From positions 1,240,001-1,304,000 of the forward strand of contig NZ_FQZX01000001.1 of assembly GCF_900142175.1 (NCBI RefSeq): DNA of 64,000 nucleotides, given 5' to 3'. Source of the DNA: Maribacter aquivivus. Its GTDB lineage: Bacteria; Bacteroidota; Bacteroidia; Flavobacteriales; Flavobacteriaceae. Below are positions 1-64,000 of this stretch, in pieces. A program made the translations under genes and the position numbers. Position 1 is the first letter of the stretch, and the number at the start of each line of letters is the position of its first letter. The notes below the pieces were generated by a model. It saw nothing but the letters and a program-made list of their open reading frames with translations. It had not been told where the DNA came from and made no database searches.

Positions 1-618
1 AATTATGAATTTGTATTTAGAGATAAATTATACATGTTTAATAATGCTGACGGATCTGCTTATCGGCTTAATTTTAAAGATAGTCTAGGCAATAGAATTG
101 AAGATAATTTTAAAAATGGTTCATTTAGTAGAACTATTAATGACAAAATAGTTGATCTCTCTGAAAAGGATATTTCAATACATAGTAATGCTTTAAATTC
201 GGTTATCTATTTTGCTACATTACCACATAAACTAAAAGATAAGGCAGTACATAAAGAAAATGTTGGTGAAACTGTTATTAAGGGTGAAGATTATGATGTT
301 ATAAGGGTCACTTTCGGTAAAGAAGGTGGTGGTAAAGACCACGACGATATTTTTATGTATTGGGTAAATAAAAAATCGAACTACATAAATTATCTAGCAT
401 ACAGCTATAGCACAAATGACGGTGGTGTACGTTTTAGAAGTGCTTATAACCCGAGAACTATTGATGGTATTCGTTTTCAAGATTACATAAATTGGGAAGC
501 TCCTATTGGTACTCCTTTAAAAGAACTTCCTGCCCTTTTCGAAAAAGATGAGTTGAAAGAGTTATCTAGAATAGAAACAGAAGATGTTCGTAACTTAAAT
601 GCAGAACATATAGAATAG
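1..618 (+). CDS. DUF6503-like secreted protein, 5'-truncated by window edge
   Basis: The frame is open to the first base of the window, so the true start and any signal peptide lie upstream; an internal ATG at 34 is not a convincing start because coding continues in front of it. The visible 205 residues are rich in Tyr, Asn, Lys and short alternating hydrophobic strands, and contain a YWVNKKSNYINYLAY stretch. This resembles the flavobacterial DUF6503 family of secreted or lipoprotein-type beta-rich proteins, whose role is unknown to me. The family assignment is from memory of sequence style and is tentative. The gene ends about 100 nt before mutA and no terminator hairpin is obvious between them. 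Confidence 0.7.
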   Translation, partial: NYEFVFRDKLYMFNNADGSAYRLNFKDSLGNRIEDNFKNGSFSRTINDKIVDLSEKDISIHSNALNSVIYFATLPHKLKDKAVHKENVGETVIKGEDYDVIRVTFGKEGGGKDHDDIFMYWVNKKSNYINYLAYSYSTNDGGVRFRSAYNPRTIDGIRFQDYINWEAPIGTPLKELPALFEKDELKELSRIETEDVRNLNAEHIE

Positions 619-724
619 GGTCATTCTAGAACACAATTTACTTATCGTATCTTTGAAAGACTGTGTTTGATTCTTTTTCAACGCACATTAAACAAACTTG
701 TTTTTTAATTAAACTCCGTCTTGT

Positions 725-2098
725 ATGAAGGGTAAGACCTTATTTGAAAATTTCAATCCCGTTTCTGAAAAAGAATGGAAACAGAAAATTCAATATGATT
801 TAAAGGGGAAAGATTATAACGAAGAAGTGGTATGGAATTCTCCTGAAGGTATTAAAGTAAAACCTTTTTACCATGCAGAAGATTTAGAGCACATAACAGT
901 TACCTCTTCTCATATTACTTCTTGGAATATTGGACAGGCAATCTACTCAGGTAATGCCATAATGGCTAATGAAAAGGCACTGAAATATATAGCAAAAGGA
1001 GCTGAAGCTATTCGGTTTGTTATTCCTACTGATGTAGTAGATGGGGCTACTCTTTTGAACAATATTGACTTAAATGCTGTCAATGTCTATTTTGATATGC
1101 AATTTTTGTCTAAAGATTACATTACTAAAACGCTAGATAAGGTTACTGATTCTAAAAAGATTCATTTTCAAATTGATCCTATTGGTCATTTGGCAAAATC
1201 AGGGAACTGGTATGAATCTATGCCTTCAGATATTAATCTAGTTAATGATCTGGCAGCACTTAATATTGACAATTTATTGAGTGTAGATGTATCTCTTTAC
1301 CAAAATGCTGGTGCAGATATGGTGCAACAATTGGCAGATGCCTTATCTCATGCCAATGAATATTTAAATATTTTACAAGAGCGCGGAAATCTCGCTAAAC
1401 TTAAGAGCGTAGATTTTAAGGTAGCTGTAGGGGGTAATTATTTCTTTGAAATTGCGAAGATAAAAGCGTTGCGTAATCTTTGGAACGTTCTTGCCCAAGC
1501 ATATGATATTGCTGTTCCATGTCACATTATTACACAGCCTTCTAGACGAAATAAAACAATTTACGATTATAATGTAAACTTGCTTAGAACTACTACCGAA
1601 TGCATGTCTGCGGTACTAGGCGGGTCTGATGCTGTATTTAATTTAAATTATAATTCAGAATATAAAAAAGATAATGACTTTGCAGAACGTATAGCTTTTA
1701 ATCAGCTTATTTTATTGAAAGAAGAAAGCTATTTTGATAAAGTGGAAAATCCGGCAGAAGGCAGTTATTATATTGAAACCATAAGCGCGCAATTAGCTGA
1801 GAAAGCATTGATTTTGTTTAAGGCAATTGAAAAGGATGGCGGATTCTTAAAACAACTAAAAAATCATACGATTCAGAATAGAATTGCTGATAGTGCTCAA
1901 AAGCAACAAGAGAAATTCAATACTAAGAAAACAGTTTTGGTAGGTTCTAATGCGTATCAAAATGAGAATGATAAAATGGCGCAGGAAATAGAACTGTATC
2001 CGTTCGTAAAAAAGAATCCTCGAAAAACATTGATTACTCCGATTATCGAAAAACGATTGGCAGAAGAACTAGAGCAAAACCGTTTATCTCATGAGTAG
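725..2098 (+). CDS. mutA: Methylmalonyl-CoA mutase small (non-catalytic) subunit
   Basis: This is the partner subunit of adenosylcobalamin-dependent methylmalonyl-CoA mutase, which interconverts succinyl-CoA and (R)-methylmalonyl-CoA in propionate metabolism. The 457 residues follow the mutase TIM-barrel fold, with the family signatures [17 protein letters not shown] (residues about 237-253) and [12 protein letters not shown]. It lacks a DxHxxG cobalamin ligand motif, as expected for the small subunit. It is also much shorter than the roughly 600-residue small subunits known elsewhere: it ends soon after the barrel and has no C-terminal flavodoxin-like B12-domain relic. The start is ATG with no clear ribosome site. 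The last 8 nt overlap the mutB start (ATGAGTAG), which implies translational coupling and equal subunit supply. Confidence 0.93.
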
Positions 2099-4253
2099 AA
2101 AAGATTTGCAACATATTCAATTGAATGATTCGGTATTACCTGATAATATTCAGAAGAATGGTACTTTAGAAACAGAAGAATCAACATTTACTACGGCAGA
2201 AACAATTTCATTAAAAAAGAAATATGCTAAAGAGGATATAGCTGATATAGAGCATTTAAATTTTGCTGCAGGTATACCACCATTTCTACGTGGACCATAT
2301 TCCACCATGTATGTATTGCGCCCATGGACTATTAGACAGTATGCTGGGTTTTCAACTGCTAAAGAAAGTAATGAGTTTTATAGAAAGAATTTAAAAGCAG
2401 GTCAGAAGGGATTATCGGTCGCCTTTGATTTACCTACCCACAGAGGTTATGATAGTGATCATGAAAGAGTAGTGGGCGATGTAGGTAAAGCAGGTGTTGC
2501 CATAGATAGTGTTGAAGATATGAAAATACTCTTTGATGGTATTCCCCTAAACGAAATGTCTGTTTCTATGACCATGAATGGTGCGGTATTGCCAATAATG
2601 GCATTTTATATCGTGGCAGCAGAAGAACAAGGTGTTTCGTTAGATAAGTTAGCAGGTACTATACAGAATGATATTCTTAAGGAATTTATGGTGCGGAACA
2701 CCTATATCTACCCGCCGAAACCATCTATGCAATTAGTTGCAGATATATTTGAGTACACCAGTAAATACATGCCTAAATTTAATAGTATTAGTATTTCTGG
2801 GTATCATATGCACGAAGCTGGAGCCCCGGCACATTTAGAGTTGGCGTATACACTTTCTGACGGATTAGAATATATTAGAACAGGAATAAAAGCGGGATTA
2901 CAGATTGATGATTTTGCACCGCGACTTTCCTTTTTCTGGGGAATAGGCATGAATCACTTTATGGAGATTGCTAAAATGCGGGCAGCAAGAATGCTTTGGG
3001 CAAAAGTGGTGAAAGAATTTAATCCGAAGAACGAAAAATCGTTAATGCTAAGAACGCATTGCCAAACTAGTGGTTGGAGTCTTACGGAGCAAGATCCATT
3101 TAACAATGTAGCAAGAACGACTATAGAAGCCTCTGCCGCTGTTTTTGGCGGTACGCAAAGCCTACATACAAATGCTTTAGATGAGGCAATAGCGTTGCCT
3201 ACAGATTTCTCTGCGCGTATTGCTAGAGAAACTCAGATATATCTTCAACAAGAAACGAATATTACCAAGACCGTAGACCCATGGGCAGGTAGTTATTATG
3301 TAGAGAAACTTACGGATGAGTTGGTGCATAAGGCTTGGGAATTAATGGAAGAGGTTGAGAATCTTGGTGGTATGACCAAGGCGATTGAAACTGGTTTTCC
3401 TAAAACTAGAATTGAAGAAGCTGCCGCTAGAAAACAGGCTCGAATAGATAGTCAGCAAGATGTAATTGTGGGCGTCAATAAATATCAATTGACAGAAGAA
3501 GATGAACTTCAAATTTTAGAAGTTGATAATAAAGAAGTTCGTAGACAGCAATTACAGCGATTAGATGAAATAAAGAAAAGTAGAAATACAGCTGTGGTTC
3601 ATGAAAAATTGAAAGCACTGACCATAGCGGCTAAAAGTAAACTTGAAGATGGCGATTCGCAAGAAAATTTATTAGCTTTAGCTGTAGATGCCGCAAGAGA
3701 AAGAGCCACTTTAGGCGAAATAAGTAGTGCTCTTGAAGAAGCATTTGGTAGACATAAGGCAATTATAAATTCATTTACAGGTGTGTATTCAAGAGAAATT
3801 AAAGATGATTCAAGTTTTAAAAGAGCACAAGAACTAGCTGATCAATTTGCAGAAAAAGATGGTCGTAGACCACGTATTATGGTCGCCAAAATGGGGCAAG
3901 ATGGTCATGATCGTGGAGCAAAAGTTGTGGCTACAGGGTATGCCGATTTAGGATTTGATGTAGATATAGGTCCGCTTTTTCAAACTCCGAAAGAAACGGC
4001 TAAGCAGGCGGTAGAAAATGATGTGCACATATTAGGAATTTCATCGCTCGCTGGCGGACATAAAACTTTAGTGCCAGAGGTGGTAAAGGAGCTTAAAAGC
4101 TATGGTCGCGAAGATATTATGGTTATTGTTGGCGGTGTAATACCTAAACAAGATTATGATTTTCTAAAAGAAGCTGGTGCTACTGCCGTATTTGGACCAG
4201 GTACCAAAATTAGTGATGCAGCTATACAATTGTTAGAATTACTTTTAGAGTAA
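2091..4253 (+). CDS. mutB: Methylmalonyl-CoA mutase large (catalytic) subunit
   Basis: This 720-residue protein is the catalytic, cobalamin-binding subunit, also called scpA. The N-terminal two thirds form the substrate barrel, with the signatures [19 protein letters not shown] (about residues 76-94) and [19 protein letters not shown]. The C-terminal domain (about residues 585-715) is the B12-binding flavodoxin fold with the base-off motif DGHDRG, in which His606 would be the lower axial cobalt ligand. It is also followed by the GISSLAGGH and VIVGGVIP elements of that fold. Length and motifs are complete, so the enzyme should be functional. It is co-transcribed with mutA, and a strong bidirectional terminator follows 20 nt after the stop. 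Confidence 0.96.
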
Positions 4254-4273
4254 AAACTGATATTAAATCAAAT

Positions 4274-4310
4274 AAAAAATGCCGAGCAATTCAATTGCTC
4301 GGCATTTTTT
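4274..4310. terminator. Bidirectional intrinsic terminator between mutB and MFS gene
   Basis: Perfect 17-bp inverted repeat with a 3-nt loop; the GCCGAGCAAT core is flanked by A6 on the left and T6 on the right, so both strands give a hairpin followed by a U-tract. It sits between two convergent genes and can end both transcripts. Confidence 0.9.
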
Positions 4311-4326
4311 ATATTAATCGTAGTAG

Positions 4327-5571
4327 TTACGCAGTGGCAACCTCTACATTACTTTCTTTATTCTTTAACCAGAAGTATAGAATGGTAAATAGAACTATTA
4401 AGATAGCAGGAAACAAAACCATGGTGCCTAAAGTTTCTTGACCTGAAATCAACTCTAATTCATCACCTGTAAATCCTTGTGCTTCAGCCGTTGCTCTGTC
4501 AGCATCGATCCATCCACCAATAATAGGTTGAAAGATAGAAGATGAGAACATACCTATTGCACCTATGATAGACATGCCCAAAGCACCTGTTTTAGGAGTT
4601 TTTGTTGCGGCTAATCCAATCATGTTTGGCCAGAAGTAAGCAACACCAAGTGCAAATATTACAGCAGCAACATAAGCCATAGCTCCTGTTTGTGTGCTAA
4701 ATAAATAGATACCTAAAGTTGCTAAAATCGCAGAACCTAATAGAACTCCCGTTTGGTTAAATTTTGCAACCATGCTTCCTCCAAAGAAACGTGCTACAGC
4801 CATTAACCCTGCAGTTAAGGCTAAAATTAAAGTTGGCTCAGCTCCACTTTTAGAAAGAATAAGACCAACCCATTGGTTTGGTCCAAATTCTGAAATTGCA
4901 GTAAGTGCCATACATATTCCTATAAATAAGAATAGGGGAGTAAACATTCCTTTTAAGTTTCCGCTAATAGTAGCAGCTTCTTCAATTTTTGCTTTAGGCC
5001 AAGTTTGACCATAAAACAAAAATGCATAAATAACAGCTGGTATTAATAACAACCATACTTGGCTTTGACCAATGATACCGAAATCTGTCATAAAACCAGA
5101 TAGCAAGCTACCTACAGCTATACCGCCAGGAAACCACATGTGAAACCTATTTAGCATCGTACTCATTCTATTACCTTTATACGCATCTGCAATCATTGGG
5201 TTACAAGCAGCTTCTGTACACCCATTACCAAGACCTATTAATAAGTTTGCTATTAAAAGCCCCATATAACTACCTGAAAAAATCAAGAGTAAAATACCAA
5301 CGGCATGTGCGAAAAATGCAAATTGCATAATTACTTTTCCTCCTACTTTATGATAAATTAAGCCACCGATTACCATTGCAATTGGGAAACCTAAAAACCA
5401 CATAGAGGTTATTAGTCCAGCTTGACTGGCGCTTAATTCTAATTCGGTTTTTAATTGGTCTAGTATACCTGCTGCAATAGCAAAAGAGAATGCCGTGGTA
5501 ATTAATGCGAAACAGCTGGCATAAAAGAGCCTATTTGCATTTACTTTAGAAGTTGAGTTAGAACTGTCCAT
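4327..5571 (-). CDS. MFS transporter, sugar-permease (FucP-like) type
   Basis: This 414-residue polytopic inner-membrane protein has about 12 hydrophobic helices and the MFS halves separated near residues 190-210. The loop after helix 2 has a degenerate MFS motif (GGLIYHKVGGK, about residues 63-73). Features such as LLIGLGNGCTEAACNPMIADAY and a short charged C-terminus resemble fucose/glucose-galactose-type permeases common in Bacteroidota, but the substrate cannot be assigned. It stands alone, convergent with mutB and divergent from the RidA-like gene; no sugar catabolic genes are adjacent. The start is ATG, and the 230-nt divergent intergenic region upstream should hold promoters for both genes. 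Confidence 0.85.
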   Translation of the reverse strand: MDSSNSTSKVNANRLFYASCFALITTAFSFAIAAGILDQLKTELELSASQAGLITSMWFLGFPIAMVIGGLIYHKVGGKVIMQFAFFAHAVGILLLIFSGSYMGLLIANLLIGLGNGCTEAACNPMIADAYKGNRMSTMLNRFHMWFPGGIAVGSLLSGFMTDFGIIGQSQVWLLLIPAVIYAFLFYGQTWPKAKIEEAATISGNLKGMFTPLFLFIGICMALTAISEFGPNQWVGLILSKSGAEPTLILALTAGLMAVARFFGGSMVAKFNQTGVLLGSAILATLGIYLFSTQTGAMAYVAAVIFALGVAYFWPNMIGLAATKTPKTGALGMSIIGAIGMFSSSIFQPIIGGWIDADRATAEAQGFTGDELELISGQETLGTMVLFPAILIVLFTILYFWLKNKESNVEVATA

Positions 5572-5809
5572 ATTTAAATTGATTTAGTTGTTGTTTTGCA
5601 TAATTTGCTAAACTAATAAAAATGAAATAATATCGGTGCTTTTTTAGTAAAATGATACCTTAAGTACGACAGAAAGCACAAAAAATAGTATTTACATAAT
5701 TTTTACTGTTTTTTATGCAATACATTTTATATCGATTTTAGGGGTATTGTGTTGATAATGAAGTATTAGGTAACTTGTAGTCTAAATAATCACCTTTAAT
5801 TTGAAAAAT

Positions 5810-6382
5810 ATGAAATACTGTGTTTTAATGCTTTTAGCCACTTTTGTACTGAGTTGTGGAGATATAGATAGGGCTGTGAGTGAAGAAAATGAAACCACGA
5901 GTGCTAAAGTGGATACTAATTACAACCCAGAAGCTGTTTTAGATAGTTTAGGGATTGTATTACGCGATCAAGGTACACCAGTTGCAAATTATGTGCATGC
6001 GGTAAGAACAGGCAATCTGATGTTTTTAGCGGGTAAGGGTCCAAAACAGGCTAATGGTGAAAATATTATTGGAAAATTAGGCGATAGCTTAACTATAGAT
6101 CAAGGTTATCAAGCTGCTCGTGAGGTTGGTATTAATCAGTTGTCGGTTTTAAAAGCTGAACTTGGTGATCTTAATAAAGTGAAAAGAATTGTTAGTGTGC
6201 ATGGTATGGTTAATGCCTCACCAGATTTTAAAGATCACTCTAAAGTAATTAATGGCTATTCAGATTTAATTGTTGCTGTTTTTGGGGATAAAGGAAAACA
6301 TGCACGCGCTGCCGTAGGAATGGGTTCTTTACCTGGTAATATGGCAGTTGAGGTTGAGATGGTTGTTGAGGTTTATGAATAA
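5810..6382 (+). CDS. RidA (YjgF/YER057c)-family protein with lipoprotein signal
   Basis: The C-terminal about 130 residues are a RidA/L-PSP domain, with VHAVRTGNLMFLAG at its N-end and ARAAVGMGSLPGNMAVEVE at the end. The latter retains the arginine that binds substrate carboxylate in canonical RidA. RidA proteins deaminate reactive 2-aminoacrylate-type enamines in the cytoplasm. Unusually, this one begins with a hydrophobic segment ending in VLSC, a lipobox that predicts export and lipid anchoring. I place the start at ATG 5810; an in-frame TTG nine nt upstream is also possible but adds only MKN. Substrate in the envelope is unknown. It is a single gene with no clear operon partner. Confidence 0.85.
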   Translation: MKYCVLMLLATFVLSCGDIDRAVSEENETTSAKVDTNYNPEAVLDSLGIVLRDQGTPVANYVHAVRTGNLMFLAGKGPKQANGENIIGKLGDSLTIDQGYQAAREVGINQLSVLKAELGDLNKVKRIVSVHGMVNASPDFKDHSKVINGYSDLIVAVFGDKGKHARAAVGMGSLPGNMAVEVEMVVEVYE

Positions 6383-6442
6383 ACTTTTTTTCTGGTATAC
6401 AGTGATGACTAATGTATCTAAGTACAACTGACCTTTGCTAAT

Positions 6443-6535
6443 CTAATTCTTGTTCTCACTAAAAATAAATACTACCAAAAAGGCTACAATTAAACAAATT
6501 GCGAAAAACCCGAAAAGATTAATATAGTTAGACAT
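6443..6535 (-). CDS. Possible 30-residue single-pass membrane microprotein
   Basis: An ATG-initiated 30-codon frame lies in the 313-nt gap between the RidA-like gene and the next minus-strand gene. The peptide has a short polar N-terminus (MSNYIN), one continuous hydrophobic helix of about 20 residues (LFGFFAICLIVAFLVVFIF) and a charged C-tail (SENKN), exactly the layout of bacterial small membrane proteins. No ribosome-binding site is obvious and I recognise no family. The amphipathic order hydrophobic core/charged tail is what supports it; chance occurrence in AT-rich DNA remains possible. Confidence 0.4.
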   Translation of the reverse strand: MSNYINLFGFFAICLIVAFLVVFIFSENKN

Positions 6536-6695
6536 AAGTAGGAATTTTCAGCTAAACTATAAAAAGTATAACAGGGCTATAGTGTTCTTTTGGTATTTTC
6601 GATGAATGGTAGCGTTTTTATAGTTCTATATTGATTACCTATTAATACACACCTTTATTAGTGGGTGTTTTGGGGAATGAAAACCTGTTTTTTGG

Positions 6696-7445
6696 TTATA
6701 ACCCCATCACTATTCTTTTGCTCCAAATCTCATACATAGGTTCTCCTTTGCTGTTTTTACCTGTATGGTGCCAGTCATCACCTTCAAGTTTGTAATTAAA
6801 TTCTAATTGTGCACCAACTCTAGAATTGTCTTTAGAGAAGAATTCTATTTGTTCTTTATATATCCCATTTTCGGCTGAGTAGGTACCGCCGCCAGTTCCT
6901 GAAAATTTAAAAGACTCTGTATCGTAGGCTATCCACTGAAAGGTATTGTCCATTAAAAGTTTTAAGGTTTTTCTTGTGTTTTCTTCACCTCTTCTTTTTT
7001 GACCGGTATCTGGTCCTCTAGTTGCAAAAAGCCAAGCACCATCTAAATCTTGAGTTGCAGGAAAAATAGGTGCTAAAGTTAGCTGTTGAAACCAATTCAT
7101 TTTAAGCTTCTCGCCATCCATCTCAATAGGAATAGAAAGTTGCCTTAGGGCATCATTTTCGAAGTCAGAATTAAATTCTAAAAGAACCACTAAAAGGGTG
7201 TTCGATGATGTGTTTTCAATTTGAATAAATCCTCCTACAGTTTTTATGAATTTTGCAGGTTCAATTTCATATTCATTATAAATAAAAAAGTCATCATTTA
7301 TCTTCACTTGATGCACGGTTTTTAAGCCATTATTTTCAATAGTATCTGTGTAAATTCCGGGTGGAATTTGACCATAAATCACCAAGTTGATGGCAAAGAA
7401 CAAAAAAACAGAAATGTATTTACTTTTTGTATGGATTTTTTTCAT
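6696..7445 (-). CDS. Secreted protein of unknown function
   Basis: The 249-residue product starts with a basic N-terminus and a hydrophobic stretch (YISVFLFFAINLVIYG) followed by Q, typical of a Bacteroidota signal peptide, so it is probably periplasmic or outer-membrane associated. The mature part falls into two halves: residues 28-125 and 130-249. The second begins LDGAWLFATRGPD and continues with beta-strand-like segments, GTGGGTYS and DDWHHTGKNSKGEPMYEIW. It has the look of a lipocalin-like or fatty-acid-binding-like small barrel, but I do not recognise an enzyme motif. It is monocistronic, with AT-rich flanks. Confidence 0.8.
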   Translation of the reverse strand: MKKIHTKSKYISVFLFFAINLVIYGQIPPGIYTDTIENNGLKTVHQVKINDDFFIYNEYEIEPAKFIKTVGGFIQIENTSSNTLLVVLLEFNSDFENDALRQLSIPIEMDGEKLKMNWFQQLTLAPIFPATQDLDGAWLFATRGPDTGQKRRGEENTRKTLKLLMDNTFQWIAYDTESFKFSGTGGGTYSAENGIYKEQIEFFSKDNSRVGAQLEFNYKLEGDDWHHTGKNSKGEPMYEIWSKRIVMGL

Positions 7446-7643
7446 TTTTTCATTTTTTAAACGTGTATTTTAAAGTATTAAAAATAAGATAGTTATAGAT
7501 TTTTTGGATGAAAATTTTAAAAAATATGTCGCTGGTCGTAAAAAAAATAAAAAACCTTGTTTTTTCAATTTTTTTGATTTCATTTGTCCTGTTCTAATAC
7601 ACTGCTTTGTGTAGTAGAGATTTCAAGCTTTTAGCTGAACATT

Positions 7644-7817
7644 ATGTATCGTTTTTCTATGTTCGGGTTTGAGGGAAATTGGAAGTGTTTCCCACAAATG
7701 GCTTATCAGATAGGTTGCCGATTAATTAAGCAAACTTCCAACACATTTTCTGCAATTATGCAAAGTCAGCATGATTACTTTTTTATACCTACTACTCAGA
7801 AGCAAATTCTAGTGTGA
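7644..7817 (+). CDS. Candidate leader ORF (57 codons) upstream of speA
   Basis: An ATG-started frame of 57 codons ends 100 nt before speA in an otherwise gene-free 472-nt stretch. The peptide (MYRFSMFGFEGNWKCFPQ at its start) is not low-complexity and matches nothing I recognise. Because it precedes arginine decarboxylase on the same strand and overlaps a potential RNA pseudoknot, a regulatory leader peptide is conceivable, by analogy with the ornithine-sensing speFL leader of enterobacteria. It could equally be a chance frame. Confidence 0.25.
   Translation: MYRFSMFGFEGNWKCFPQMAYQIGCRLIKQTSNTFSAIMQSQHDYFFIPTTQKQILV
7673..7741 (+). promoter_or_regulatory. Potential H-type pseudoknot in the speA leader
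   Basis: GGGAAA (7673-7678) pairs with TTTCCC (7688-7693), leaving the 9-nt loop TTGGAAGTG. Eight loop bases, TTGGAAGT (7679-7686), are perfectly complementary to ACTTCCAA at 7734-7741. Together they could fold as a pseudoknot in the speA mRNA leader. This is base-pairing read by eye; no known riboswitch class is recognised. Confidence 0.22.
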
Positions 7818-7853
7818 TTTCTCACCTAATAAAGTTACGTTTTCTTAACTTTA

Positions 7854-7865
7854 AGTCTATAGACT
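7854..7865. promoter_or_regulatory. Perfect palindrome 53 nt before speA
   Basis: AGTCTATAGACT is a perfect 12-bp palindrome, itself flanked by AACT on the left (7847-7850) and AGTT on the right (7866-7869) as an outer inverted pair. Its position just ahead of the speA start suits a dimeric regulator site, but no regulator is encoded nearby. Confidence 0.22.
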
Positions 7866-7917
7866 AGTTGCTATATTTATCATAATCATATTTTATCATT
7901 ATTTAATATTCAATTTC

Positions 7918-9330
7918 ATGAATACCAAATACATTGATCTTATAGATCAAACTTACTATTTTCCACAAGAAGAGTTTAATTTAGATGGCGAACACCTACA
8001 GTTTCACGGCATACCTTTAAACGAGCTTGTTGAGCAATACGGTAGCCCATTAAAATTCACCTATTTACCGAAGATTTCTGAGAATATTCTGAGAGCCAAA
8101 AACTGGTTTGCAAATGCCATAGAGAAGAATAACTATAAAGGTAAATATCATTATTGTTATTGTACTAAAAGTTCGCATTTTCAACATGTAATGCATGAAG
8201 CGCTTAAGAACGAGATTCATATGGAAACCTCTTCTGCTTTTGATATCAATATTATAGAAAAGCTTAAGAAAGATGGTAAATTAACTGATCAAACGTATGT
8301 AATCTGTAATGGATTCAAGCGCGAAAAATACATTGATAATATTGCTCGTTTAATCAATAACGGTCACCAAAACTGTGTGCCTATTATCGATAATTACGAA
8401 GAAATAGATTTATTATCAGATGCTATTAACGATACTTTTAAAGTAGGTATTCGTATAGCATCAGAAGAAGAGCCAAAATTCGAGTTCTATACTTCTCGTT
8501 TAGGTATTGGCTACAAAAACATTGTTCCGTTTTATGAAAACCAAATAAAAGATAATGATAAGGTAGAGCTGAAGATGCTTCACTTTTTTATCAATACCGG
8601 TATTCGTGACAATGCGTATTATTGGAACGAGCTTGTAAAATGCTTAAAAGTATATGTTCGTTTAAAGAAAATGTGCCCATCATTAGATAGTTTGAACATT
8701 GGTGGCGGTTTTCCAATTAAAAACTCATTGGCTTTCGAGTACGATTACCAATACATGATTAATGAGATTTTAAACCAGATCAATATAACTTGTTCAGAGG
8801 CAGATGTTCCAGTGCCTCACATTTTTACTGAATTCGGTAGTTTCACCGTAGGTGAAAGTGGTGGTGCCATTTATGAGATTTTATACCAGAAGCAGCAGAA
8901 CGATCGTGAGAAATGGAATATGATAGATTCATCTTTCATAACCACATTACCGGATACTTGGGCAATCAATAAAAGATTTATCATGTTGCCTATTAATCGT
9001 TGGAACGATGAATATGAGCGTGTATTGTTAGGCGGATTGACTTGTGATAGCGATGATTACTATAATAGCGAGCAAAATATGAACGCTATTTATTTACCAA
9101 AATATAAGAGAGAGAAACCATTGTATATCGGCTTTTTTAACACAGGTGCTTATCAAGAGTCTATTGGCGGGTATGGCGGTTTACAACACTGTTTAATTCC
9201 GCAACCAAAGCATATATTGATTGATAAAGATGAAAACGGTAATTTTACTTATAAGCAATTTAGAGCTCAGCAAAAGGCAGAAGACCTACTAGATATTTTA
9301 GGATATGATGTTACCGCTGAAGATGAATAA
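7918..9330 (+). CDS. speA: Arginine decarboxylase, PLP-dependent (short fold-III type)
   Basis: The 470-residue protein is an alanine-racemase-fold decarboxylase. The PLP lysine is probably Lys84 in YCTKSSHF. LNIGGGFPIKNS (phosphate-binding loop), HIFTEFGSFTVGESG and LLGGLTCDSDD (catalytic cysteine region) follow in family order. Arginine is converted to agmatine, the first step of putrescine synthesis. It is shorter than the 630-660-residue enterobacterial SpeA, which is normal for Bacteroidota. The next gene encodes agmatinase, which strongly supports arginine rather than diaminopimelate as substrate. The start is ATG. The upstream 472 nt carry candidate leader features. Confidence 0.92.
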   Translation: MNTKYIDLIDQTYYFPQEEFNLDGEHLQFHGIPLNELVEQYGSPLKFTYLPKISENILRAKNWFANAIEKNNYKGKYHYCYCTKSSHFQHVMHEALKNEIHMETSSAFDINIIEKLKKDGKLTDQTYVICNGFKREKYIDNIARLINNGHQNCVPIIDNYEEIDLLSDAINDTFKVGIRIASEEEPKFEFYTSRLGIGYKNIVPFYENQIKDNDKVELKMLHFFINTGIRDNAYYWNELVKCLKVYVRLKKMCPSLDSLNIGGGFPIKNSLAFEYDYQYMINEILNQINITCSEADVPVPHIFTEFGSFTVGESGGAIYEILYQKQQNDREKWNMIDSSFITTLPDTWAINKRFIMLPINRWNDEYERVLLGGLTCDSDDYYNSEQNMNAIYLPKYKREKPLYIGFFNTGAYQESIGGYGGLQHCLIPQPKHILIDKDENGNFTYKQFRAQQKAEDLLDILGYDVTAEDE

Positions 9331-9423
9331 AAATTGTTTGATAACAACGACTGATAGTTACAGAAATACGTATATAAAATTGAAAATAGTACTAAAAAAC
9401 CATTTAATAATAGCTAAAATATC

Positions 9424-10362
9424 ATGAGTACATCTAAGAATTATGCCGGTATTTCCGATGAATTCGCACAACTAGAAAAATCCAAAATTATCTTGATACC
9501 TGTTCCTTATGACGGAACCAGTACTTGGGGTAAAGGAGCGGACAAAGGTCCTGAAGCTTTTTTAGAAGCTTCAGAAAACATGGAATTGTATGACATTGAA
9601 ACTGATTCTGAGGTTTATAAACAAGGTATTCATTTAACCGATCCTATAACTGAGAACAGTTCGCCAGAGGCTATGGTCAATGAAGTTCATGCTGTTACTA
9701 AAGACTTTATTAAACGTAACAAGTTTGTAACACTTTTTGGGGGTGAACATTCAATTTCAATTGGCTCTATACGCGCCTTTAATGAATGTTTTGATAACTT
9801 AACGGTATTGCAAATAGATGCACATGCAGATTTAAGAGAATCATATGAAGGTACTAAGTATAACCATGCTTGTGCTGTTTATGAGGCAAGCCAGACTACC
9901 AATTTAGTTCAGGTAGGTATTCGTTCTATGGATGTTATTGAAAAGACCGTAATGGATGAGGAAAAAACATTTTTCGCCCATGATATGGTTGCTGATGAAT
10001 ATTGGACAGATAAGGTGGTTGAAGCTATGACAGAGAACGTATTTATTACGTTTGATCTAGATGCTTTTGATCCTTCTATTATGCCTTCTACAGGTACTCC
10101 GGAACCAGGCGGATTACTTTGGTATGAAACCATGGAATTCTTAAAGCAGGTTTTTGAAGAAAAGAATGTGGTAGGTTTTGATATTGTAGAACTTTGTCCA
10201 AATAAGAATGATAAATCGTCAGATTTTTTGGCGGCAAAATTATATTACAAAATGCTCAGCTATAAATTTGCAGGGCAAGATTTCAATCAAGAGTATGATA
10301 ATACTTTTGATATAGATTATAAAGCTAACACAATTTCAAAATTTGAAAATGACGAAGAATAA
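9424..10362 (+). CDS. speB: Agmatinase (ureohydrolase family)
   Basis: Hydrolyses agmatine to putrescine and urea using a binuclear manganese centre. The 312-residue protein has all three ureohydrolase signatures: GGEHS (106-110), DAHAD (132-136) and the DLDAFDP block (211-217) followed by STGTPEPGG. These include the metal-binding histidines and aspartates. It lies 93 nt behind speA and its 3' end overlaps the next gene by 14 nt when that gene is started at its first ATG. It therefore links arginine decarboxylation to the downstream deoxyhypusine-synthase-like enzyme. No urease genes are in the window to use the urea. Confidence 0.95.
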   Translation: MSTSKNYAGISDEFAQLEKSKIILIPVPYDGTSTWGKGADKGPEAFLEASENMELYDIETDSEVYKQGIHLTDPITENSSPEAMVNEVHAVTKDFIKRNKFVTLFGGEHSISIGSIRAFNECFDNLTVLQIDAHADLRESYEGTKYNHACAVYEASQTTNLVQVGIRSMDVIEKTVMDEEKTFFAHDMVADEYWTDKVVEAMTENVFITFDLDAFDPSIMPSTGTPEPGGLLWYETMEFLKQVFEEKNVVGFDIVELCPNKNDKSSDFLAAKLYYKMLSYKFAGQDFNQEYDNTFDIDYKANTISKFENDEE

Positions 10363-11326
10363 AGGTGCTATCACCAATTTTATAGAAAAATACTACCTAC
10401 ACTTTAATGCCGCTGCATTGGTTGATGCTGCAAAAGGTTATGAAGAGCAATTAGAAAATGGAGCCAAAATGTTGGTGTCATTGGCTGGGGCTATGTCTAC
10501 GGCTGAACTAGGTAAAATTTTTGCAGAGGTTATTCGTCAAGATAAGGTGCAGATCATTTCTTGTACAGGCGCAAACCTTGAGGAGGATATCATGAACTTG
10601 GTAGCACATTCTCATTACAAACGTGTGCCTAACTATAGAGATTTGACTCCGCAGGACGAGTGGGATCTGTTAGAGAAAGGATTAAACCGAGTTACAGATA
10701 CTTGTATTCCAGAAGAAGAAGCATTTAGAAGATTACAAGAGCATATTTTCAAAATTTGGAAAGATGCCGATGATAAGGGAGAGCGTTTTCTACCGCATGA
10801 GTTCATGTATAAAATGTTACTTTCTGGTGTGCTTGAGGAATATTATGAGATAGACCTTAAAGACTCTTGGATGTACGCTGCTGCAGAAAAGAACCTACCT
10901 ATCATTTGCCCAGGATGGGAAGATAGTACTATGGGTAACATTTTTGCTAGTTATGTAATGAAAGGCGAGTTGAAAGCTAGTACTATGAAATCTGGTATCG
11001 AATACATGACTTTCTTGGCAGATTGGTATACTGCAAATTCGCAAAACGGAATCGGATTCTTCCAAATTGGTGGTGGTATCGCAGGTGATTTTCCAATTTG
11101 TGTAGTACCAATGTTGTATCAAGATATGGAGCGTACAGATACACCGTTTTGGAGCTATTTCTGCCAAATAAGTGATAGTACTACAAGCTATGGTTCTTAC
11201 TCAGGTGCAGTGCCTAACGAGAAGATAACTTGGGGTAAATTAGATATTAATACACCAAAATATATAATTGAGAGTGATGCGACAATTGTTGCGCCGTTAA
11301 TTTTTGCTTACCTATTAGACATGTAA
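10349..11326 (+). CDS. Deoxyhypusine synthase-family protein (possibly homospermidine synthase-like)
   Basis: The 325-residue product belongs to the NAD-dependent deoxyhypusine synthase family, which forms an enzyme-lysine aminobutyl imine from spermidine and passes the aminobutyl group to an amine. Visible family elements are LVSLAGAMSTAELGKI near the N-terminus, ENGIGFFQIGGGIAGDF-like core (here QNGIGFFQIGGG) and the WGK loop near the end, whose Lys297 matches the catalytic lysine of eukaryotic enzymes. Bacteria lack eIF5A, so the acceptor must differ; in this polyamine context putrescine (giving homospermidine, a major flavobacterial polyamine) is the best inference. I use ATG 10349; a TTG two codons earlier is possible. 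Overlap with speB suggests coupling. Confidence 0.88.
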   Translation: MTKNKGAITNFIEKYYLHFNAAALVDAAKGYEEQLENGAKMLVSLAGAMSTAELGKIFAEVIRQDKVQIISCTGANLEEDIMNLVAHSHYKRVPNYRDLTPQDEWDLLEKGLNRVTDTCIPEEEAFRRLQEHIFKIWKDADDKGERFLPHEFMYKMLLSGVLEEYYEIDLKDSWMYAAAEKNLPIICPGWEDSTMGNIFASYVMKGELKASTMKSGIEYMTFLADWYTANSQNGIGFFQIGGGIAGDFPICVVPMLYQDMERTDTPFWSYFCQISDSTTSYGSYSGAVPNEKITWGKLDINTPKYIIESDATIVAPLIFAYLLDM

Positions 11327-11328
11327 TT

Positions 11329-11652
11329 ATGGACAAGAACGCACATTTAAACAGAGTCATTGTTGACTTTAAAAAATTGACACCAGAGGTTCTTAAACTT
11401 TTGGTAGAAAGATATCCAGATGGATATGACGACCGTAATATTATCTCCTTTAGAAATGCACAAGGAGAACGTATAGAGGCTGTTGAGGTTTTAACTGAAG
11501 ACACCAAATATTTGGTAAAAATCAGTGCCAAGCTTGAGTATACTATGGAAAATTATGATGTGGATGATTATGAAGATTTTGATGACGATGATCCAACAGC
11601 GGTAGTAGAGCCAGATCCTGAAGATATGGTTGATGGTACAGATGAAGACTAG
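11329..11652 (+). CDS. Small acidic-tailed protein coupled to the DHS-like gene
   Basis: A 107-residue protein starts 2 nt after the stop of the deoxyhypusine-synthase-like gene, so the pair is almost certainly translated together. Residues 1-75 look like a compact alpha/beta domain (DFKKLTPEVLKLLVERYPDGYD, then EAVEVLTEDTKYLVKIS in two strands). Residues 80-107 are an extremely acidic, presumably disordered tail with repeated Asp/Glu and the C-terminus GTDED. I do not recognise the family. Candidate roles are a partner or substrate of the neighbouring transferase or of the RimK-like ligase encoded further down; both are inference. It is followed by a hairpin at 11688. Confidence 0.8.
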   Translation: MDKNAHLNRVIVDFKKLTPEVLKLLVERYPDGYDDRNIISFRNAQGERIEAVEVLTEDTKYLVKISAKLEYTMENYDVDDYEDFDDDDPTAVVEPDPEDMVDGTDED

Positions 11653-11687
11653 ACTTTCTAGTGCAGTATTAAGATTACACTTTAAAA

Positions 11688-11714
11688 TTCCGGTTTGCTT
11701 CAAGTAAACCGGAA
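11688..11714 (+). other. Strong hairpin in polyamine cluster, without U-tract
   Basis: TTCCGGTTT (11688-11696) and AAACCGGAA (11706-11714) pair perfectly, and the stem extends inward by three more pairs to a 3-nt loop. On the plus strand it is followed by A-rich, not T-rich, DNA, so it is not a standard terminator; mRNA processing or 3'-end protection between the two parts of the cluster is more likely. Confidence 0.5.
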
Positions 11715-11768
11715 AAATAAATCACACATAAAAATTAAACTAAATATCGTTGTGCTTACAACAGATAA

Positions 11769-13295
11769 ATGAAAATTGACGAAATTGAAAATATTGAATT
11801 AAAGTTTTTAGATCTTGATGATTATCAAGAATTAAAAACTGCTATGATTTCTGCTTACGCCAACATGCCTGGGTCATATTGGAAAGAGGAGCACATAAAA
11901 TCTTTAATCGATAAATTTCCTGAAGGTCAGGTAGTCATAAAAATTAATGGTCAATTGGCAGGTGTAGCTTTGTCTATTGTTGTTGACTATGATTCATTTG
12001 ATGACACCCATACTTATGAGCAAATTACGGGTAAGTACAGTTTTGACACTCATGATGATGAAGGCGATGTACTTTATGGTATAGAGGTATTTATTAAACC
12101 AAGCTTTAGAGGCTTACGCTTAGGTCGTCGATTATATGATTATAGAAAAGAACTTTGTGAGAAATTGAACTTAAAGAGTATTGTATTTGGTGGTCGTATG
12201 CCTAATTACCATGCGTATGCAGCAGATTTGTCTCCTAAAGAATATATAGACAAGGTTCGTCGTAAAGAAATTCAAGATCCAGTTTTAAATTTTCAAATTA
12301 GTAATGATTTTCATCCTGCCAAGGTAATGAAAGGGTATTTAGATGGTGATAAAGCTTCCCAAGACTTTGCTATTCTTATGGAGTGGGATAATATCTATTA
12401 TCAAAAACCTAATAAAAAGGCGGCTACCAAAAAATCAATAGTTAGATTAGGGTTGATACAATGGCAAATGCGCCCTTACAAAGACTTAGAGGAACTTTTA
12501 CAACAAGCGGAATTTTTTATAGATTCTGTTTCTGGATATAGGTCCGATTTTGCACTATTTCCAGAATTTTTTAATGCACCCTTAATGGCAGGTAACAATC
12601 ATATGTCTACGGCAAGTGCTATTAGAGAGCTGGCTAAACATACCCAAGCTATAGTGCAGAAATTTTCTGAATTTTCCATTTCTTACAACATCAACATTAT
12701 CTCTGGTAGTATGCCTGAAATGATAGATGGACGCCTGTATAATGTAGGTTATTTATGTAGACGAGATGGTAGTATGGAGCGTTATGAAAAGCTACACGTT
12801 ACCCCAGATGAAGCCAAGGTTTGGGGAATGCAAGGAGGTACGCAGCTAAAGACTTTTGATACGGATTGTGGTAAAATAGGGGTTTTGATTTGTTATGATT
12901 CTGAATTTCCTGAATTAAGTAGAATATTAGCAGATGATGGCATGGATATTTTGTTTGTACCTTTCTTGACCGATACCCAAAACGGATATTCTAGAGTACG
13001 TCATTGTGCTCAGGCTCGTGCAATAGAAAATGAATGTTATGTGGCTATTGCAGGTAGTGTAGGTAACTTGCCAAATGTTGAGAATATGGATATTCAATTT
13101 GCCCAGTCGATGGTATTTACACCATGTGATTTCTCTTTTCCAACCAATGGTATTAAGGCGGAAGCTACTCCAAATACAGAAATGATTTTAATCGCAGATG
13201 TGGATATTGACCTATTGCGAGAGCTTAATCAATTTGGTGCGGTACGCAATTTAAAGGATAGAAGAACAGATTTATTTGAGTTAAAAAAGAAATAA
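11769..13295 (+). CDS. GNAT acetyltransferase-nitrilase (carbon-nitrogen hydrolase) fusion
   Basis: This 508-residue protein has two enzymes in one chain. Residues about 8-215 form a GNAT fold with the acyl-CoA loop region GLRLGRRLYDYR. Residues about 225-505 form a carbon-nitrogen hydrolase with an intact catalytic triad: Glu266 (FPEFF), Lys341 (YEKLHVT) and Cys375 (LICYDSEFPE). Nitrilase-superfamily members cleave amides such as N-carbamoylputrescine or omega-amides, and a GNAT domain acetylates amines, so polyamine derivatives are possible substrates given the upstream genes. Neither specificity can be read from sequence. It is separated from the 107-residue gene by 116 nt with a hairpin and followed 41 nt later by the RimK fusion. 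Confidence 0.9.
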   Translation: MKIDEIENIELKFLDLDDYQELKTAMISAYANMPGSYWKEEHIKSLIDKFPEGQVVIKINGQLAGVALSIVVDYDSFDDTHTYEQITGKYSFDTHDDEGDVLYGIEVFIKPSFRGLRLGRRLYDYRKELCEKLNLKSIVFGGRMPNYHAYAADLSPKEYIDKVRRKEIQDPVLNFQISNDFHPAKVMKGYLDGDKASQDFAILMEWDNIYYQKPNKKAATKKSIVRLGLIQWQMRPYKDLEELLQQAEFFIDSVSGYRSDFALFPEFFNAPLMAGNNHMSTASAIRELAKHTQAIVQKFSEFSISYNINIISGSMPEMIDGRLYNVGYLCRRDGSMERYEKLHVTPDEAKVWGMQGGTQLKTFDTDCGKIGVLICYDSEFPELSRILADDGMDILFVPFLTDTQNGYSRVRHCAQARAIENECYVAIAGSVGNLPNVENMDIQFAQSMVFTPCDFSFPTNGIKAEATPNTEMILIADVDIDLLRELNQFGAVRNLKDRRTDLFELKKK

Positions 13296-13336
13296 TAAAA
13301 CTCCGTTATTATAACAGGAGGTAAAAAACAACAATA

Positions 13337-14707
13337 TTGGATAATTTACAGATTATAGGTAGTGAAGAGTGGTGTGTGTTTAATGATTTGGGTATACCTG
13401 CAATTAAAGCAAGAGTAGATTCAGGTGCGAAAACATCTTCCATACAAGCTACCAATATAAAAATGGTATCAAAAGGTGGACAAGAATGGGTGAAATTTGA
13501 GGTAAGTCCACTACAAGAAAACCGCAGTATTGCCATTGAATGTCAAGCAAGATTGGTTGCTCGCCGTATGGTAAAAAGTTCATCAGGTATATCTGAAGAA
13601 CGTTTGGTAATCAAAACTCCAGTTACTATTGGTCAAGATACTTTTGAAATTGAACTTACTCTTGCAAATAGAGATACGATGGAGTTTCGTATGCTATTGG
13701 GTAGAGAAGCTTTAAATGAACGTTTTATTGTTAACCCTGCTTTAAATTATCAGCTACAAGATTTTAAGGATAGTGATGTAAATAAGTTATATGCTCCTTA
13801 CTACAAGGAGAAAACAGGATTGAAAATTGCACTTCTTGCAAGTAATCCTAATTTGTATAGTAATAAAAGAATCATGGAAGCCGCTGAGGCTAGAGGGCAT
13901 GAAATACATTTCTTGAATGTAGAACAAGCTTATATGAAGCTCGATGCGCATTCTCCTGAAATTAGATATCGCGGTGGAATTATTTTAAAGGATTATGATG
14001 CGGTTATTCCACGTATTAAACCTTCAGTTACTTTTTACGGTTGTGCGTTAATTCGTCAATTCAACAATTTGGGAGTGTATTGTCAGAATTCATCAGAAGC
14101 AATTACACAGTCTAGAGATAAGCTGTTTGCCTCTCAATTGTTTTCTAATCATGATATTCATATTCCTATAACAGGATTTGCAAAATCACCGATGGATACC
14201 AAAGATTTGATTAAAATGGTTAATGGGGCTCCGTTAATTATTAAGCTTCTTGAAAGTACACAAGGTAAAGGTGTTGTTCTGGCAGAAACCAATAAGGCTG
14301 CTGAAAGTGTTATTAATGCCTTTAAAAGTGTTAATACCAATATATTGGTACAAGAGTTTATCAAAGAAGCAAACGGGCAGGATATTCGTTGTTTTGTAGT
14401 CAACGGTAGAGTAGTGGCTAGTATGCAACGCCAAGCCCAAAAAGGAGAATTTAGAGCTAATATTCACCAAGGTGGTATTGCTTCTATAATTAAAATTACT
14501 GCAGACGAAAAGAAACTGGCTTTAAAAGCAGCCAAAGTATTAAACCTTGCAGTTGCCGGTGTAGATATTATTCGTTCTAACAAAGGACCTTTATTGTTGG
14601 AGGTTAACTCTTCACCTGGGTTAGAAGGTATAGAAAATGCTACAGGTAAAGATATTGCCAATGCCATGATTGTGGCAATTGAAAAGCGATTGAAATTTGC
14701 TAATTAA
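13337..14707 (+). CDS. RimK-like ATP-grasp ligase with N-terminal retropepsin-like (RimB/DUF785) domain
   Basis: The 456 residues comprise an N-terminal 'ATP-dependent zinc protease' (RimB/DUF785) domain, about 5-140, carrying VDSGAKTSS with Asp28-Ser29-Gly30 of the aspartic-protease type. A C-terminal RimK domain, about 155-455, has the ATP-grasp features [30 protein letters not shown] and [14 protein letters not shown]. RimK ligases add glutamate or other amines to carboxyl ends of proteins or small molecules. The start is forced to be TTG: a stop codon lies five codons upstream, no ATG intervenes, and the first ATG would delete the DSG motif. An AGGAGG occurs 15 nt before the TTG. It is the last gene before a terminator. 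Confidence 0.9.
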
Positions 14708-14734
14708 CTTCTGATTGACGATTTATAAAATCAA

Positions 14735-14766
14735 AAAAGAGGTTACCTGAAAAGGTAACCTCTTTT
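14735..14766. terminator. Bidirectional intrinsic terminator after the RimK fusion gene
   Basis: Perfect 14-bp stem (AAAAGAGGTTACCT and its complement) closed by a GAAA loop, A-flanked on the left and T-flanked on the right. It lies between convergent genes and can serve both. Confidence 0.9.
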
Positions 14767-14814
14767 ATTTTTATTAGTTGAACCTTGAAAGTGGTTCAGG
14801 TATAATGTATTGGA

Positions 14815-15237
14815 TTATCCCATAAACATCAAACTCGATATAATAGCCCAAACACCAAGACCAATAGCTGCTATACCAAATTTGCCTTGTAATGGGGCAA
14901 GTTTAGCTCTTAACTCTTCTCCTTTTTTCATGGCTTCTGCATTTTTAGATAAAAGCATTTCTTGAATCATGCCATAACCTAGTAAGAAGCCTAATACTGC
15001 AGTAACTACACTAACTGCAATCCAGGTAATCCACCAAATTGGAAAACTACCAAGCATACCAAGGTTTAGTACTGCGCTAATGATACCCCAGATACCCCAG
15101 ATACAGAAAATTAGACCGATCCAACCTTGATAAGGTGTGATTTTGTCTAATAGCTCTTTTGCATTTGGTTTTTTTGATAAAAGCAATGATGGAACTGCTA
15201 GAATTCCAAGAATAATCAATGTAAGTCCGTAAATCAT
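14815..15237 (-). CDS. Small four-helix membrane protein with internal duplication
   Basis: The 140-residue product has about four hydrophobic helices (residues 3-20, 38-60, 66-90 and 119-138) joined by charged loops. The segment [20 protein letters not shown] (from residue 28) is repeated in weaker form as [20 protein letters not shown] (from residue 108). Both continue to a GI(W/V)..IIS end, so the protein seems to be two copies of a loop-plus-helix unit. No enzymatic motif is visible and I do not know the family. It is monocistronic with an ATG start. Confidence 0.8.
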
Positions 15238-15382
15238 AATTTTAAATTTTAGGTTGGTTTCCTGTGAATAACGGTAGATTATACTATAAAGTATAAAATT
15301 GAATAATAAGAATGCCTAAAATGCGTTACAGTTTTTTTTAAAACGAGGTAATGTTTCATTTTTTAACGGACTTAATTTTCAA

Positions 15383-16324
15383 CTACTTCTTTAAATTTTC
15401 TAACATTACTTGCGTTGTTTTTTTAAGGTCGAATTCAGCATTCCAGCCCCAATCGTTTTGTGCAGTGGTATCATCAATACTACTTGGCCATGAATTTGCA
15501 ATCTCTTGTCTAAAATCTGGTTCGTAAGTAATTTTAAACTTTGGTAGAACAGCCTTAATATTTTCTGCCATTTCTTTTGGTGTAAAACTCATTGCCGCCA
15601 AATTATAGGCAGAACGTTCTTTAATGTTCTCTTCTGGTGCTTCCATTATCTGTAAAGTGGCACGTATGGCATCGTCCATGAACATCATAGGTAATTTTGT
15701 GTCCTCTTCAAGAAAGCAGTTATATGAGCCTTCCGTAAGTGCTTTATGGTAAATTTCTACAGCATAATCTGTTGTTCCGCCACCTGGCATAGTTTTCCAA
15801 CTAATAAGTCCCGGGTAACGAATGCTTCTCACATCCACATTAAACTTATTAAAATAATATTCGCACCAACGCTCTCCACTTTGCTTGCTTATGCCATAAA
15901 CGGTACTAGGCTCCATAATGGTATTTTGAGGAGTATCTTCTTTTGGAGTATTTGGACCAAAAACAGCAATACTGGATGGCCAGAAAATCTTTTCTATTTT
16001 TTTATCTTTTGCTAAATTCAATACATTGAATAGCGTATTCATATTTAGGTTCCATGCACGCATGGGGAATTTTTCTGCAGTAGCACTCAACATTGCCGCC
16101 ATTAAGTAGACTTCAGAAATGCCGTAATAGGCAATTACCTCTTCTAAGGCATCATAATTGGTGGCATCTAAAATTTCAAACGGTCCAGATTGCATTAATT
16201 CATCGTTACCTTCTCTAATATCACTGGCAATAATATGTTCACCACCGTGTTTTTCTCTTAGTGTTAAGGTTAGTTCTGTTCCTATTTGACCACAGGCCCC
16301 AATAATCAATATGTATTTTGACAT
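15383..16324 (-). CDS. tdh: L-threonine 3-dehydrogenase, SDR (epimerase-like) type
   Basis: Oxidises L-threonine to 2-amino-3-ketobutyrate with NAD+, the first step of threonine breakdown to glycine and acetyl-CoA. The 313-residue protein is an extended short-chain dehydrogenase with nucleotide motif GACGQIG (9-15), catalytic Tyr143 and Lys147 in YGISK, and the family-specific YPGLISWKTMPGGGTTDYAV and MLSATAEKFP blocks. These blocks distinguish this TDH from sugar epimerases. This metal-independent type is typical of Flavobacteriia. No 2-amino-3-ketobutyrate ligase gene is adjacent. It is divergent from the following lipoprotein gene, with only 63 nt between the starts. Confidence 0.92.
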   Translation of the reverse strand: MSKYILIIGACGQIGTELTLTLREKHGGEHIIASDIREGNDELMQSGPFEILDATNYDALEEVIAYYGISEVYLMAAMLSATAEKFPMRAWNLNMNTLFNVLNLAKDKKIEKIFWPSSIAVFGPNTPKEDTPQNTIMEPSTVYGISKQSGERWCEYYFNKFNVDVRSIRYPGLISWKTMPGGGTTDYAVEIYHKALTEGSYNCFLEEDTKLPMMFMDDAIRATLQIMEAPEENIKERSAYNLAAMSFTPKEMAENIKAVLPKFKITYEPDFRQEIANSWPSSIDDTTAQNDWGWNAEFDLKKTTQVMLENLKK

Positions 16325-16387
16325 TAAAATTTGCGTTAAATGAATTTGAGATAAAGATACCTTTTCTTAAAATTTGTACATTCGCTT

Positions 16388-16888
16388 ATGTCCAAAATTA
16401 TCTTTTTTTTAATAATCGTTACACTGGTTACTTCTTGTAAAGATGCAGTACAAGATAAATCAACTATCCGCGAAGTCCGTTGGGAAGAAACAACAGATAG
16501 CTTGCCTACTAAAATTCGTGTAGATGCTAAAGCTCAGACTATTTTAAAGGACTGGCTAGAGTATAATGCCTTAGAAAAGAGTTTTGATAAAATCTATACT
16601 TCTGAAAATATTGAAGATTTTCAGTTTTTGGTAGATGAATTAGTAGAGAATCAAAAACTAATGGAAGAGGGCGAGTATCCAGAAAAATTCAATATTCCAC
16701 AAATAAAAGGCAGGCAGAAATTATTTAAAACCTATGTCTTAAAAACTAAGGGTGATTTGGAGTATATGCAAAACCCGAAGGAATCTATGAAACAAATGAT
16801 AACTGCTTTTAATGATTTAAGAAATCAGTTTAATGTAGTAGTCAATAATACTTTGCCAGATGAATTACTTAAAAATGAAGAGAATTAG
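16388..16888 (+). CDS. Predicted lipoprotein of unknown function
   Basis: The 166-residue product begins with a signal peptide ending in VTSC, a lipobox with Cys17, so it is likely anchored in the envelope. The remainder is charged and mostly helical (for example SFDKIYTSENIEDFQFLVDELVENQ, then QMITAFNDLRNQFNVVVN), with no domain that I recognise. It is transcribed away from tdh and is followed by a bidirectional hairpin terminator about 140 nt downstream. Nothing in its setting gives a function. Confidence 0.8.
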   Translation: MSKIIFFLIIVTLVTSCKDAVQDKSTIREVRWEETTDSLPTKIRVDAKAQTILKDWLEYNALEKSFDKIYTSENIEDFQFLVDELVENQKLMEEGEYPEKFNIPQIKGRQKLFKTYVLKTKGDLEYMQNPKESMKQMITAFNDLRNQFNVVVNNTLPDELLKNEEN

Positions 16889-17031
16889 TTTAGTTAGATG
16901 CGTTGATTAATGCACAAATGAAGGTTTTTGAGTTTTAAGAATTTTAAAGGATGTTGAACGGCATATGAAAGAGGTACATTATTTATAACTGTACCAAATG
17001 ATTTGCTCTTAAAAGAGCTTAATAATAAATC

Positions 17032-17070
17032 AACAAAAAAGGCGAATCTGTAAGATTCGCCTTTTTTGTT
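17032..17070. terminator. Bidirectional intrinsic terminator
   Basis: Perfect 18-bp stem with a 3-nt loop; GGCGAATCT core flanked by A6 and T6. It lies between the convergent lipoprotein and tetratricopeptide genes. Confidence 0.9.
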
Positions 17071-17087
17071 TCAATAACATTTCATGA

Positions 17088-17792
17088 TTACTTTTTGTCT
17101 TCAGGAGCTTCTTTTCTAGAAGTCAAGGCTTGTTTGCTTAAACTAGCCAAGTTGAAATTAGGGTCAATTGCCAATGCCTCGTCTAAAGTAGCAATTGCTT
17201 GATCAATATTATTTTTATCCATACCATATAGTATAAGTGCTTTTACATGAATAAATGCAGCTTTTAAAGGAACTTCATAAGGTTGTTGGCGCTCATAAAA
17301 TGCATATGTCATGTCATCTGTAGCATTTTTAATACCATATTCAACATGCTTCATTGCACCAACGTTATCGCCAGTTTGTACTTTTAAATCTGCCAATTCA
17401 TAGGCAAGGTATGCATTTGGCTCTCTTGCATTTAATGCTTCAAACTGCTCTAAGGCTCTTTTTGGCTGATTCAATGCTTTTAATGAAACCGCTTTTACTT
17501 GAATTGCTAAATTAGAATCAGAATCTACTTTCTCTATTCCGATAATGTTTAGTGCCTGTAAATGTTGATTGTCATTTGCATAAATATATGCAAGTGTATC
17601 ATTGCGTTGTTGAGATGGAGATAAGATATTTAAGTGTGTCAATGCATTGATTACACCATCAACATCACCTTGTAAACGCATTTGGTCATAAAATGCTTCG
17701 TAATGCTTTAATAATTCTGATTTAGTTTGTGAATATCCATAACTACCTGAGAATAATATTGCAGCTACTACTATTAAAACTGATTTTTTCAT
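17088..17792 (-). CDS. Exported tetratricopeptide-like protein
   Basis: The 234-residue protein has an N-terminal signal peptide (KKSVLIVVAAILFSGSYGYSQ) and a helical body with TPR-type repeats, clearest at residues 85-145 (ALEQFEALNAREPNAYLAYELADLKVQTGD) and 190-225 (IDQAIATLDEALAIDPNFNLA). TPR repeats mediate protein-protein contacts; a periplasmic scaffold role is likely but no partner is evident. The C-terminus is strongly charged (RKEAPEDKK). A terminator for the upstream minus-strand gene separates the two transcripts. Confidence 0.82.
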   Translation of the reverse strand: MKKSVLIVVAAILFSGSYGYSQTKSELLKHYEAFYDQMRLQGDVDGVINALTHLNILSPSQQRNDTLAYIYANDNQHLQALNIIGIEKVDSDSNLAIQVKAVSLKALNQPKRALEQFEALNAREPNAYLAYELADLKVQTGDNVGAMKHVEYGIKNATDDMTYAFYERQQPYEVPLKAAFIHVKALILYGMDKNNIDQAIATLDEALAIDPNFNLASLSKQALTSRKEAPEDKK

Positions 17793-17875
17793 TTTTCTTG
17801 TTCTTTTTAAAGTGCGCTAAACTATTAAAATAATCTGTATGATCCTGTTAAGGAAAGGTTTAAATGTTAGAAATG

Positions 17876-17903
17876 AAAAAAGCGCCCTACAAGGCGCCTT
17901 TTT
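17876..17903 (-). terminator. Intrinsic terminator downstream of the 124-residue gene
   Basis: Read on the minus strand, GGCGCC-rich stem halves (17882-17886 with 17893-17897, extended by A/T pairs past one mismatch) surround a 6-nt loop and are followed by T6. It ends the transcript of the minus-strand gene at 17928-18302. Confidence 0.75.
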
Positions 17904-17927
17904 AAAACTTTACTAGTTTTTAAACTC

Positions 17928-18302
17928 TTAAGCTATTTCTAATCTGTTATTAGATTTTTTAAAAGAATTTAAAAGCTGTGTATAAAAGCCAATACTCTTA
18001 TTGTCTTTTTCAACACATGAAATTAGAAACTTGCACAAGTTGTTAAATAACAAGTTTGTGTAAAACGTTGGTAAATAGGTATTTACCGTTTTTGGATCAT
18101 ATAGACTATCGTCTTCTATAACCTCCATTTTAATTCTATGGCGATGATAGTCTATGGTTACATTTGTTGCATTATAGTATTTTTTCAATAATGCAATATG
18201 TAGTTCTTCGTACTTTTTAGAACCGTTTGGGTTCTTGCAACTTAGGGAGATGAGCTTCTCTAATTCAACTAAAACCCTCTCCCGTAATTTATCTTTCTTC
18301 AT
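17928..18302 (-). CDS. Small cytoplasmic protein of unknown function
   Basis: A 124-residue, basic, cysteine-containing protein without signal peptide. It begins with a charged helix (KKDKLRERVLVELEKLISL), has a central segment ending NATNVTIDYHRHRIKMEVIEDD and a helical C-terminal half. I recognise no family and no catalytic pattern. It has its own terminator, so it seems to be an independent unit. The start is ATG. Confidence 0.72.
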   Translation of the reverse strand: MKKDKLRERVLVELEKLISLSCKNPNGSKKYEELHIALLKKYYNATNVTIDYHRHRIKMEVIEDDSLYDPKTVNTYLPTFYTNLLFNNLCKFLISCVEKDNKSIGFYTQLLNSFKKSNNRLEIA

Positions 18303-18427
18303 AATATTATGGTTTTATATTGTTATACAAAGGTATGTCATACGTCGATAAGTAGTTGAAAACCAACAATATATTAACGCTGTTTTTAGGTATTTGTTGT
18401 GAAAGGGAAGCTAAGTGTGGTGAAGGG

Positions 18428-19234
18428 TTAGTTTATAGATGTAAGAAAGTTATAGTTATTAATAAGAAAAATACTACAAAATGATATTAATTTTTGATTT
18501 TTGCCAGTAGCAGAGTATTTTGGCGCTGGTATGCCTCTTTTAGCTGCTTGTAGCGTATAATATTCTTTTTTCGTTGGATGCTCAGGGTAAACAGCATTCA
18601 ATACATCATTATAATGGTCGCATTCAATAACCCTTTTTATAATACCTATACAGTCATCTAAATGAATTAGGTTAACAGGTGCGTTACCACCACTAAGGTT
18701 TTCTCTACCGGATAACATTGTAACAGGGTGTCTATTTGGTCCAATTAATCCGCCAAATCTAATGATTGTTGTATTTAACTCTTTATCCTTTTTTAAAAGG
18801 TCTTCGCATTGTACTAATTGTATGCCAGATTCAGTGGTGGGTTCAGGTGCTGTTTTCTCGGTAACTGTACCTTCTGTATCACCATAAACTGCCGTGCTAC
18901 TTGCAAATATGATATTTTTTACTGCCGATTTTTTAATAGCCTCATGCAGTAAGGTAATCTTTGCGATATAACTTTCTTTAGGACCTTTTCCTCTTAATTT
19001 CGGTGGAATATTTATAACAAGTACTGAAACCGAATTAAGAAATGCATCGATATCACCATTGATGTTATTTTCCGATAAAGCTATTTTAAACGGAGTGATG
19101 CCTTTCTCCCTTAAGATTGATAATTTCTCGTCAGAAGTAGAAGTTCCATTAACTGTATAGCCGCTAGAAATTAAACTTTCAGCTAAAGGCAATCCAAGCC
19201 ATCCACAACCAATTACACCTATTTTCTTAATCAA
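18428..19234 (-). CDS. NAD(P)-dependent epimerase/dehydratase-like SDR
   Basis: The 268-residue product has an N-terminal Rossmann motif GCGWLG (residues 9-14) and the SDR segments VLVINIPP, IIFASSTAVYGDTEG and IRFGGLIGPNRHP. It matches the short SDR5-like (YeeZ/atypical epimerase) proteins of unknown substrate. The usual YxxxK active-site motif is not evident, so catalysis may be atypical. The start is TTG, overlapping the stop of the upstream peptidase gene by 8 nt (TTGATTAA); the glycine motif begins so close to it that no later ATG can replace it. The C-terminal 20 residues are hydrophobic and may be a divergent tail. Confidence 0.85.
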   Translation of the reverse strand: MIKKIGVIGCGWLGLPLAESLISSGYTVNGTSTSDEKLSILREKGITPFKIALSENNINGDIDAFLNSVSVLVINIPPKLRGKGPKESYIAKITLLHEAIKKSAVKNIIFASSTAVYGDTEGTVTEKTAPEPTTESGIQLVQCEDLLKKDKELNTTIIRFGGLIGPNRHPVTMLSGRENLSGGNAPVNLIHLDDCIGIIKRVIECDHYNDVLNAVYPEHPTKKEYYTLQAAKRGIPAPKYSATGKNQKLISFCSIFLINNYNFLTSIN

Positions 19235-21509
19235 ATTTTACTTTTTGTATGGTTAGTATAGCATCGTTCAGTACAAATGGCATTGGTATTTGATTTTCTT
19301 TTCGCTTCGGTATCGAGAACAATCCATTTTCAAGCAAATCATTAGAAGCTTCATAAACTGTAAGTTCCAATTCTTGATTCTGCGGGACTTCTAGTATAAT
19401 ATCCGTATAATTTTTATCGCTTATATAATGGGTAATCAGCCTGCCGCTATTTCTATTTTTAAGAAAATGCTCAGAAAGTTCTATGCCGTTTACATCTGCC
19501 TTTACTATATCTACATCATTTATAAAAACTTCCAGCCGGTTTATAGGTCGATTAGGAGTAATACATAAATTAACTGTACGAATGTTATTTGCAATAGTGT
19601 CTAGTTGTACCTCAATAGTTGGTTTTGGTACATTCTTTAACGGAGCTTCATTTGTAAACGTAAAATTAGAACCGTATTTGCTGCTTATGGTTTTTTTAGA
19701 AAGAAGACTGTCTGCTACTTTTTTGGTGATGTATTGCGAAGTCCAGTCAGATGGTCGATGTTCGTAAGTTGCCCACTTTGCTTTATTCTCGTCGGTATCT
19801 AAAACATACAACAAACTAGTTGGTTTTGGTCTGTTGTTGGTAAAACCAGAATCCATATGTGCAGATGCCATAAAGCCAGCAAATAATAGGAAACTTAGAA
19901 ATGCCAAAGCACCTTTTTTTCTGTATTTGGTAATTAATGGCAGTAATAAAAAGAATATTAATGTTGTCAATAGGGTAGTGGCAACAAGCATTTTAAGACC
20001 TAAGCCAACCGGGAACATTTTTACGAACGGTGCGAATATGAATATTGCAGGAATACCCAGAAATACCAATAAAAATGCATTCGGATTCTTTTGATTGATA
20101 TGCACATAAAAGGCAACCAAAAAGCTATATACTGGTATAATAAAAAATGCAGCACCTTTTAAATACACAGCCACAAGACCGCAAATGATCATCCATATAA
20201 TAAATGGAGCGACTAGTAAATTAGCTGTTTTAATCACCTTAAATTTATAGTAGGCATAAAAACAAGTGCCTAATGAAAATAGGGTGAAAGCAAATATATA
20301 GGCATGACCGTTATAGGTGAAACCATGTAGCATATCACTATAGGCTGGGTAAAGCCATTTTAAAAACTGCCAACTGAAGAACCCTACAACTCCATTAACG
20401 ATCAAGGTGAAAAGCACGGGAATAAATCCTTTTAAAATATCTTTTCCATTCAGCACTTTTTTTCTGAATCCAGAGATTAATAGGATTATGAAAAAGATAA
20501 TGGCAATGACTAGCATGGGTATGATCCAAGTAAATGGATGTGACACCATTTTAAAGAAGGGCACATTGAAATATACATTATCATCAAGGCTTTTTAAGTT
20601 GGTGATATCAGCATTGCTGAAATAGGTTAATAAAGGCATAAGGTAGCTACCTTGGTGAGCCAACGTATTTCTGTCTAATCTTTCATAATTATCTATTTGC
20701 GTGTGATAATCGAAATGGTCATCAATGAACGCAAAGTTGAAACCTTCTACATCCCCATCTTCTCTAAATACGGTTAGATCAGTGTCATTAGGTAACATTT
20801 TGTAAATACTATAGGCAAGTGAATTCGCTACAGGAAACTCAGGATTTGCTGTGATAAATTCAGAAATTAATTTGCTATTTCCCCTGTTGGTCTCCATCAA
20901 CATATAACTTGGTCCGCCGCTACCACGAGCTTCAAAATTTAAAACCAAGCCAACATCTTTCAACCATTCATGTTTATCTACAAATAAATCGGCACCGTTA
21001 AGTCCTAACTCTTCAGCATCAGATATGAGAATTATAATGTCGTTTTTAGGTGTGTTATTAGTTTTTAAATAAGCCCGTACGCCTTCTAAAATTGTAGCGA
21101 CACCACTACCTGCATCACTAGCACCTAATGATGAATGTGGGTTGCTATCATAATGACTTAATAATAATAGAGCTTTACCAGATTCACTCCCTTTAATACG
21201 CGCCAATACATTTTCGGCTTTACTTAAATTACCCCAATCGCCAGCGGTATAGCCTTCTTGTAAAGAAGTTTCTAAGCCTAATTTTTGAAGTTCTTTGGTA
21301 ATATAATTGCGAACGGTAGTGTGTGCAGGAAACCCAACGCCATGCGGTTCTTTGGATATTTCTTTTACATGTAGCAAGGCTCTATCTGTAGAAAACTCAG
21401 TTTCTACGACCGTTTCGCCCTCATTATATTGTGGTAGTAGTACTCTAAAACTCCAATAAGTGGCAAGGATAATAAGAAGTAAAGTTAATACGGTTGGTGT
21501 TTTTCTCAT
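19227..21509 (-). CDS. Membrane-anchored M28 family zinc aminopeptidase
   Basis: The 760-residue protein has an N-terminal membrane anchor (about 7-25) and an M28 peptidase domain (about 40-310). Two-zinc ligands are visible: His119 (SHYD), Asp132 (GASDAGSG), Glu166/167 (DAEELGLNG), the FEARGSGG segment and a late histidine in DYHTQ. A block of about seven transmembrane helices (about 325-545) and a C-terminal beta-rich domain (about 565-760) follow. This layout matches the endoplasmic-reticulum metallopeptidase-like M28 group also found in Bacteroidota. It should face the periplasm and trim peptides. It overlaps the downstream SDR gene by 8 nt. Confidence 0.9.
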   Translation of the reverse strand: MRKTPTVLTLLLIILATYWSFRVLLPQYNEGETVVETEFSTDRALLHVKEISKEPHGVGFPAHTTVRNYITKELQKLGLETSLQEGYTAGDWGNLSKAENVLARIKGSESGKALLLLSHYDSNPHSSLGASDAGSGVATILEGVRAYLKTNNTPKNDIIILISDAEELGLNGADLFVDKHEWLKDVGLVLNFEARGSGGPSYMLMETNRGNSKLISEFITANPEFPVANSLAYSIYKMLPNDTDLTVFREDGDVEGFNFAFIDDHFDYHTQIDNYERLDRNTLAHQGSYLMPLLTYFSNADITNLKSLDDNVYFNVPFFKMVSHPFTWIIPMLVIAIIFFIILLISGFRKKVLNGKDILKGFIPVLFTLIVNGVVGFFSWQFLKWLYPAYSDMLHGFTYNGHAYIFAFTLFSLGTCFYAYYKFKVIKTANLLVAPFIIWMIICGLVAVYLKGAAFFIIPVYSFLVAFYVHINQKNPNAFLLVFLGIPAIFIFAPFVKMFPVGLGLKMLVATTLLTTLIFFLLLPLITKYRKKGALAFLSFLLFAGFMASAHMDSGFTNNRPKPTSLLYVLDTDENKAKWATYEHRPSDWTSQYITKKVADSLLSKKTISSKYGSNFTFTNEAPLKNVPKPTIEVQLDTIANNIRTVNLCITPNRPINRLEVFINDVDIVKADVNGIELSEHFLKNRNSGRLITHYISDKNYTDIILEVPQNQELELTVYEASNDLLENGLFSIPKRKENQIPMPFVLNDAILTIQKVKFD

Positions 21510-21629
21510 GATTATGATATTCTTTTAAAAAGTCCTAAAATATTGAGTATAAATAGGTATACATCGAATATTATTAGTAAAATACGTTTTATTTGTTATC
21601 TTTAGTAATCAACCTCTAAATAAACTATC

Positions 21630-22094
21630 ATGGGAATCAAAAGCTTTCAAGGTGTTCGAAAAGTATTTAAAAAGGAATTTGAAGCCCCAATACTGGTCGC
21701 TGATTATATGACTACTAAGTTAATCACTTTTTCGCCAGATGATTCAATTTTAGCTGTAATGGAGAAATTTGCCAAACATCATATCTCTGGTGGACCAGTT
21801 TTAGATAATAACGGATTTCTAGTAGGTATCATCTCTGAAGCCGATTGTATGAAACAGATTTCTGAAAGTCGCTATTTTAATCAGCCAATTTTAGATAAGA
21901 GTGTAGAGAATTTTATGACGAAGTCAGTAGAAACGATTCCTCATGATATTTCAATTTTTGATGCAGCTGGTATTTTTGCACAACACAATAGAAGAAGACT
22001 GCCAGTAATGAAAAACGGAATATTGGTAGGTCAAATAAGTAGAAAAGATATTGTTGTGGCCGCACTTAAATTAAGTGGTCATAATTGGAAATAG
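21630..22094 (+). CDS. Two-CBS-domain protein
   Basis: This 154-residue cytoplasmic protein consists almost entirely of a Bateman module. The first CBS repeat (about 25-75) contains VADYMTTKLITFSPDDSI and ISGGPVLDNNGFLVGIISEAD, the second (about 90-145) FMTKSVETIPHDISI and RRRLPVMKNGILVGQISRKD. CBS pairs bind adenosine nucleotides and regulate partners, so this is probably a stand-alone energy or nucleotide sensor. The N-terminal 20 residues are basic. It is monocistronic, ATG-started and followed by a very strong terminator. No partner enzyme is encoded next to it. Confidence 0.9.
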   Translation: MGIKSFQGVRKVFKKEFEAPILVADYMTTKLITFSPDDSILAVMEKFAKHHISGGPVLDNNGFLVGIISEADCMKQISESRYFNQPILDKSVENFMTKSVETIPHDISIFDAAGIFAQHNRRRLPVMKNGILVGQISRKDIVVAALKLSGHNWK

Positions 22095-22122
22095 ATGTTA
22101 TTAAGTAAGAAGTAAGAAGTTA

Positions 22123-22163
22123 ACTTATAAAAAAGTCTCCTTTTAGGAGACTTTTTTATAAGT
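22123..22163. terminator. Bidirectional intrinsic terminator after the CBS gene
   Basis: Perfect 18-bp inverted repeat (GTCTCC core, A6 and T6 arms) with a 5-nt loop, between convergent genes. Confidence 0.92.
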
Positions 22164-22183
22164 GTTTAACAACCAACAACCAA

Positions 22184-22534
22184 CTATTCCCTCTTTACAA
22201 TCATATAAAAATCATTGTCTAATGGTAGGTAGCCTAAATCATATAGAAAGTAATATGTAGTACCTTTTTTTGTGGTGTATAGATTGGTGATAAAGTCAAA
22301 ATCGAAACCCTTATCTATTAACCGCATACGCGTAGTTTTCGTTTTACCGTCTTTTAATTTATAACTATCAAGAATTCGGTAGTTTTTGCGAAGCTTATTA
22401 TTGATGTTTCTAATAAGGTTTTTGCTGTCTGGGTTTACTTTATTGTTATATGTATTGCGGCAATAATCATTACAGAACTTTTTGTCGACTCTGCCCATGA
22501 CTTCTTTTCCACATTCTAAACATTCCTTTTTCAT
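22184..22534 (-). CDS. Small zinc-ribbon protein of unknown function
   Basis: The 116-residue product starts with a Cx2C...Cx3C pattern (CLECGK, then CNDYC; Cys5, Cys8, Cys21, Cys25), a probable zinc-ribbon or zinc-finger knuckle of the DUF2116-like type. It then continues with a basic helix and a beta-rich C-terminus (TYYFLYDLGYLPLDNDFYMIV). Nucleic-acid binding is plausible from the charge but is not shown. Its ATG directly abuts the stop codon of the upstream gene with no spacer, so both are probably translated from one message. The 3' end is served by the shared terminator. Confidence 0.8.
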   Translation of the reverse strand: MKKECLECGKEVMGRVDKKFCNDYCRNTYNNKVNPDSKNLIRNINNKLRKNYRILDSYKLKDGKTKTTRMRLIDKGFDFDFITNLYTTKKGTTYYFLYDLGYLPLDNDFYMIVKRE

Positions 22535-23026
22535 CTATTGCCTGTGGTAATTAAAGGTGACTTCGTTCGATGATCCGTCTTCTTCACCAACCTCAACATA
22601 CATGTTTATTTCTTTGTCAGATATGCGTTCAATAGTAAAATCATCAAAGTAATATTTACTCCCTTCTATTTTTACTAGCTTAAAATCTATGTTTTCATCC
22701 TTTTCTTCCCAACCGCTTAAATTAGTATCGAAGTGTTTAAGTTGTAGAATTAGCGTACCATCAATTTCAATAAGATGACCAAATTCATAAAAACTTACTT
22801 CCCCTTTGTCAAGTAATCGAAAAGAGAACATCATTGAACCATCTGCAGGCGGAGACCATATTTCCTCAGCAATTCCGCCAAAGGCTTCTCCTTTCCAATG
22901 TCCCGCAAGCCATTCTATATTGTTCAATGTTGCAGCCGGACTCATCATTCCTTCTTCAAAAGAAACTGTATTTTGTGCTTGTAGCAAACACATTGAGGAA
23001 AGTAAGAAAAGTAGAAGTAATTTCAT
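22535..23026 (-). CDS. DUF6265-like secreted protein
   Basis: The 163-residue protein has a signal peptide (LLLLFLLSSMCLLQAQ) and a compact beta-barrel-like domain beginning IEWLAGHWKGEAFGGIAEEIWSPP, with later GSMMFSFR and YYFDDFTIERIS. This W-L-x-G-x-W pattern is characteristic of DUF6265/lipocalin-like proteins of unknown ligand. It should lie in the periplasm or outer membrane. It is first in a two-gene unit with the zinc-ribbon gene, zero nucleotides between stop and start. Confidence 0.82.
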   Translation of the reverse strand: MKLLLLFLLSSMCLLQAQNTVSFEEGMMSPAATLNNIEWLAGHWKGEAFGGIAEEIWSPPADGSMMFSFRLLDKGEVSFYEFGHLIEIDGTLILQLKHFDTNLSGWEEKDENIDFKLVKIEGSKYYFDDFTIERISDKEINMYVEVGEEDGSSNEVTFNYHRQ

Positions 23027-23077
23027 GATCTAGTATTTGCAACAAGATACAAATTATACGTTTACAAACGGCTTCGC

Positions 23078-23458
23078 TTATTTCTCATAAAACTCTATGG
23101 GCAAGTCATCTGGGTCTGCAATGAAAGTAAATCGCTTGTTGGTAAATTCATCGATACGAATTGGTTCTGCAATTACATCGTATTTTTTGCAATGAGCAAT
23201 TATCTTTTCTAAATTATCTACTTCAAATGCTACATGTCTTAATCCGCAAGACTCTGGTCTAGACGGTCTTTTTGGCGGATTTGGAAAAGAGAACAATTCA
23301 ATGATATACTCACCTTTTAATGCCAAATCTAATTTGTAAGATTGTCGCTCTTCTCGATATACCTCTCGAATAATCTCTAAGTTTAAAACTTCAGTATAAA
23401 ACTCTTTAGAAACCTCGTAGTTGGAGCAGATGATAGCGGTATGGTGTACTTTGTTCAT
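23078..23458 (-). CDS. VOC (glyoxalase I-like) metalloprotein, YaeR/GloA2 type
   Basis: The 126 residues hold two beta-alpha-beta-beta-beta units of the vicinal oxygen chelate fold. Probable metal ligands are His6 or His7 near the start (KVHHTAI), a Glu in the EYIIELFSF strand, His in CGLRHVAFEV and the final Glu in LPIEFYEK. The SFPNPPKRPSRPE loop is typical of the YaeR/SMU1112c subgroup, related to glyoxalase I but of uncertain substrate. Length is normal. It lies just downstream of the outer-membrane protein gene, with a terminator between. Confidence 0.9.
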   Translation of the reverse strand: MNKVHHTAIICSNYEVSKEFYTEVLNLEIIREVYREERQSYKLDLALKGEYIIELFSFPNPPKRPSRPESCGLRHVAFEVDNLEKIIAHCKKYDVIAEPIRIDEFTNKRFTFIADPDDLPIEFYEK

Positions 23459-23518
23459 TGGGTTTAATTTAAAACTTTTTTTCTAAAAGTATGTTGGCTA
23501 TCAAATTTGTAAAACAAA

Positions 23519-23552
23519 AAAGGGTGGTTTACATATTTGTAAGCCACCCTTA
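23519..23552 (-). terminator. Intrinsic terminator of the outer-membrane barrel gene
   Basis: A GGGTGG...CCACCC hairpin with 13-14 pairs (one wobble position) and a 4-nt loop; read on the minus strand it is followed by T6. It separates the minus-strand barrel gene from the VOC gene. Confidence 0.85.
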
Positions 23553-23572
23553 TATTATTGTAAAAAATATTC

Positions 23573-24079
23573 TTATAACTTATAAGTGATTCCGATTCTA
23601 CCTCCACTTACAACGTTTCCACCACCAACTTGAAGGTTGATTGCAAAGTTGTCATCGAAGAAATAACGACCACCAACTTGTAAACCTATACCGAAATTAT
23701 CACTGTCATAATCATTGAAAGTATTTCCGTTAAATTTAGTAGACCAGCTATAGTAAGATAAATTAGCACCTGCATACAAATCCCACTGACTTGGAATTTC
23801 AAATACTTCATTAAAGTGATAATTACCATTTCCTGTTATACCGAAGATATTGTGTTTAAACTCATTAATTCCGTTATTGTCGGAATAAGTTTGATAAGAT
23901 AATTCGCCGCCCACAGAGATATTCGGTGCTACTCCATATTCTAAACCTGCGTAAATAGGAGTTCCCCATCCTGAAAAGCCAAATCCTGCATTTGCTTGTA
24001 ATGCTCCTTCTTCTAAAGGTGATTGTGCGTACGTAAAGCCAATAGTAAATAAGGCTATTAATAAAGTGATTTTTTTCAT
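23573..24079 (-). CDS. Small outer-membrane beta-barrel protein
   Basis: The 168-residue product has a clear signal peptide (KKITLLIALFTIGFTYAQ). It is followed by alternating hydrophobic/polar strands rich in Gly, Tyr, Asn and Asp (for example AGLEYGVAPNISVGGELSYQ and GIGLQVGGRYFF), ending with a strand and terminal leucine, GRIGITYKL. This is the pattern of an eight-stranded OmpA/OmpX-like barrel. No plug or peptidoglycan-binding domain is present. Likely a porin-like or structural outer-membrane protein. Monocistronic, with a 230-nt AT-rich upstream region that holds nothing else I can identify. Confidence 0.85.
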   Translation of the reverse strand: MKKITLLIALFTIGFTYAQSPLEEGALQANAGFGFSGWGTPIYAGLEYGVAPNISVGGELSYQTYSDNNGINEFKHNIFGITGNGNYHFNEVFEIPSQWDLYAGANLSYYSWSTKFNGNTFNDYDSDNFGIGLQVGGRYFFDDNFAINLQVGGGNVVSGGRIGITYKL

Positions 24080-24312
24080 GGTTAATGTTTTGACTAATAG
24101 TAAGTTAATAAATGTTGTTTTGATATTTAAGTGTAAATATGTGCGAAAGATAATTAATTATTATAAATGTTAATATTTATTAATTGTCTAATTATGTAAG
24201 TATAGGAATAAGCAAGAAAGTAGATTGCTATAACTTGCTCAATTATTAATTTCAGTCATTAAATCCAATCTCTTAAAACTATTTGAAAAATTGAAATATT
24301 GGTTTTGTGCTT

Positions 24313-24879
24313 TTAATTAATCAATTTTAAGTTTGAGCTATACTTTTTCCAAAGTTGGAAGAATCCAATAAGTAAGCCGATAATACCACCAAGATAACTG
24401 AAATTATGAACTGTTCCTGCTCTTAAAAATGCATATGGGTTGTTCATTTTTTGGAGCGAATTATCAATGATTTCTCCATAGCTAGGAAAATTAATGACTT
24501 CATAATATCTTTCTGGTTGCCATTGAATATAAGAAATAAAATATCCTATTATACCAAATGTAATAGCAATAATGCAAACTGTTCCTAATGCCTTAAATCT
24601 ATCTTTTATTGTAAGAATATCATTCCATATCCATACTGTGCCTAGAATAATCCCAATAATTAGACCCATCCACCAAGTAGAATTCCAACCTACTATACCT
24701 GCCCCTAATCTTGCTGGTTGTGTAAAGTATTCAGGTAGATGATGTTGAATAAATTTAAAAAGGGTAAAGTACTCACTTGATATGGTATAAGTAATTTGAT
24801 TGTGTATAATTCCATACAACCCAGAAATAACAATCGTTGAAACGATAAAGAGAAATAAATAAATAATTTTTTTTATCAT
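24313..24879 (-). CDS. Multi-pass membrane protein of unknown function
   Basis: The 188-residue product has four hydrophobic helices (about residues 4-24, 66-88, 96-118 and 158-178) and two polar loops, the larger between helices 3 and 4 with tyrosines and aromatic residues. There is no enzymatic motif that I recognise. It is the last gene of a tightly spaced minus-strand run (the lipoprotein gene starts its stop only 13 nt upstream), so it is likely co-expressed with the lipoprotein, the 72-residue protein and the pentapeptide protein. Confidence 0.78.
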   Translation of the reverse strand: MIKKIIYLFLFIVSTIVISGLYGIIHNQITYTISSEYFTLFKFIQHHLPEYFTQPARLGAGIVGWNSTWWMGLIIGIILGTVWIWNDILTIKDRFKALGTVCIIAITFGIIGYFISYIQWQPERYYEVINFPSYGEIIDNSLQKMNNPYAFLRAGTVHNFSYLGGIIGLLIGFFQLWKKYSSNLKLIN

Positions 24880-24892
24880 CCTTAAACTCTAA

Positions 24893-25450
24893 CTATTCCC
24901 GACCCTCATATAATTCAATTGCTCTCACATAATTAATTGCACCTTTCCTAGTCATATCATTCACAAAACCATCTAGGTTTGGGTGATTTACTTTTATCCA
25001 ATTGACTAAAGAATCTTTCTCTTGATTCCATTCTTGCCAATTTACGCCAATGTAATCTAGCTCTTCAAGTTTTGTAATTTTACCTGATGCAAAAGAGACC
25101 TTAACATTTAATTTTAAAGGATTGTTTTTTAAAAACTCATTACGAATATTCTTTTGACTGATAGTTGCAATTACATTATCGTTTTCTTCAGTTAAATCAA
25201 TTACTTCATATGATGGTTCAAAAATGGAATCCCATTTATAGAATTCATAAAAACTATCCTTGTCAAAAGGCGTTATAAAGTCTCCGGAAACTATGGTAAT
25301 ACTATCATGTATCACCCTTTTTAATTTATTGAAGTCGCCAGAGTCAAAAGCTTTGTAATATCTATTGACAGTCTTTTTGTGACTTAACTTTTTATTATCA
25401 CAACTAGTTAGTACAACTATTAAGAATAGGATAAGAAATGCGTTTTTCAT
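24893..25450 (-). CDS. Lipoprotein with NTF2-like domain
   Basis: The 185-residue product starts with a signal peptide ending VLTSC (Cys17), followed by a helix-strand pattern (KTVNRYYKAFDSGDFNKLKRVIHDSITIVSG) typical of SnoaL/NTF2-like cone-shaped folds. These bind small hydrophobic ligands or act as isomerases, but no active-site residues can be assigned here. It should be membrane anchored at the periplasmic side. It is part of the tightly packed minus-strand small-gene run, 7 nt downstream of the 72-residue gene. Confidence 0.8.
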   Translation of the reverse strand: MKNAFLILFLIVVLTSCDNKKLSHKKTVNRYYKAFDSGDFNKLKRVIHDSITIVSGDFITPFDKDSFYEFYKWDSIFEPSYEVIDLTEENDNVIATISQKNIRNEFLKNNPLKLNVKVSFASGKITKLEELDYIGVNWQEWNQEKDSLVNWIKVNHPNLDGFVNDMTRKGAINYVRAIELYEGRE

Positions 25451-25457
25451 CTATGTT

Positions 25458-25676
25458 TCAGTTAATGGCCTTTACCATCTCTTTAATTTTTAGTGCTTTT
25501 TCAAAATGATCCAGTTTATGTTCTATAATCCACCATTGTGCAACTTCCATTAAAAGTTCTGGGTTGTCGTTCTTGTTTTTGAAAAAGGCATAGAATGAAA
25601 GTCCTACATTTTCCCCTTTTGCAGCAATTTTGGCATCACAGACTTCAATGATTTTTGATATTATTTCTTTGTTCAT
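25458..25676 (-). CDS. Small conserved-type helical protein (DUF6500-like)
   Basis: This 72-residue cytoplasmic protein is charged and helical, with the segments IIEVCDAKIAAKGENVGLSF and LLMEVAQWWIIEHKLDHFEK. From memory it resembles the short DUF6500 family, whose function is unknown; I am not certain of the name. It starts with ATG 3 nt after the pentapeptide gene's stop and ends 7 nt before the lipoprotein start, so it must be in the same transcript. Confidence 0.72.
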   Translation of the reverse strand: MNKEIISKIIEVCDAKIAAKGENVGLSFYAFFKNKNDNPELLMEVAQWWIIEHKLDHFEKALKIKEMVKAIN

Positions 25677-25679
25677 TTT

Positions 25680-26252
25680 TTATTCTAAAATCTTCAATTT
25701 GTATTTATGTAATAACCCTTCGAGCATATCTCTAGAAAAGATAGCGCCTTTGATTGTGTTGTTATCAGGGTCTATACTAAAATTTGTTGCGGTGCTAAAG
25801 TCTGCTTTTTGCAGATTAGTTCTCCCAAAAACGGTTCTTTCTAGGTTGCATTCATCAAATTTTGATTTACTTAAATCGCAATCTCCAAAATCAGCTTCTT
25901 CAAGTTTACAAGACGTAAATACTTGACTTGCTAACTTTAATTCTGTGAAGATTGCAAAACTTAAATTACAATCAAAAAAAGACAAATCCATCAAAAAGGC
26001 ATTGCAGGTATTAAATGCTAGCCCGATAAGTTTACAGTGCGAAAATTTCACTTCTTTGAAAGTGGTATTTACAATATTGGCATTACTCAAATTACAATCT
26101 ATAAACTCGCACTCTAAAAAAATTTGGTTGTCTAGATAACCTTTCGAAAAATCACATCCTTCAAAAATGCAATTTTCATATTCTGCTCTAGCTAATCTGG
26201 TAGCAGTGTAATTTCCCCCTTTAAAGGTTTTGTCTAGTATTAAGTTCTGCAC
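25680..26252 (-). CDS. Pentapeptide-repeat protein (Qnr/MfpA-like fold)
   Basis: The 190-residue protein is a run of A(D/N)LxX-type pentapeptides from about residue 15 to 160, such as CDFSKGYLDNQIF, CNLSNANIVNTTF, CDLSKSKFDECNL and TNLQKADF. These build a right-handed quadrilateral beta-helix. Some relatives mimic DNA and protect gyrase, as in Qnr, but that requires specific features I cannot verify, so no resistance role is claimed. The start is GTG: no ATG precedes the first repeats in this frame and it lies 8 nt behind the stop of the upstream BNR gene. A C-terminal helix (MLEGLLHKYKLKI) may form the dimer interface as in Qnr. Confidence 0.88.
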   Translation of the reverse strand: MQNLILDKTFKGGNYTATRLARAEYENCIFEGCDFSKGYLDNQIFLECEFIDCNLSNANIVNTTFKEVKFSHCKLIGLAFNTCNAFLMDLSFFDCNLSFAIFTELKLASQVFTSCKLEEADFGDCDLSKSKFDECNLERTVFGRTNLQKADFSTATNFSIDPDNNTIKGAIFSRDMLEGLLHKYKLKILE

Positions 26253-26260
26253 AACCTGTT

Positions 26261-29200
26261 TTAGTTTTGTTTTTCAGATAGTATGATTGCCGGAATTTCT
26301 AAGCTTTGAAACAAAGCATTATAGGACTTCATTTCTGTATTTATGATTGCATCATGCTCTATTTTAAATGTATTCCACATTGCTAGTAGATCTTTTAATC
26401 TCTCTTTTGCACCAGCGGTAACCTTTGGTTCTGCAGTATCGATATAACCTCTTAGATTCAGTAATTGTGAATTCAGTTTATTTTCAAAATTAATCACATC
26501 TTGAAAGGTTTTCTGGTTAGGCTGAATTAGATTTTCTTGCCAATTTGTAATGCGTTTAGTCAAAGAATCGCCCTGTGTTAAAAGAGCTTCTGCTTTCGTG
26601 TTATCTACAAGTAATTTACCATATTGTTTTAATTGCGATTTAGCCGATTGCATATCGTTTACCGCATTGTGTATTTCTACGACAGTTGCTTCTATGGTTG
26701 TCATCATGTTTTGCTGCTTGGCATAATCTGCCATGCTAGCTTTCACTTTTGGGTGTGGTAAAATAGTTGCGGTAGTTTTTGTAGTTTGATCACCTAGAGT
26801 CAGTCTTAAAATGTAGTCTCCCGGACCAACAGTTGAACCGTTTAACCCTCCTAGTACAAAAACCTTGTCCACAGCAGGTAAAAGCTCTCTTTTAAAATCC
26901 CAAGTAAAACGGTTATATCCTTTTTTTGAAGCTAGAATAGCTGGCTTTGCCGGACCGCCTGGCCAAGATTTGAATTTCTTATCTTTTTGGTTGGTTATGG
27001 TTCTAATTACCTTACCATCTTTCAGTACTTCCAATTTTAATTCTGTACTGTCTTGTGTTTCGCTTAAATAATAATCGAAAGTTACTCCGCTTTTTGGATT
27101 GCTGCCCAAACCAGGAACTGGTTTTTCACTAGAACCTCCAACAAACAAATACGTGTCTTTTGGTTTAAAAATGTTTAGCTCTTGTTTTGGGGTAGTGCTA
27201 TTCTGTATAGCAGCTAAGTCATCTAAAATCCAAAATGCACGACCAGCCGTTGCAGCAACCAAATCATTATCTTGAATAACTAAATCATTAATTGGAGTCA
27301 AGGGTAAATTTAATTGCAATGGCTGCCAATGCAAGCCATCATCTAAGGAAACAAATAAGTCAGTCTCTGTACCTGCGTAAAGTAGTCCTTTAATTTTTTT
27401 GTCTGCACGTACAACTCTAGTAAATGTATTATCGCCTGTTATGCCATTGGTGATTTTTGTCCAAGTGGTTCCGTAATCCGTTGTTTTGTAGATGTAGTTG
27501 GCAAAATCCATCGATTTGTAGCGCATTAGAACAATATATGCTGTCGCTGGGTCATGAGGAGAGACTTCAATACTGTTAATGATACCATCCTTGGCACCAG
27601 TGGGTGTAACATTCACCCAGTTTGCGCCACCGTCTTTTGTAACATGAACTAGTCCATCATCACTACCAGACCAAATAACACCCTCTTCATGTGGAGATTC
27701 TGTCAAGTAAGTTAGGGTGTTATATATTTCACCACCAGCAGCTTCATTTGTAAACGGACCACCGCCAAGACCGTGTTTGTCTTTTTCATCTCTTGTTAGA
27801 TCCGGACTTATAACCGACCAGCTTTGACCTTCATCTGTTGATTTGAAAACAACATTACCACCATGATAAATTGTTTTTCTGTCATGTGGCGATGTAATAA
27901 TCGGGGCATTCCAATTATAACGGTACTTTGCATTTTCTGGTGATATGCTCAAACCTAATTCAGGGTATTCTTTAATAGGTTTAGATTCTTTGGTATTTGC
28001 ATCCCACTTATCAATATTACCTTGGTACGTTCCACCATATATTAATTCAGGATTATCTGGATCAAAGGCTAAAAATGCACTTTCGCCACCAGCAACGGCA
28101 TACCAATCTTTCCAGTCGATACCACGATCATTTGTTCTAGAGGCAATCGCTACGGTAGAGTTATCTTGTTGACCACCGTATACATTATAGGGTACTAGAT
28201 TATCTGTAATAACCCTGTAAAATTGTGCTGTGTTTTGATTCTCTTGAGTACTCCAACTTTTTCCGCCGTTGTTAGAAACATTTGATCCTCCATCATTAGA
28301 GTTAATCATACGTTGATTATTCAATGGGTCTATCCATAAATCGTGATTATCGCCATGTGGTGTTGGTAGGGAAGAAAATGATTTACCACCATCTATTGAC
28401 TTGGTTACGGGTGCATTTAATACGTAAACAATATCTTCGTTTTGGGTGTCGGCAAAAATCTCCATGTAATACCAAGAACGTGTAATGTTAATGCGGTCTT
28501 TATTTATTAAAGTCCATTTTTTACCAGCATCATCAGAGCGGTATACGCCGCCTTTTTCTCCTTCAGCTTCTATTACAGCAAATACACGCTCTGGGTTAGC
28601 TCTGGAAACAGAAATACCTGTTTTACCCATTTCTTTAGGTAACCCTTCTTTTAACTGTTCCCAAGTTTCACCACTATCTGTCGATTTGTAAATACCTGAG
28701 TTCTTACCACCAGATTCCATCGTCCAAGGAAAACGTCTGTGTTGCCACATAGCTGCATATAAAATGGTAGGGTTGGTCATATCCATAGATAAAGCAGAAG
28801 CCCCGGTTATGGTATCAACGAACAGTACATTTTTCCAAGTATCACCACCATCTGTAGACTTATAGATTCCTCGTTGAGAAGAAGGTCCATATTGTGCTCC
28901 TTGGGCAGATACAAAAATGATATCAGGATTTTTAGGGTCAATAATTACATCAGAAATATGCCTTGTTTCATTAAGTCCCATATGCTTCCAGGTTTTACCT
29001 GCATCGGTAGATTTGTATACGCCGTCGCCCATAGAAGTCATTACACCACGGGCAGCATGTTCGCCCATCCCTGCAATTACAATGTTAGGGTTGCTTTCAG
29101 AAACGGAGATTGCACCTACAGTAGCTGTTTTTAAAAATCCGTCAGAAATATTTTTCCAGGTAATTCCGTCATCCGTAGTTTTCCAAATTCCTCCGCCTAC

Positions 29201-29416
29201 AGTACCCATGTAGTACACCATTGGTTGACCTAGAACTCCAGTCGATGCCACGCTTCTTCCGCCCCTGAACGGACCAATATTTCGCCATTTTAATCCGGTG
29301 AAGAGCGAATCTTTTAATTGAATAGTTGGTTCGGTATTCTTGTTTTTTCTGCGTTGAGATTGCAAAGCTAAAGGTGCCAAAATAATAAGCACGAGCAGAA
29401 GTCTAATAGTTTTCAT
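26261..29416 (-). CDS. Large secreted BNR/sortilin-like repeat protein
   Basis: This 1051-residue exported protein has a signal peptide ([17 protein letters not shown]) and about ten beta-propeller blades carrying Asp-box motifs (SxDxGxTW), for example [40 protein letters not shown] and [15 protein letters not shown]. They form two propellers as in Vps10/sortilin or BNR-type glycosidase-like proteins. Residues about 780-890 resemble a beta-sandwich and 900-1050 are helical. The family (WD40/BNR, 'VPS10 domain-containing' in Bacteroidota) is usually annotated as glycosyl hydrolase but catalytic residues are not evident; I would treat the activity as unknown. It has a 200-nt upstream region. 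Confidence 0.88.
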
Positions 29417-29618
29417 GGTGTGGTCTGATTTGTTGTTGAATAGGGAAGATAATAAAAGCCTTTGTAAAAAGATAGTGTATGAAATGAATTTGGTTATTCT
29501 AAGTTTATGGGCTTAATTTTTATGGTTTTAACCAATATTAATTTGCTAAAATGACGAATTTGTTTTAATGAACCAGCAGCTTCTTTTTTCGCTTTTATCT
29601 GGTTAAGTTAGAAGAAGT

Positions 29619-32207
29619 ATGACACACCAAATTAGAGTTTTAAAGCAAGAAATAACGACAGAAAAATTAAAAGAATACTTCCCTAAAGGAAGTTTTAAAA
29701 CATATCCCAAAGGTTATGCTATCAGTTATATTCATAAAAAAGTCGAGACTTTTAGATGGCTCTTAGAAGGTAGTGTCAACTACTATATTTCACTTGACAA
29801 CCCTGATAGCGATATTCTTGTTTGCCAAAACTCAGAACCTTTTTCTACTATTGGTTTAAACGGATTTAATACGCCCAAGCGATTTACCTATAAAGCTACT
29901 GTTGCTTCACCAAAAGCGTCATTCTTTGAAATACCATTTCAAGAGCTTGAAGCTTATCTGAAAAAAGGACATCAGAATATTTTACTTAAAAATATTGGTG
30001 CAAAATTGTACCGTGTGCTGCATACGGCTTTAACCAAACAAACGGAATTGTTGAGTCCAGTACGGTTTCAACCCTTTGTTGAAGATAGACAATTTTTTAT
30101 ATCACCTGTTGCCGAGCAAGAAGAGATTGTTTCATTAATGAGACGCTCGCCTTTTCTAGATTATTTTGAAGAAAAGAACTTAATGGCGTTGGCTGCTTTG
30201 GCAGAACGACGAGAGTATGAGCCAGATGAAGTTTTGTATGTGCAAGATGGCTCTAGTAACGGATTGTTTATTCTTATACATGGGGAAGTTACGGTTAAGC
30301 GAATAGAAAATACCATAGAGATCAAACAACGCTCCATTAAAAATTCCGGATTTGTATTTGGGTGGTCATGCCTATTGAAGGAGAAAGATATTTGCTCTGC
30401 TATTACGAACACGAAGACCTCTGCTTATTTTATTCCTGAAGGCGATTTAATGAAATTGTTTCAGCTAGATGATGCTTTTGAAGGTCAGTTTTATCAGCGA
30501 TTATTGTGGTTAATGGGCAACCAATTAAATGCTGCTTTTGTACGTTATGTTGGCTTGTTGGGTAAGCACAATCTGCAGGCCGTTTATCAATTGATCAAGA
30601 ATAATAAATCGCGATTATTGTTGTCGTCACCGTTGCATCAAGTGCCTCATCTTCTAAAAAGTAACACTACCAAACAATTTGCTTATGATGCATTAACTAG
30701 CTTGGTAAAAAAAGGAACTGCGTTAGAACGGCATATTGCCTCATTAAGTTTAGAACTGCTGGGTGAAGATCAAAAAGAGCATGAGTTTATAAGCGGTTTA
30801 CAGCAGATTTATGAGAATGTAGCAGAAAAGAACAGTAAAGATGCTACGCAAAATAGAAAGGTTTGCGCCGAGTTGACCATGAAGGTGTTTAAAAACGTGC
30901 CCTATATTATTGAAGGTTGGGAGAATTTGCCTAATGATACCGGTAATATTTTCATCTATAACCACTTAATCAATGACCCACATTATACCTTAAACAATAA
31001 TTTTCAGATTACGCTAGATTCCCATTTTCTAAGTGCTATGGTCTTATATAAAAAATATCAAGAACCGGGTATAAGAACAGTTAGAATAGGGCAGGGACAA
31101 GAATACGGTCATCAGAATTATTATGACAACCTTGGTTATATTAATGTGTATACTAAAGAATCTGATGAAACTTCTAATAATAGAAAAGAAGAGGCAAGAA
31201 GTATATTTTACAGTGAAGCATCTAAACATTTAAAACAGAAATACAATTTAATTATAAGCCCTGAAGGCACTTCTTACAGAACAGACGAATCTCCCGGCCC
31301 TTTTAAAATGGGCGCTTTTAAATTGGCATTACATACTGAGCCAGAGCCTTATATAATACCTGTAGTCATGGTAAATTTTGACCATAGAATTGGCAAATCT
31401 TTATATTACTGTGCTATTAAAGAACCCTTTTTATTGAGTGAAAAAGTACCTTCTAAAAGTAATGAAGATTTATATGCGTTTATGGAGCAATACCAAGCGG
31501 AATATCAAGGCTATGTACAAGAAGCGATTGAAAGAGCTGAACAATTGAATGTGTCTAGCTCGGGTGCAGATAGTTTAGAGGAGCCACCTGCTATTTGGTG
31601 TAATGAGATCAAAAGGCTTAAAAGACGAGTAGCTAAATTACCGACCCAAGAGAATCTGATAGCTTTCTACGGAAGTTCTTCGGTGCGTTTGTGGGTGAAC
31701 ATGAAGCGAGATCTTAGTCCCTTCAATGTGGTGAATCTCGGTTTTGGCGGGTCTACATTTGCTTGGTGTATTCATTATTTCGATGAGATATTTACTGAAG
31801 CGAATCCGTCTAAAATAGTATTGTACGCTGGGGAGAATGATTTAAATAGTGGTAAAACTCCGCAAGAGGTACTTTCTGGTTGTATGGAGTTGGTGGGATT
31901 GATAACTAACAAATATCCCGATGCAGAATTGGCGTTAATTAGTTTAAAACCAAGTGTAGAGCGTGAAGCTTTAATTCCACTGATTATGGAGACAAATTTA
32001 ATGTTGTCCAAATATTTCATCACAGAATTAAATGCGCAATACATCAATGTTTTTGCACAGATGATTACCACAGATAACAGACCGATACCAGAATTATACC
32101 TTTCTGACGGATTGCATTTAAACAAGCAAGGCTATGCACTGTGGAGTACTGCTATAAAGAAAGCACTACAAGCAGCGGATAGCCTTGAGCTTGAAAATCA
32201 ATTATAA
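29619..32207 (+). CDS. Fusion of cNMP-binding, PlsC-like acyltransferase and SGNH hydrolase domains
   Basis: The 862-residue protein joins three modules. N-terminal residues about 20-290 contain two Crp-type cyclic-nucleotide-binding-like barrels (for example VLYVQDGSSNGLFILIHGEVTV and GFVFGWSCLL). Residues about 425-650 resemble glycerol-phosphate/phospholipid acyltransferases, with an NHLIND variant of the NHx4D motif and the substrate motif SPEGTS. Residues about 680-855 are an SGNH/GDSL hydrolase with FYGSSSVRLW, GFGGST, AGEND and SDGLHLN carrying the Ser, Gly, Asn and Asp/His positions. No DNA-binding domain or membrane helix is seen. A nucleotide-controlled enzyme that makes and cleaves acyl esters is a reasonable inference. 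Confidence 0.85.
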   Translation: MTHQIRVLKQEITTEKLKEYFPKGSFKTYPKGYAISYIHKKVETFRWLLEGSVNYYISLDNPDSDILVCQNSEPFSTIGLNGFNTPKRFTYKATVASPKASFFEIPFQELEAYLKKGHQNILLKNIGAKLYRVLHTALTKQTELLSPVRFQPFVEDRQFFISPVAEQEEIVSLMRRSPFLDYFEEKNLMALAALAERREYEPDEVLYVQDGSSNGLFILIHGEVTVKRIENTIEIKQRSIKNSGFVFGWSCLLKEKDICSAITNTKTSAYFIPEGDLMKLFQLDDAFEGQFYQRLLWLMGNQLNAAFVRYVGLLGKHNLQAVYQLIKNNKSRLLLSSPLHQVPHLLKSNTTKQFAYDALTSLVKKGTALERHIASLSLELLGEDQKEHEFISGLQQIYENVAEKNSKDATQNRKVCAELTMKVFKNVPYIIEGWENLPNDTGNIFIYNHLINDPHYTLNNNFQITLDSHFLSAMVLYKKYQEPGIRTVRIGQGQEYGHQNYYDNLGYINVYTKESDETSNNRKEEARSIFYSEASKHLKQKYNLIISPEGTSYRTDESPGPFKMGAFKLALHTEPEPYIIPVVMVNFDHRIGKSLYYCAIKEPFLLSEKVPSKSNEDLYAFMEQYQAEYQGYVQEAIERAEQLNVSSSGADSLEEPPAIWCNEIKRLKRRVAKLPTQENLIAFYGSSSVRLWVNMKRDLSPFNVVNLGFGGSTFAWCIHYFDEIFTEANPSKIVLYAGENDLNSGKTPQEVLSGCMELVGLITNKYPDAELALISLKPSVEREALIPLIMETNLMLSKYFITELNAQYINVFAQMITTDNRPIPELYLSDGLHLNKQGYALWSTAIKKALQAADSLELENQL

Positions 32208-32211
32208 TTAT

Positions 32212-33762
32212 TTATTCGTCTTGCCCACCTTTACGTTGTGGTGTTCTTGGTGTTGGCCATTCTCCTTTTTCACCAGATCTAGGGTTAATACCTAATACTG
32301 CTTTTTCGCGCGATGTTTTCTCTGGATCTTCACAAGCCATATAGGTAAGTATAGCAGTTAGTATGGCATTGTTACGCACATCATCGAATACAATCTTGTC
32401 ATAGGTGTCTAAATTGGTGTGCCATGTGTAATTCCAATAATCCCAACTAAGAGAGCTTAGAGAAAAAGCCGGAGCACCTGCTGCTACAAACGAGGCATAA
32501 TCAGATCCACCACGACTAGGTGACCCAGGAAAGGTAGTTTCTATTTCATTTTTATACGTTTCAGGTACAGCTTCTAACCAACGCCCTAAGTAATCGTAGG
32601 CATGTAAAAATCCTTGTCCCGATAAACGAACAACGCGACCAGTTCCATTATCTTGATTAAAAACAGCTTGTACACCCGCTACAATTTCTGGATTATCTTG
32701 AACAAATGAACTAGAACCATTCAATCCCTGTTCCTCGCTTCCCCAATGACCAATTAAAATCGTTCGTTTAGGATTCGGATATACCTTTTTAAGAATACGA
32801 GCAGCTTCTAACATGGTAATTGTTCCTGTACCGTTATCCGTTGCACCGGTACCACCATCCCATGAATCGAAATGAGCAGAAAGAATAACATACTCATCTG
32901 GGAATTCTGTGCCAGGTATGGTTGCAATAGTATTAAAAGTAGGTACTACACCTAAATCTTTAGATTCCGCCACTATTTTAATTTTAGTGTCTGCACCATG
33001 TTCTACCATTCTGTAAAGCATACCGTAGTCTTCTAAAGAAATATCTACAGCAGGAATTTTATCTGTACCTGCGCTGAAAATTTTGTTAGCTCCAAAGCCT
33101 TCAGACCATCTGGATTGTGCAATACCAACTGCGCCTGCTCTTTCAAATGCAGAATTGATATTTCTACTCGTATATCCTGTATTATTAATATTTTGTCTCC
33201 ATATTTTTTCAATAGAATCGCGCTCCGCTTTCATTTTCTCGAAGGATGCTTCTGTCGCGTATTCTTCCCAGTTTTCATCAGGTCTACCTGTGGGTTGTAA
33301 CATGCTAATCATTACTATTTTTCCTTTCACACTAGGAAGCCACTTTACAAATGATAATGAGTCTTTGAAACTAGGTAATGTAATTAAAGATGCGGTAACA
33401 CCTTTAGTGCTTGTACCTGGGTTCCATGCCAATTGTGTAGCGTGAAGTGATGCTACTCGTGGCGATACCATATCTACATGTGTAACACCTCTTTGCCAAC
33501 CTTTCCAAGTACCCCATTGTTGGTTTTCAGCAGAAATACCCCATTTTTTATAGGTATTTATTGCCCAATCATGTGCGCTTTTCATTTCTGGAGTGCCTAC
33601 CAAACGTGGACCGTTGAGGTCCATTAATTCGTAAGCTAATTGCTCTAGTTGAGAGTTTTCAATACCTTCTTTTTCAATGGCATTTACAATGTCTTCGGTG
33701 GATTGAGAAAATCCGAAAGTGGCACATAACAAGTATGCACCAAAGAGTAGTCCTTTTTTCAT
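32212..33762 (-). CDS. Secreted M28 family zinc peptidase (carboxypeptidase Q-like)
   Basis: Starting from ATG 33762 the product has 516 residues and a signal peptide (KKGLLFGAYLLCATFGFSQ); a TTG two codons upstream is possible but unnecessary. An N-terminal domain is followed by a PA-type insertion (GVTASLITLPSFKD...KGKIVMISM). The M28 core has zinc ligands in SAHFDSWDGG, GATDNGTG, SEEQGLNGS and TNLDTYD. It resembles plasma glutamate carboxypeptidase-like dipeptidases that release amino acids in the periplasm. It is convergent with the acyltransferase fusion gene and only 4 nt separate the stops, so their transcripts probably overlap. Confidence 0.9.
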   Translation of the reverse strand: MKKGLLFGAYLLCATFGFSQSTEDIVNAIEKEGIENSQLEQLAYELMDLNGPRLVGTPEMKSAHDWAINTYKKWGISAENQQWGTWKGWQRGVTHVDMVSPRVASLHATQLAWNPGTSTKGVTASLITLPSFKDSLSFVKWLPSVKGKIVMISMLQPTGRPDENWEEYATEASFEKMKAERDSIEKIWRQNINNTGYTSRNINSAFERAGAVGIAQSRWSEGFGANKIFSAGTDKIPAVDISLEDYGMLYRMVEHGADTKIKIVAESKDLGVVPTFNTIATIPGTEFPDEYVILSAHFDSWDGGTGATDNGTGTITMLEAARILKKVYPNPKRTILIGHWGSEEQGLNGSSSFVQDNPEIVAGVQAVFNQDNGTGRVVRLSGQGFLHAYDYLGRWLEAVPETYKNEIETTFPGSPSRGGSDYASFVAAGAPAFSLSSLSWDYWNYTWHTNLDTYDKIVFDDVRNNAILTAILTYMACEDPEKTSREKAVLGINPRSGEKGEWPTPRTPQRKGGQDE

Positions 33763-33819
33763 GTTCAAGATAGTTTGTTAGTTGAACTAAGGTACTAATT
33801 TAAGGTCTTAAGAAGGATA

Positions 33820-34263
33820 TTAAAATTTAATGGATTTCTGTAAGAATTCAAAAAGTCTTTTTTTAATCAGATACTTCCACCCCGCTACACCACTTTCTCT
33901 TTTAAACTCGGGGATGTCTGTTGGAAATTCTTTTAAAACTTCACTTGTAACTGTAAGTATTGTCCGGTGTTCTTCTTTTGAGAGCCTAAATGTAGAAATG
34001 CTCTCGCCAGGGTATTCGTCAAAAGTCCAACGATAACTAATTTTTGATTGAGGAATTACTTCCGTTACTTTCCAATTATGCGTAAAATTTCGCCCTTCGT
34101 TCATAATCAGAAAGCTTGTTTGAAAAGAGACTTCCGGTTTAAAATCAGTAATCACATCAAAATACCATAGCCGCATTTGTTTCACATTCGTTAATGCCTC
34201 CCATACCTGTTCTAAGGAAGCATTAAAAAGGTGCGTAACAATTATGGGTTCATTGTCTTTCAT
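33820..34263 (-). CDS. SRPBCC (AHSA1/START-like) protein
   Basis: The 147-residue cytoplasmic protein matches the Bet v 1-like ligand-binding fold common to AHSA1 relatives: IIVTHLFNASLEQVWEALTNVKQMRLWYF at the start, GRNFTHNWKVTEVIPQSKISYRWTF in the middle and a C-terminal amphipathic helix (VAGWKYLIKKRLFEFLQKS) closing the cavity. The ligand is unknown. It sits 6 nt downstream of the M20 hydrolase gene, so it is probably co-transcribed with it. No anti-stress or arsenic-type regulator is adjacent. Confidence 0.88.
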   Translation of the reverse strand: MKDNEPIIVTHLFNASLEQVWEALTNVKQMRLWYFDVITDFKPEVSFQTSFLIMNEGRNFTHNWKVTEVIPQSKISYRWTFDEYPGESISTFRLSKEEHRTILTVTSEVLKEFPTDIPEFKRESGVAGWKYLIKKRLFEFLQKSIKF

Positions 34264-34269
34264 AAATGG

Positions 34270-35562
34270 TTATTTCAGTTTCTTGTCTAATGCCAATATG
34301 GTTTGCAAAAGTACATTGGCGCCATTTACCATGTCAACTGCAGAGGTAAATTCTTTAGGAGAATGACTAATGCCATTTTTACTGGGAACGAATATCATTC
34401 CCGTTGGGGCAATAAGTGCCATGTCTTGGGCATCATGACCAGCGCCACTTGGCATCGATTTGTAACTCAATTCAAGAGATTGAACACTTTTTTCAATTTC
34501 AGATTGTATGGTCAAATCCATAATTGCGGGGTCTGCTGTAGTATCTAGTTTGTTAAAAGTGATATCTACGCCAGATTCCTTGCTAATTTCTTCCGCTCTT
34601 TTTTTGATTGCAGTATATACCTTTTCAATAACCTCAGAAGACAAATCTCTAATTTCAAGACTCGTAACAACATGACCAGGTATTACATTAGGTGCGCCTG
34701 GTTCTGACTTTATTCTACCTACTGTAGCAACTTGGGTGCCATCGAAACTTGTGGCAACTTCGTTGACCGCAATGATAAATTTTGAGGCTGCTAATAATGC
34801 ATCTTTTCTTGCATTCATTGGTGTTGTACCTGCATGGTTAGCAAAACCGTTAAATTCTACATCCCACCATTTTAATCCCACAATACCTTTTACTATTCCA
34901 ATCTCTAAATTTTCTTTTTCAAGAGTGCCTCCTTGTTCAATGTGTAGTTCTAAAAAAGCAGCGACTTCTCCTTTTTTACGAGCAACTTCTGCAAGTCTGG
35001 TGGTGTCTCCACCTAATCTCATCATACCTTCACCAATGCTGTATCCTGTAGAATTTTTAACAGCAAAAGCACTTTCTTTCAAATGCCCGGCAATCGCTCT
35101 GCTACCTACAACACCACCTTCTTCATTAGAGAAGATTATAATTTCTAATGGGTGTTTTGTTTTAACGTTGTTTTCATTTAGCACCTTAAGAATTTCTAAA
35201 GAGGCCATACTACCAACACAGCCGTCATAATTACCCCCATGCGGAACGCGATCAATATGTGAACCAAATGAAATCGGTTTCATATTTGGTTTTGTGCCTT
35301 TTCGTATCCCAATTACATTACCGGCAAAATCAATATGGGTTTCAATATCCATGGCTTTTAATTGCTCAATAACCCATTGCTGGGCAGCAACATCGGCATC
35401 ACTAAAAGCAACACGTTCGGTTTCTCCATTTTCTTGTATGCCAAACTGGGCAAGATCCTTAATGCGTTTTTCTAATCGCTCTTGATTCACCGACATTTGA
35501 GCAATACCTAATAATGGGCTAACAATTAAAAGTATAGCGATTATATTCTTATATTTTTTCAT
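34270..35562 (-). CDS. Exported Zn-dependent amidohydrolase, M20 (allantoate/carbamoyl-amino-acid type)
   Basis: From ATG 35562 the product has 430 residues, starting with a signal peptide (KKYKNIIAILLIVSPLLGIAQ). The longer possible start (TTG at 35607) would prepend 15 residues and lies inside the TATTTTTG promoter-like box at 35605-35612, so it is rejected. The M20 fold shows GSHIDRVPHGGNYDG (metal His/Asp), FSNEEGGVVGSR (Glu pair), LELHIEQGGTLE and FNGFANHAGTTPMNARKDA (dimerisation domain), typical of N-carbamoyl-L-amino-acid or allantoate amidohydrolases. Signal peptide implies a periplasmic role. Upstream of the SRPBCC gene in the same unit. Confidence 0.9.
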   Translation of the reverse strand: MKKYKNIIAILLIVSPLLGIAQMSVNQERLEKRIKDLAQFGIQENGETERVAFSDADVAAQQWVIEQLKAMDIETHIDFAGNVIGIRKGTKPNMKPISFGSHIDRVPHGGNYDGCVGSMASLEILKVLNENNVKTKHPLEIIIFSNEEGGVVGSRAIAGHLKESAFAVKNSTGYSIGEGMMRLGGDTTRLAEVARKKGEVAAFLELHIEQGGTLEKENLEIGIVKGIVGLKWWDVEFNGFANHAGTTPMNARKDALLAASKFIIAVNEVATSFDGTQVATVGRIKSEPGAPNVIPGHVVTSLEIRDLSSEVIEKVYTAIKKRAEEISKESGVDITFNKLDTTADPAIMDLTIQSEIEKSVQSLELSYKSMPSGAGHDAQDMALIAPTGMIFVPSKNGISHSPKEFTSAVDMVNGANVLLQTILALDKKLK

Positions 35563-35638
35563 GTTTCTCTGTGCTAAAGTGTTTGTATTATTCTGCAAAT
35601 ATTCCAAAAATAGTTGAGCTAGAATTATAAACTATTGA

Positions 35639-35767
35639 TTAACCTTTCCATTCTATTTTTCTGTGCAATCCATCGCAAAATGGTTTGTTTTCTGAAACAC
35701 CACAATGACAAAATCCTGTAGTACCTTCTTTTGTGACAATTTCGCCAGAGGCTAATTGAATCTACAT
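35639..35767 (-). pseudogene. CDGSH-type iron-sulfur protein gene with stop at codon 2
   Basis: A minus-strand frame of 40 residues encodes a perfect CDGSH iron-sulfur motif: FCHCGVSENKPFCDGLH has C-x-C-x2-S-x3-P-x-C-D-G-x-H, the 2Fe-2S ligands being three Cys and the His. It ends with a normal stop. Upstream it is blocked by TAG immediately after an in-frame ATG (ATG-TAG-ATT-CAA), so either codon 2 has mutated to amber or translation begins at a rare start such as ATT. It lies behind the M20 gene's promoter region in a 391-nt gap otherwise without genes. The length is typical of the C-terminal half of small CDGSH proteins. Confidence 0.6.
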
Positions 35768-35953
35768 ATTTTAAAGGTTTTAAGGTAATCAAAAAATGCC
35801 TGTTTTGAGAGTTATGGCAATAGCGAATTATTAAATAATTGTTTTGATTTTTTATATGGTAGTTTATAAACCCAATTTTATAATACGAATCGAGGTTGTA
35901 TATTTATTGCCATAGTCAGTGATGAAAATTAAAATTTGAAATAGCATATATTA

Positions 35954-36589
35954 ATGAAGAAGGAATTAAATATTGAGGAATGGAATAGGGCAGGTCATTT
36001 TAAGTTTTTTTCACAGTTCAGCGAACCTTTTCATGGGGTAACCGTAAAAGTGAATTGTTCTAAAGCCTATGATTATGCGAAACAATCTGGCAACTCATTT
36101 TTCTTGATTTATTTACATAGAACTTTAAAGGCTGCCAATGCCATAACTCCGTTTAAATATCGAATTGAAGATGGTAAGGTTTTCAAGTATGATCAGGTGC
36201 ATGCATCGCCAACCATTGGTAGAGATAACGGAACATTTGGTTTTTCTTATATTGAATATGAGGAGTCATTTAATGAATTTAGAGACGCTGCCAATAAAGT
36301 GATTGAAGAGGTTAAAAAGTCAACGGGACTAGAATTGCCCACTTGCGGTATCAACGTATTACATTGTTCTAGCATGCCATGGCTAGATTTTACTTCGGTT
36401 TCTCATGCACGACATTTTGAATTTGCAGATAGCTGCCCCAAGATCTCTTTTGGTAAAATGACGGGTGAAGGTGAGCATAGGTCTATGCCGGTATCAATAC
36501 ATGTGCACCATGCTTTAATGGATGGTTATGAGGTTGGTTTGTTCGTTGCCGAGTTTCAAAGGCTTATGTCTTTAGATGGTGAAGCTTAA
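35954..36589 (+). CDS. Chloramphenicol acetyltransferase-family acyltransferase
   Basis: The 211-residue protein belongs to the CAT fold: the catalytic HHxxxDG motif appears as HHALMDG near residue 184, and the N-terminal region has the FFSQFSEPFHGVTVKVN and SFFLIYLHRTLKAAN elements. The usual length is about 213-220 residues. Such chromosomal CAT-like proteins in Bacteroidota are not proven to confer resistance; drug specificity would need testing. The gene is convergent with a histidine-kinase gene and there is no mobile element or resistance-type flank. Base composition matches the neighbourhood, so recent transfer is not suggested. Confidence 0.88.
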   Translation: MKKELNIEEWNRAGHFKFFSQFSEPFHGVTVKVNCSKAYDYAKQSGNSFFLIYLHRTLKAANAITPFKYRIEDGKVFKYDQVHASPTIGRDNGTFGFSYIEYEESFNEFRDAANKVIEEVKKSTGLELPTCGINVLHCSSMPWLDFTSVSHARHFEFADSCPKISFGKMTGEGEHRSMPVSIHVHHALMDGYEVGLFVAEFQRLMSLDGEA

Positions 36590-36610
36590 TTTTTGGTCAA
36601 GTGATTAGAG

Positions 36611-38092
36611 TTATTGACTTAAAGTTTTAAATGTTAGAATAATCTCTGTACCCTTATTGATTTCACTTTTACATATGATTTCACCATCGTTCATTTCTAC
36701 AAAATCTTTAGTGATCATTAAGCCAAAACCAGTACCTTTTTCACCATTGGTGCCTTCGCGAACTGTAGTTTGATTATTGTTTTCTGACTGATTATGCCAA
36801 TCAGTATTCATTCCCAATCCAAAATCTTTGACCCTTATTTCAACACTATCAGAAGTGCATTGAGATGATAATATTACTTTTTGACCTCTCTTACTAAACT
36901 TAATAGCATTAGAAATTAAATTGCGAAGCATTACTTTTAGCATGTTTTCATCAATAACGAGTTCTTGACAAGAAATGTCTAGCTCTATTTCTATGGCTTT
37001 ATCATCTGCCATTCTTTGAAATTCGTTTTTTATTGAATTAAAAAGAGTTTCTAAATTGCATAGTTTTTTGTCTAAAGTGACGCCTTCTAATTGTTTGTAT
37101 GACCAATCAAGTAATACATTAACCATAGAAATTCTATCAGTTACTTCATTCTTTAATTTTTTGGTAATCTCTTTTAGCTCACTTTCGTCTAACTGACTTT
37201 CTATCATTTCAATAATCGTACTTACATTATTAAGCGGTCCTCTAACATCATGGGTAAGTAGTGAAAATAATTTGTTCTTAAGTTTATTTACTTTTTCAAG
37301 TTCCTCATTTTGTTTTTCTAAATCTTCTTTTGCTATTTGTAAATGTTTGGTCTGTTTTTCAACTTCGGTTGCAAGTTTATCGTTGGCTTCAACCTGCATA
37401 TTAATATTATGGTCTTCAATAGATTTAAACTTATAACTAACTAAAATGGAGAACAAAATTAATTGTAATGTCACTAACACTGAGGTAATTAATATGACAC
37501 CATCGGTTTCTACTTGATAATAATTTTTTGAAAACCAGGCTGCTATATAAAGAATTGAACCGAAAAGATACGGGGTGTATGAGTACAAATAATACTTGTT
37601 GAATTTTTCAGTGTTATATAATCGAAATCCTGAAAATAAACAAAGTAGGGTAGTGGATAATGCTGTCATTGCAGCTACCATTATTGTAATATTACGTATC
37701 CATTCAAGCTTTATTATAAAATGATTTAATATGTATACTACAGGTAGACTTACTAAAATTATGATAAACACTTTATAAATTGAAGACAGTGTTCGGTGGT
37801 TAATTGGAGATATGTTTAAATAGCTCTTTGTGAACATTAATAGTCCAAAAGTGGAAATGACTGCCGTGATTGGGGATACATTGTAAGCCATTAACTTTGC
37901 TTGTTCACTAAACGAACCTTCATAAATAAAAATGAGGCTATAATGTAGCGTCAAACCAATGATTAGAATAAAATAGTATAGTAAGATTTTGTGTCTTAGG
38001 ACTATATAAGATAACAAGTGATAAATACCAAAAACGCCGTAAATTGACGTGAATAGTATAGTAGTAAATTGCTTGTAGTTCAAAATATCCAT
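36611..38092 (-). CDS. Orphan sensor histidine kinase with seven-helix membrane domain
   Basis: The 493-residue protein has about seven hydrophobic helices (residues 10-225) without an evident periplasmic sensory domain. A coiled coil (about 228-272, rich in Glu/Lys/Asn), a HisKA dimerisation domain with the phospho-His in LLTHDVRGPLN, and an HATPase_c domain with NLISNAIKFS, VKDFGLGM and GTGFGLMI follow. The membrane part probably senses an intramembrane or envelope signal. No response regulator gene is adjacent, so its partner must be encoded elsewhere. It is convergent with the CAT-like gene and no clear terminator separates them. Confidence 0.9.
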   Translation of the reverse strand: MDILNYKQFTTILFTSIYGVFGIYHLLSYIVLRHKILLYYFILIIGLTLHYSLIFIYEGSFSEQAKLMAYNVSPITAVISTFGLLMFTKSYLNISPINHRTLSSIYKVFIIILVSLPVVYILNHFIIKLEWIRNITIMVAAMTALSTTLLCLFSGFRLYNTEKFNKYYLYSYTPYLFGSILYIAAWFSKNYYQVETDGVILITSVLVTLQLILFSILVSYKFKSIEDHNINMQVEANDKLATEVEKQTKHLQIAKEDLEKQNEELEKVNKLKNKLFSLLTHDVRGPLNNVSTIIEMIESQLDESELKEITKKLKNEVTDRISMVNVLLDWSYKQLEGVTLDKKLCNLETLFNSIKNEFQRMADDKAIEIELDISCQELVIDENMLKVMLRNLISNAIKFSKRGQKVILSSQCTSDSVEIRVKDFGLGMNTDWHNQSENNNQTTVREGTNGEKGTGFGLMITKDFVEMNDGEIICKSEINKGTEIILTFKTLSQ

Positions 38093-38300
38093 ACTAAAGC
38101 TTACAGGTGTTTATGATATAGAGATTGGTTTAAATATCTCTGAACTTATAAGTTAGAGTTTTTTCTTGAGAAAGCGTAAAGGTATTTTAAGCTTCGTCCA
38201 AAATATTAGATGTTAGATTTAATTTTTGGAGTTTTTGTTTATTTTAAAGTTTGATTTGTTCAGGAATGAATATTTTGCACAACATAGAAAACTGATTGAA

Positions 38301-38987
38301 ATGGCAGAACTCATAGAACAACTTAAAAATCCCGTTTGGTATTCGTTAAATGAAACACATAAAAGGTTTCTTGTTGAATATGACGGAGTACGATTCTATG
38401 ATCAAGAGGTGTGCACTTTTGGATCTTTTTTCGATGCATCAAAAACCGAAAAGGCAGCTAGTCAATATATAAAAACGACTGATAGTTTCTTCTTCGTTTC
38501 AGAGAATCAAATTCCGATTATTGATGAGACTAAAATTGTTTTAGAACGAAAAATAGATGGTTGTCAAATGGTTTTAAATAAACTGCCGGAAGTTTCAATC
38601 ACAGATGATATTGTTTTATTGACCAATGAATATATTGATGAGGTGTATGACTTAATCTGGTTGGTTATGCCTGGCTATTATCGTAGAAGAACTTTTGAAA
38701 TGGGTAATTATTACGGAATTTTTAAGGATGGAAAACTGGTTTCAATAACCGGTCAGCGAATGCAAACTAACCTATTTGTAGAAGTAAGTGCCGTTGTAAC
38801 TCACCCAGATTATACTAAAAGAGGACTGGCAAAACAACTCATAGCGCACACTACAAAGCAAATTTTAAAAGATAATAAAAAGCCAATTCTACATACCAAT
38901 AAAGGTAACTTGGCTATACCACTTTATCAGAAATTAGGGTATGAATTAACAAGGGATATGAACTGGTGGATGTATCGTAAAATTTGA
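38301..38987 (+). CDS. GNAT-family N-acetyltransferase
   Basis: This 228-residue protein has a C-terminal GNAT fold with VEVSAVVTHPDYTKRGLAKQLIAH (about residues 155-178), which includes the acetyl-CoA pyrophosphate-binding R/G-x-x-G/A loop, and LHTNKGNLAIPLYQKLGYE, the usual final strand-helix. The N-terminal 120 residues (PVWYSLNETHKRFLVEYDG...) belong to a family of GNATs of unknown acceptor. I begin at ATG 38301 because a TTG start 75 nt upstream would add an unrelated hydrophobic stretch. It is separated from ssb by 254 nt with a phased repeat array. Confidence 0.85.
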   Translation: MAELIEQLKNPVWYSLNETHKRFLVEYDGVRFYDQEVCTFGSFFDASKTEKAASQYIKTTDSFFFVSENQIPIIDETKIVLERKIDGCQMVLNKLPEVSITDDIVLLTNEYIDEVYDLIWLVMPGYYRRRTFEMGNYYGIFKDGKLVSITGQRMQTNLFVEVSAVVTHPDYTKRGLAKQLIAHTTKQILKDNKKPILHTNKGNLAIPLYQKLGYELTRDMNWWMYRKI

Positions 38988-39108
38988 TTCATCTCATTTT
39001 CTAAGGTTAATATTTTCGTATTTTTTAATGATTTAATGAATTAATCCCTTTTTTATTTCATTTTTAAATTTTTTAAAATATCTGATTATTAGTTATATAA
39101 AAGTTTTT

Positions 39109-39158
39109 AAACGACTGTAAACGATAACAAACGAAAGTAAGCGTTTGCAAACCGATTA
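39109..39158. repeat. Ten-base-phased AAACGA repeat array upstream of ssb
   Basis: Five consecutive 10-bp units in exact register: AAACGACTGT, AAACGATAAC, AAACGAAAGT, AAGCGTTTGC, AAACCGATTA. Three share AAACGA perfectly and two are degenerate; units 4-5 form the palindrome GTTTGCAAAC (39143-39152). Ten-bp spacing puts the repeated motif on one face of the helix, suggesting a binding-site array or a curved promoter region. Seen directly; function is inference. Confidence 0.6.
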
Positions 39159-39241
39159 ATCTTTCAATGCTGTTCTAGGTTTGCAGTGTCGAGTCACAAT
39201 GACTTGATAGTATGAACTGTTAAACCATAAAAATTAGAGAG

Positions 39242-39574
39242 ATGAACGCATTAAAAAACAAAGTACAGTTGATTGGTAATTTAGGGCAAGACCCAGAAAT
39301 CGTAAACTTAGAAGGTGGCACCAAATTGGCTAAATTTTCTATCGCCACTACAGATAGTTATAAAAACGCGAAAGGTGAAAAAGTTGATGATACACAATGG
39401 CATAATATTGTTGCCTGGGGAAAAACAGCTGAGATTGTAGAGAACTATTTAAGCAAAGGAAAGCAAGTTGCCGTGGAAGGTAAACTTACCCATCGTTCTT
39501 ATGAAACAAAAGAAGGGGAGAAAAGATATATCACAGAAGTAAGGTGTAATGAATTGCTGATGTTGGGGAAGTAG
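39242..39574 (+). CDS. ssb: Single-stranded DNA-binding protein (short form)
   Basis: The 110-residue protein is essentially one OB-fold: KVQLIGNLGQDPEIVNLEGGTKLAKFSIATTDSY begins it, and DTQWHNIVAWGKTAEIVENYLSKGKQVAVEGKL is the core SSB signature. It ends right after the fold (LLMLGK), lacking the disordered linker and the acidic tip (DDDIPF-like) used by canonical SSB to recruit repair proteins. It is probably a secondary SSB, with recQ 143 nt downstream on the same strand. A helically phased repeat lies before it. The start is ATG. Confidence 0.92.
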   Translation: MNALKNKVQLIGNLGQDPEIVNLEGGTKLAKFSIATTDSYKNAKGEKVDDTQWHNIVAWGKTAEIVENYLSKGKQVAVEGKLTHRSYETKEGEKRYITEVRCNELLMLGK

Positions 39575-39603
39575 ATTGATACGTCTTCACGAGCAGCTAC
39601 GAC

Positions 39604-39647
39604 GAAGTGATCTGTTAGTTCGGTACACGAATTTGACAGATTGCTTC
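39604..39647. repeat. Imperfect hairpin repeat between ssb and recQ
   Basis: GAAGTGATCTGT (39604-39615) pairs over 12 bases (two G-U wobbles) with ACAGATTGCTTC (39636-39647); the 20-nt loop contains an inner TTCG/CGAA pair. The ATCTGT/ACAGAT arms next to GACGAAG resemble the short palindromic intergenic repeats I associate with flavobacterial genomes. It might also be a weak attenuator or mRNA structure. Confidence 0.45.
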
Positions 39648-39703
39648 TTGCTTCGTAAAAATCTAATCCTGTGAAAAGACCTGCTAAAGACATTTTCAAA
39701 CAC

Positions 39704-39711
39704 TATTTTTG
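39704..39711 (+). promoter_or_regulatory. TAnnTTTG-type -7 element before recQ
   Basis: TATTTTTG matches the flavobacterial -7 consensus TAnnTTTG and ends six nt before the recQ ATG, which would give a very short or leaderless message. No clear -33 TTG is visible at the usual distance, so this is moderate evidence. It also explains an in-frame TTG that precedes the real ATG. Confidence 0.45.
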
Positions 39712-39717
39712 CAAAAC

Positions 39718-41802
39718 ATGATTACAACAGAAAAAGACTTAATACCATTATTAAAAAAGCATTTTGGTTACGATTCATTTAAGCCGAATCAATTATCAAT
39801 AATTGAAGATGCACTTAGTAAAAAAGATGTGTTGGCCATTATGCCTACAGGTGGTGGTAAGTCCCTTTGTTATCAGCTGACGGCATTGGCTCTAGAAGGA
39901 ACTGCAATTGTGATTTCTCCGTTAATAGCTTTAATGAAGGATCAAGTAGATGTTCTAAAAGCTAACGGAATTGCAGCTGAATATTATAACAGTTCTCAGA
40001 CCCAAGAAACTCAGCAAGAAATTCTTGGAAAATTAGAAAGAGGAGAGTTGAAACTATTCTATGTAGCACCAGAGAGTTTAGGCTTTTTTAATAACATTCT
40101 CGGTAACTTAAAGATTAGTCTTTTTGCTGTAGATGAGGCGCATTGTATTTCATCATGGGGGCATGATTTTAGACCTGCATATACTCAGCTTGGCGGATTA
40201 AAAAGAAGATTTCCTAATATCCCAGTGATGGCTCTTACGGCAACTGCTGATAAGACTACTCAAGACGATATTGCTGATCAATTACAAATTCCGAATGCTG
40301 AGCGTCACTTGGCATCTTTTAATAGGCCTAATTTATATCTTGATGTAAAACCTGCTCAAGATCGAATAAAACATATTCTCGATTTCTTAGACGATAGACC
40401 AAACGAAAGCGGAATTATTTATTGTCTAAGTCGTAAGAGTACAGAATCTATTGCGGAGAAATTACGTAATGCCGGTTTTAAAGCCAAAGCATATCATGCA
40501 GGTATGTCTTCAGGTGAACGTTCTTCTGTTCAAGAAGAATTCATTACCGATAAGGTGCCTATAATTGCAGCAACCATTGCTTTTGGTATGGGTATAGATA
40601 AAAGTAATGTGCGTTGGGTCATTCATTATAACCTGCCAAAGAACATAGAAGGGTACTACCAAGAAATTGGTCGTGGTGGTCGTGACGGACTCCCAGCTCA
40701 CGCATTATTATTTTACAGTTTTGCCGATGTGGCTCAGTTGCGTAGGTTTATTACACAAAGTGAAAATGCTGATGTTGAGTATGCTAAGTTAGAGCGCATG
40801 CAACAATTCGCCGAGGCATTGAGTTGTCGTAGAATTGCTTTGTTAAATTATTTTGGAGAACAAGTTAGCGAAGGTTGTGGAAACTGTGATATCTGTAATT
40901 CGCCACCAGCATATTTTGATGCTACATTATTAGCTCAGAAAGTTTGCTCTGGGGTTGCACGGCTAAAGGAACGCGAGCCTATGGGTATGGTAATAGATGT
41001 TTTAAGGGGTGCGCAGAACGCACACGTTTTAGAGAAAGGTTATCAGAACATAAAAACTTATGGTGCTGTAAAAGATGTTTCTTGGTTAGACCTGCAGCAA
41101 TATGTTATTCAGCTATTGAACCAAGGCGTGCTAGATATTAATTTTAGGGAAGGTGCAAGACTCGGATTAACAGAACAGGCAAAAGAGGTTTTATTTTCTG
41201 GTAAAAAGGTTCAGCTTGCAGTATTGCAAAAGGAAACTGAAAAGAAAAAGGCTGCATCAAAATCACGAACTACGAAAACCAATTTATTCGAAAAGCTTCG
41301 TTTACTTAGACAACAAATTGCAACGGAACAGAATGTACCTGCTTATGTTGTTTTTGGTGACGCGAGTTTAAAAGATATGGAGGCTAAACTCCCCAAAAAC
41401 AGGGAAGAGTTTATGCAAGTCTCTGGAGTAGGGCAGGCGAAGTTAGAAAAGTACGCAGATGTGTTTATTGCTGAAATAACTAAAAATGCCCCTGCTAAGA
41501 AGTCGAAAAAAGCAACGCACGACCAAACCTTTGAATTGTTTAGTAAAGGATCAACAGTTTCTGAAATAGCTACGTCAAGAAATTTGTCCGAAAATACGAT
41601 ATACGGACATCTAATGAAAAAACATGCCGAAGGTGAAGAGCTAGATTTAAATCAGTTTGTTGATTCAAAAGAAATAGCTGAAATAGAAAAAGCAAAATCT
41701 GAACTTACAGATGCTACCGGTCTAAAAGACTATTTTGAATATTTTGAAGAAAAAGTTCCTTATTGGAAAATTAAGTTTGCCTTGTACATGTTAGATTCTT
41801 AA
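39718..41802 (+). CDS. recQ: ATP-dependent DNA helicase RecQ
   Basis: The 694-residue helicase acts in recombination and replication-fork repair. From ATG 39718 it shows Walker A PTGGGKS (about residues 43-49), the DEAH box with [10 protein letters not shown], helicase domain 2 ([33 protein letters not shown]), a zinc-binding segment ending EGCGNCDIC and a winged-helix domain. An HRDC domain (about 525-600, [15 protein letters not shown]) and a C-terminal helix-turn-helix ([18 protein letters not shown]) end it. A TTG three codons earlier lies in the promoter box and is rejected. It follows ssb. Confidence 0.97.
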
Positions 41803-41821
41803 AAATAGATATTAGTCCAGT

Positions 41822-42655
41822 TTAAAAATTAACGGTAACACCCAATTGACCTGGTCCAAAATTAAGATTCCAACTTACCATTTTTGTTTGGTCGTTGTAT
41901 TTCTCATCATACCTTTTATCTAAATATCGATCAATAGATTCTACGGTAGCAATACTTATGGCAAAGGCAAACACCATATCACTTAAATAATGCTGGCCAT
42001 CCCAAACACGAGAAATACCCGGAATTGCACCTAAAGTATAAATACCTGCTTTTACCCAAGGATTTTTAAATTGTTTCCCAATTGCGTAAGCATTTGTAAA
42101 AGCTAATAATGCATGCCCAGAAGGGAACGAATGAAAGTTTCTGCTTGAATTGAAAGGGTCAAAAGTATCTTTGCCTAAATCTGCCAAAGGTCTTGCTCTA
42201 CCTACTACAGATTTTAGCACTTGTTGTAGAAGTCCGGCTGAAGTAGCTGATGATATTAATAATACACCTGTTCGTCTTAGTTTTTCATTTTTGGTAATTA
42301 ATCCTACAGCATATACACCTGATGTTGCTAAATAATTATTTGAAGGACTGCCATAAAATTCACCATAATCACGAATAACTCTAGGGATACCTTCTCTGTT
42401 ATTTCTAATAAATCTTGATGTTTCGTCATCTACTAAATAAATTAATCCTGTACCAGCTACAACAGCGCCAAATTGAGCCCATTGATCACCTTTCCAATGA
42501 AATGGGCGTGCATATGAATATCCAACCCCTGTAAAAATACTACCAACATCGTACTTAAGCATATTCCACCGTGTTTCTGTAGAATCTTTAACGGAGTCTT
42601 GAGCTTTTAATGAAATACAAAAGGTTATGCCTAAGAGGATTATTACTTTTTTCAT
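41822..42655 (-). CDS. PAP2 superfamily phosphatase, exported
   Basis: The 277-residue protein carries the three acid-phosphatase motifs: KSVVGRARP (Lys and Arg-Pro), FPSGHA (Ser-Gly-His) and SRVWDGQHYLSD (Arg, His, Asp). The second and third supply the catalytic and nucleophile histidines. It begins with a signal-like segment (KKVIILLGITFCISLKAQ) and has a few membrane segments; hence it probably dephosphorylates a lipid phosphate or undecaprenyl-pyrophosphate in the envelope. The specific substrate is unknown. It is convergent with recQ with 19 nt between stops. Confidence 0.88.
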   Translation of the reverse strand: MKKVIILLGITFCISLKAQDSVKDSTETRWNMLKYDVGSIFTGVGYSYARPFHWKGDQWAQFGAVVAGTGLIYLVDDETSRFIRNNREGIPRVIRDYGEFYGSPSNNYLATSGVYAVGLITKNEKLRRTGVLLISSATSAGLLQQVLKSVVGRARPLADLGKDTFDPFNSSRNFHSFPSGHALLAFTNAYAIGKQFKNPWVKAGIYTLGAIPGISRVWDGQHYLSDMVFAFAISIATVESIDRYLDKRYDEKYNDQTKMVSWNLNFGPGQLGVTVNF

Positions 42656-42733
42656 GGCGTAAATTTAAAGTTCTAGTTGTTTATAATATAGTTAATAGCA
42701 AATAATATTTAACTCTAAAACTCTTGAAAGAGC

Positions 42734-43636
42734 TTAAAAATAAATGTTTTGTGCTAATCGGAATGTATTAGCATGCGCTTCAACTATAATCTTAATATTT
42801 GGTGAGTAACCACCGCCCATACTACATTGCACCGGTATATTAAAGTTATGACATGTACTTAAAACAAATTCATCCCGTTTTTTACATCCTTCTAATGTCA
42901 TGCTAAGCGTGCCTAATTTGTCACTTTCTAGAATGTCAACACCACAGAGGTAAAAGATAAAATCTGGCTTAACTGTATTAATTAGTTTGGGTAAATTTTC
43001 CTTTAGTATAGAAAGGTATATTTCATCAGTAGTTCCTTTTGGCAATGGAATATCTAAGTCTGACTGTTCTTTTTTAAACGGATAATTACCTTCACCATGC
43101 ATTGAAAATGTAAAAACTGCATCATCATTCTTAAATATTTCTGCAGTTCCGTTTCCTTGATGCACATCTAGGTCTATAATGAGAATTTTTTTAGCAAGAC
43201 CATTATTCATTAAGTATCTAGCGCCAATTGCTTGATCGTTTAACATGCAAAATGCCTCACCATGATTGCTAAAAGCATGGTGAGTACCACCGGCAATGTT
43301 CATGGCAATTCCATATTCTAAAGCAAAATCACATCCTTTTATGGTACCATCTGCAATAATACGTTCGCGTTCTACCAAGTCTTCTGAAAGTGGAAAACCT
43401 ATTTTACGTGCCATTTTGGGCGAAATCATCATATTCAATAAATCATAGAAGTACTCAGGATCGTGAACTGCTACAATATGTTTGTCATTTGGTATTTCTG
43501 GTTCAAAGAAATTTTCTTCTGCGCAGGTACCTTCATAAATTAATTGCTGTGGTAATAGCTCATATTTTTCCATAGGAAAACGATGTCCCTCTGGTAACGG
43601 ATGTTTATATATAGGGTGATTTGCTATTTTTAGCAT
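42734..43636 (-). CDS. Histone deacetylase-family (class IV-like) amidohydrolase
   Basis: The 300-residue cytoplasmic protein has the HDAC fold with GGTHHAFSNHGEAFCMLNDQAIGA (catalytic histidine pair and ring), DLDVHQGNGTAEIF (zinc Asp/His) and FSMHGEGNYPF, SMGGGYSPNI near the end. Bacterial members deacetylate small amides such as acetylated polyamines or acetoin-related or protein lysines; the polyamine idea fits this genome but there is no local link. It lies 9 nt downstream of the tex gene, on the same strand and probably in the same transcript. Zinc or iron is the likely cofactor. Confidence 0.9.
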   Translation of the reverse strand: MLKIANHPIYKHPLPEGHRFPMEKYELLPQQLIYEGTCAEENFFEPEIPNDKHIVAVHDPEYFYDLLNMMISPKMARKIGFPLSEDLVERERIIADGTIKGCDFALEYGIAMNIAGGTHHAFSNHGEAFCMLNDQAIGARYLMNNGLAKKILIIDLDVHQGNGTAEIFKNDDAVFTFSMHGEGNYPFKKEQSDLDIPLPKGTTDEIYLSILKENLPKLINTVKPDFIFYLCGVDILESDKLGTLSMTLEGCKKRDEFVLSTCHNFNIPVQCSMGGGYSPNIKIIVEAHANTFRLAQNIYF

Positions 43637-43645
43637 CCGGTTTAA

Positions 43646-45769
43646 TTATTTATGTAGCTTTAATTGAATACGTTTTCTTTGAACATCAACTTCTAAAACT
43701 TTCACAATAATTTGCTGATGTAAGTGTACATGTTCATTCACATCTTTAACAAAAGAATCTGATAGGTTAGAAACATGAATTAATCCGCTTTCTTTAATAC
43801 CGATATCTACAAAACACCCGAAGTTGGTAATGTTATTTACAATTCCTGGTAACAATTGCCCGCTATGTAAATCTGTTATAGATTTAATAGTTTGATCAAA
43901 TGTAAAAACCTTTGCTTTTTCTCTACGGTCTAAACCTGGTTTTTCTAGTTCTGAGCGAATGTCTTCTAAGGTAGGTAGCCCAACCTCATTAGTACAATAC
44001 TTATGAAGATCAATTTCTTTAAGTATTGTTTTGTTCCCAATCAGCGATAAAATTTCTGTTTCTTTATCTTTTGCCATTTGCTTAACTATGCCATAACTTT
44101 CTGGGTGTACGGCAGAATCGTCAAGTGGATTCTTAGCGTCTTTTATTCGTAGAAAAGCTGCACCTTGCTCAAATGCCTTACCACCTAAACGTGGAACATC
44201 CATAATATCTTTTCGACTTGTAAAAGCTCCTTTTTCTTTTCTCTGAGCAACAATATTTTCTGCTAATTTTGGTCCAATACCAGATACATAACTTAATAAC
44301 GGAACGCTAGCGGTGTTGATGTTTACGCCAACAGAATTTACACAACTTTCAACAACCGTATCTAGTGAGTTCTTTAATTTGCTCTGATCAACATCATGTT
44401 GGTATTGCCCAACACCAATAGATTTTGGGTCTATTTTTACAAGTTCAGCAAGTGGATCTGCTAAACGCCTACCAATAGAAACGGCACCACGTACGGTAAC
44501 ATCATAATTTGGGAATTCATCTCTGGCAATTTTAGAGGCGGAATAAATGGAAGCGCCAGCCTCACTTACCACAAATACCTCAACAGGATTATTGAAAATC
44601 ACCTTCTTTACAACTTGCTCTGTTTCTCTAGATGCCGTACCGTTACCAATGGCGATTGCCTCTATTTTATATGCATTTGCCAACGAACTTAATTTCTTTA
44701 TTGCGCCAGCAACATCATTTTGTGGCGCATGCGGATAAATAGTTTCATTATGTACCAAATTGCCTTGAGCATCTAGGCAGACCACTTTACAACCCGTTCT
44801 AAAACCTGGATCTATGGCAAGAATTCGTTTTTCACCTAAAGGAGCACCCAATAATAATTGTCTTAGATTATTAGAGAAAACAGCAATTGCTTCATCATCT
44901 GCTTTTTCTTTTGCTGCTTTTAATAGTTCGTTGGATAAAGACGGGAATAGTAACCTTTTATATGCATCTGAAATGGCTAGCTCAATTTGTTTTCCACAGG
45001 CATTATTAGTTTTAATGATTCTGTTTTCGATTCGGTCCAGTAATCGTTCATCATCTAGCTCAATTTTAACCCGGATAAATTTTTCTGATTCGGCACGTAA
45101 AATGGCAAGTAATCGGTGAGACGGACATTTATTTAAAGGCTCGCTCCACTCAAAATAATCGCGGAATTTCTGTGCCTTTTCATCATCTTTTTTAGTACCT
45201 ATTACTTTTGTACTAATAATGGCAAATCTTGCTAATTGGGATCTTATGGAACTTCTTATGTCTGTACGTTCATTAATCCATTCAGAAATAATGTGTCTAG
45301 CACCTTCTAAGGCATCATCTTCATTTTCTACCTCTTTGCTGAGATATTTAGATGCCGTAAATTCAATGTCATCATTTCGCTGCGCCATAATGATTTTAGC
45401 CAATGGCTCTAATCCGTTTTTACGTGCAACTTCAGCTTTGGTTTTTTTACTTTTTTTGAATGGGAGGTATAAATCTTCTAACTGGGTAAGATCTTCAGAA
45501 TTATTGAACTTTTGTTTTAGCTCAGCCGTTAAGACGCCTTGTTCGTCAACAGCTTTTATAATGGCTTTTTTTCTCTTTTCTAATGCTTCAAACTGTTCTT
45601 TAAATTGAACGATAGCACCAACTTGTACTTCATCTAAATTACCAGTTCTTTCTTTACGATATCTAGAAATGAAAGGTATGGTACAATCGGCATTTAAAAG
45701 CTCAATAGTATTTTGAATCCCCTTCTCTGGTAGTTGGGTGTATTTAAGTATATATGGGAGTAATTGCAT
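43646..45769 (-). CDS. tex: Tex RNA-binding transcription accessory protein
   Basis: Starting at ATG 45769 the product is 707 residues, normal for Tex; a start 33 nt upstream would add a lysine/cysteine-rich stretch absent from typical Tex. Order of domains: N-terminal helical region with IPFISRYRKERTGNLDE, a YqgF/RuvC-like nuclease domain (ILAIDPGFRTGCKVVCLD near residue 325), helix-hairpin-helix pairs (LLSYVSGIGPKLAENIVA), and a C-terminal S1 RNA-binding domain (GIVNNITNFGCFVDIGIKESGLIHVS). Tex influences transcription and RNA turnover. It is linked 9 nt upstream to the HDAC-like gene, and metG's terminator separates the next operon. Confidence 0.96.
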   Translation of the reverse strand: MQLLPYILKYTQLPEKGIQNTIELLNADCTIPFISRYRKERTGNLDEVQVGAIVQFKEQFEALEKRKKAIIKAVDEQGVLTAELKQKFNNSEDLTQLEDLYLPFKKSKKTKAEVARKNGLEPLAKIIMAQRNDDIEFTASKYLSKEVENEDDALEGARHIISEWINERTDIRSSIRSQLARFAIISTKVIGTKKDDEKAQKFRDYFEWSEPLNKCPSHRLLAILRAESEKFIRVKIELDDERLLDRIENRIIKTNNACGKQIELAISDAYKRLLFPSLSNELLKAAKEKADDEAIAVFSNNLRQLLLGAPLGEKRILAIDPGFRTGCKVVCLDAQGNLVHNETIYPHAPQNDVAGAIKKLSSLANAYKIEAIAIGNGTASRETEQVVKKVIFNNPVEVFVVSEAGASIYSASKIARDEFPNYDVTVRGAVSIGRRLADPLAELVKIDPKSIGVGQYQHDVDQSKLKNSLDTVVESCVNSVGVNINTASVPLLSYVSGIGPKLAENIVAQRKEKGAFTSRKDIMDVPRLGGKAFEQGAAFLRIKDAKNPLDDSAVHPESYGIVKQMAKDKETEILSLIGNKTILKEIDLHKYCTNEVGLPTLEDIRSELEKPGLDRREKAKVFTFDQTIKSITDLHSGQLLPGIVNNITNFGCFVDIGIKESGLIHVSNLSDSFVKDVNEHVHLHQQIIVKVLEVDVQRKRIQLKLHK

Positions 45770-45941
45770 GTATAATCGTTTAGAACATTTAAAAATACCC
45801 ATTATTAGGTATTGAAATCAAGCAGTACAAGGTATTTGTGTAGATTTTAATATCCTTTCTTTTCTATTTTTGAATATTTACGGATATCACCTTAAAACCT
45901 AAAAGTATAATTACGTCTATAACGGGGTTCTATTTAAAAGC

Positions 45942-45975
45942 AAAAAGCCTTGGTGAATATTCACCAAGGCTTTTT
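45942..45975 (-). terminator. Intrinsic terminator downstream of metG
   Basis: Perfect stem, AAAAAGCCTTGGTGA with its complement around a 4-nt loop, followed by a T5 run on either strand. Positioned 20 nt after the metG stop on the minus strand. Confidence 0.88.
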
Positions 45976-45995
45976 AAGTTATATTAAAATAGTCT

Positions 45996-48074
45996 CTAGT
46001 TAATCCCTTCCCCATTACCAACACTATCCTCATCTGGGTTTACAAACACTAATTTGCCATCGGCATTTTCCGTCATTAAAATCATGCCTTCACTATCAAC
46101 ACCACGTAAAGCTCTTGGTGCTAGGTTGACCAAAACAGTAACTTTTTTACCGACTATTTCTTCTGGTTTAAAGCTTTCTGCAATACCAGAAACTATAGTT
46201 CTAACGTCTAAGCCAGTATCCACTTTTAAGACTAAAAGTTTTTTAGCTTTTGCCATTTTTTCAGCTTCGATAATAGTACCAACACGCATATCTAGTTTTG
46301 AAAAATCATCATATGTTATGGTATCTTTTTGTGGCATTAGTTTTTTGTTTTCGTTTTCGTTCGCTTTTTTGGTCGCTTCTAACTTATCCAGTTGAGCTTG
46401 AATTTCAGTGTCCTCAATTTTTCTAAATAATAGTTCTGCTTGGTTTATTTGATGTTCAGGCTGTAATAATGCTTCTTTTGTTGAAACATCATTCCAATTT
46501 AGACCATCACCTGCGCTTGAATCGATATTTAGAATATTCTTTAACTTGTTAGAAGTAAACGGTAAAAATGGTTCGCTTAAAACGGCTAAACCAGCCGCAA
46601 TTTGTAAAGCAATATTCATGATTGTTTTTACGCGTTCTTCATCAACCTTAATCACTTTCCAAGGTTCTGCATCGGCTAAGTATTTATTACCTAAACGAGC
46701 GAGATTCATTAATTCTTGACCCGCTTCTCTAAAACGGTAGCGCTCAATAGAACTGGAAATGATTCCTGGGTATTTTGATAATTGTTCAAGAGTCTCAGTA
46801 TCAACATCGGTTAAGTTTCCTGCAGCAGGTACTTTGCCTTCATAATACTTGTTGGTCAGTACCACGACTCTGTTAATGAAATTACCTAAAATGGCTACTA
46901 GTTCATTATTGTTACGTGCTTGAAAATCTTTCCAAGTGAAATCGTTATCCTTTGTTTCTGGTGCGTTTGCAGTTAACGTATAACGCAACGAATCTTGCAT
47001 TTCAGGAAAATCTACTAGGTACTCATGCAACCAAACCGCCCAGTTTTTAGAAGTAGACAGTTTGTTTCCTTCTAAATTCAAGAATTCATTTGCGGGTACA
47101 TTTTCAGGTAGAATATAACTGCCTTCCGCCTTTAACATAGAAGGGAAAATGATACAGTGAAAAACAATATTATCCTTCCCAATGAAGTGAACTAATTTGG
47201 TGTTTTCATCTTTCCAATAGGGTTCCCAATCTTTTCCTTCACGGGCTGCCCATTCTTTGGTAGATGAAATATATCCTATAGGAGCATCAAACCAAACATA
47301 TAATACTTTGCCTTCACCACCTGGTACAGGCACGGGTATTCCCCAATCTAAATCTCTAGTTACGGCTCTTGGCTCTAAACCGCCATCGATCCATGATTTA
47401 CACTGTCCATATACATTGGGTTTCCAATCGTCTTTATGACCTTTTAGGATCCACTCTCTTAAAAAATCCTCATACCTGTCTAAAGGTAAAAACCAGTGTT
47501 TTGTTTCTTTAGTTGTAGGTACGGTTCCGGTTATGGTTGATTTCGGATTTATTAAATCTGTCGCATTTAAACTAGATCCACAATTTTCACATTGATCTCC
47601 GTACGCCTCTTCATTACCACATTTAGGGCATGTGCCTATTACAAAACGATCTGCCAAAAACTGTTGTGCTTCCTCATCATATAATTGTGCCGTAGTTTCT
47701 TCAATAAAATCTCCTTTATCATAAAGATTTATAAAGAATTCTGAAGCAGTATCGTGATGAACCTGTGCAGAGGTTCTTGAATAATTGTCAAACGTTATAC
47801 CAAAATCTACAAAAGACTGCTTAATAATTGCATGATATTTATCGATAATATCTTTAGGAGTTACGCCTTCCTTTTTTGCTTTCATTGAAATGGCTACACC
47901 ATGTTCATCGCTACCACAAACAAAGGCAACGTCTTTACCTGTTAATCTTAGGTAACGAGCGTAAATATCTGCTGGTACGTAAACACCGGCTAAATGACCA
48001 ATATGTATTGGACCGTTTGTATATGGTAATGCAGCAGTAATCGTATATCTAGAGGGTGATTTAATATCGGACAT
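45996..48074 (-). CDS. metG: Methionyl-tRNA synthetase
   Basis: The 692-residue protein has the class I signatures HIGH (within [11 protein letters not shown], about residues 24-27) and KLSTS (in [10 protein letters not shown]). [19 protein letters not shown] zinc knob and a C-terminal tRNA-binding EMAP/Trbp111-like domain ([19 protein letters not shown]) are also visible. It charges initiator and elongator tRNA with methionine. I use the ATG at 48074; an in-frame TTG one codon earlier is the only alternative. The -7-type box at 48092-48099 lies just upstream. It has its own terminator. Confidence 0.97.
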
Positions 48075-48091
48075 CAAAATAAATTAAGCTA

Positions 48092-48099
48092 CAAAAATA
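48092..48099 (-). promoter_or_regulatory. TAnnTTTG-type -7 element before metG
   Basis: Read on the minus strand this is TATTTTTG, matching the Bacteroidota -7 consensus; the metG ATG starts 17 nt further on. No convincing TTG -33 motif is seen. Confidence 0.45.
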
Positions 48100-48266
48100 C
48101 TGAATTTGAAGTGAGAATTACTAATTACTTGAGATTAGTAGTAAGCTACTAGATGAAAATTTTAACCGTTTCTAACTATGTCGTTCATGGATATTTTATA
48201 CTAAAAACATTTAGAATCTGTTATAATGTAAGAAAATACCTATTTATAAACTAAAACATAGATGTT

Positions 48267-48446
48267 ATGGCTGTTGGTAATTCAAGAAAGTTAAAGCTTG
48301 ATGAAAGCTTAGAGAAATTTAACGCAGGAATAGAAGATGCACAAACAAGTAAAGAAGATGTTGTGCGGCTTTACAAAGACAAGAATCATAGAGTAAAAAA
48401 AGAATTGCGGTTTGAGTCCAAAATGAACAATACTAAATTATCATAA
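48267..48446 (+). CDS. Small charged protein of unknown function (59 residues)
   Basis: A 59-residue frame with ATG start fills the gap between metG and the DUF1501 gene. It ends 3 nt before a strong terminator, good evidence that it is a real transcribed gene. The peptide is polar, helical and basic toward the end (KLDESLEKFNAGIEDAQTS and RLYKDKNHRVKKELRFE), with no signal peptide or membrane helix. I do not recognise the family. A second ATG five nt upstream opens a different, short frame. Confidence 0.65.
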   Translation: MAVGNSRKLKLDESLEKFNAGIEDAQTSKEDVVRLYKDKNHRVKKELRFESKMNNTKLS

Positions 48447-48449
48447 AAT

Positions 48450-48486
48450 AAAAAGCCCTATTCAATTTAATTGAATAGGGCTTTTT
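48450..48486. terminator. Bidirectional intrinsic terminator
   Basis: Perfect 16-bp stem (AAAAAGCCCTATTCAA and complement) with a 5-nt loop and T5 on either strand, between the 59-residue gene and the convergent DUF1501 gene. Confidence 0.9.
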
Positions 48487-48503
48487 ACATAGTGGGAAAC
48501 AGA

Positions 48504-50207
48504 TTAAACTACCATCACTGATTTACTCATTTTTTGGTTTTGTACATTAATACGATAAATGTACTTACCTGTTGATAGTTGTTCGGGCATGCGCTCTCGT
48601 ATATTTATTTCGGTAGAACCTTCAAACATCATTTCGTTAAAAACAGTGCCTACTTTCTGACCTAGAATATTAAAAAGTTCTATATCTACATGTGCCGAAA
48701 ATGGCATTTCTAAATAGATATGTGGTGTACTATCCGTTGGATAAAAAGGTTTATGTACAACGGCATTTATTAAGTCTGGGTTAAACGGAGTCTCTGCTTC
48801 CTCATCAGGATACACAGGTGGTGTTACTTCGCCATCACTATATACAATATCGGGGAAAGCCTCTCCACTACAACTAAAGCCTAAGTCTACCGGTACATAC
48901 GGTTTGTAATTCAATAAATGCGCCTCAACCAATGGTATGTCTACACATAGCCATTCTGCTAGAACGGTAGCATAGAGATCTCTAAAATCCATTGTGTATT
49001 CTAAGTTTCCGCGTCCATCTGGGTCGTCAAGGGTTGGGTGATCGCCAACAAATGCACTACCATTTAAACCTGAACCAAAAAATAAGGTCGGTGTTGCTTT
49101 ACCATGATCGGTACCATTAGAGCCATTTTCAAAAATTCGTCGTCCGAATTCAGAGAAGGTCATGCTCAATACTTTATCATCTTGTTGGGTAAAGGCTATG
49201 TCTTCATAGAAGTTGTTTACCGCAACAGATAAATTGGTCATTAAATTGGCATGTGCCTGTGGTTGATTACCATGGGTGTCAAAACCGCCCATTGAAATCA
49301 TATACACCTTTGTGCCAAGGTTACCTTTTATTAATCTTGCGATAAGTGCCAATTGGCGGGCAAAGCTATTGTCTTGATATTCTACTTGATTTTGCCCACG
49401 TGTGTAAGCATCGTGTATAATACCAGAATATTCATAAGTTGTATTGGCTACTCCTCTCAAAAATTTCAACTGGTCACCGTACATGCAGTCATTGAATAAG
49501 GTATCATCTAAACCATAGACAACGCCAGATTCTGCAATTTCCTCTAGTTGATCAACATTAGAAGTTACAAATGCATAGTTTGTTTCATCACCCTGAAAAA
49601 CCAAACTACCAAACTGCCCAATTTGTATGGCAGCTGGTGCCGCTGGGGGATTAACTAAATAATCTGGGTACATGTTTTCAAAATGCCTACCCATCCATCC
49701 GGTATTTAAACCGCTGAATCCTGTAGTTTCTATGTCGGTGTTAGCAAAGATATCTGAACCTGTAAAGTGAGATAAACTTTGTCCTTCATAACCTACACCA
49801 TGCACTGCTTTGAACTGACCTTCTTCCCACATTGGAGCCAAAGAACTCATGTATGATGGTACACCGAATTCATCAGTCAATTTTAAAACCTTACTTTCTG
49901 GTATATAGATATTAGGTCTTGCATTGGCATAACTATCATATTGTTCAATAGGTATGACCGTGCTTAATCCATCATTACCACCAGACAGGCGAATAAGTAT
50001 TAAGATATTATCTGTTTCGGCAGCTGATATGCCCGCCGATAATGGCGATGGGGCAGAAGCCGATAACATATTTGCACCTAGCATCATTGAGCCTGAGCCC
50101 GCAATGCCCATTGCTTGTAAAAAAGAGCGTCTGCTCCATGTTTTATGTTCTTCATCATGACCTTCGTGTTGAAGACCTTTAAATGGGGAGTGGTGTGTGT
50201 TGCACAT
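48504..50207 (-). CDS. DUF1501 exported protein with type IX secretion tail
   Basis: The 567-residue product starts with a twin-arginine-like region (SRRSFLQAMGIAGSGSMML, about residues 25-43). The DUF1501 domain follows (LIRLSGGNDGLSTVIP, ..., MTFSEFGRRIFENGSNGTDHG), a sulfatase/alkaline-phosphatase-like fold. Residues about 495-567 form a T9SS type A sorting domain, VDIELFNILGQKV...STGKYIYRINVQNQKMSKSVMVV in pattern. Thus it is likely moved through both membranes to the surface. It overlaps its DUF1800 partner transcript upstream (11 nt apart); such pairs are common in Bacteroidota and Planctomycetes, substrate unknown. Confidence 0.9.
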   Translation of the reverse strand: MCNTHHSPFKGLQHEGHDEEHKTWSRRSFLQAMGIAGSGSMMLGANMLSASAPSPLSAGISAAETDNILILIRLSGGNDGLSTVIPIEQYDSYANARPNIYIPESKVLKLTDEFGVPSYMSSLAPMWEEGQFKAVHGVGYEGQSLSHFTGSDIFANTDIETTGFSGLNTGWMGRHFENMYPDYLVNPPAAPAAIQIGQFGSLVFQGDETNYAFVTSNVDQLEEIAESGVVYGLDDTLFNDCMYGDQLKFLRGVANTTYEYSGIIHDAYTRGQNQVEYQDNSFARQLALIARLIKGNLGTKVYMISMGGFDTHGNQPQAHANLMTNLSVAVNNFYEDIAFTQQDDKVLSMTFSEFGRRIFENGSNGTDHGKATPTLFFGSGLNGSAFVGDHPTLDDPDGRGNLEYTMDFRDLYATVLAEWLCVDIPLVEAHLLNYKPYVPVDLGFSCSGEAFPDIVYSDGEVTPPVYPDEEAETPFNPDLINAVVHKPFYPTDSTPHIYLEMPFSAHVDIELFNILGQKVGTVFNEMMFEGSTEINIRERMPEQLSTGKYIYRINVQNQKMSKSVMVV

Positions 50208-50218
50208 AAGAGTAGGTG

Positions 50219-51712
50219 TTATTTTAATTGAAACTCAGGTTGTCTAGCTAAATACTGAAAAAGGAGGTAAACTTGAAACGGACCTTGTTGCCAAGTAGCC
50301 AGCGTCCACGATTCTTGATTACCACCATTGTAGTAAACATCTTCTACATCACTTCTGAATATGGCAAATGCTTTGGCATATTCTTCTTCATTTAGAAGAC
50401 CCTTAGTTAAAACGAAATCTATAATTAGTCTAGCAACCTCGTCGGGGTTTGAGCTTGTTAAACCTGTATTTCCTGATATTTCTAGTCCAAATGTTCTAAA
50501 TTGCTCATTGTCTGCCATATAGAATTCTTCTAATATGCTTTCAATGGTAAGCCAACGCCCAATCATAAAATTGGTGTTGATCCATGACCTGTCTCTTTGC
50601 CAACCGGCAACATCAAAAGGTTCAAATATTTCTTGGCTTAATAAGGCACTGTAATTGACCATTTCGGCAACATTAGTGTCTGTGTAGCTAAAGCCTGATT
50701 CATTTAGTGTGTTAAAATAGAAATCTACCGGACTCTTTATAATTACTCCAATAGCTTCATCGTCAAAAAAGTGCTGACTCTTAAATAAAAGTCTTAACAC
50801 TGGTGCCAATTCAAAGTCATTGGTTACTAATGTGGCAGCCAAACCATCAATAATCATTTGTGCGTTATTCGCATCATCTTTAGAATCTGGGTGCACAAAA
50901 AATTCATATAATTTACGGCAGATGAATTCTGCTATTTCTGGTGCTCTTTGTTCGAAGAGTATATTGATAACATCATCATATCCCCAATTGCCGGTTTGAC
51001 CTAATATAGTTTTGGAACCTTCATCATGCTTAGTAGCATCAAAGGCTACAGGTGAACAACCAACTTCGCCACGTTCTACATAACCACTTAAGGCTTTTGC
51101 TGTTTCAATTATATCTTCTTCAGTATATCCGTTGCCTTCACCCAAAGTAAATAGCTCATACAATTCACGAGCATAATTTTCATTAGGGTTGTTACCATTG
51201 TTATACACACCATCTAAGTAATATAACATGGCATTGGTTAACCCAATTTCACTAGTAAAGGTTTTAAAATTACCTAAAGAGTTACGTTGAAGACAGTCTA
51301 TATATTGATATAAAAAAGAATTACAGTTATAAACTTCTAATTCAGTAACAAAATGATTGCTCCAGAAAAAGCTTAACCGATCTCTTAAATTGTTATTTAA
51401 AAGACCATTGGCATACGCCAATTGAAATTCAGATTTTTGTTCTCTCTTTAGTTGATTGCTTGCATCACTGTCTGCAGGGTAATTGTCATTGTTCCAATTT
51501 GCCCAAGCTGGCGTAGCTATTTCTGGCATGCTTAAAGCTTCATCTATTAAACTATCTACCAATGCAGCGGCAGATTGACCGGTAGCTTGGTTTATAGTGG
51601 CGACAGAGGCGCTAAATCCTAATCGTCTGTATAAATGAGCTGCTCTTAGCTGATCTAGATTAGCTGTATACGGAGCAAGAGTAGAAGTATTACAATTAAT
51701 GAAATATTCCAT
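50219..51712 (-). CDS. DUF1800 domain protein
   Basis: The 497-residue product is almost entirely a DUF1800 domain: AHLYRRLGFSASVATINQATGQSAAALVDSLI near the start, ENYARELYELFTLGEGNGYTEEDI in the centre and IKSPVDFYFNTLNESGF later. These mainly helical proteins occur next to DUF1501 genes and are thought to act together on a polymer or surface substrate, but the reaction is unproven. No clear signal peptide is seen at the N-terminus. The stop lies 11 nt before the DUF1501 start, so both are one transcript. Confidence 0.92.
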   Translation of the reverse strand: MEYFINCNTSTLAPYTANLDQLRAAHLYRRLGFSASVATINQATGQSAAALVDSLIDEALSMPEIATPAWANWNNDNYPADSDASNQLKREQKSEFQLAYANGLLNNNLRDRLSFFWSNHFVTELEVYNCNSFLYQYIDCLQRNSLGNFKTFTSEIGLTNAMLYYLDGVYNNGNNPNENYARELYELFTLGEGNGYTEEDIIETAKALSGYVERGEVGCSPVAFDATKHDEGSKTILGQTGNWGYDDVINILFEQRAPEIAEFICRKLYEFFVHPDSKDDANNAQMIIDGLAATLVTNDFELAPVLRLLFKSQHFFDDEAIGVIIKSPVDFYFNTLNESGFSYTDTNVAEMVNYSALLSQEIFEPFDVAGWQRDRSWINTNFMIGRWLTIESILEEFYMADNEQFRTFGLEISGNTGLTSSNPDEVARLIIDFVLTKGLLNEEEYAKAFAIFRSDVEDVYYNGGNQESWTLATWQQGPFQVYLLFQYLARQPEFQLK

Positions 51713-51897
51713 ATCTTAAAATAGGCGTTTGTATTACGTTCGTAGAGTTGGGGCTTCTATGTAAACGTCTCGAAATTTGGTATAGTATTTAAAACTATCT
51801 ATTTTCGATAATCAGAAGTCAAATAACGAGATTTATTGGTAAAAAGGCGTTAAAATTCCAATATTTTCGATGAATTGCACAATCCACTAACAACATC

Positions 51898-52257
51898 ATG
51901 GGAAAACATAATGAATTTGGTAAAGAAGGGGAACAGATAGCAGTTGATTTTCTCAAAAAGAACGGGTATATAATTAAGTATAAAAACTATAGATATCTGC
52001 AGGCCGAAATTGATATTATAGCAAGAAAGGGTGACATTTTGGCAATTGTTGAAGTTCGTTCAAGAAGTTCAGATTTTATAGAGAATATAGCTGAAACGGT
52101 AACTGCAAAAAAAATTAAGCTGTTGGTTATGGCCGCAGACCACTACGTTACCGATAATAACTTAGACGTTGAGGTGCGTTTTGATATTATAACCATACTC
52201 AAAAATAAGAGTAAATTTGAGTTAGAACATTTAGAATCTGCCTTTTATCATTTCTGA
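51898..52257 (+). CDS. YraN/UPF0102 family endonuclease-like protein
   Basis: The 119-residue protein matches UPF0102 from start to end: GKEGEQIAVDFLKKNGYIIKYKNYR, then AEIDIIARKGDILAIVEVRSR, which contains the Glu-Asp-(x)-E-V-R/K of a restriction-endonuclease-like PD-(D/E)xK core, and a C-terminal ALDVRFDII-type strand (here DVEVRFDII). The family is often annotated as a putative Holliday-junction-like nuclease but the function is not settled. It is divergent from the DUF1800 gene and precedes the ACT-like gene by 88 nt. Confidence 0.92.
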   Translation: MGKHNEFGKEGEQIAVDFLKKNGYIIKYKNYRYLQAEIDIIARKGDILAIVEVRSRSSDFIENIAETVTAKKIKLLVMAADHYVTDNNLDVEVRFDIITILKNKSKFELEHLESAFYHF

Positions 52258-52293
52258 GTAATCTACTAAAAGAGTAGATTTATTAAAAAACAT

Positions 52294-52325
52294 TTTGTTT
52301 TATTTGTAACAAGTTGTTATATTTG
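52294..52325 (+). promoter_or_regulatory. Flavobacterial-type promoter
   Basis: A TTTG (-33 type, 52294-52297) is followed after 20 nt by TATATTTG (-7 type, 52318-52325), the consensus arrangement for Bacteroidota sigma-A promoters. It lies 20 nt ahead of the ATG of the following gene. Confidence 0.7.
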
Positions 52326-52345
52326 CACAACAACCATACAGTAAA

Positions 52346-53005
52346 ATGAAAACAATATCATCAGTCGTTGAAGAGTACATTAAGAAAAAGCCATTTTTAC
52401 AAAGTGCTCTAGCTCAGGGTATCATCAATCTTACATCGCTATCTAGAATAGTGAAACCAGAGATTGAGCATGAATTAGGTAAAGACATTCGTAATGGCGC
52501 AATTGTAATGGCATTAAAACGCCTGTCCGATGATTTGGAGTTTAGGGCGACCCATAAGATCCTAAAAGTGTTGAAAAATATTGGTGAGATAACCGTAAGA
52601 TCATCACTTACCGATTATACTTTTTTAGCTTCAGATAAAATATTGGTACATCAAGCTAAGTTGCTTGAAGAGATCAATAATAATCAAGATGTTTTCTACA
52701 CCTCTAGCCGTGGTGTAAACGAAATCAACATAGTAATTAGTAATGTGATGGATAAAACAGTTGAGAGACTTTTCAAAGACGAAAAGTGTACTCAAAAAGC
52801 GGAAGAGCTTTCATCCATTACCGTAAAACTACCTGCAGAAAACGTTTCAGTACCTGGTATTTATTACTTTATATTTCAAAGGTTAGCTTGGGAAGGGATT
52901 GTTCTTTATGAAGTAATCTCAACCACAAATGAATTTACTATTCTAGTAAATGATGCTCAAGTAGATATGGCATTTAAAACAATAAAGGATTTAAAGGCGC
53001 TTTAG
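52346..53005 (+). CDS. ACT-like domain protein, often mis-annotated as aspartate kinase
   Basis: The 219-residue protein has a helical N-terminal half resembling winged-helix or four-helix regulators (VVEEYIKKKPFLQSALAQGIINLTSL). Its C-terminal domain resembles the ACT ligand-binding fold of aspartate kinases (PGIYYFIFQRLAWEGIVLYEVIS and NEFTILVNDAQVDMAFKTI). The kinase domain itself is absent. An amino-acid-sensing regulator is plausible. The stop codon overlaps the convergent thioredoxin-like gene by 4 nt. A consensus promoter lies directly upstream. Confidence 0.82.
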   Translation: MKTISSVVEEYIKKKPFLQSALAQGIINLTSLSRIVKPEIEHELGKDIRNGAIVMALKRLSDDLEFRATHKILKVLKNIGEITVRSSLTDYTFLASDKILVHQAKLLEEINNNQDVFYTSSRGVNEINIVISNVMDKTVERLFKDEKCTQKAEELSSITVKLPAENVSVPGIYYFIFQRLAWEGIVLYEVISTTNEFTILVNDAQVDMAFKTIKDLKAL

Positions 53006-54321
53006 TTTTCTAAAAACTCTACCACTTCTTTATCAGATTCTGGTTTAGCCAAAAAACGTTTTTCACTATCCAATATAAAATAGGTAGGTGTGCTTTGTAT
53101 GCCAAATGTATGTGCATACTCACTTTCCCATCTACCTAATGCTATAGCGTGATTAAAGCTTGGTAATGTTGCAGAAACTTCTTTCCAGTTAACATTATCA
53201 TCTTCTAGACCAATAGCGATAATTTTTAGATTGTCATACTCTTTAACTTCTTCATGTAATGCAGGAAGCTCTTTTAAGCAGTGAGAGCAAGTGCTGCTCC
53301 AAAACACTAGCAGATAATTTTCGGCTTCTTCCATCGTTAAAAGCGATTGTTTTTTACCATTTGCCTGCCAAATGATATCTGGCGAAACTGCTCCAATTCT
53401 TAATCGAGCTGCCAGTTCTAGCTCATCGACCAATTTTTGATTATTGTTGGCTATTGCCAATTTCTTCAAATGGTTTTTAAAAATATAATCTTGAACACTA
53501 GGCATATCATTTACATCTGCTATTTTCCATAATTGATGCATAGACCTTTCTTGAAAACCGATCGGAGTAGATTTTATAAACTCAGCTGTGGTCTTTACGT
53601 TTTTGTTTACCTCAATTGCTAATTGTTCCTTTGTAGTGATATCTGTAGGGAGTGCCGAAAAAACATAACTAGCGAATTTATCGGTTAAGAAATTAGAGCC
53701 TTGTAGAACGGGATCATTTATTGCTAAATGGTCAAAATGATGTTGCTTTTTATTTTTAAGAAATGTTTCTAAATCTTCAAATTCTGAAGGAATGTAACTT
53801 CTGTTCGCCTTAATAAATTTGTGGGCAATAGTTGTAGCATGCTTTTCTTCAAAAGAGGTCTGTATCGCATTTAATTCTTTTATAATGCTTGTATATTCTT
53901 TGTTCGGTTCGTTATTGGTTTCATAAAACTCTATCAGCTTATCTTGCGCAGCAGTTATCTTAGAAAAGTATTCTCGGTACCACTTATTTTCTTCAGAATT
54001 TGTAATGGTCAAGCCATCTTGAAGATTGAAATTGAATTTTACATCTTCTTTTTTATTGTAAATGACATCAATATAAAATTCATCTTGTGGTACTGCATAT
54101 ACCAATCTATACATACCAGCTTGAGCGGTTAAAGGCATTTCTAGTTCAAATGAGCCATCTCTTACGGCGCTGTCAACGCTATAACGTTCACCATTTGGTG
54201 TTAGCTCATAGGCGATCAACCATTTAAAATCTTTTGGAGGGGAGAAGTTTCCGGCAATGGAACCTTGGGCTTGAATACTTAATGAAATAAATAGGAGGCA
54301 AATACTAATAAGAACTTTCAT
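53002..54321 (-). CDS. Exported thioredoxin-like (TlpA-type) protein with DUF4369-like N-domain
   Basis: The 439-residue product starts with a signal peptide (ISICLLFISLSIQAQ), then a beta-rich domain similar to DUF4369 (residues about 20-110) and a helical linker. A C-terminal thioredoxin fold (about 300-435) follows, with VFWSSTCSHCLKELPAL, where Cys-Ser-His-Cys is the redox motif, and STPTYFILDSEKR, the cis-proline loop. Such proteins maintain disulfides in the periplasm and are common in Bacteroidota. The 3' end shares TTAG with the convergent gene's stop. Confidence 0.9.
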   Translation of the reverse strand: MKVLISICLLFISLSIQAQGSIAGNFSPPKDFKWLIAYELTPNGERYSVDSAVRDGSFELEMPLTAQAGMYRLVYAVPQDEFYIDVIYNKKEDVKFNFNLQDGLTITNSEENKWYREYFSKITAAQDKLIEFYETNNEPNKEYTSIIKELNAIQTSFEEKHATTIAHKFIKANRSYIPSEFEDLETFLKNKKQHHFDHLAINDPVLQGSNFLTDKFASYVFSALPTDITTKEQLAIEVNKNVKTTAEFIKSTPIGFQERSMHQLWKIADVNDMPSVQDYIFKNHLKKLAIANNNQKLVDELELAARLRIGAVSPDIIWQANGKKQSLLTMEEAENYLLVFWSSTCSHCLKELPALHEEVKEYDNLKIIAIGLEDDNVNWKEVSATLPSFNHAIALGRWESEYAHTFGIQSTPTYFILDSEKRFLAKPESDKEVVEFLEN

Positions 54322-54484
54322 ACTTTTTTTAAAACAATTATCGGACCAATATGTATTGTACTAATTACAAAATATGCTATTATGTTTTTATAAATCCATG
54401 TAAAACACTGATGTAATGGGGTATACTATAAAGTTAATAAAAGTAATATTCAGAAAGCAATTGTGGGCTTTAATTTTGAAAAGC

Positions 54485-54817
54485 TTATGAAAATTCTTTT
54501 TTGATCTCCATATGGCCCAGAGCTTCAGCTATTTTTACAAGCTCCTTATCGTGAAGAAAACCATCAGAAATAGCCACTTCGTTTAAAAGTTTGGCAACTT
54601 CTTTCTTTTTAGGTAAAGACATTAAGCTAAGAATATTAAAAGCTTTGTCCTTATTCAAATTTCTAGCTTGACCTACAAAGAAACTATCAAAAGTAAAACG
54701 ATCCATTAATTGCGTAAGATATCGCATTTCGGCAGGGTCTACTTTGCTATCTGCTAAAATAACATAGTCTACCATTTTTACTAAAGCTAATTTCTCTTCT
54801 TTTGTAAAATCTACCAT
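54485..54817 (-). CDS. TerB-like small helical protein (third copy)
   Basis: The 110-residue, acidic-helical protein belongs to the TerB-like family: LALVKMVDYVILADSKVDPAEM at the first helix pair and LLNEVAISDGFLHDKELVKIAEAL at the second. These repeat the ADxKxxxxE / AISDGxxHxKE pattern of the two sister genes that follow upstream. TerB proteins bind metal ions through such acidic residues and are linked to tellurite resistance elsewhere, but no ter operon is present here. It is most likely co-transcribed with the two paralogues. It begins with ATG, 8 nt after the previous paralogue's stop. Confidence 0.85.
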   Translation of the reverse strand: MVDFTKEEKLALVKMVDYVILADSKVDPAEMRYLTQLMDRFTFDSFFVGQARNLNKDKAFNILSLMSLPKKKEVAKLLNEVAISDGFLHDKELVKIAEALGHMEIKKEFS

Positions 54818-54825
54818 TCTCTTAA

Positions 54826-55155
54826 TTACTCTGTTTCTTCTCCAAGACCAATATTAATAAATGTATCAATAATAAGGTCCATTTCTTTTTTATGGATGGC
54901 ACCATCAGATATAGCTACTTCATCAAGAATCTCTGCTAAGGCCTTCTTTTGTTCGTGTGGTAAATTGTAGAGTGTTACTAAAGCATTATCATACTCTAAC
55001 AATTTTGCGCGTTCTAAAAATGCATCGTCAAAACCAATTTTGACTTTAAGTTTATTTAAGGTTTCTACTTCTGCAGGATGAATTTTACCGTCGGCCTCTA
55101 TAACTTCATAAATCATCTTTACAAAGGCTGCTTTTACAAACTCTTCAAACTCCAT
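54826..55155 (-). CDS. TerB-like small helical protein (second copy)
   Basis: The 109-residue product is a clear paralogue of its neighbours: AAFVKMIYEVIEADGKIHPAEVETL and LAEILDEVAISDGAIHKKEMDLI contain the conserved ADGKIHxxE and AISDGxxHxKE motifs, likely ligands for a divalent metal. Residues differ from the sister copies in more than half of positions, so the duplication is old. About 150 nt with no gene lie between it and the next copy, which may hold a promoter or nothing. Confidence 0.87.
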   Translation of the reverse strand: MEFEEFVKAAFVKMIYEVIEADGKIHPAEVETLNKLKVKIGFDDAFLERAKLLEYDNALVTLYNLPHEQKKALAEILDEVAISDGAIHKKEMDLIIDTFINIGLGEETE

Positions 55156-55306
55156 ACATTTTATTTTTGGAGTCGAAAGATAAGGAAAATGGTAAGACTT
55201 TTTAATATGGTTGTGAAAGGAGTTCTACAACATTTTTAAAAGTTATGAGTAGTAGCTGTTAACAAGTTCGAAGCGAATATTTTAAGCTTTGTATATTTAA
55301 TTTTTA

Positions 55307-55633
55307 TTATGCTTTTTTAGAGAGCCCTATTTCAGAGAAAACATGTCGTATAACATCACTTTCTTTCTCATGAATATAGCCGTCAGATATGGCTACGTCT
55401 TTTAATATTTGGGCTAATTCGCTTTTTTTATCCTCAGACATATCTTTTAAGATGTTTACACTTTGCTCTAAATCGATACTTCTAGCCTGAATCAAGAAAT
55501 TACTATCAAAGTCAATGATGGTCATCAATTTTGTTAGGGCATTAATTTCGCCGTTATGCACTTCGCCATCGGCTACAATAACTGAATCGATTAAATGAAC
55601 CATGGCTAATTTTTCTGGTATTTCAAATTCCAT
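55307..55633 (-). CDS. TerB-like small helical protein (first copy)
   Basis: The 108-residue protein has the same two motif pairs, VADGEVHNGEINAL and VAISDGYIHEKESDVI, as its paralogues. Its ATG shares one base with the mfd stop (TAATG), so ribosomes ending mfd could re-initiate here; this ties the gene to a transcription-repair factor. Family members fold into a four-to-five-helix bundle with an acidic metal site. The specific role is unknown. Confidence 0.87.
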   Translation of the reverse strand: MEFEIPEKLAMVHLIDSVIVADGEVHNGEINALTKLMTIIDFDSNFLIQARSIDLEQSVNILKDMSEDKKSELAQILKDVAISDGYIHEKESDVIRHVFSEIGLSKKA

Positions 55634-58600
55634 TATACAGTTGTTTTTTCTTTAATTTCAAAAGGCTTTAATGCCAAATATGCTCTATCAGTAGATCTTA
55701 TATTTTCAAAAACCAATAATAAGCGTAATCCGTTTCGGGTCTTTTTTTCTTTGATTTTACATTGCTGTGCATGTGACTGTACATATTGTAAAACCCTTGT
55801 AAATGTTGAAGTCTGGTAAAATTCTGATTGTTGGTCGCTTAAAAAGTACCCAATCATTTTACCTTGTTTCATCACTATTTTCTCTAGACCAATGCTATTT
55901 GCTATCCATTTTATTCGAACAGAATTTAATAGATCTTGAGCTTCTTCTGGTAATTCGCCAAAGCGATCCACTAATTGTGCCTCAAATTTTTGAAGCGCTG
56001 CTTCGTCTTTTACCTGGTTGAGTTCTGTATATAACGTTAGTCTTTCAGTTATATTATTAATATAATCGTCTGGAAAGAGCAATTCGAAGTCAGAATCTAT
56101 CTGTGTTTCTTTAACAAAAATCTTCTCATGCTTACCTTCAACCTCTTCGTATAGGTCTTTAAATTCATTCTCTTTTAGTTCATCTATGGCTTCAGCTAAT
56201 ATTTTCTGATATGTTTCAAAACCTATTTCATTGATGAATCCGCTTTGTTCACCACCTAACAAATCTCCTGCACCACGAATCTCTAAATCTTTCATGGCAA
56301 TATTAAAGCCGCTGCCCAATTCTGTAAATTGTTCTAATGCTTCAATACGTTTACGTGCATCATTGGTCATTACTTCATAAGGCGGAGTTATAAAGTAACA
56401 AAATGCCTTTTTATTTCCACGACCAACACGACCACGCATTTGGTGTAAATCACTCAATCCAAAATTATTGGCGTTGTTTATGAAAATGGTATTAGCATTG
56501 GTAACATCCAGCCCACTCTCAACAATAGTGGTAGAGACCAAAACATCGAACTCACTATTCATGAAGCCAAGCATTAATGCTTCTAGTTTTTTTCCTTCCA
56601 TTTGACCATGACCAACTGCAACCTTGGCATCTGGTACCAAACGCTGGATCATTCCTGCAACTTCTTTAATATTTTCAATTCTATTATGAATGAAGAATAC
56701 CTGGCCGCCACGTTCAATTTCATAACTAACGGCGTCTCGTATAATTTCTTCATTAAAGCGTACTACCCGACTTTCAATAGGGTATCTATTTGGTGGTGCC
56801 GTTGTAATCGTAGAAAGATCACGAGCAGCCATCAAACTAAATTGAAGTGTTCTTGGTATTGGCGTAGCCGTTAATGTAAGTACATCAACATTTTCTTTGA
56901 TCGACTTTAATTTGTCTTTTACGGCTACTCCAAATTTTTGTTCTTCATCAACAATTAATAACCCTAGATCTTTAAATTGAACATTTTTGTTTACCAGTTG
57001 ATGGGTACCAATAATGATATCGACCTTGCCTTCGCCTAATCGTTGTATTGTATCTTTTTTCTCTTTTGCAGTTCTAAATCTGTTCAGATAATCTACCGTT
57101 ACCGGCATATCCTTTAATCGTTCTGCAAAAGTACGATGGTGTTGAAATGCCAATATAGTAGTAGGTACTAAAACTGCTACTTGTTTGCCATTATCAACGG
57201 CCTTGAATGCTGCACGAATAGCTATTTCTGTTTTTCCGAAACCTACATCTCCACAAATTAAACGATCCATAGGTCGCTCACTTTCCATGTCTCTTTTTAC
57301 ATCTTCGGTAGCAGTACTTTGATCGGGAGTATCTTCATAAATAAATGAAGCCTCAAGTTCATTTTGCAAATAACTATCTGGGTTATATTGAAATCCCTTT
57401 TCTAGCCTTCGTTTTGCATAAATTTTAATAAGATTAAACGCAATTTTCTTAACACGCGATTTGGTCTTATCCTTAATTTTTTTCCAAGCTCCAGATCCTA
57501 GTTTGTAAATTTTTGGCGGTGCACCATCTTTACCATTGAACTTTGAAATTTTGTGTAAAGAATGTATGCTAACGTATAGGATATCTCGCTCACCATACAT
57601 CAATTTTATAGCTTCTTGCTTTTTGCCTTCAACATCTATTTTTTGTAATCCGCCAAACTTACCAATACCGTGATCAATATGGGTTACGTAATCACCAATC
57701 TCTAGTTTGTTAATTTCCTTTAAAGTAATTGCTTGCTTTTTAGCATAACCGTTTTTTAAATGGAATTTATGATACCGTTCAAAAATTTGATGATCGGTAT
57801 AACAAACCAATTTTTGGTCGTCATCTATAAAGCCTTGAAATAGGGGAGAAACAATAATTTGATAATGTACATGTTCGTTAACCTCTTCAAAAATATCATG
57901 AAAACGTTTGGCTTGTTGCTCACTGGCACAAAAGATGTAATTGGTGTAGCCTTTATCTTTATAGCTATTTAAATTTTCAATTAATAAATCGAATTTTTTA
58001 TTAAAAGAAGGTTGTGGTTTAGAGTGGAATTCGACAAAGTCAATAGCATCTCGCTTAGCATCTTGGGTTAAAAGTGTAAAGCCAGATAGTTGTTGTTTAA
58101 ATTCAGCACCGCCCATAAATAACTCTTCTGGTTCGGCATGCTTAATGTCTTTTGATAATTTTGTAAAAGCTTCTTTAGCCTTTTCAAAGAAATCATTTAA
58201 TCTGTCATATAAATAGTCGGTATTTTTAGCAAAAACGAGCGTATTCGATGCCACGTAGGTCAAAAAACTCTGTCTTTTATCAATCAAAAACTTGTCGGCC
58301 ATATTCGGCACAATTGTTATTGATTTTACCTTTTCTTTTGAAAGTTGTGTTTCTACATCAAAGGTTCTAATACTATCTATTTCATCACCAAAAAACTCTA
58401 TTCTATAAGGCTCATCATGCGAGAAAGAGTACACGTCGACTATACCACCACGAACCGAAAATTCACCTGGTTCGGTAATAAAATCTACTCGTTTAAATTT
58501 GTATTCAAATAAAATTTCATTTAAAAAATCTAAAGAAAGTGTATCCCCTAATTTCATTTTTAGGGTATTCTTGTCTAATTCTTTTCTTGTAACTACTTTT

Positions 58601-59001
58601 TCAAAAAGTGCGTCTGGGTAGGTGACTATTACCGCTGGTTTTTTTCTAGAGTTTATTCTGTTTAAAACTTCGGCGCGTAAAAGTACATTGGCATTATCTG
58701 TCTCTTCTATTTGGTAAGGTCTTCTATAACTACCTGGGTAGAAAAGTACCTTGTCTTCGCCAATAAGACGTTCTAGATCATTTAAATAATAGGCAGCTTC
58801 TTCCTTGTCATTAAAAATAGCCAAGAATGGCCGGTCTTCTGCATTGAATATACTGGTAAGCACAAATGAAAGTGATGACCCTACAAGACCTTTTAATTGA
58901 ATGTTTTGGGATTCTGATTTTTTAGAATCGGCAATAGTATTTTGCAGTTTCCCTATCTGGGGAGACTGATTATACCGTTGTTGGATAGAAGAATGACTCA
59001 A
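55633..59001 (-). CDS. mfd: Transcription-repair coupling factor Mfd
   Basis: The 1122-residue ATPase removes stalled RNA polymerase and recruits UvrA. Domains in order: UvrB-homology region (NDKEEAAYYLNDLERL, FYPGSYRRPYQIEETDNANVLLRAEVLNR), RNA-polymerase interaction domain (GDYVTHIDHGIGKFGGLQ), then RecG-type helicase with Walker A GDVGFGKTE, DEEQKFGV, SATPIPR-like TATPIPRTLQ and a C-terminal TRCF domain. I start at TTG 59001 (MSHSSIQQRYNQSPQ), like related Mfd proteins. The longer GTG at 59028 lies against the TATATTTG promoter box and is doubtful. The last base overlaps a TerB-like gene. Confidence 0.95.
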   Translation of the reverse strand: MSHSSIQQRYNQSPQIGKLQNTIADSKKSESQNIQLKGLVGSSLSFVLTSIFNAEDRPFLAIFNDKEEAAYYLNDLERLIGEDKVLFYPGSYRRPYQIEETDNANVLLRAEVLNRINSRKKPAVIVTYPDALFEKVVTRKELDKNTLKMKLGDTLSLDFLNEILFEYKFKRVDFITEPGEFSVRGGIVDVYSFSHDEPYRIEFFGDEIDSIRTFDVETQLSKEKVKSITIVPNMADKFLIDKRQSFLTYVASNTLVFAKNTDYLYDRLNDFFEKAKEAFTKLSKDIKHAEPEELFMGGAEFKQQLSGFTLLTQDAKRDAIDFVEFHSKPQPSFNKKFDLLIENLNSYKDKGYTNYIFCASEQQAKRFHDIFEEVNEHVHYQIIVSPLFQGFIDDDQKLVCYTDHQIFERYHKFHLKNGYAKKQAITLKEINKLEIGDYVTHIDHGIGKFGGLQKIDVEGKKQEAIKLMYGERDILYVSIHSLHKISKFNGKDGAPPKIYKLGSGAWKKIKDKTKSRVKKIAFNLIKIYAKRRLEKGFQYNPDSYLQNELEASFIYEDTPDQSTATEDVKRDMESERPMDRLICGDVGFGKTEIAIRAAFKAVDNGKQVAVLVPTTILAFQHHRTFAERLKDMPVTVDYLNRFRTAKEKKDTIQRLGEGKVDIIIGTHQLVNKNVQFKDLGLLIVDEEQKFGVAVKDKLKSIKENVDVLTLTATPIPRTLQFSLMAARDLSTITTAPPNRYPIESRVVRFNEEIIRDAVSYEIERGGQVFFIHNRIENIKEVAGMIQRLVPDAKVAVGHGQMEGKKLEALMLGFMNSEFDVLVSTTIVESGLDVTNANTIFINNANNFGLSDLHQMRGRVGRGNKKAFCYFITPPYEVMTNDARKRIEALEQFTELGSGFNIAMKDLEIRGAGDLLGGEQSGFINEIGFETYQKILAEAIDELKENEFKDLYEEVEGKHEKIFVKETQIDSDFELLFPDDYINNITERLTLYTELNQVKDEAALQKFEAQLVDRFGELPEEAQDLLNSVRIKWIANSIGLEKIVMKQGKMIGYFLSDQQSEFYQTSTFTRVLQYVQSHAQQCKIKEKKTRNGLRLLLVFENIRSTDRAYLALKPFEIKEKTTV

Positions 59002-59017
59002 CAGTTTAAAATTTTTA

Positions 59018-59025
59018 CAAATATA
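59018..59025 (-). promoter_or_regulatory. TAnnTTTG-type -7 element before mfd
   Basis: Minus-strand TATATTTG ends 16 nt before the preferred mfd TTG start, matching the Bacteroidota consensus; it also abuts the upstream GTG that would otherwise be taken as start. A -33 TTG is not clear. Confidence 0.45.
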
Positions 59026-59124
59026 CACATACCTAAGAAATGGATAAGACTCATTATTATCGAATATGGGTTACAAGTTGCCTCTAAAAAGTTGCACCTT
59101 GGAGTGTAGTAGAAAAAAAGTGAT

Positions 59125-60474
59125 ATGGAAGATAATGAGTTTGATGTTTTTGTAATAGGAAGTGGTATTGCAGGGCAAACAGTTGCTAAAGCCTGTGTGG
59201 CTAAAGATTTAAAAGTTGCCATTACCGATAATCGTGAATTTGGTGGCACTTGTGCAAATAGAGGTTGTGATCCTAAGAAAATATTACTTGGTGCAATAGA
59301 AGCATATGAGTTGAGTAAAAACTTAAAAGGAAAAGGTATAAGCAAAACTGCGAAAATTGATTGGAAGCAATTGCAAAAGTTCAAACGAAATTTCACCTCT
59401 AATATACCTGCATCTACAGAGCATAATTTGGCAGAACTGGGTATTACGTTGTTCCATCAATCTCCCGCGTTTTTAGACGAGAATACCATTTTGGTGGAAG
59501 GAAAGAAAGTCGTTGCCAAGAAAATTGTAATTGCAACGGGTTTAGTACCACGTACTTTAATAATGCCTGGAGCAAAGCACTTCAGGGAGAGTGATGATTT
59601 TTTAAATCTAAAAAAGCTACCAAAGAAAATTGTTTTTGTTGGAGGAGGATATATTGGGATGGAGTTTGCTCATATGGCAGCAAGAGCTGGTGCCAAGGTT
59701 ACTGTAATTGATACAGGTAAGAGACCTTTACATGCTTTTGAGGCAGATTTGGTTGATGAACTTAGAAAGTACTCTGAATCTTTAGGGATAAATTTCATTT
59801 TTAAGGCTACACCAAAGGCATTGAAAAAGAAACGAAAAAAACTCACGCTAAGGTATGAGATAGAAGGGAAGGAACACACTATTGAAGCCGAAGCATTTTT
59901 TAATACCGCTGGTCGTGTACCCGCATTGGCAGGTTTAGATTTAGAAAAGGGAAATGTTCAATTTGGAGATAAGGGTGTAGAAACAAATACTTATTTACAA
60001 AGTACTAGTAACCCAAATGTTTATGCTTGTGGAGATGTGTCTGACAAGAATTTACCGCTTACTCCGCTTTCGGGCAGACAAGGTTATGTGGTTGCTGAAA
60101 ATATAATTAATGGAAATGACAAGAAATTAGATGTGCCAGTAATACCATCTGTAGTATTTACTTCTCCAAACTTGGCTACTGTTGGGTATTCTGAAGAAGA
60201 AGCACGTAGCCGTTATAAAAATATAAGAGTAAATTTTGAGGTTGCAACTGGTTGGTTTAATGCAAAGCGAATAAATGCACCATTGTATGCATACAAAGTG
60301 ATTATAAATGATAAAACTGGCGAAATTGTTGGTGCGCATCTGTTAGGACCTGATGCTGGAGAAACCATCAATATATTTACGTTGTCCATCAATAATAAAA
60401 TGACTGATCGCGATATAAAATCTACTATATTCTCTTATCCATCTTGGGGTAATGATATAAAAAGTATGGTTTAA
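59125..60474 (+). CDS. FAD/NAD(P) disulfide oxidoreductase family protein, atypical C-terminus
   Basis: The 449-residue flavoprotein has the dinucleotide motifs VIGSGIAGQTVA (FAD, about 10-21) and VFVGGGYIGMEFAHMAARAGAKVTVID (NAD(P)), and the redox disulfide GGTCANRGCDPKK (Cys45-Cys50). The later parts VYACGDVSDK and PSVVFTSPNLATVG are typical of the dihydrolipoamide/mercuric/glutathione reductase class. However, the usual C-terminal active-site His-x4-Glu is missing: the place where HPT..E occurs reads SYPSWGND. The enzyme may use another acid/base or substrate. It is divergent from mfd and convergent with the TspO-like gene, sharing TTAA at the stops. Confidence 0.88.
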   Translation: MEDNEFDVFVIGSGIAGQTVAKACVAKDLKVAITDNREFGGTCANRGCDPKKILLGAIEAYELSKNLKGKGISKTAKIDWKQLQKFKRNFTSNIPASTEHNLAELGITLFHQSPAFLDENTILVEGKKVVAKKIVIATGLVPRTLIMPGAKHFRESDDFLNLKKLPKKIVFVGGGYIGMEFAHMAARAGAKVTVIDTGKRPLHAFEADLVDELRKYSESLGINFIFKATPKALKKKRKKLTLRYEIEGKEHTIEAEAFFNTAGRVPALAGLDLEKGNVQFGDKGVETNTYLQSTSNPNVYACGDVSDKNLPLTPLSGRQGYVVAENIINGNDKKLDVPVIPSVVFTSPNLATVGYSEEEARSRYKNIRVNFEVATGWFNAKRINAPLYAYKVIINDKTGEIVGAHLLGPDAGETINIFTLSINNKMTDRDIKSTIFSYPSWGNDIKSMV

Positions 60475-61274
60475 GATTTCTCTTGTAATCGTTCTTGCAA
60501 TTTTTTAAACGGACTAGTTTCTCGGTTTTTGAATGCATGAAAGGCAATGGCAATAAAGAGAATTACGGTTCCTGTCATTGCTGCGTATGCGATGTAAATA
60601 TTCGATTCATTATGTCGTACATAAATAGCGAATAATGCCCAAATACCAACAAGGGCAAATTCTCGCATATTTCTTTTCCAAATCATTAACAAATTAATGA
60701 TGGTGGCTGCTACAATCATATTTATCGTCCAGGCTTGTTCAGATAATACTCCGCCGTTCCAATCTAATTTGCTCAAAAAAGCTGATATGTTTGCAATAGT
60801 GGCTACAGTAATCCATCCACTATAAAAACAAATGGGCCACCATATAAAGGCAATGGTAGTTACTGGAGCATCCCAACGCTCCATATTGGTATTTAGAATA
60901 ATCTTAATCAATGAAAGCAATATTCCGAACATAATAATCACTGAGAGTCCGGTGTAGTTGTACATGAACGCAATTACCCAGCAACAGTTTAAAATGTTCG
61001 CTAAGACAAACCAATACCCTGTTTGTTCAATGAAATCGCTTGGTTTATCACTAAAAAAAGCTCTTTTTACTTGAAATATGCCATAGCCCAACAATCCTAA
61101 AAAGATTACGCCCCAAATGGCAAAAGCGTATGCTGCAGGAGTAAACAAGTTTGCATACTGTGCACTCATCTCACCAATTGTAGTATCGTTAAGTGAAAAT
61201 GCTTGCGAAATGTAATTAACCACAATAACTAAAACTACAGATGCTAAATTGAGTATGGATAATTTCTTTTTCAT
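60471..61274 (-). CDS. TspO/MBR-like tryptophan-rich membrane protein
   Basis: The 267-residue polytopic protein has six to seven helices rich in Trp and aromatic residues, among them AAYAFAIWGVIFLGLLGYGIFQ, TTIAFIWWPICFYSGWITVATIAN and ALVGIWALFAIYVRHN. Such sequences are related to the 'tryptophan-rich sensory protein' (TspO-like) group, longer than the 160-residue TspO itself. Ligand binding (porphyrin or sterol-like) is a possibility only. The 3' stop overlaps the convergent flavoprotein stop by 4 nt. Confidence 0.78.
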   Translation of the reverse strand: MKKKLSILNLASVVLVIVVNYISQAFSLNDTTIGEMSAQYANLFTPAAYAFAIWGVIFLGLLGYGIFQVKRAFFSDKPSDFIEQTGYWFVLANILNCCWVIAFMYNYTGLSVIIMFGILLSLIKIILNTNMERWDAPVTTIAFIWWPICFYSGWITVATIANISAFLSKLDWNGGVLSEQAWTINMIVAATIINLLMIWKRNMREFALVGIWALFAIYVRHNESNIYIAYAAMTGTVILFIAIAFHAFKNRETSPFKKLQERLQEKS

Positions 61275-61332
61275 AACTGTAAAGCTATTATGGTTATCTT
61301 ATAAAGTTATGCTCTTTAGCGTATTAAAAGAA

Positions 61333-62004
61333 CTATTTTCGGTAATTCCGCTTTTTTTTTACCTCTTTTATAGGAACGGGCAGTACAGCATCACCTAAAA
61401 GGGCGAAAACTTCACAACCTTCACAAGGTTCTAAGGTGTATGTACCTGTAAATTCACCAAATGCCGGTACAATCATTTGATGATCGGTTTTGTAAAAGCA
61501 AGGTAATCGAACAGATTGTCTTCCTAATCCACTAAGTTTTATTGCAGGATGTATATGTCCTGAAAAGTTGAATAAACCATCTCGTTCTTCTGGGTGATGG
61601 GTCAAAAGAAAAGATTCTAATACTAATTCTGGTATTACTTTTATATGTAATTCTTCATATTTCAGTGGAGAAATAATATCGTGATTGCCGCTCACTAAAA
61701 TTATTTCTTGTGGAGTAGCCTTCACCCATTGTTCAAAAAGAAACCATTCTGTGTTTAATGCAGAATGAAACAAATCGCCTAAAAAAAGTATTGATTCTGG
61801 TTTAAAATGATTCACTACAGAGGTTAATGCATCAAAATTTTGTTGTACCGCCTGTTGTGGAACTGCAGCACCATATTTTCTAAAATGAGAAACTTTGCCT
61901 AAATGAACATCACTAATTATTAACATTGATTTTTCTACCCAAAAGAGCGAGCCAGAAAAGTGCATTTCAAAGGTTGAGTCGTGAAGGGTAATTGAATGGG
62001 TCAT
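61333..62004 (-). CDS. pdeM: Ligase-associated DNA-repair metallophosphoesterase PdeM
   Basis: The 223-residue cytoplasmic enzyme shows the calcineurin-like motif set: ISDVHLGKVSHFR (D-x-H), FLGDLFHS (GD), LVSGNHD (GNHD) and SGHIHPA (GHxH). This and the helicase encoded just upstream are markers of the 'ligase-associated DNA damage response' cluster; known members include an endonuclease/phosphodiesterase, a Lhr-type helicase, a ligase and an exonuclease. The start is ATG. The helicase gene ends 14 nt upstream, so both are in one operon. The ligase and exonuclease would lie beyond the window. Confidence 0.92.
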   Translation of the reverse strand: MTHSITLHDSTFEMHFSGSLFWVEKSMLIISDVHLGKVSHFRKYGAAVPQQAVQQNFDALTSVVNHFKPESILFLGDLFHSALNTEWFLFEQWVKATPQEIILVSGNHDIISPLKYEELHIKVIPELVLESFLLTHHPEERDGLFNFSGHIHPAIKLSGLGRQSVRLPCFYKTDHQMIVPAFGEFTGTYTLEPCEGCEVFALLGDAVLPVPIKEVKKKRNYRK

Positions 62005-62018
62005 CGATGCAAAATTAC

Positions 62019-64000
62019 CTATTTCTTCATCAATAGTGCAGCCATTTTTTTAATTCGGTCAGCCAATTTTTCACTTGATAATTTTTCGCGCCCCACACGT
62101 TCCGTAATCAAAGGGAAAGAAAATGGTGTAGGTTGCTCGCACGCTTTCCAAACAATATCTTGAGTGGCAATACGCTCTAATGAAAGTCTTAAACGACCTT
62201 CTTCTAACTGGTGTTCAAAAGTCTCTGTAAATGCTTGTTGAAATAATAGATTATCTGGTTCGTAATCTCTAAAAACATCGAACAATAATTGAGAACTGCT
62301 TTGTAAATGTTTCATTTTAATCCCTTTTTTAGGGTAGCCAGTAAATACCATTCCGCTAATAATAGCAACATCCCTAAATCTACGACGTGCCATTTCTGTG
62401 GCATTCAGACTTTTCTGTAAATCGTCTAGCATAAAATCTGTGGTAAACAAATCATTATCCAACACTTGTTGTATATCTATTGGTTGATCTGATAGTAGTT
62501 CAAAACCGTAATCATTAAAGGCCAATGAAAAAGTAATAGGGGATAGTAGGCTAATTCGATACCCTAATAAACTGCCCATGGCTTCATGTACAAATCTACC
62601 TTCAAAAGGATAAAAGAGATGATGGTAGCCATCGCGAGTTTTAAAGGTTTCAATTAGAAATTCTGATGGTTTGGGTACAATACTATCTCTTCTTTGTCGG
62701 TCAAAAAGAGGTTTCAATGCTCTTATTTCTGCAGATTGATTTTTTATAGGTTCGCCCGAGCTGTACAGTTCATTTCTGAGAAGCTCAGACATTTGTGCAG
62801 ATAGGGTTAGACGACTTCCCATCCAACTAGAAATTTTATTGGTTTTCTTATTGGAATTTCGCACCTGTACGGTCATTTCTTTAATTCGAATAAATTCTAA
62901 ATTTCTGCCAGCAAATGTGAATACATCACCTTTGTTAAGTTTAGAAATGAAAAATTCTTCAATAGAACCTATATACCCGCCTTTTTGGTATTTAACGGCT
63001 AAGTTTACATCGCCTACTATGGTGCCAATTTGAAAACGATGCCGCATTGCTACGCCACGATTGTTGACCTTGAATTTTCCGTCTTCTTCAACTTCTACTT
63101 TTTTATATTCATCATAACTCTGTAAGCTTTGACTACCCATGACCAAAAAGTTCAATAACCATTGCCATTTATCTTCGGTAAGGGCTTGATAGCAAAAAGT
63201 CTGTTTTACTTCTTGGTAAATTTCTTTAGGATAGAATCCGTCTGAAATCGCCAAGGTGGTCAAGTATTGCAATAGCACATCATAGCTATTAAGATATGGC
63301 ATACGGTCTTCTACTGTGTTCAACTTTACCGCTTTTTGTAATGCCGATGCTTCTATAAGTTCAATGGCGTGCGTTGGTAGAAAATAGATAACACTTTCTT
63401 TACCAGGTCTATGACCACTGCGCCCTGCACGTTGCAGGAAACGAGCAACACCTTTGGGTCCGCCAATTTGAATAACAGTTTCTACAGGGGCAAAATCTAC
63501 CCCCAAATCTAAACTTGAAGTACAAACTACCGCCTTTAGCTGTTCATTACGAATAGCATTTTCAACCCAAACTCTTGTCTCTTTATTTATACTGCCATGA
63601 TGCATTGCCATTTCACCCGCATATTCAGGGTGTTTTTCCAAAATTTTCTGAAACCAGATTTCGCATTGACTTCTGGTATTTGTGAACAGTAGGGTGGTTT
63701 TGCTATTGTTTATAATGGGAATTACTTCTTCCAACAAATGAAGTCCTAAATGACCTCGCCAAGGAAAGGTTTCCATCTTTTTCGGAATAATACTCTTTAC
63801 GGTTATCTTCTTATTGATATTGGCTTTGATGAGAACGGAGTTTTCTAGAGCTTTAGATTCAGTACCCAGTAACACATCTCTGGCTTGTTCTAAATTACCA
63901 ATGGTTGCAGATATGCCCCAAATTCTTAATTGAGGGGATACATTTTTAAGCCGAGATAAGGCAAGTTCCATTTGTACACCTCTTTTGGTACCCAAAATTT
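62019..64000 (-). CDS. Lhr-type DEXH helicase of the ligase-associated repair cluster, 5'-truncated
   Basis: The reading frame continues past the last base, so the N-terminal part (Walker A and DEXH box) is outside the window; the first visible codons, ILGTKRGVQMELALSRL, match the region just after the DEXH box of Lhr helicases. Visible are helicase motif III (WGISATIGNLEQA), domain 2 (TSSLDLGVDFAPVETVIQIGGPKGVARFLQRAGRSGHR) and the winged-helix and C-terminal core that follow in this family. It unwinds or remodels damaged DNA in concert with PdeM. It is the first visible gene of the unit, followed by pdeM after 14 nt. Confidence 0.93.
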   Translation of the reverse strand, partial: ILGTKRGVQMELALSRLKNVSPQLRIWGISATIGNLEQARDVLLGTESKALENSVLIKANINKKITVKSIIPKKMETFPWRGHLGLHLLEEVIPIINNSKTTLLFTNTRSQCEIWFQKILEKHPEYAGEMAMHHGSINKETRVWVENAIRNEQLKAVVCTSSLDLGVDFAPVETVIQIGGPKGVARFLQRAGRSGHRPGKESVIYFLPTHAIELIEASALQKAVKLNTVEDRMPYLNSYDVLLQYLTTLAISDGFYPKEIYQEVKQTFCYQALTEDKWQWLLNFLVMGSQSLQSYDEYKKVEVEEDGKFKVNNRGVAMRHRFQIGTIVGDVNLAVKYQKGGYIGSIEEFFISKLNKGDVFTFAGRNLEFIRIKEMTVQVRNSNKKTNKISSWMGSRLTLSAQMSELLRNELYSSGEPIKNQSAEIRALKPLFDRQRRDSIVPKPSEFLIETFKTRDGYHHLFYPFEGRFVHEAMGSLLGYRISLLSPITFSLAFNDYGFELLSDQPIDIQQVLDNDLFTTDFMLDDLQKSLNATEMARRRFRDVAIISGMVFTGYPKKGIKMKHLQSSSQLLFDVFRDYEPDNLLFQQAFTETFEHQLEEGRLRLSLERIATQDIVWKACEQPTPFSFPLITERVGREKLSSEKLADRIKKMAALLMKK

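Follow-up and report, generated by a model that had tools for sequence, protein, structure and literature searches.

The described systems closest to the locus studied here are built around homologues of deoxyhypusine synthase (DHS). As presented in extracts of the papers cited in this paragraph, SpeY is a DHS homologue that makes homospermidine and is described as uninvolved in deoxyhypusine formation (PMC9992855, PMC10407285), CdmS, also homologous to DHS and retaining its conserved lysine, takes agmatine as substrate and not putrescine (PMC10981699), and homospermidine can also appear as a side-reaction product of DHS (PMC7780104). The same extracts state that every member of the Flavobacteriaceae has homospermidine as its major polyamine (PMC3072086), and in two Flavobacterium species this was measured (PMC8570120). 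In the literature searched, again seen as extracts, we found no characterised member of the DHS-like clade to which the enzyme of this study belongs.

Gene order and the DHS-like enzyme

We examine a stretch of 64,000 nucleotides from Maribacter aquivivus (the window), in which five genes between 7918 and 13295, from a decarboxylase to a GNAT-hydrolase fusion, all point in the same direction. The features that we refer to throughout are the following.

7918..9330, + strand: arginine-decarboxylase-like protein, an alanine-racemase-fold decarboxylase, 470 aa (PF02784, 49.3 bits)
9424..10362, + strand: agmatinase, 312 aa (TIGR01230, 224.8 bits, over the cut-off of 174.3)
10349..11326, + strand: DHS-like protein, probable SpeY-type homospermidine synthase, 325 aa (PF01916, 152.8 bits)
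11237..11239, + strand: codon of Lys297, the catalytic-lysine position in WGK (sequence and alignments)
11329..11652, + strand: small protein of 107 aa, predicted alpha/beta domain at the N-terminus followed by an acidic tail, family uncharacterised (open reading frame; relatives)
11518..11520, + strand: codon of Lys64, the sole lysine fixed among DHS-adjacent copies (alignments of copies)
11551..11649, + strand: acidic tail, residues 75-107 of the small protein (composition; pLDDT)
11769..13295, + strand: fusion of GNAT and carbon-nitrogen hydrolase domains, often in the same cluster (PF00583, PF00795)

The agmatinase and DHS-like genes overlap by 14 nt, the DHS-like frame starts at the ATG at 10349, and 2 nt separate its stop from the start of the small gene at 11329. 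An initial annotation of this DNA had proposed the gene pair, with a DHS-family enzyme that keeps the catalytic lysine loop (WGK, Lys297) and a 107-residue frame beginning 2 nt 3' of its stop; the open reading frames, the PF01916 score and the alignment to solved chains bear out the pair, its coordinates and the motif. Downstream of the cluster, at 13337-14707 of the window, a RimB-like protease domain is fused to a RimK-like ligase.

The DHS-like protein matches PF01916 well above the cut-off of 27 bits and over profile positions 10-287 of 288. When the protein is aligned to solved DHS chains, its Lys297, which lies within GSYSGAVPNEKITWGKL, falls on their WGK lysine (at the equivalent position the solved pair 8qzw and 8qzx carry K and A, respectively), and all 19 of the clade members that we aligned carry it. 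These come from alignment A3, for which 23 DHS frames were read and four frames of another kind (L026, L027, L029 and L030) were left out. The window enzyme is 68-94% identical to the 18 aligned relatives, two of which are from genomes of about 600 kb, and 99% identical to a Maribacter caenipelagi protein; judged by these alignments, the Bacteroidota DHS-like clade is strikingly uniform. A DHS 90% identical to that of the window also occurs in a record titled uncultured Campylobacterales (L202), which is probably a misbinned contig.

Curated models place this clade at a distance. Every NCBIfam DHS-type model stays under its cut-off for the window protein, the top score being 118.5 bits where the cut-offs run from 304 to 500; on the homospermidine biosynthesis protein model (NF001980) it reaches 112 bits against a cut-off of 450, so we describe the enzyme as one that probably works like SpeY and do not file it under NF001980. 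After the GGG motif the clade reads I-A/S-GDFP, and alignment A3 contains a fixed GDFPICVVPM stretch where the solved DHS chains carry a K-H pair. Because the protein is far from the curated models and has no K-H pair after GGG, the chemistry of this clade could differ from that of DHS. A second kind of DHS homologue, scoring above 300 bits against PF01916, is found in six genomes of our class survey (L026-L031).

A candidate route from arginine to homospermidine

The two genes directly upstream of the DHS-like gene are those of putrescine formation, which is the clustering seen with SpeY: the agmatinase lies over its cut-off, and the decarboxylase has biosynthetic arginine decarboxylase as its top NCBIfam model (169.9 bits, under the cut-off of 369). 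Our preferred reading is that the operon probably makes homospermidine from arginine and that the 107-aa protein is a dispensable accessory. The decarboxylase would convert arginine to agmatine and the agmatinase agmatine to putrescine, after which the DHS-like enzyme would couple aminobutyl units by means of NAD and an imine on Lys297, the acceptor of the aminobutyl group being a small amine and not a protein. The 107-aa protein, built as a small alpha/beta domain with a polyanionic tail, would be co-transcribed with these enzymes, and our best guess is that it may act as a polycation-binding regulator or buffer. What we observe directly is the order of the genes, their families, where the catalytic lysine lies, and how the two genes co-occur and are linked; the substrates, the product and co-transcription are inferences, and what the small protein does is the weakest of them.

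How else could this organism obtain a triamine? Searches of its genome returned no match to AdoMet decarboxylase and none to nspC, and the spermidine synthase family gave a single match of 23.2 bits, barely above the cut-off of 22.9; we therefore set aside the canonical spermidine route. Enzymes of the homospermidine synthase or carboxyspermidine dehydrogenase type were likewise rejected: the saccharopine-dehydrogenase family PF03435 has five matches in the genome, three over the cut-off, and the top-scoring one, on which this judgement is based, resembles saccharopine reductase. Since no other recognised triamine route was found in this genome, the DHS-like enzyme is the best candidate found there for its triamine synthase. 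Homospermidine synthesis with the small protein as helper was one of two explanations offered by the initial annotation, and it is this one that the operon, the genome content and the published chemotaxonomy support. On this reading, the signature polyamine of flavobacteria may be produced by an enzyme clade that none of the curated models tested names.

The simple pathway has a gap in its putrescine supply. In one genus of the order survey (g2) all ten genomes have the DHS and none of the ten has an over-cut-off agmatinase; and among the named loci (the best 80 of 586, read out to 4 kb or as far as the contig extended), 26 of 80 have a decarboxylase gene immediately 5' of the DHS. The latter arrangement is what one might see if the enzyme coupled two agmatines, as Thermus CdmS does, with the agmatinase then stripping the guanidino groups to leave homospermidine and the small protein again an accessory. 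We regard such a course as rather unlikely. It is true that the same neighbours, decarboxylase and agmatinase, would serve it, and that CdmS is itself homologous to DHS, keeps the lysine and takes agmatine in place of putrescine (PMC10981699). Yet the window enzyme reaches only 97.4 bits on the bis-guanidino-azanonane synthase model (NF002699, cut-off 500), whereas the two tested proteins of the second DHS kind exceed that cut-off at 564.6 and 584.2 bits, and in the stretch of human DHS Asp243 it keeps an Asp (WEDST vs TDGS) where CdmS has Phe. Moreover, an agmatinase would still be required, and the g2 genomes are without an over-cut-off one.

A different departure from homospermidine synthesis would be for the enzyme to modify elongation factor P (EF-P), the bacterial relative of eIF5A. 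EF-P is present in 141 of 149 class genomes and has a loop lysine, in VKPGKG. In the 29 loops read from the best-scoring 30 loci, the same lysine occurs in genomes with DHS (10) and without it (19); the lysine thus does not track the enzyme, and we rejected EF-P as the acceptor, a role that appears exceedingly improbable.

The small protein and its linkage to the enzyme

Taking homospermidine synthesis as the preferred reading, we turn to the protein encoded next to the enzyme. It belongs to a large family, with 2633 relatives by sequence search and 6445 by profile, and neither Pfam nor NCBIfam gave a significant match to it; two family members compared with PHROGs gave no significant match either. 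The predicted fold of the window protein is b-a-b-b-b-a over residues 8-74, at a mean pLDDT of 66.1 (moderate confidence), falling below 50 from residue 83 on, while the close relative P0239 is predicted with high confidence (mean pLDDT 82.7; at least 90 at 77 of 120 residues). Searches of solved and viral structures with predicted folds, that of P0239 included, found no significant match. Residues 75-107 contain 17 D/E and no K/R, and the pI of the whole protein is 4.1; a small, predicted N-terminal domain followed by a strongly acidic tail, as the initial annotation had it, is what we also find. The median D/E fraction of the tail is 0.60 in DHS-adjacent copies (33 frames) and 0.49 in other copies (33 frames; lowest 0.09). 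In many relatives (P0121, P0138-P0240) the core ends in DDDDYDDDGNL, a stretch that is absent from the window protein and that presumably recalls a calcium-binding loop.

Linkage of the two genes recurs. Of the 40 order-survey genomes that contain the two genes, 31 have the small gene directly 3' of the DHS on the same strand, and in the class survey it adjoins the DHS in 11 of 19. Among the best 80 of 586 named loci it is the next gene in 59, with gaps of -4 to 93 nt; in a further 8 a GNAT-hydrolase gene stands between the two, and in 13 there is no small gene within the fetched flank. Adjacency is found in six families (f1, f10, f34, f53, f68 and f75). With thousands of genes per genome, a neighbourhood that recurs in this way would not be expected by chance, and because it recurs, a functional link of some kind between enzyme and small protein is supported. 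The small-protein group repeatedly linked here to polyamine synthesis runs to thousands of members (6445 by profile), and our searches assigned it to no family.

The adjacency could also be inherited synteny without functional meaning, the small protein having a general role, for example at RNA polymerase or the ribosome. Unlinked copies do adjoin varied genes, as read from translations, and some relatives carry automatic names, DNA primase in UniRef and RNA polymerase subunit delta in JGI. What these labels have in common with the family is that the proteins are short and have an acidic tail, and no Pfam or NCBIfam model tested backs them; they were probably transferred on composition. The genome of the window itself holds a second family member (G000:C2:99533-99799; L025, L113), 39% identical to the first, that adjoins an aroB-like gene, a position that would suit a general role. 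Against mere inheritance, adjacency recurs in the six families despite other changes of gene order, and their small proteins range down to 26-34% core identity with the window protein. On balance we hold a general role with meaningless synteny to be unlikely. The aroB-like neighbour arrangement is common to G246, G253 and G277, of which G253 is without DHS.

Does the enzyme need its neighbour? We counted the small protein as absent where there was no match with a 21-sequence profile after a word filter; the class count excludes G130, a low-complexity false match, and includes G019. Across the 149 class genomes DHS is present in 108 and the small protein in 23, with both in 19, DHS alone in 89 and the small protein alone in 4 (G001, G019, G034 and G131), and Fisher's test, which ignores phylogeny, gives p 0.31. 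The order survey of 148 genomes has DHS in 82 (one match, in G212, being a fragment) and the small protein in 49, with both in 40, DHS alone in 42 and the small protein alone in 9, and here the same test, again ignoring phylogeny, gives p 7.8e-6. The genus g127 of family f77 is instructive: 19 of 19 genomes of about 600 kb keep DHS together with an over-cut-off agmatinase, and none of the 19 has a match to the small protein, from which it follows that the DHS-like enzyme can do without the small protein, which is thus no obligate partner. That such reduced genomes keep both enzymes also suggests that homospermidine matters even in apparent endosymbionts.

The earlier proposal that the small protein is the partner of the enzyme therefore stands only in part: the recurrent adjacency speaks for it, and its absence from so many DHS-bearing genomes shows that the partnership is not obligate. 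The condition named at that time as counting against a pair, that the small gene should be lacking in most cases where a homologous DHS is present, describes the class (89 of 108), is about evenly balanced in the order (42 of 82) and does not describe the best 80 of 586 named loci, where only the 13 mentioned above are without it in the fetched flank.

Lysine 64 and the known systems

The second explanation of the initial annotation was that the small protein is itself the substrate, one of its lysines taking up an aminobutyl group in a bacterial counterpart of hypusination. By our alignments the most plausible site would be Lys64. An eIF5A acceptor is not to be expected in bacteria, and if Lys64 were modified, bacteria would own a hypusine-like system. 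Besides the tight and recurrent linkage, the pattern at this residue is what gives the proposal its interest: Lys64, in YLVK at the end of the fourth strand of the predicted model, is the only lysine fixed in DHS-adjacent copies, being Lys in 31 of 31 distinct copies (L010 and L119 count as adjacent on their coordinates) and in 67 of 67 copies from the named loci (the best 80 of 586).

The wider family does not follow this pattern. No lysine is invariant across it, and Arg replaces Lys64 in 6 of the 33 copies that are not linked to DHS, in 39 of the 50 rows of alignment A4 (the other 11 being Lys) and in 94 of 98 further relatives (alignment A5, drawn from the best 120 of 6445, with 22 left out, mostly near-copies). 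Four of the six unlinked Arg copies are in genomes that have both genes (G009, G054, G088 and G141), where an invariant acceptor would have to be Lys, and Lys is kept in several genomes without DHS. On a tree of weak resolution, a single independent pair supports the association between linkage and Lys64. Nor do the two proteins travel together as a candidate substrate and its enzyme would: the counts above leave the small protein missing from 89 of 108 class and 42 of 82 order genomes with DHS, and conversely, of the genomes with the small protein, 4 of 23 in the class and 9 of 49 in the order have no DHS. An acceptor lysine is expected to be fixed wherever enzyme and substrate coexist and, since none is fixed family-wide, a hypusine analogue is unlikely, although by the same alignments Lys64 would be the residue to examine. 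Taking all of this together we give protein modification on Lys64 a very slim chance, and we reject it as the main reading on account of the occurrence of each gene without the other, the lack of an invariant lysine and the Arg64 of the four DHS-bearing genomes.

More broadly, it is possible, though we put it forward only tentatively, that the linked small protein is a dedicated polyamine-pathway factor of a new kind, one that binds polycations and so regulates or buffers homospermidine or, with far lower probability, an aminobutyl acceptor at Lys64 and hence a hypusine analogue that arose independently in bacteria. Homospermidine synthesis with a dispensable accessory remains the reading that we prefer, and it is the one under which the comparison with known systems is best drawn.

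Eukaryotic and archaeal DHS, which act with eIF5A or aIF5A, belong to the same superfamily, and their catalytic lysine aligns with that of the window enzyme; they read GGGVVKHH or GGGISKHH where the window enzyme reads GGGIAGDFP and, unlike the DHS-eIF5A or DHS-aIF5A pair, the neighbouring small protein is not conserved alongside the window-type enzyme. CdmS of Thermus thermophilus has in common with our proposal a DHS homologue and homospermidine synthesis together with an agmatine ureohydrolase, and differs in its agmatine substrate and in having Phe in place of human Asp243, a residue at which the window enzyme has an aligned Asp (PMC10981699). With SpeY the Bacteroidota clade shares, according to the extracts, the DHS-family fold, the catalytic lysine and the clustering with decarboxylase and agmatinase genes (PMC9992855, PMC10407285), although it lies far under the NCBIfam cut-off for a homospermidine biosynthesis protein (112 vs 450 bits).
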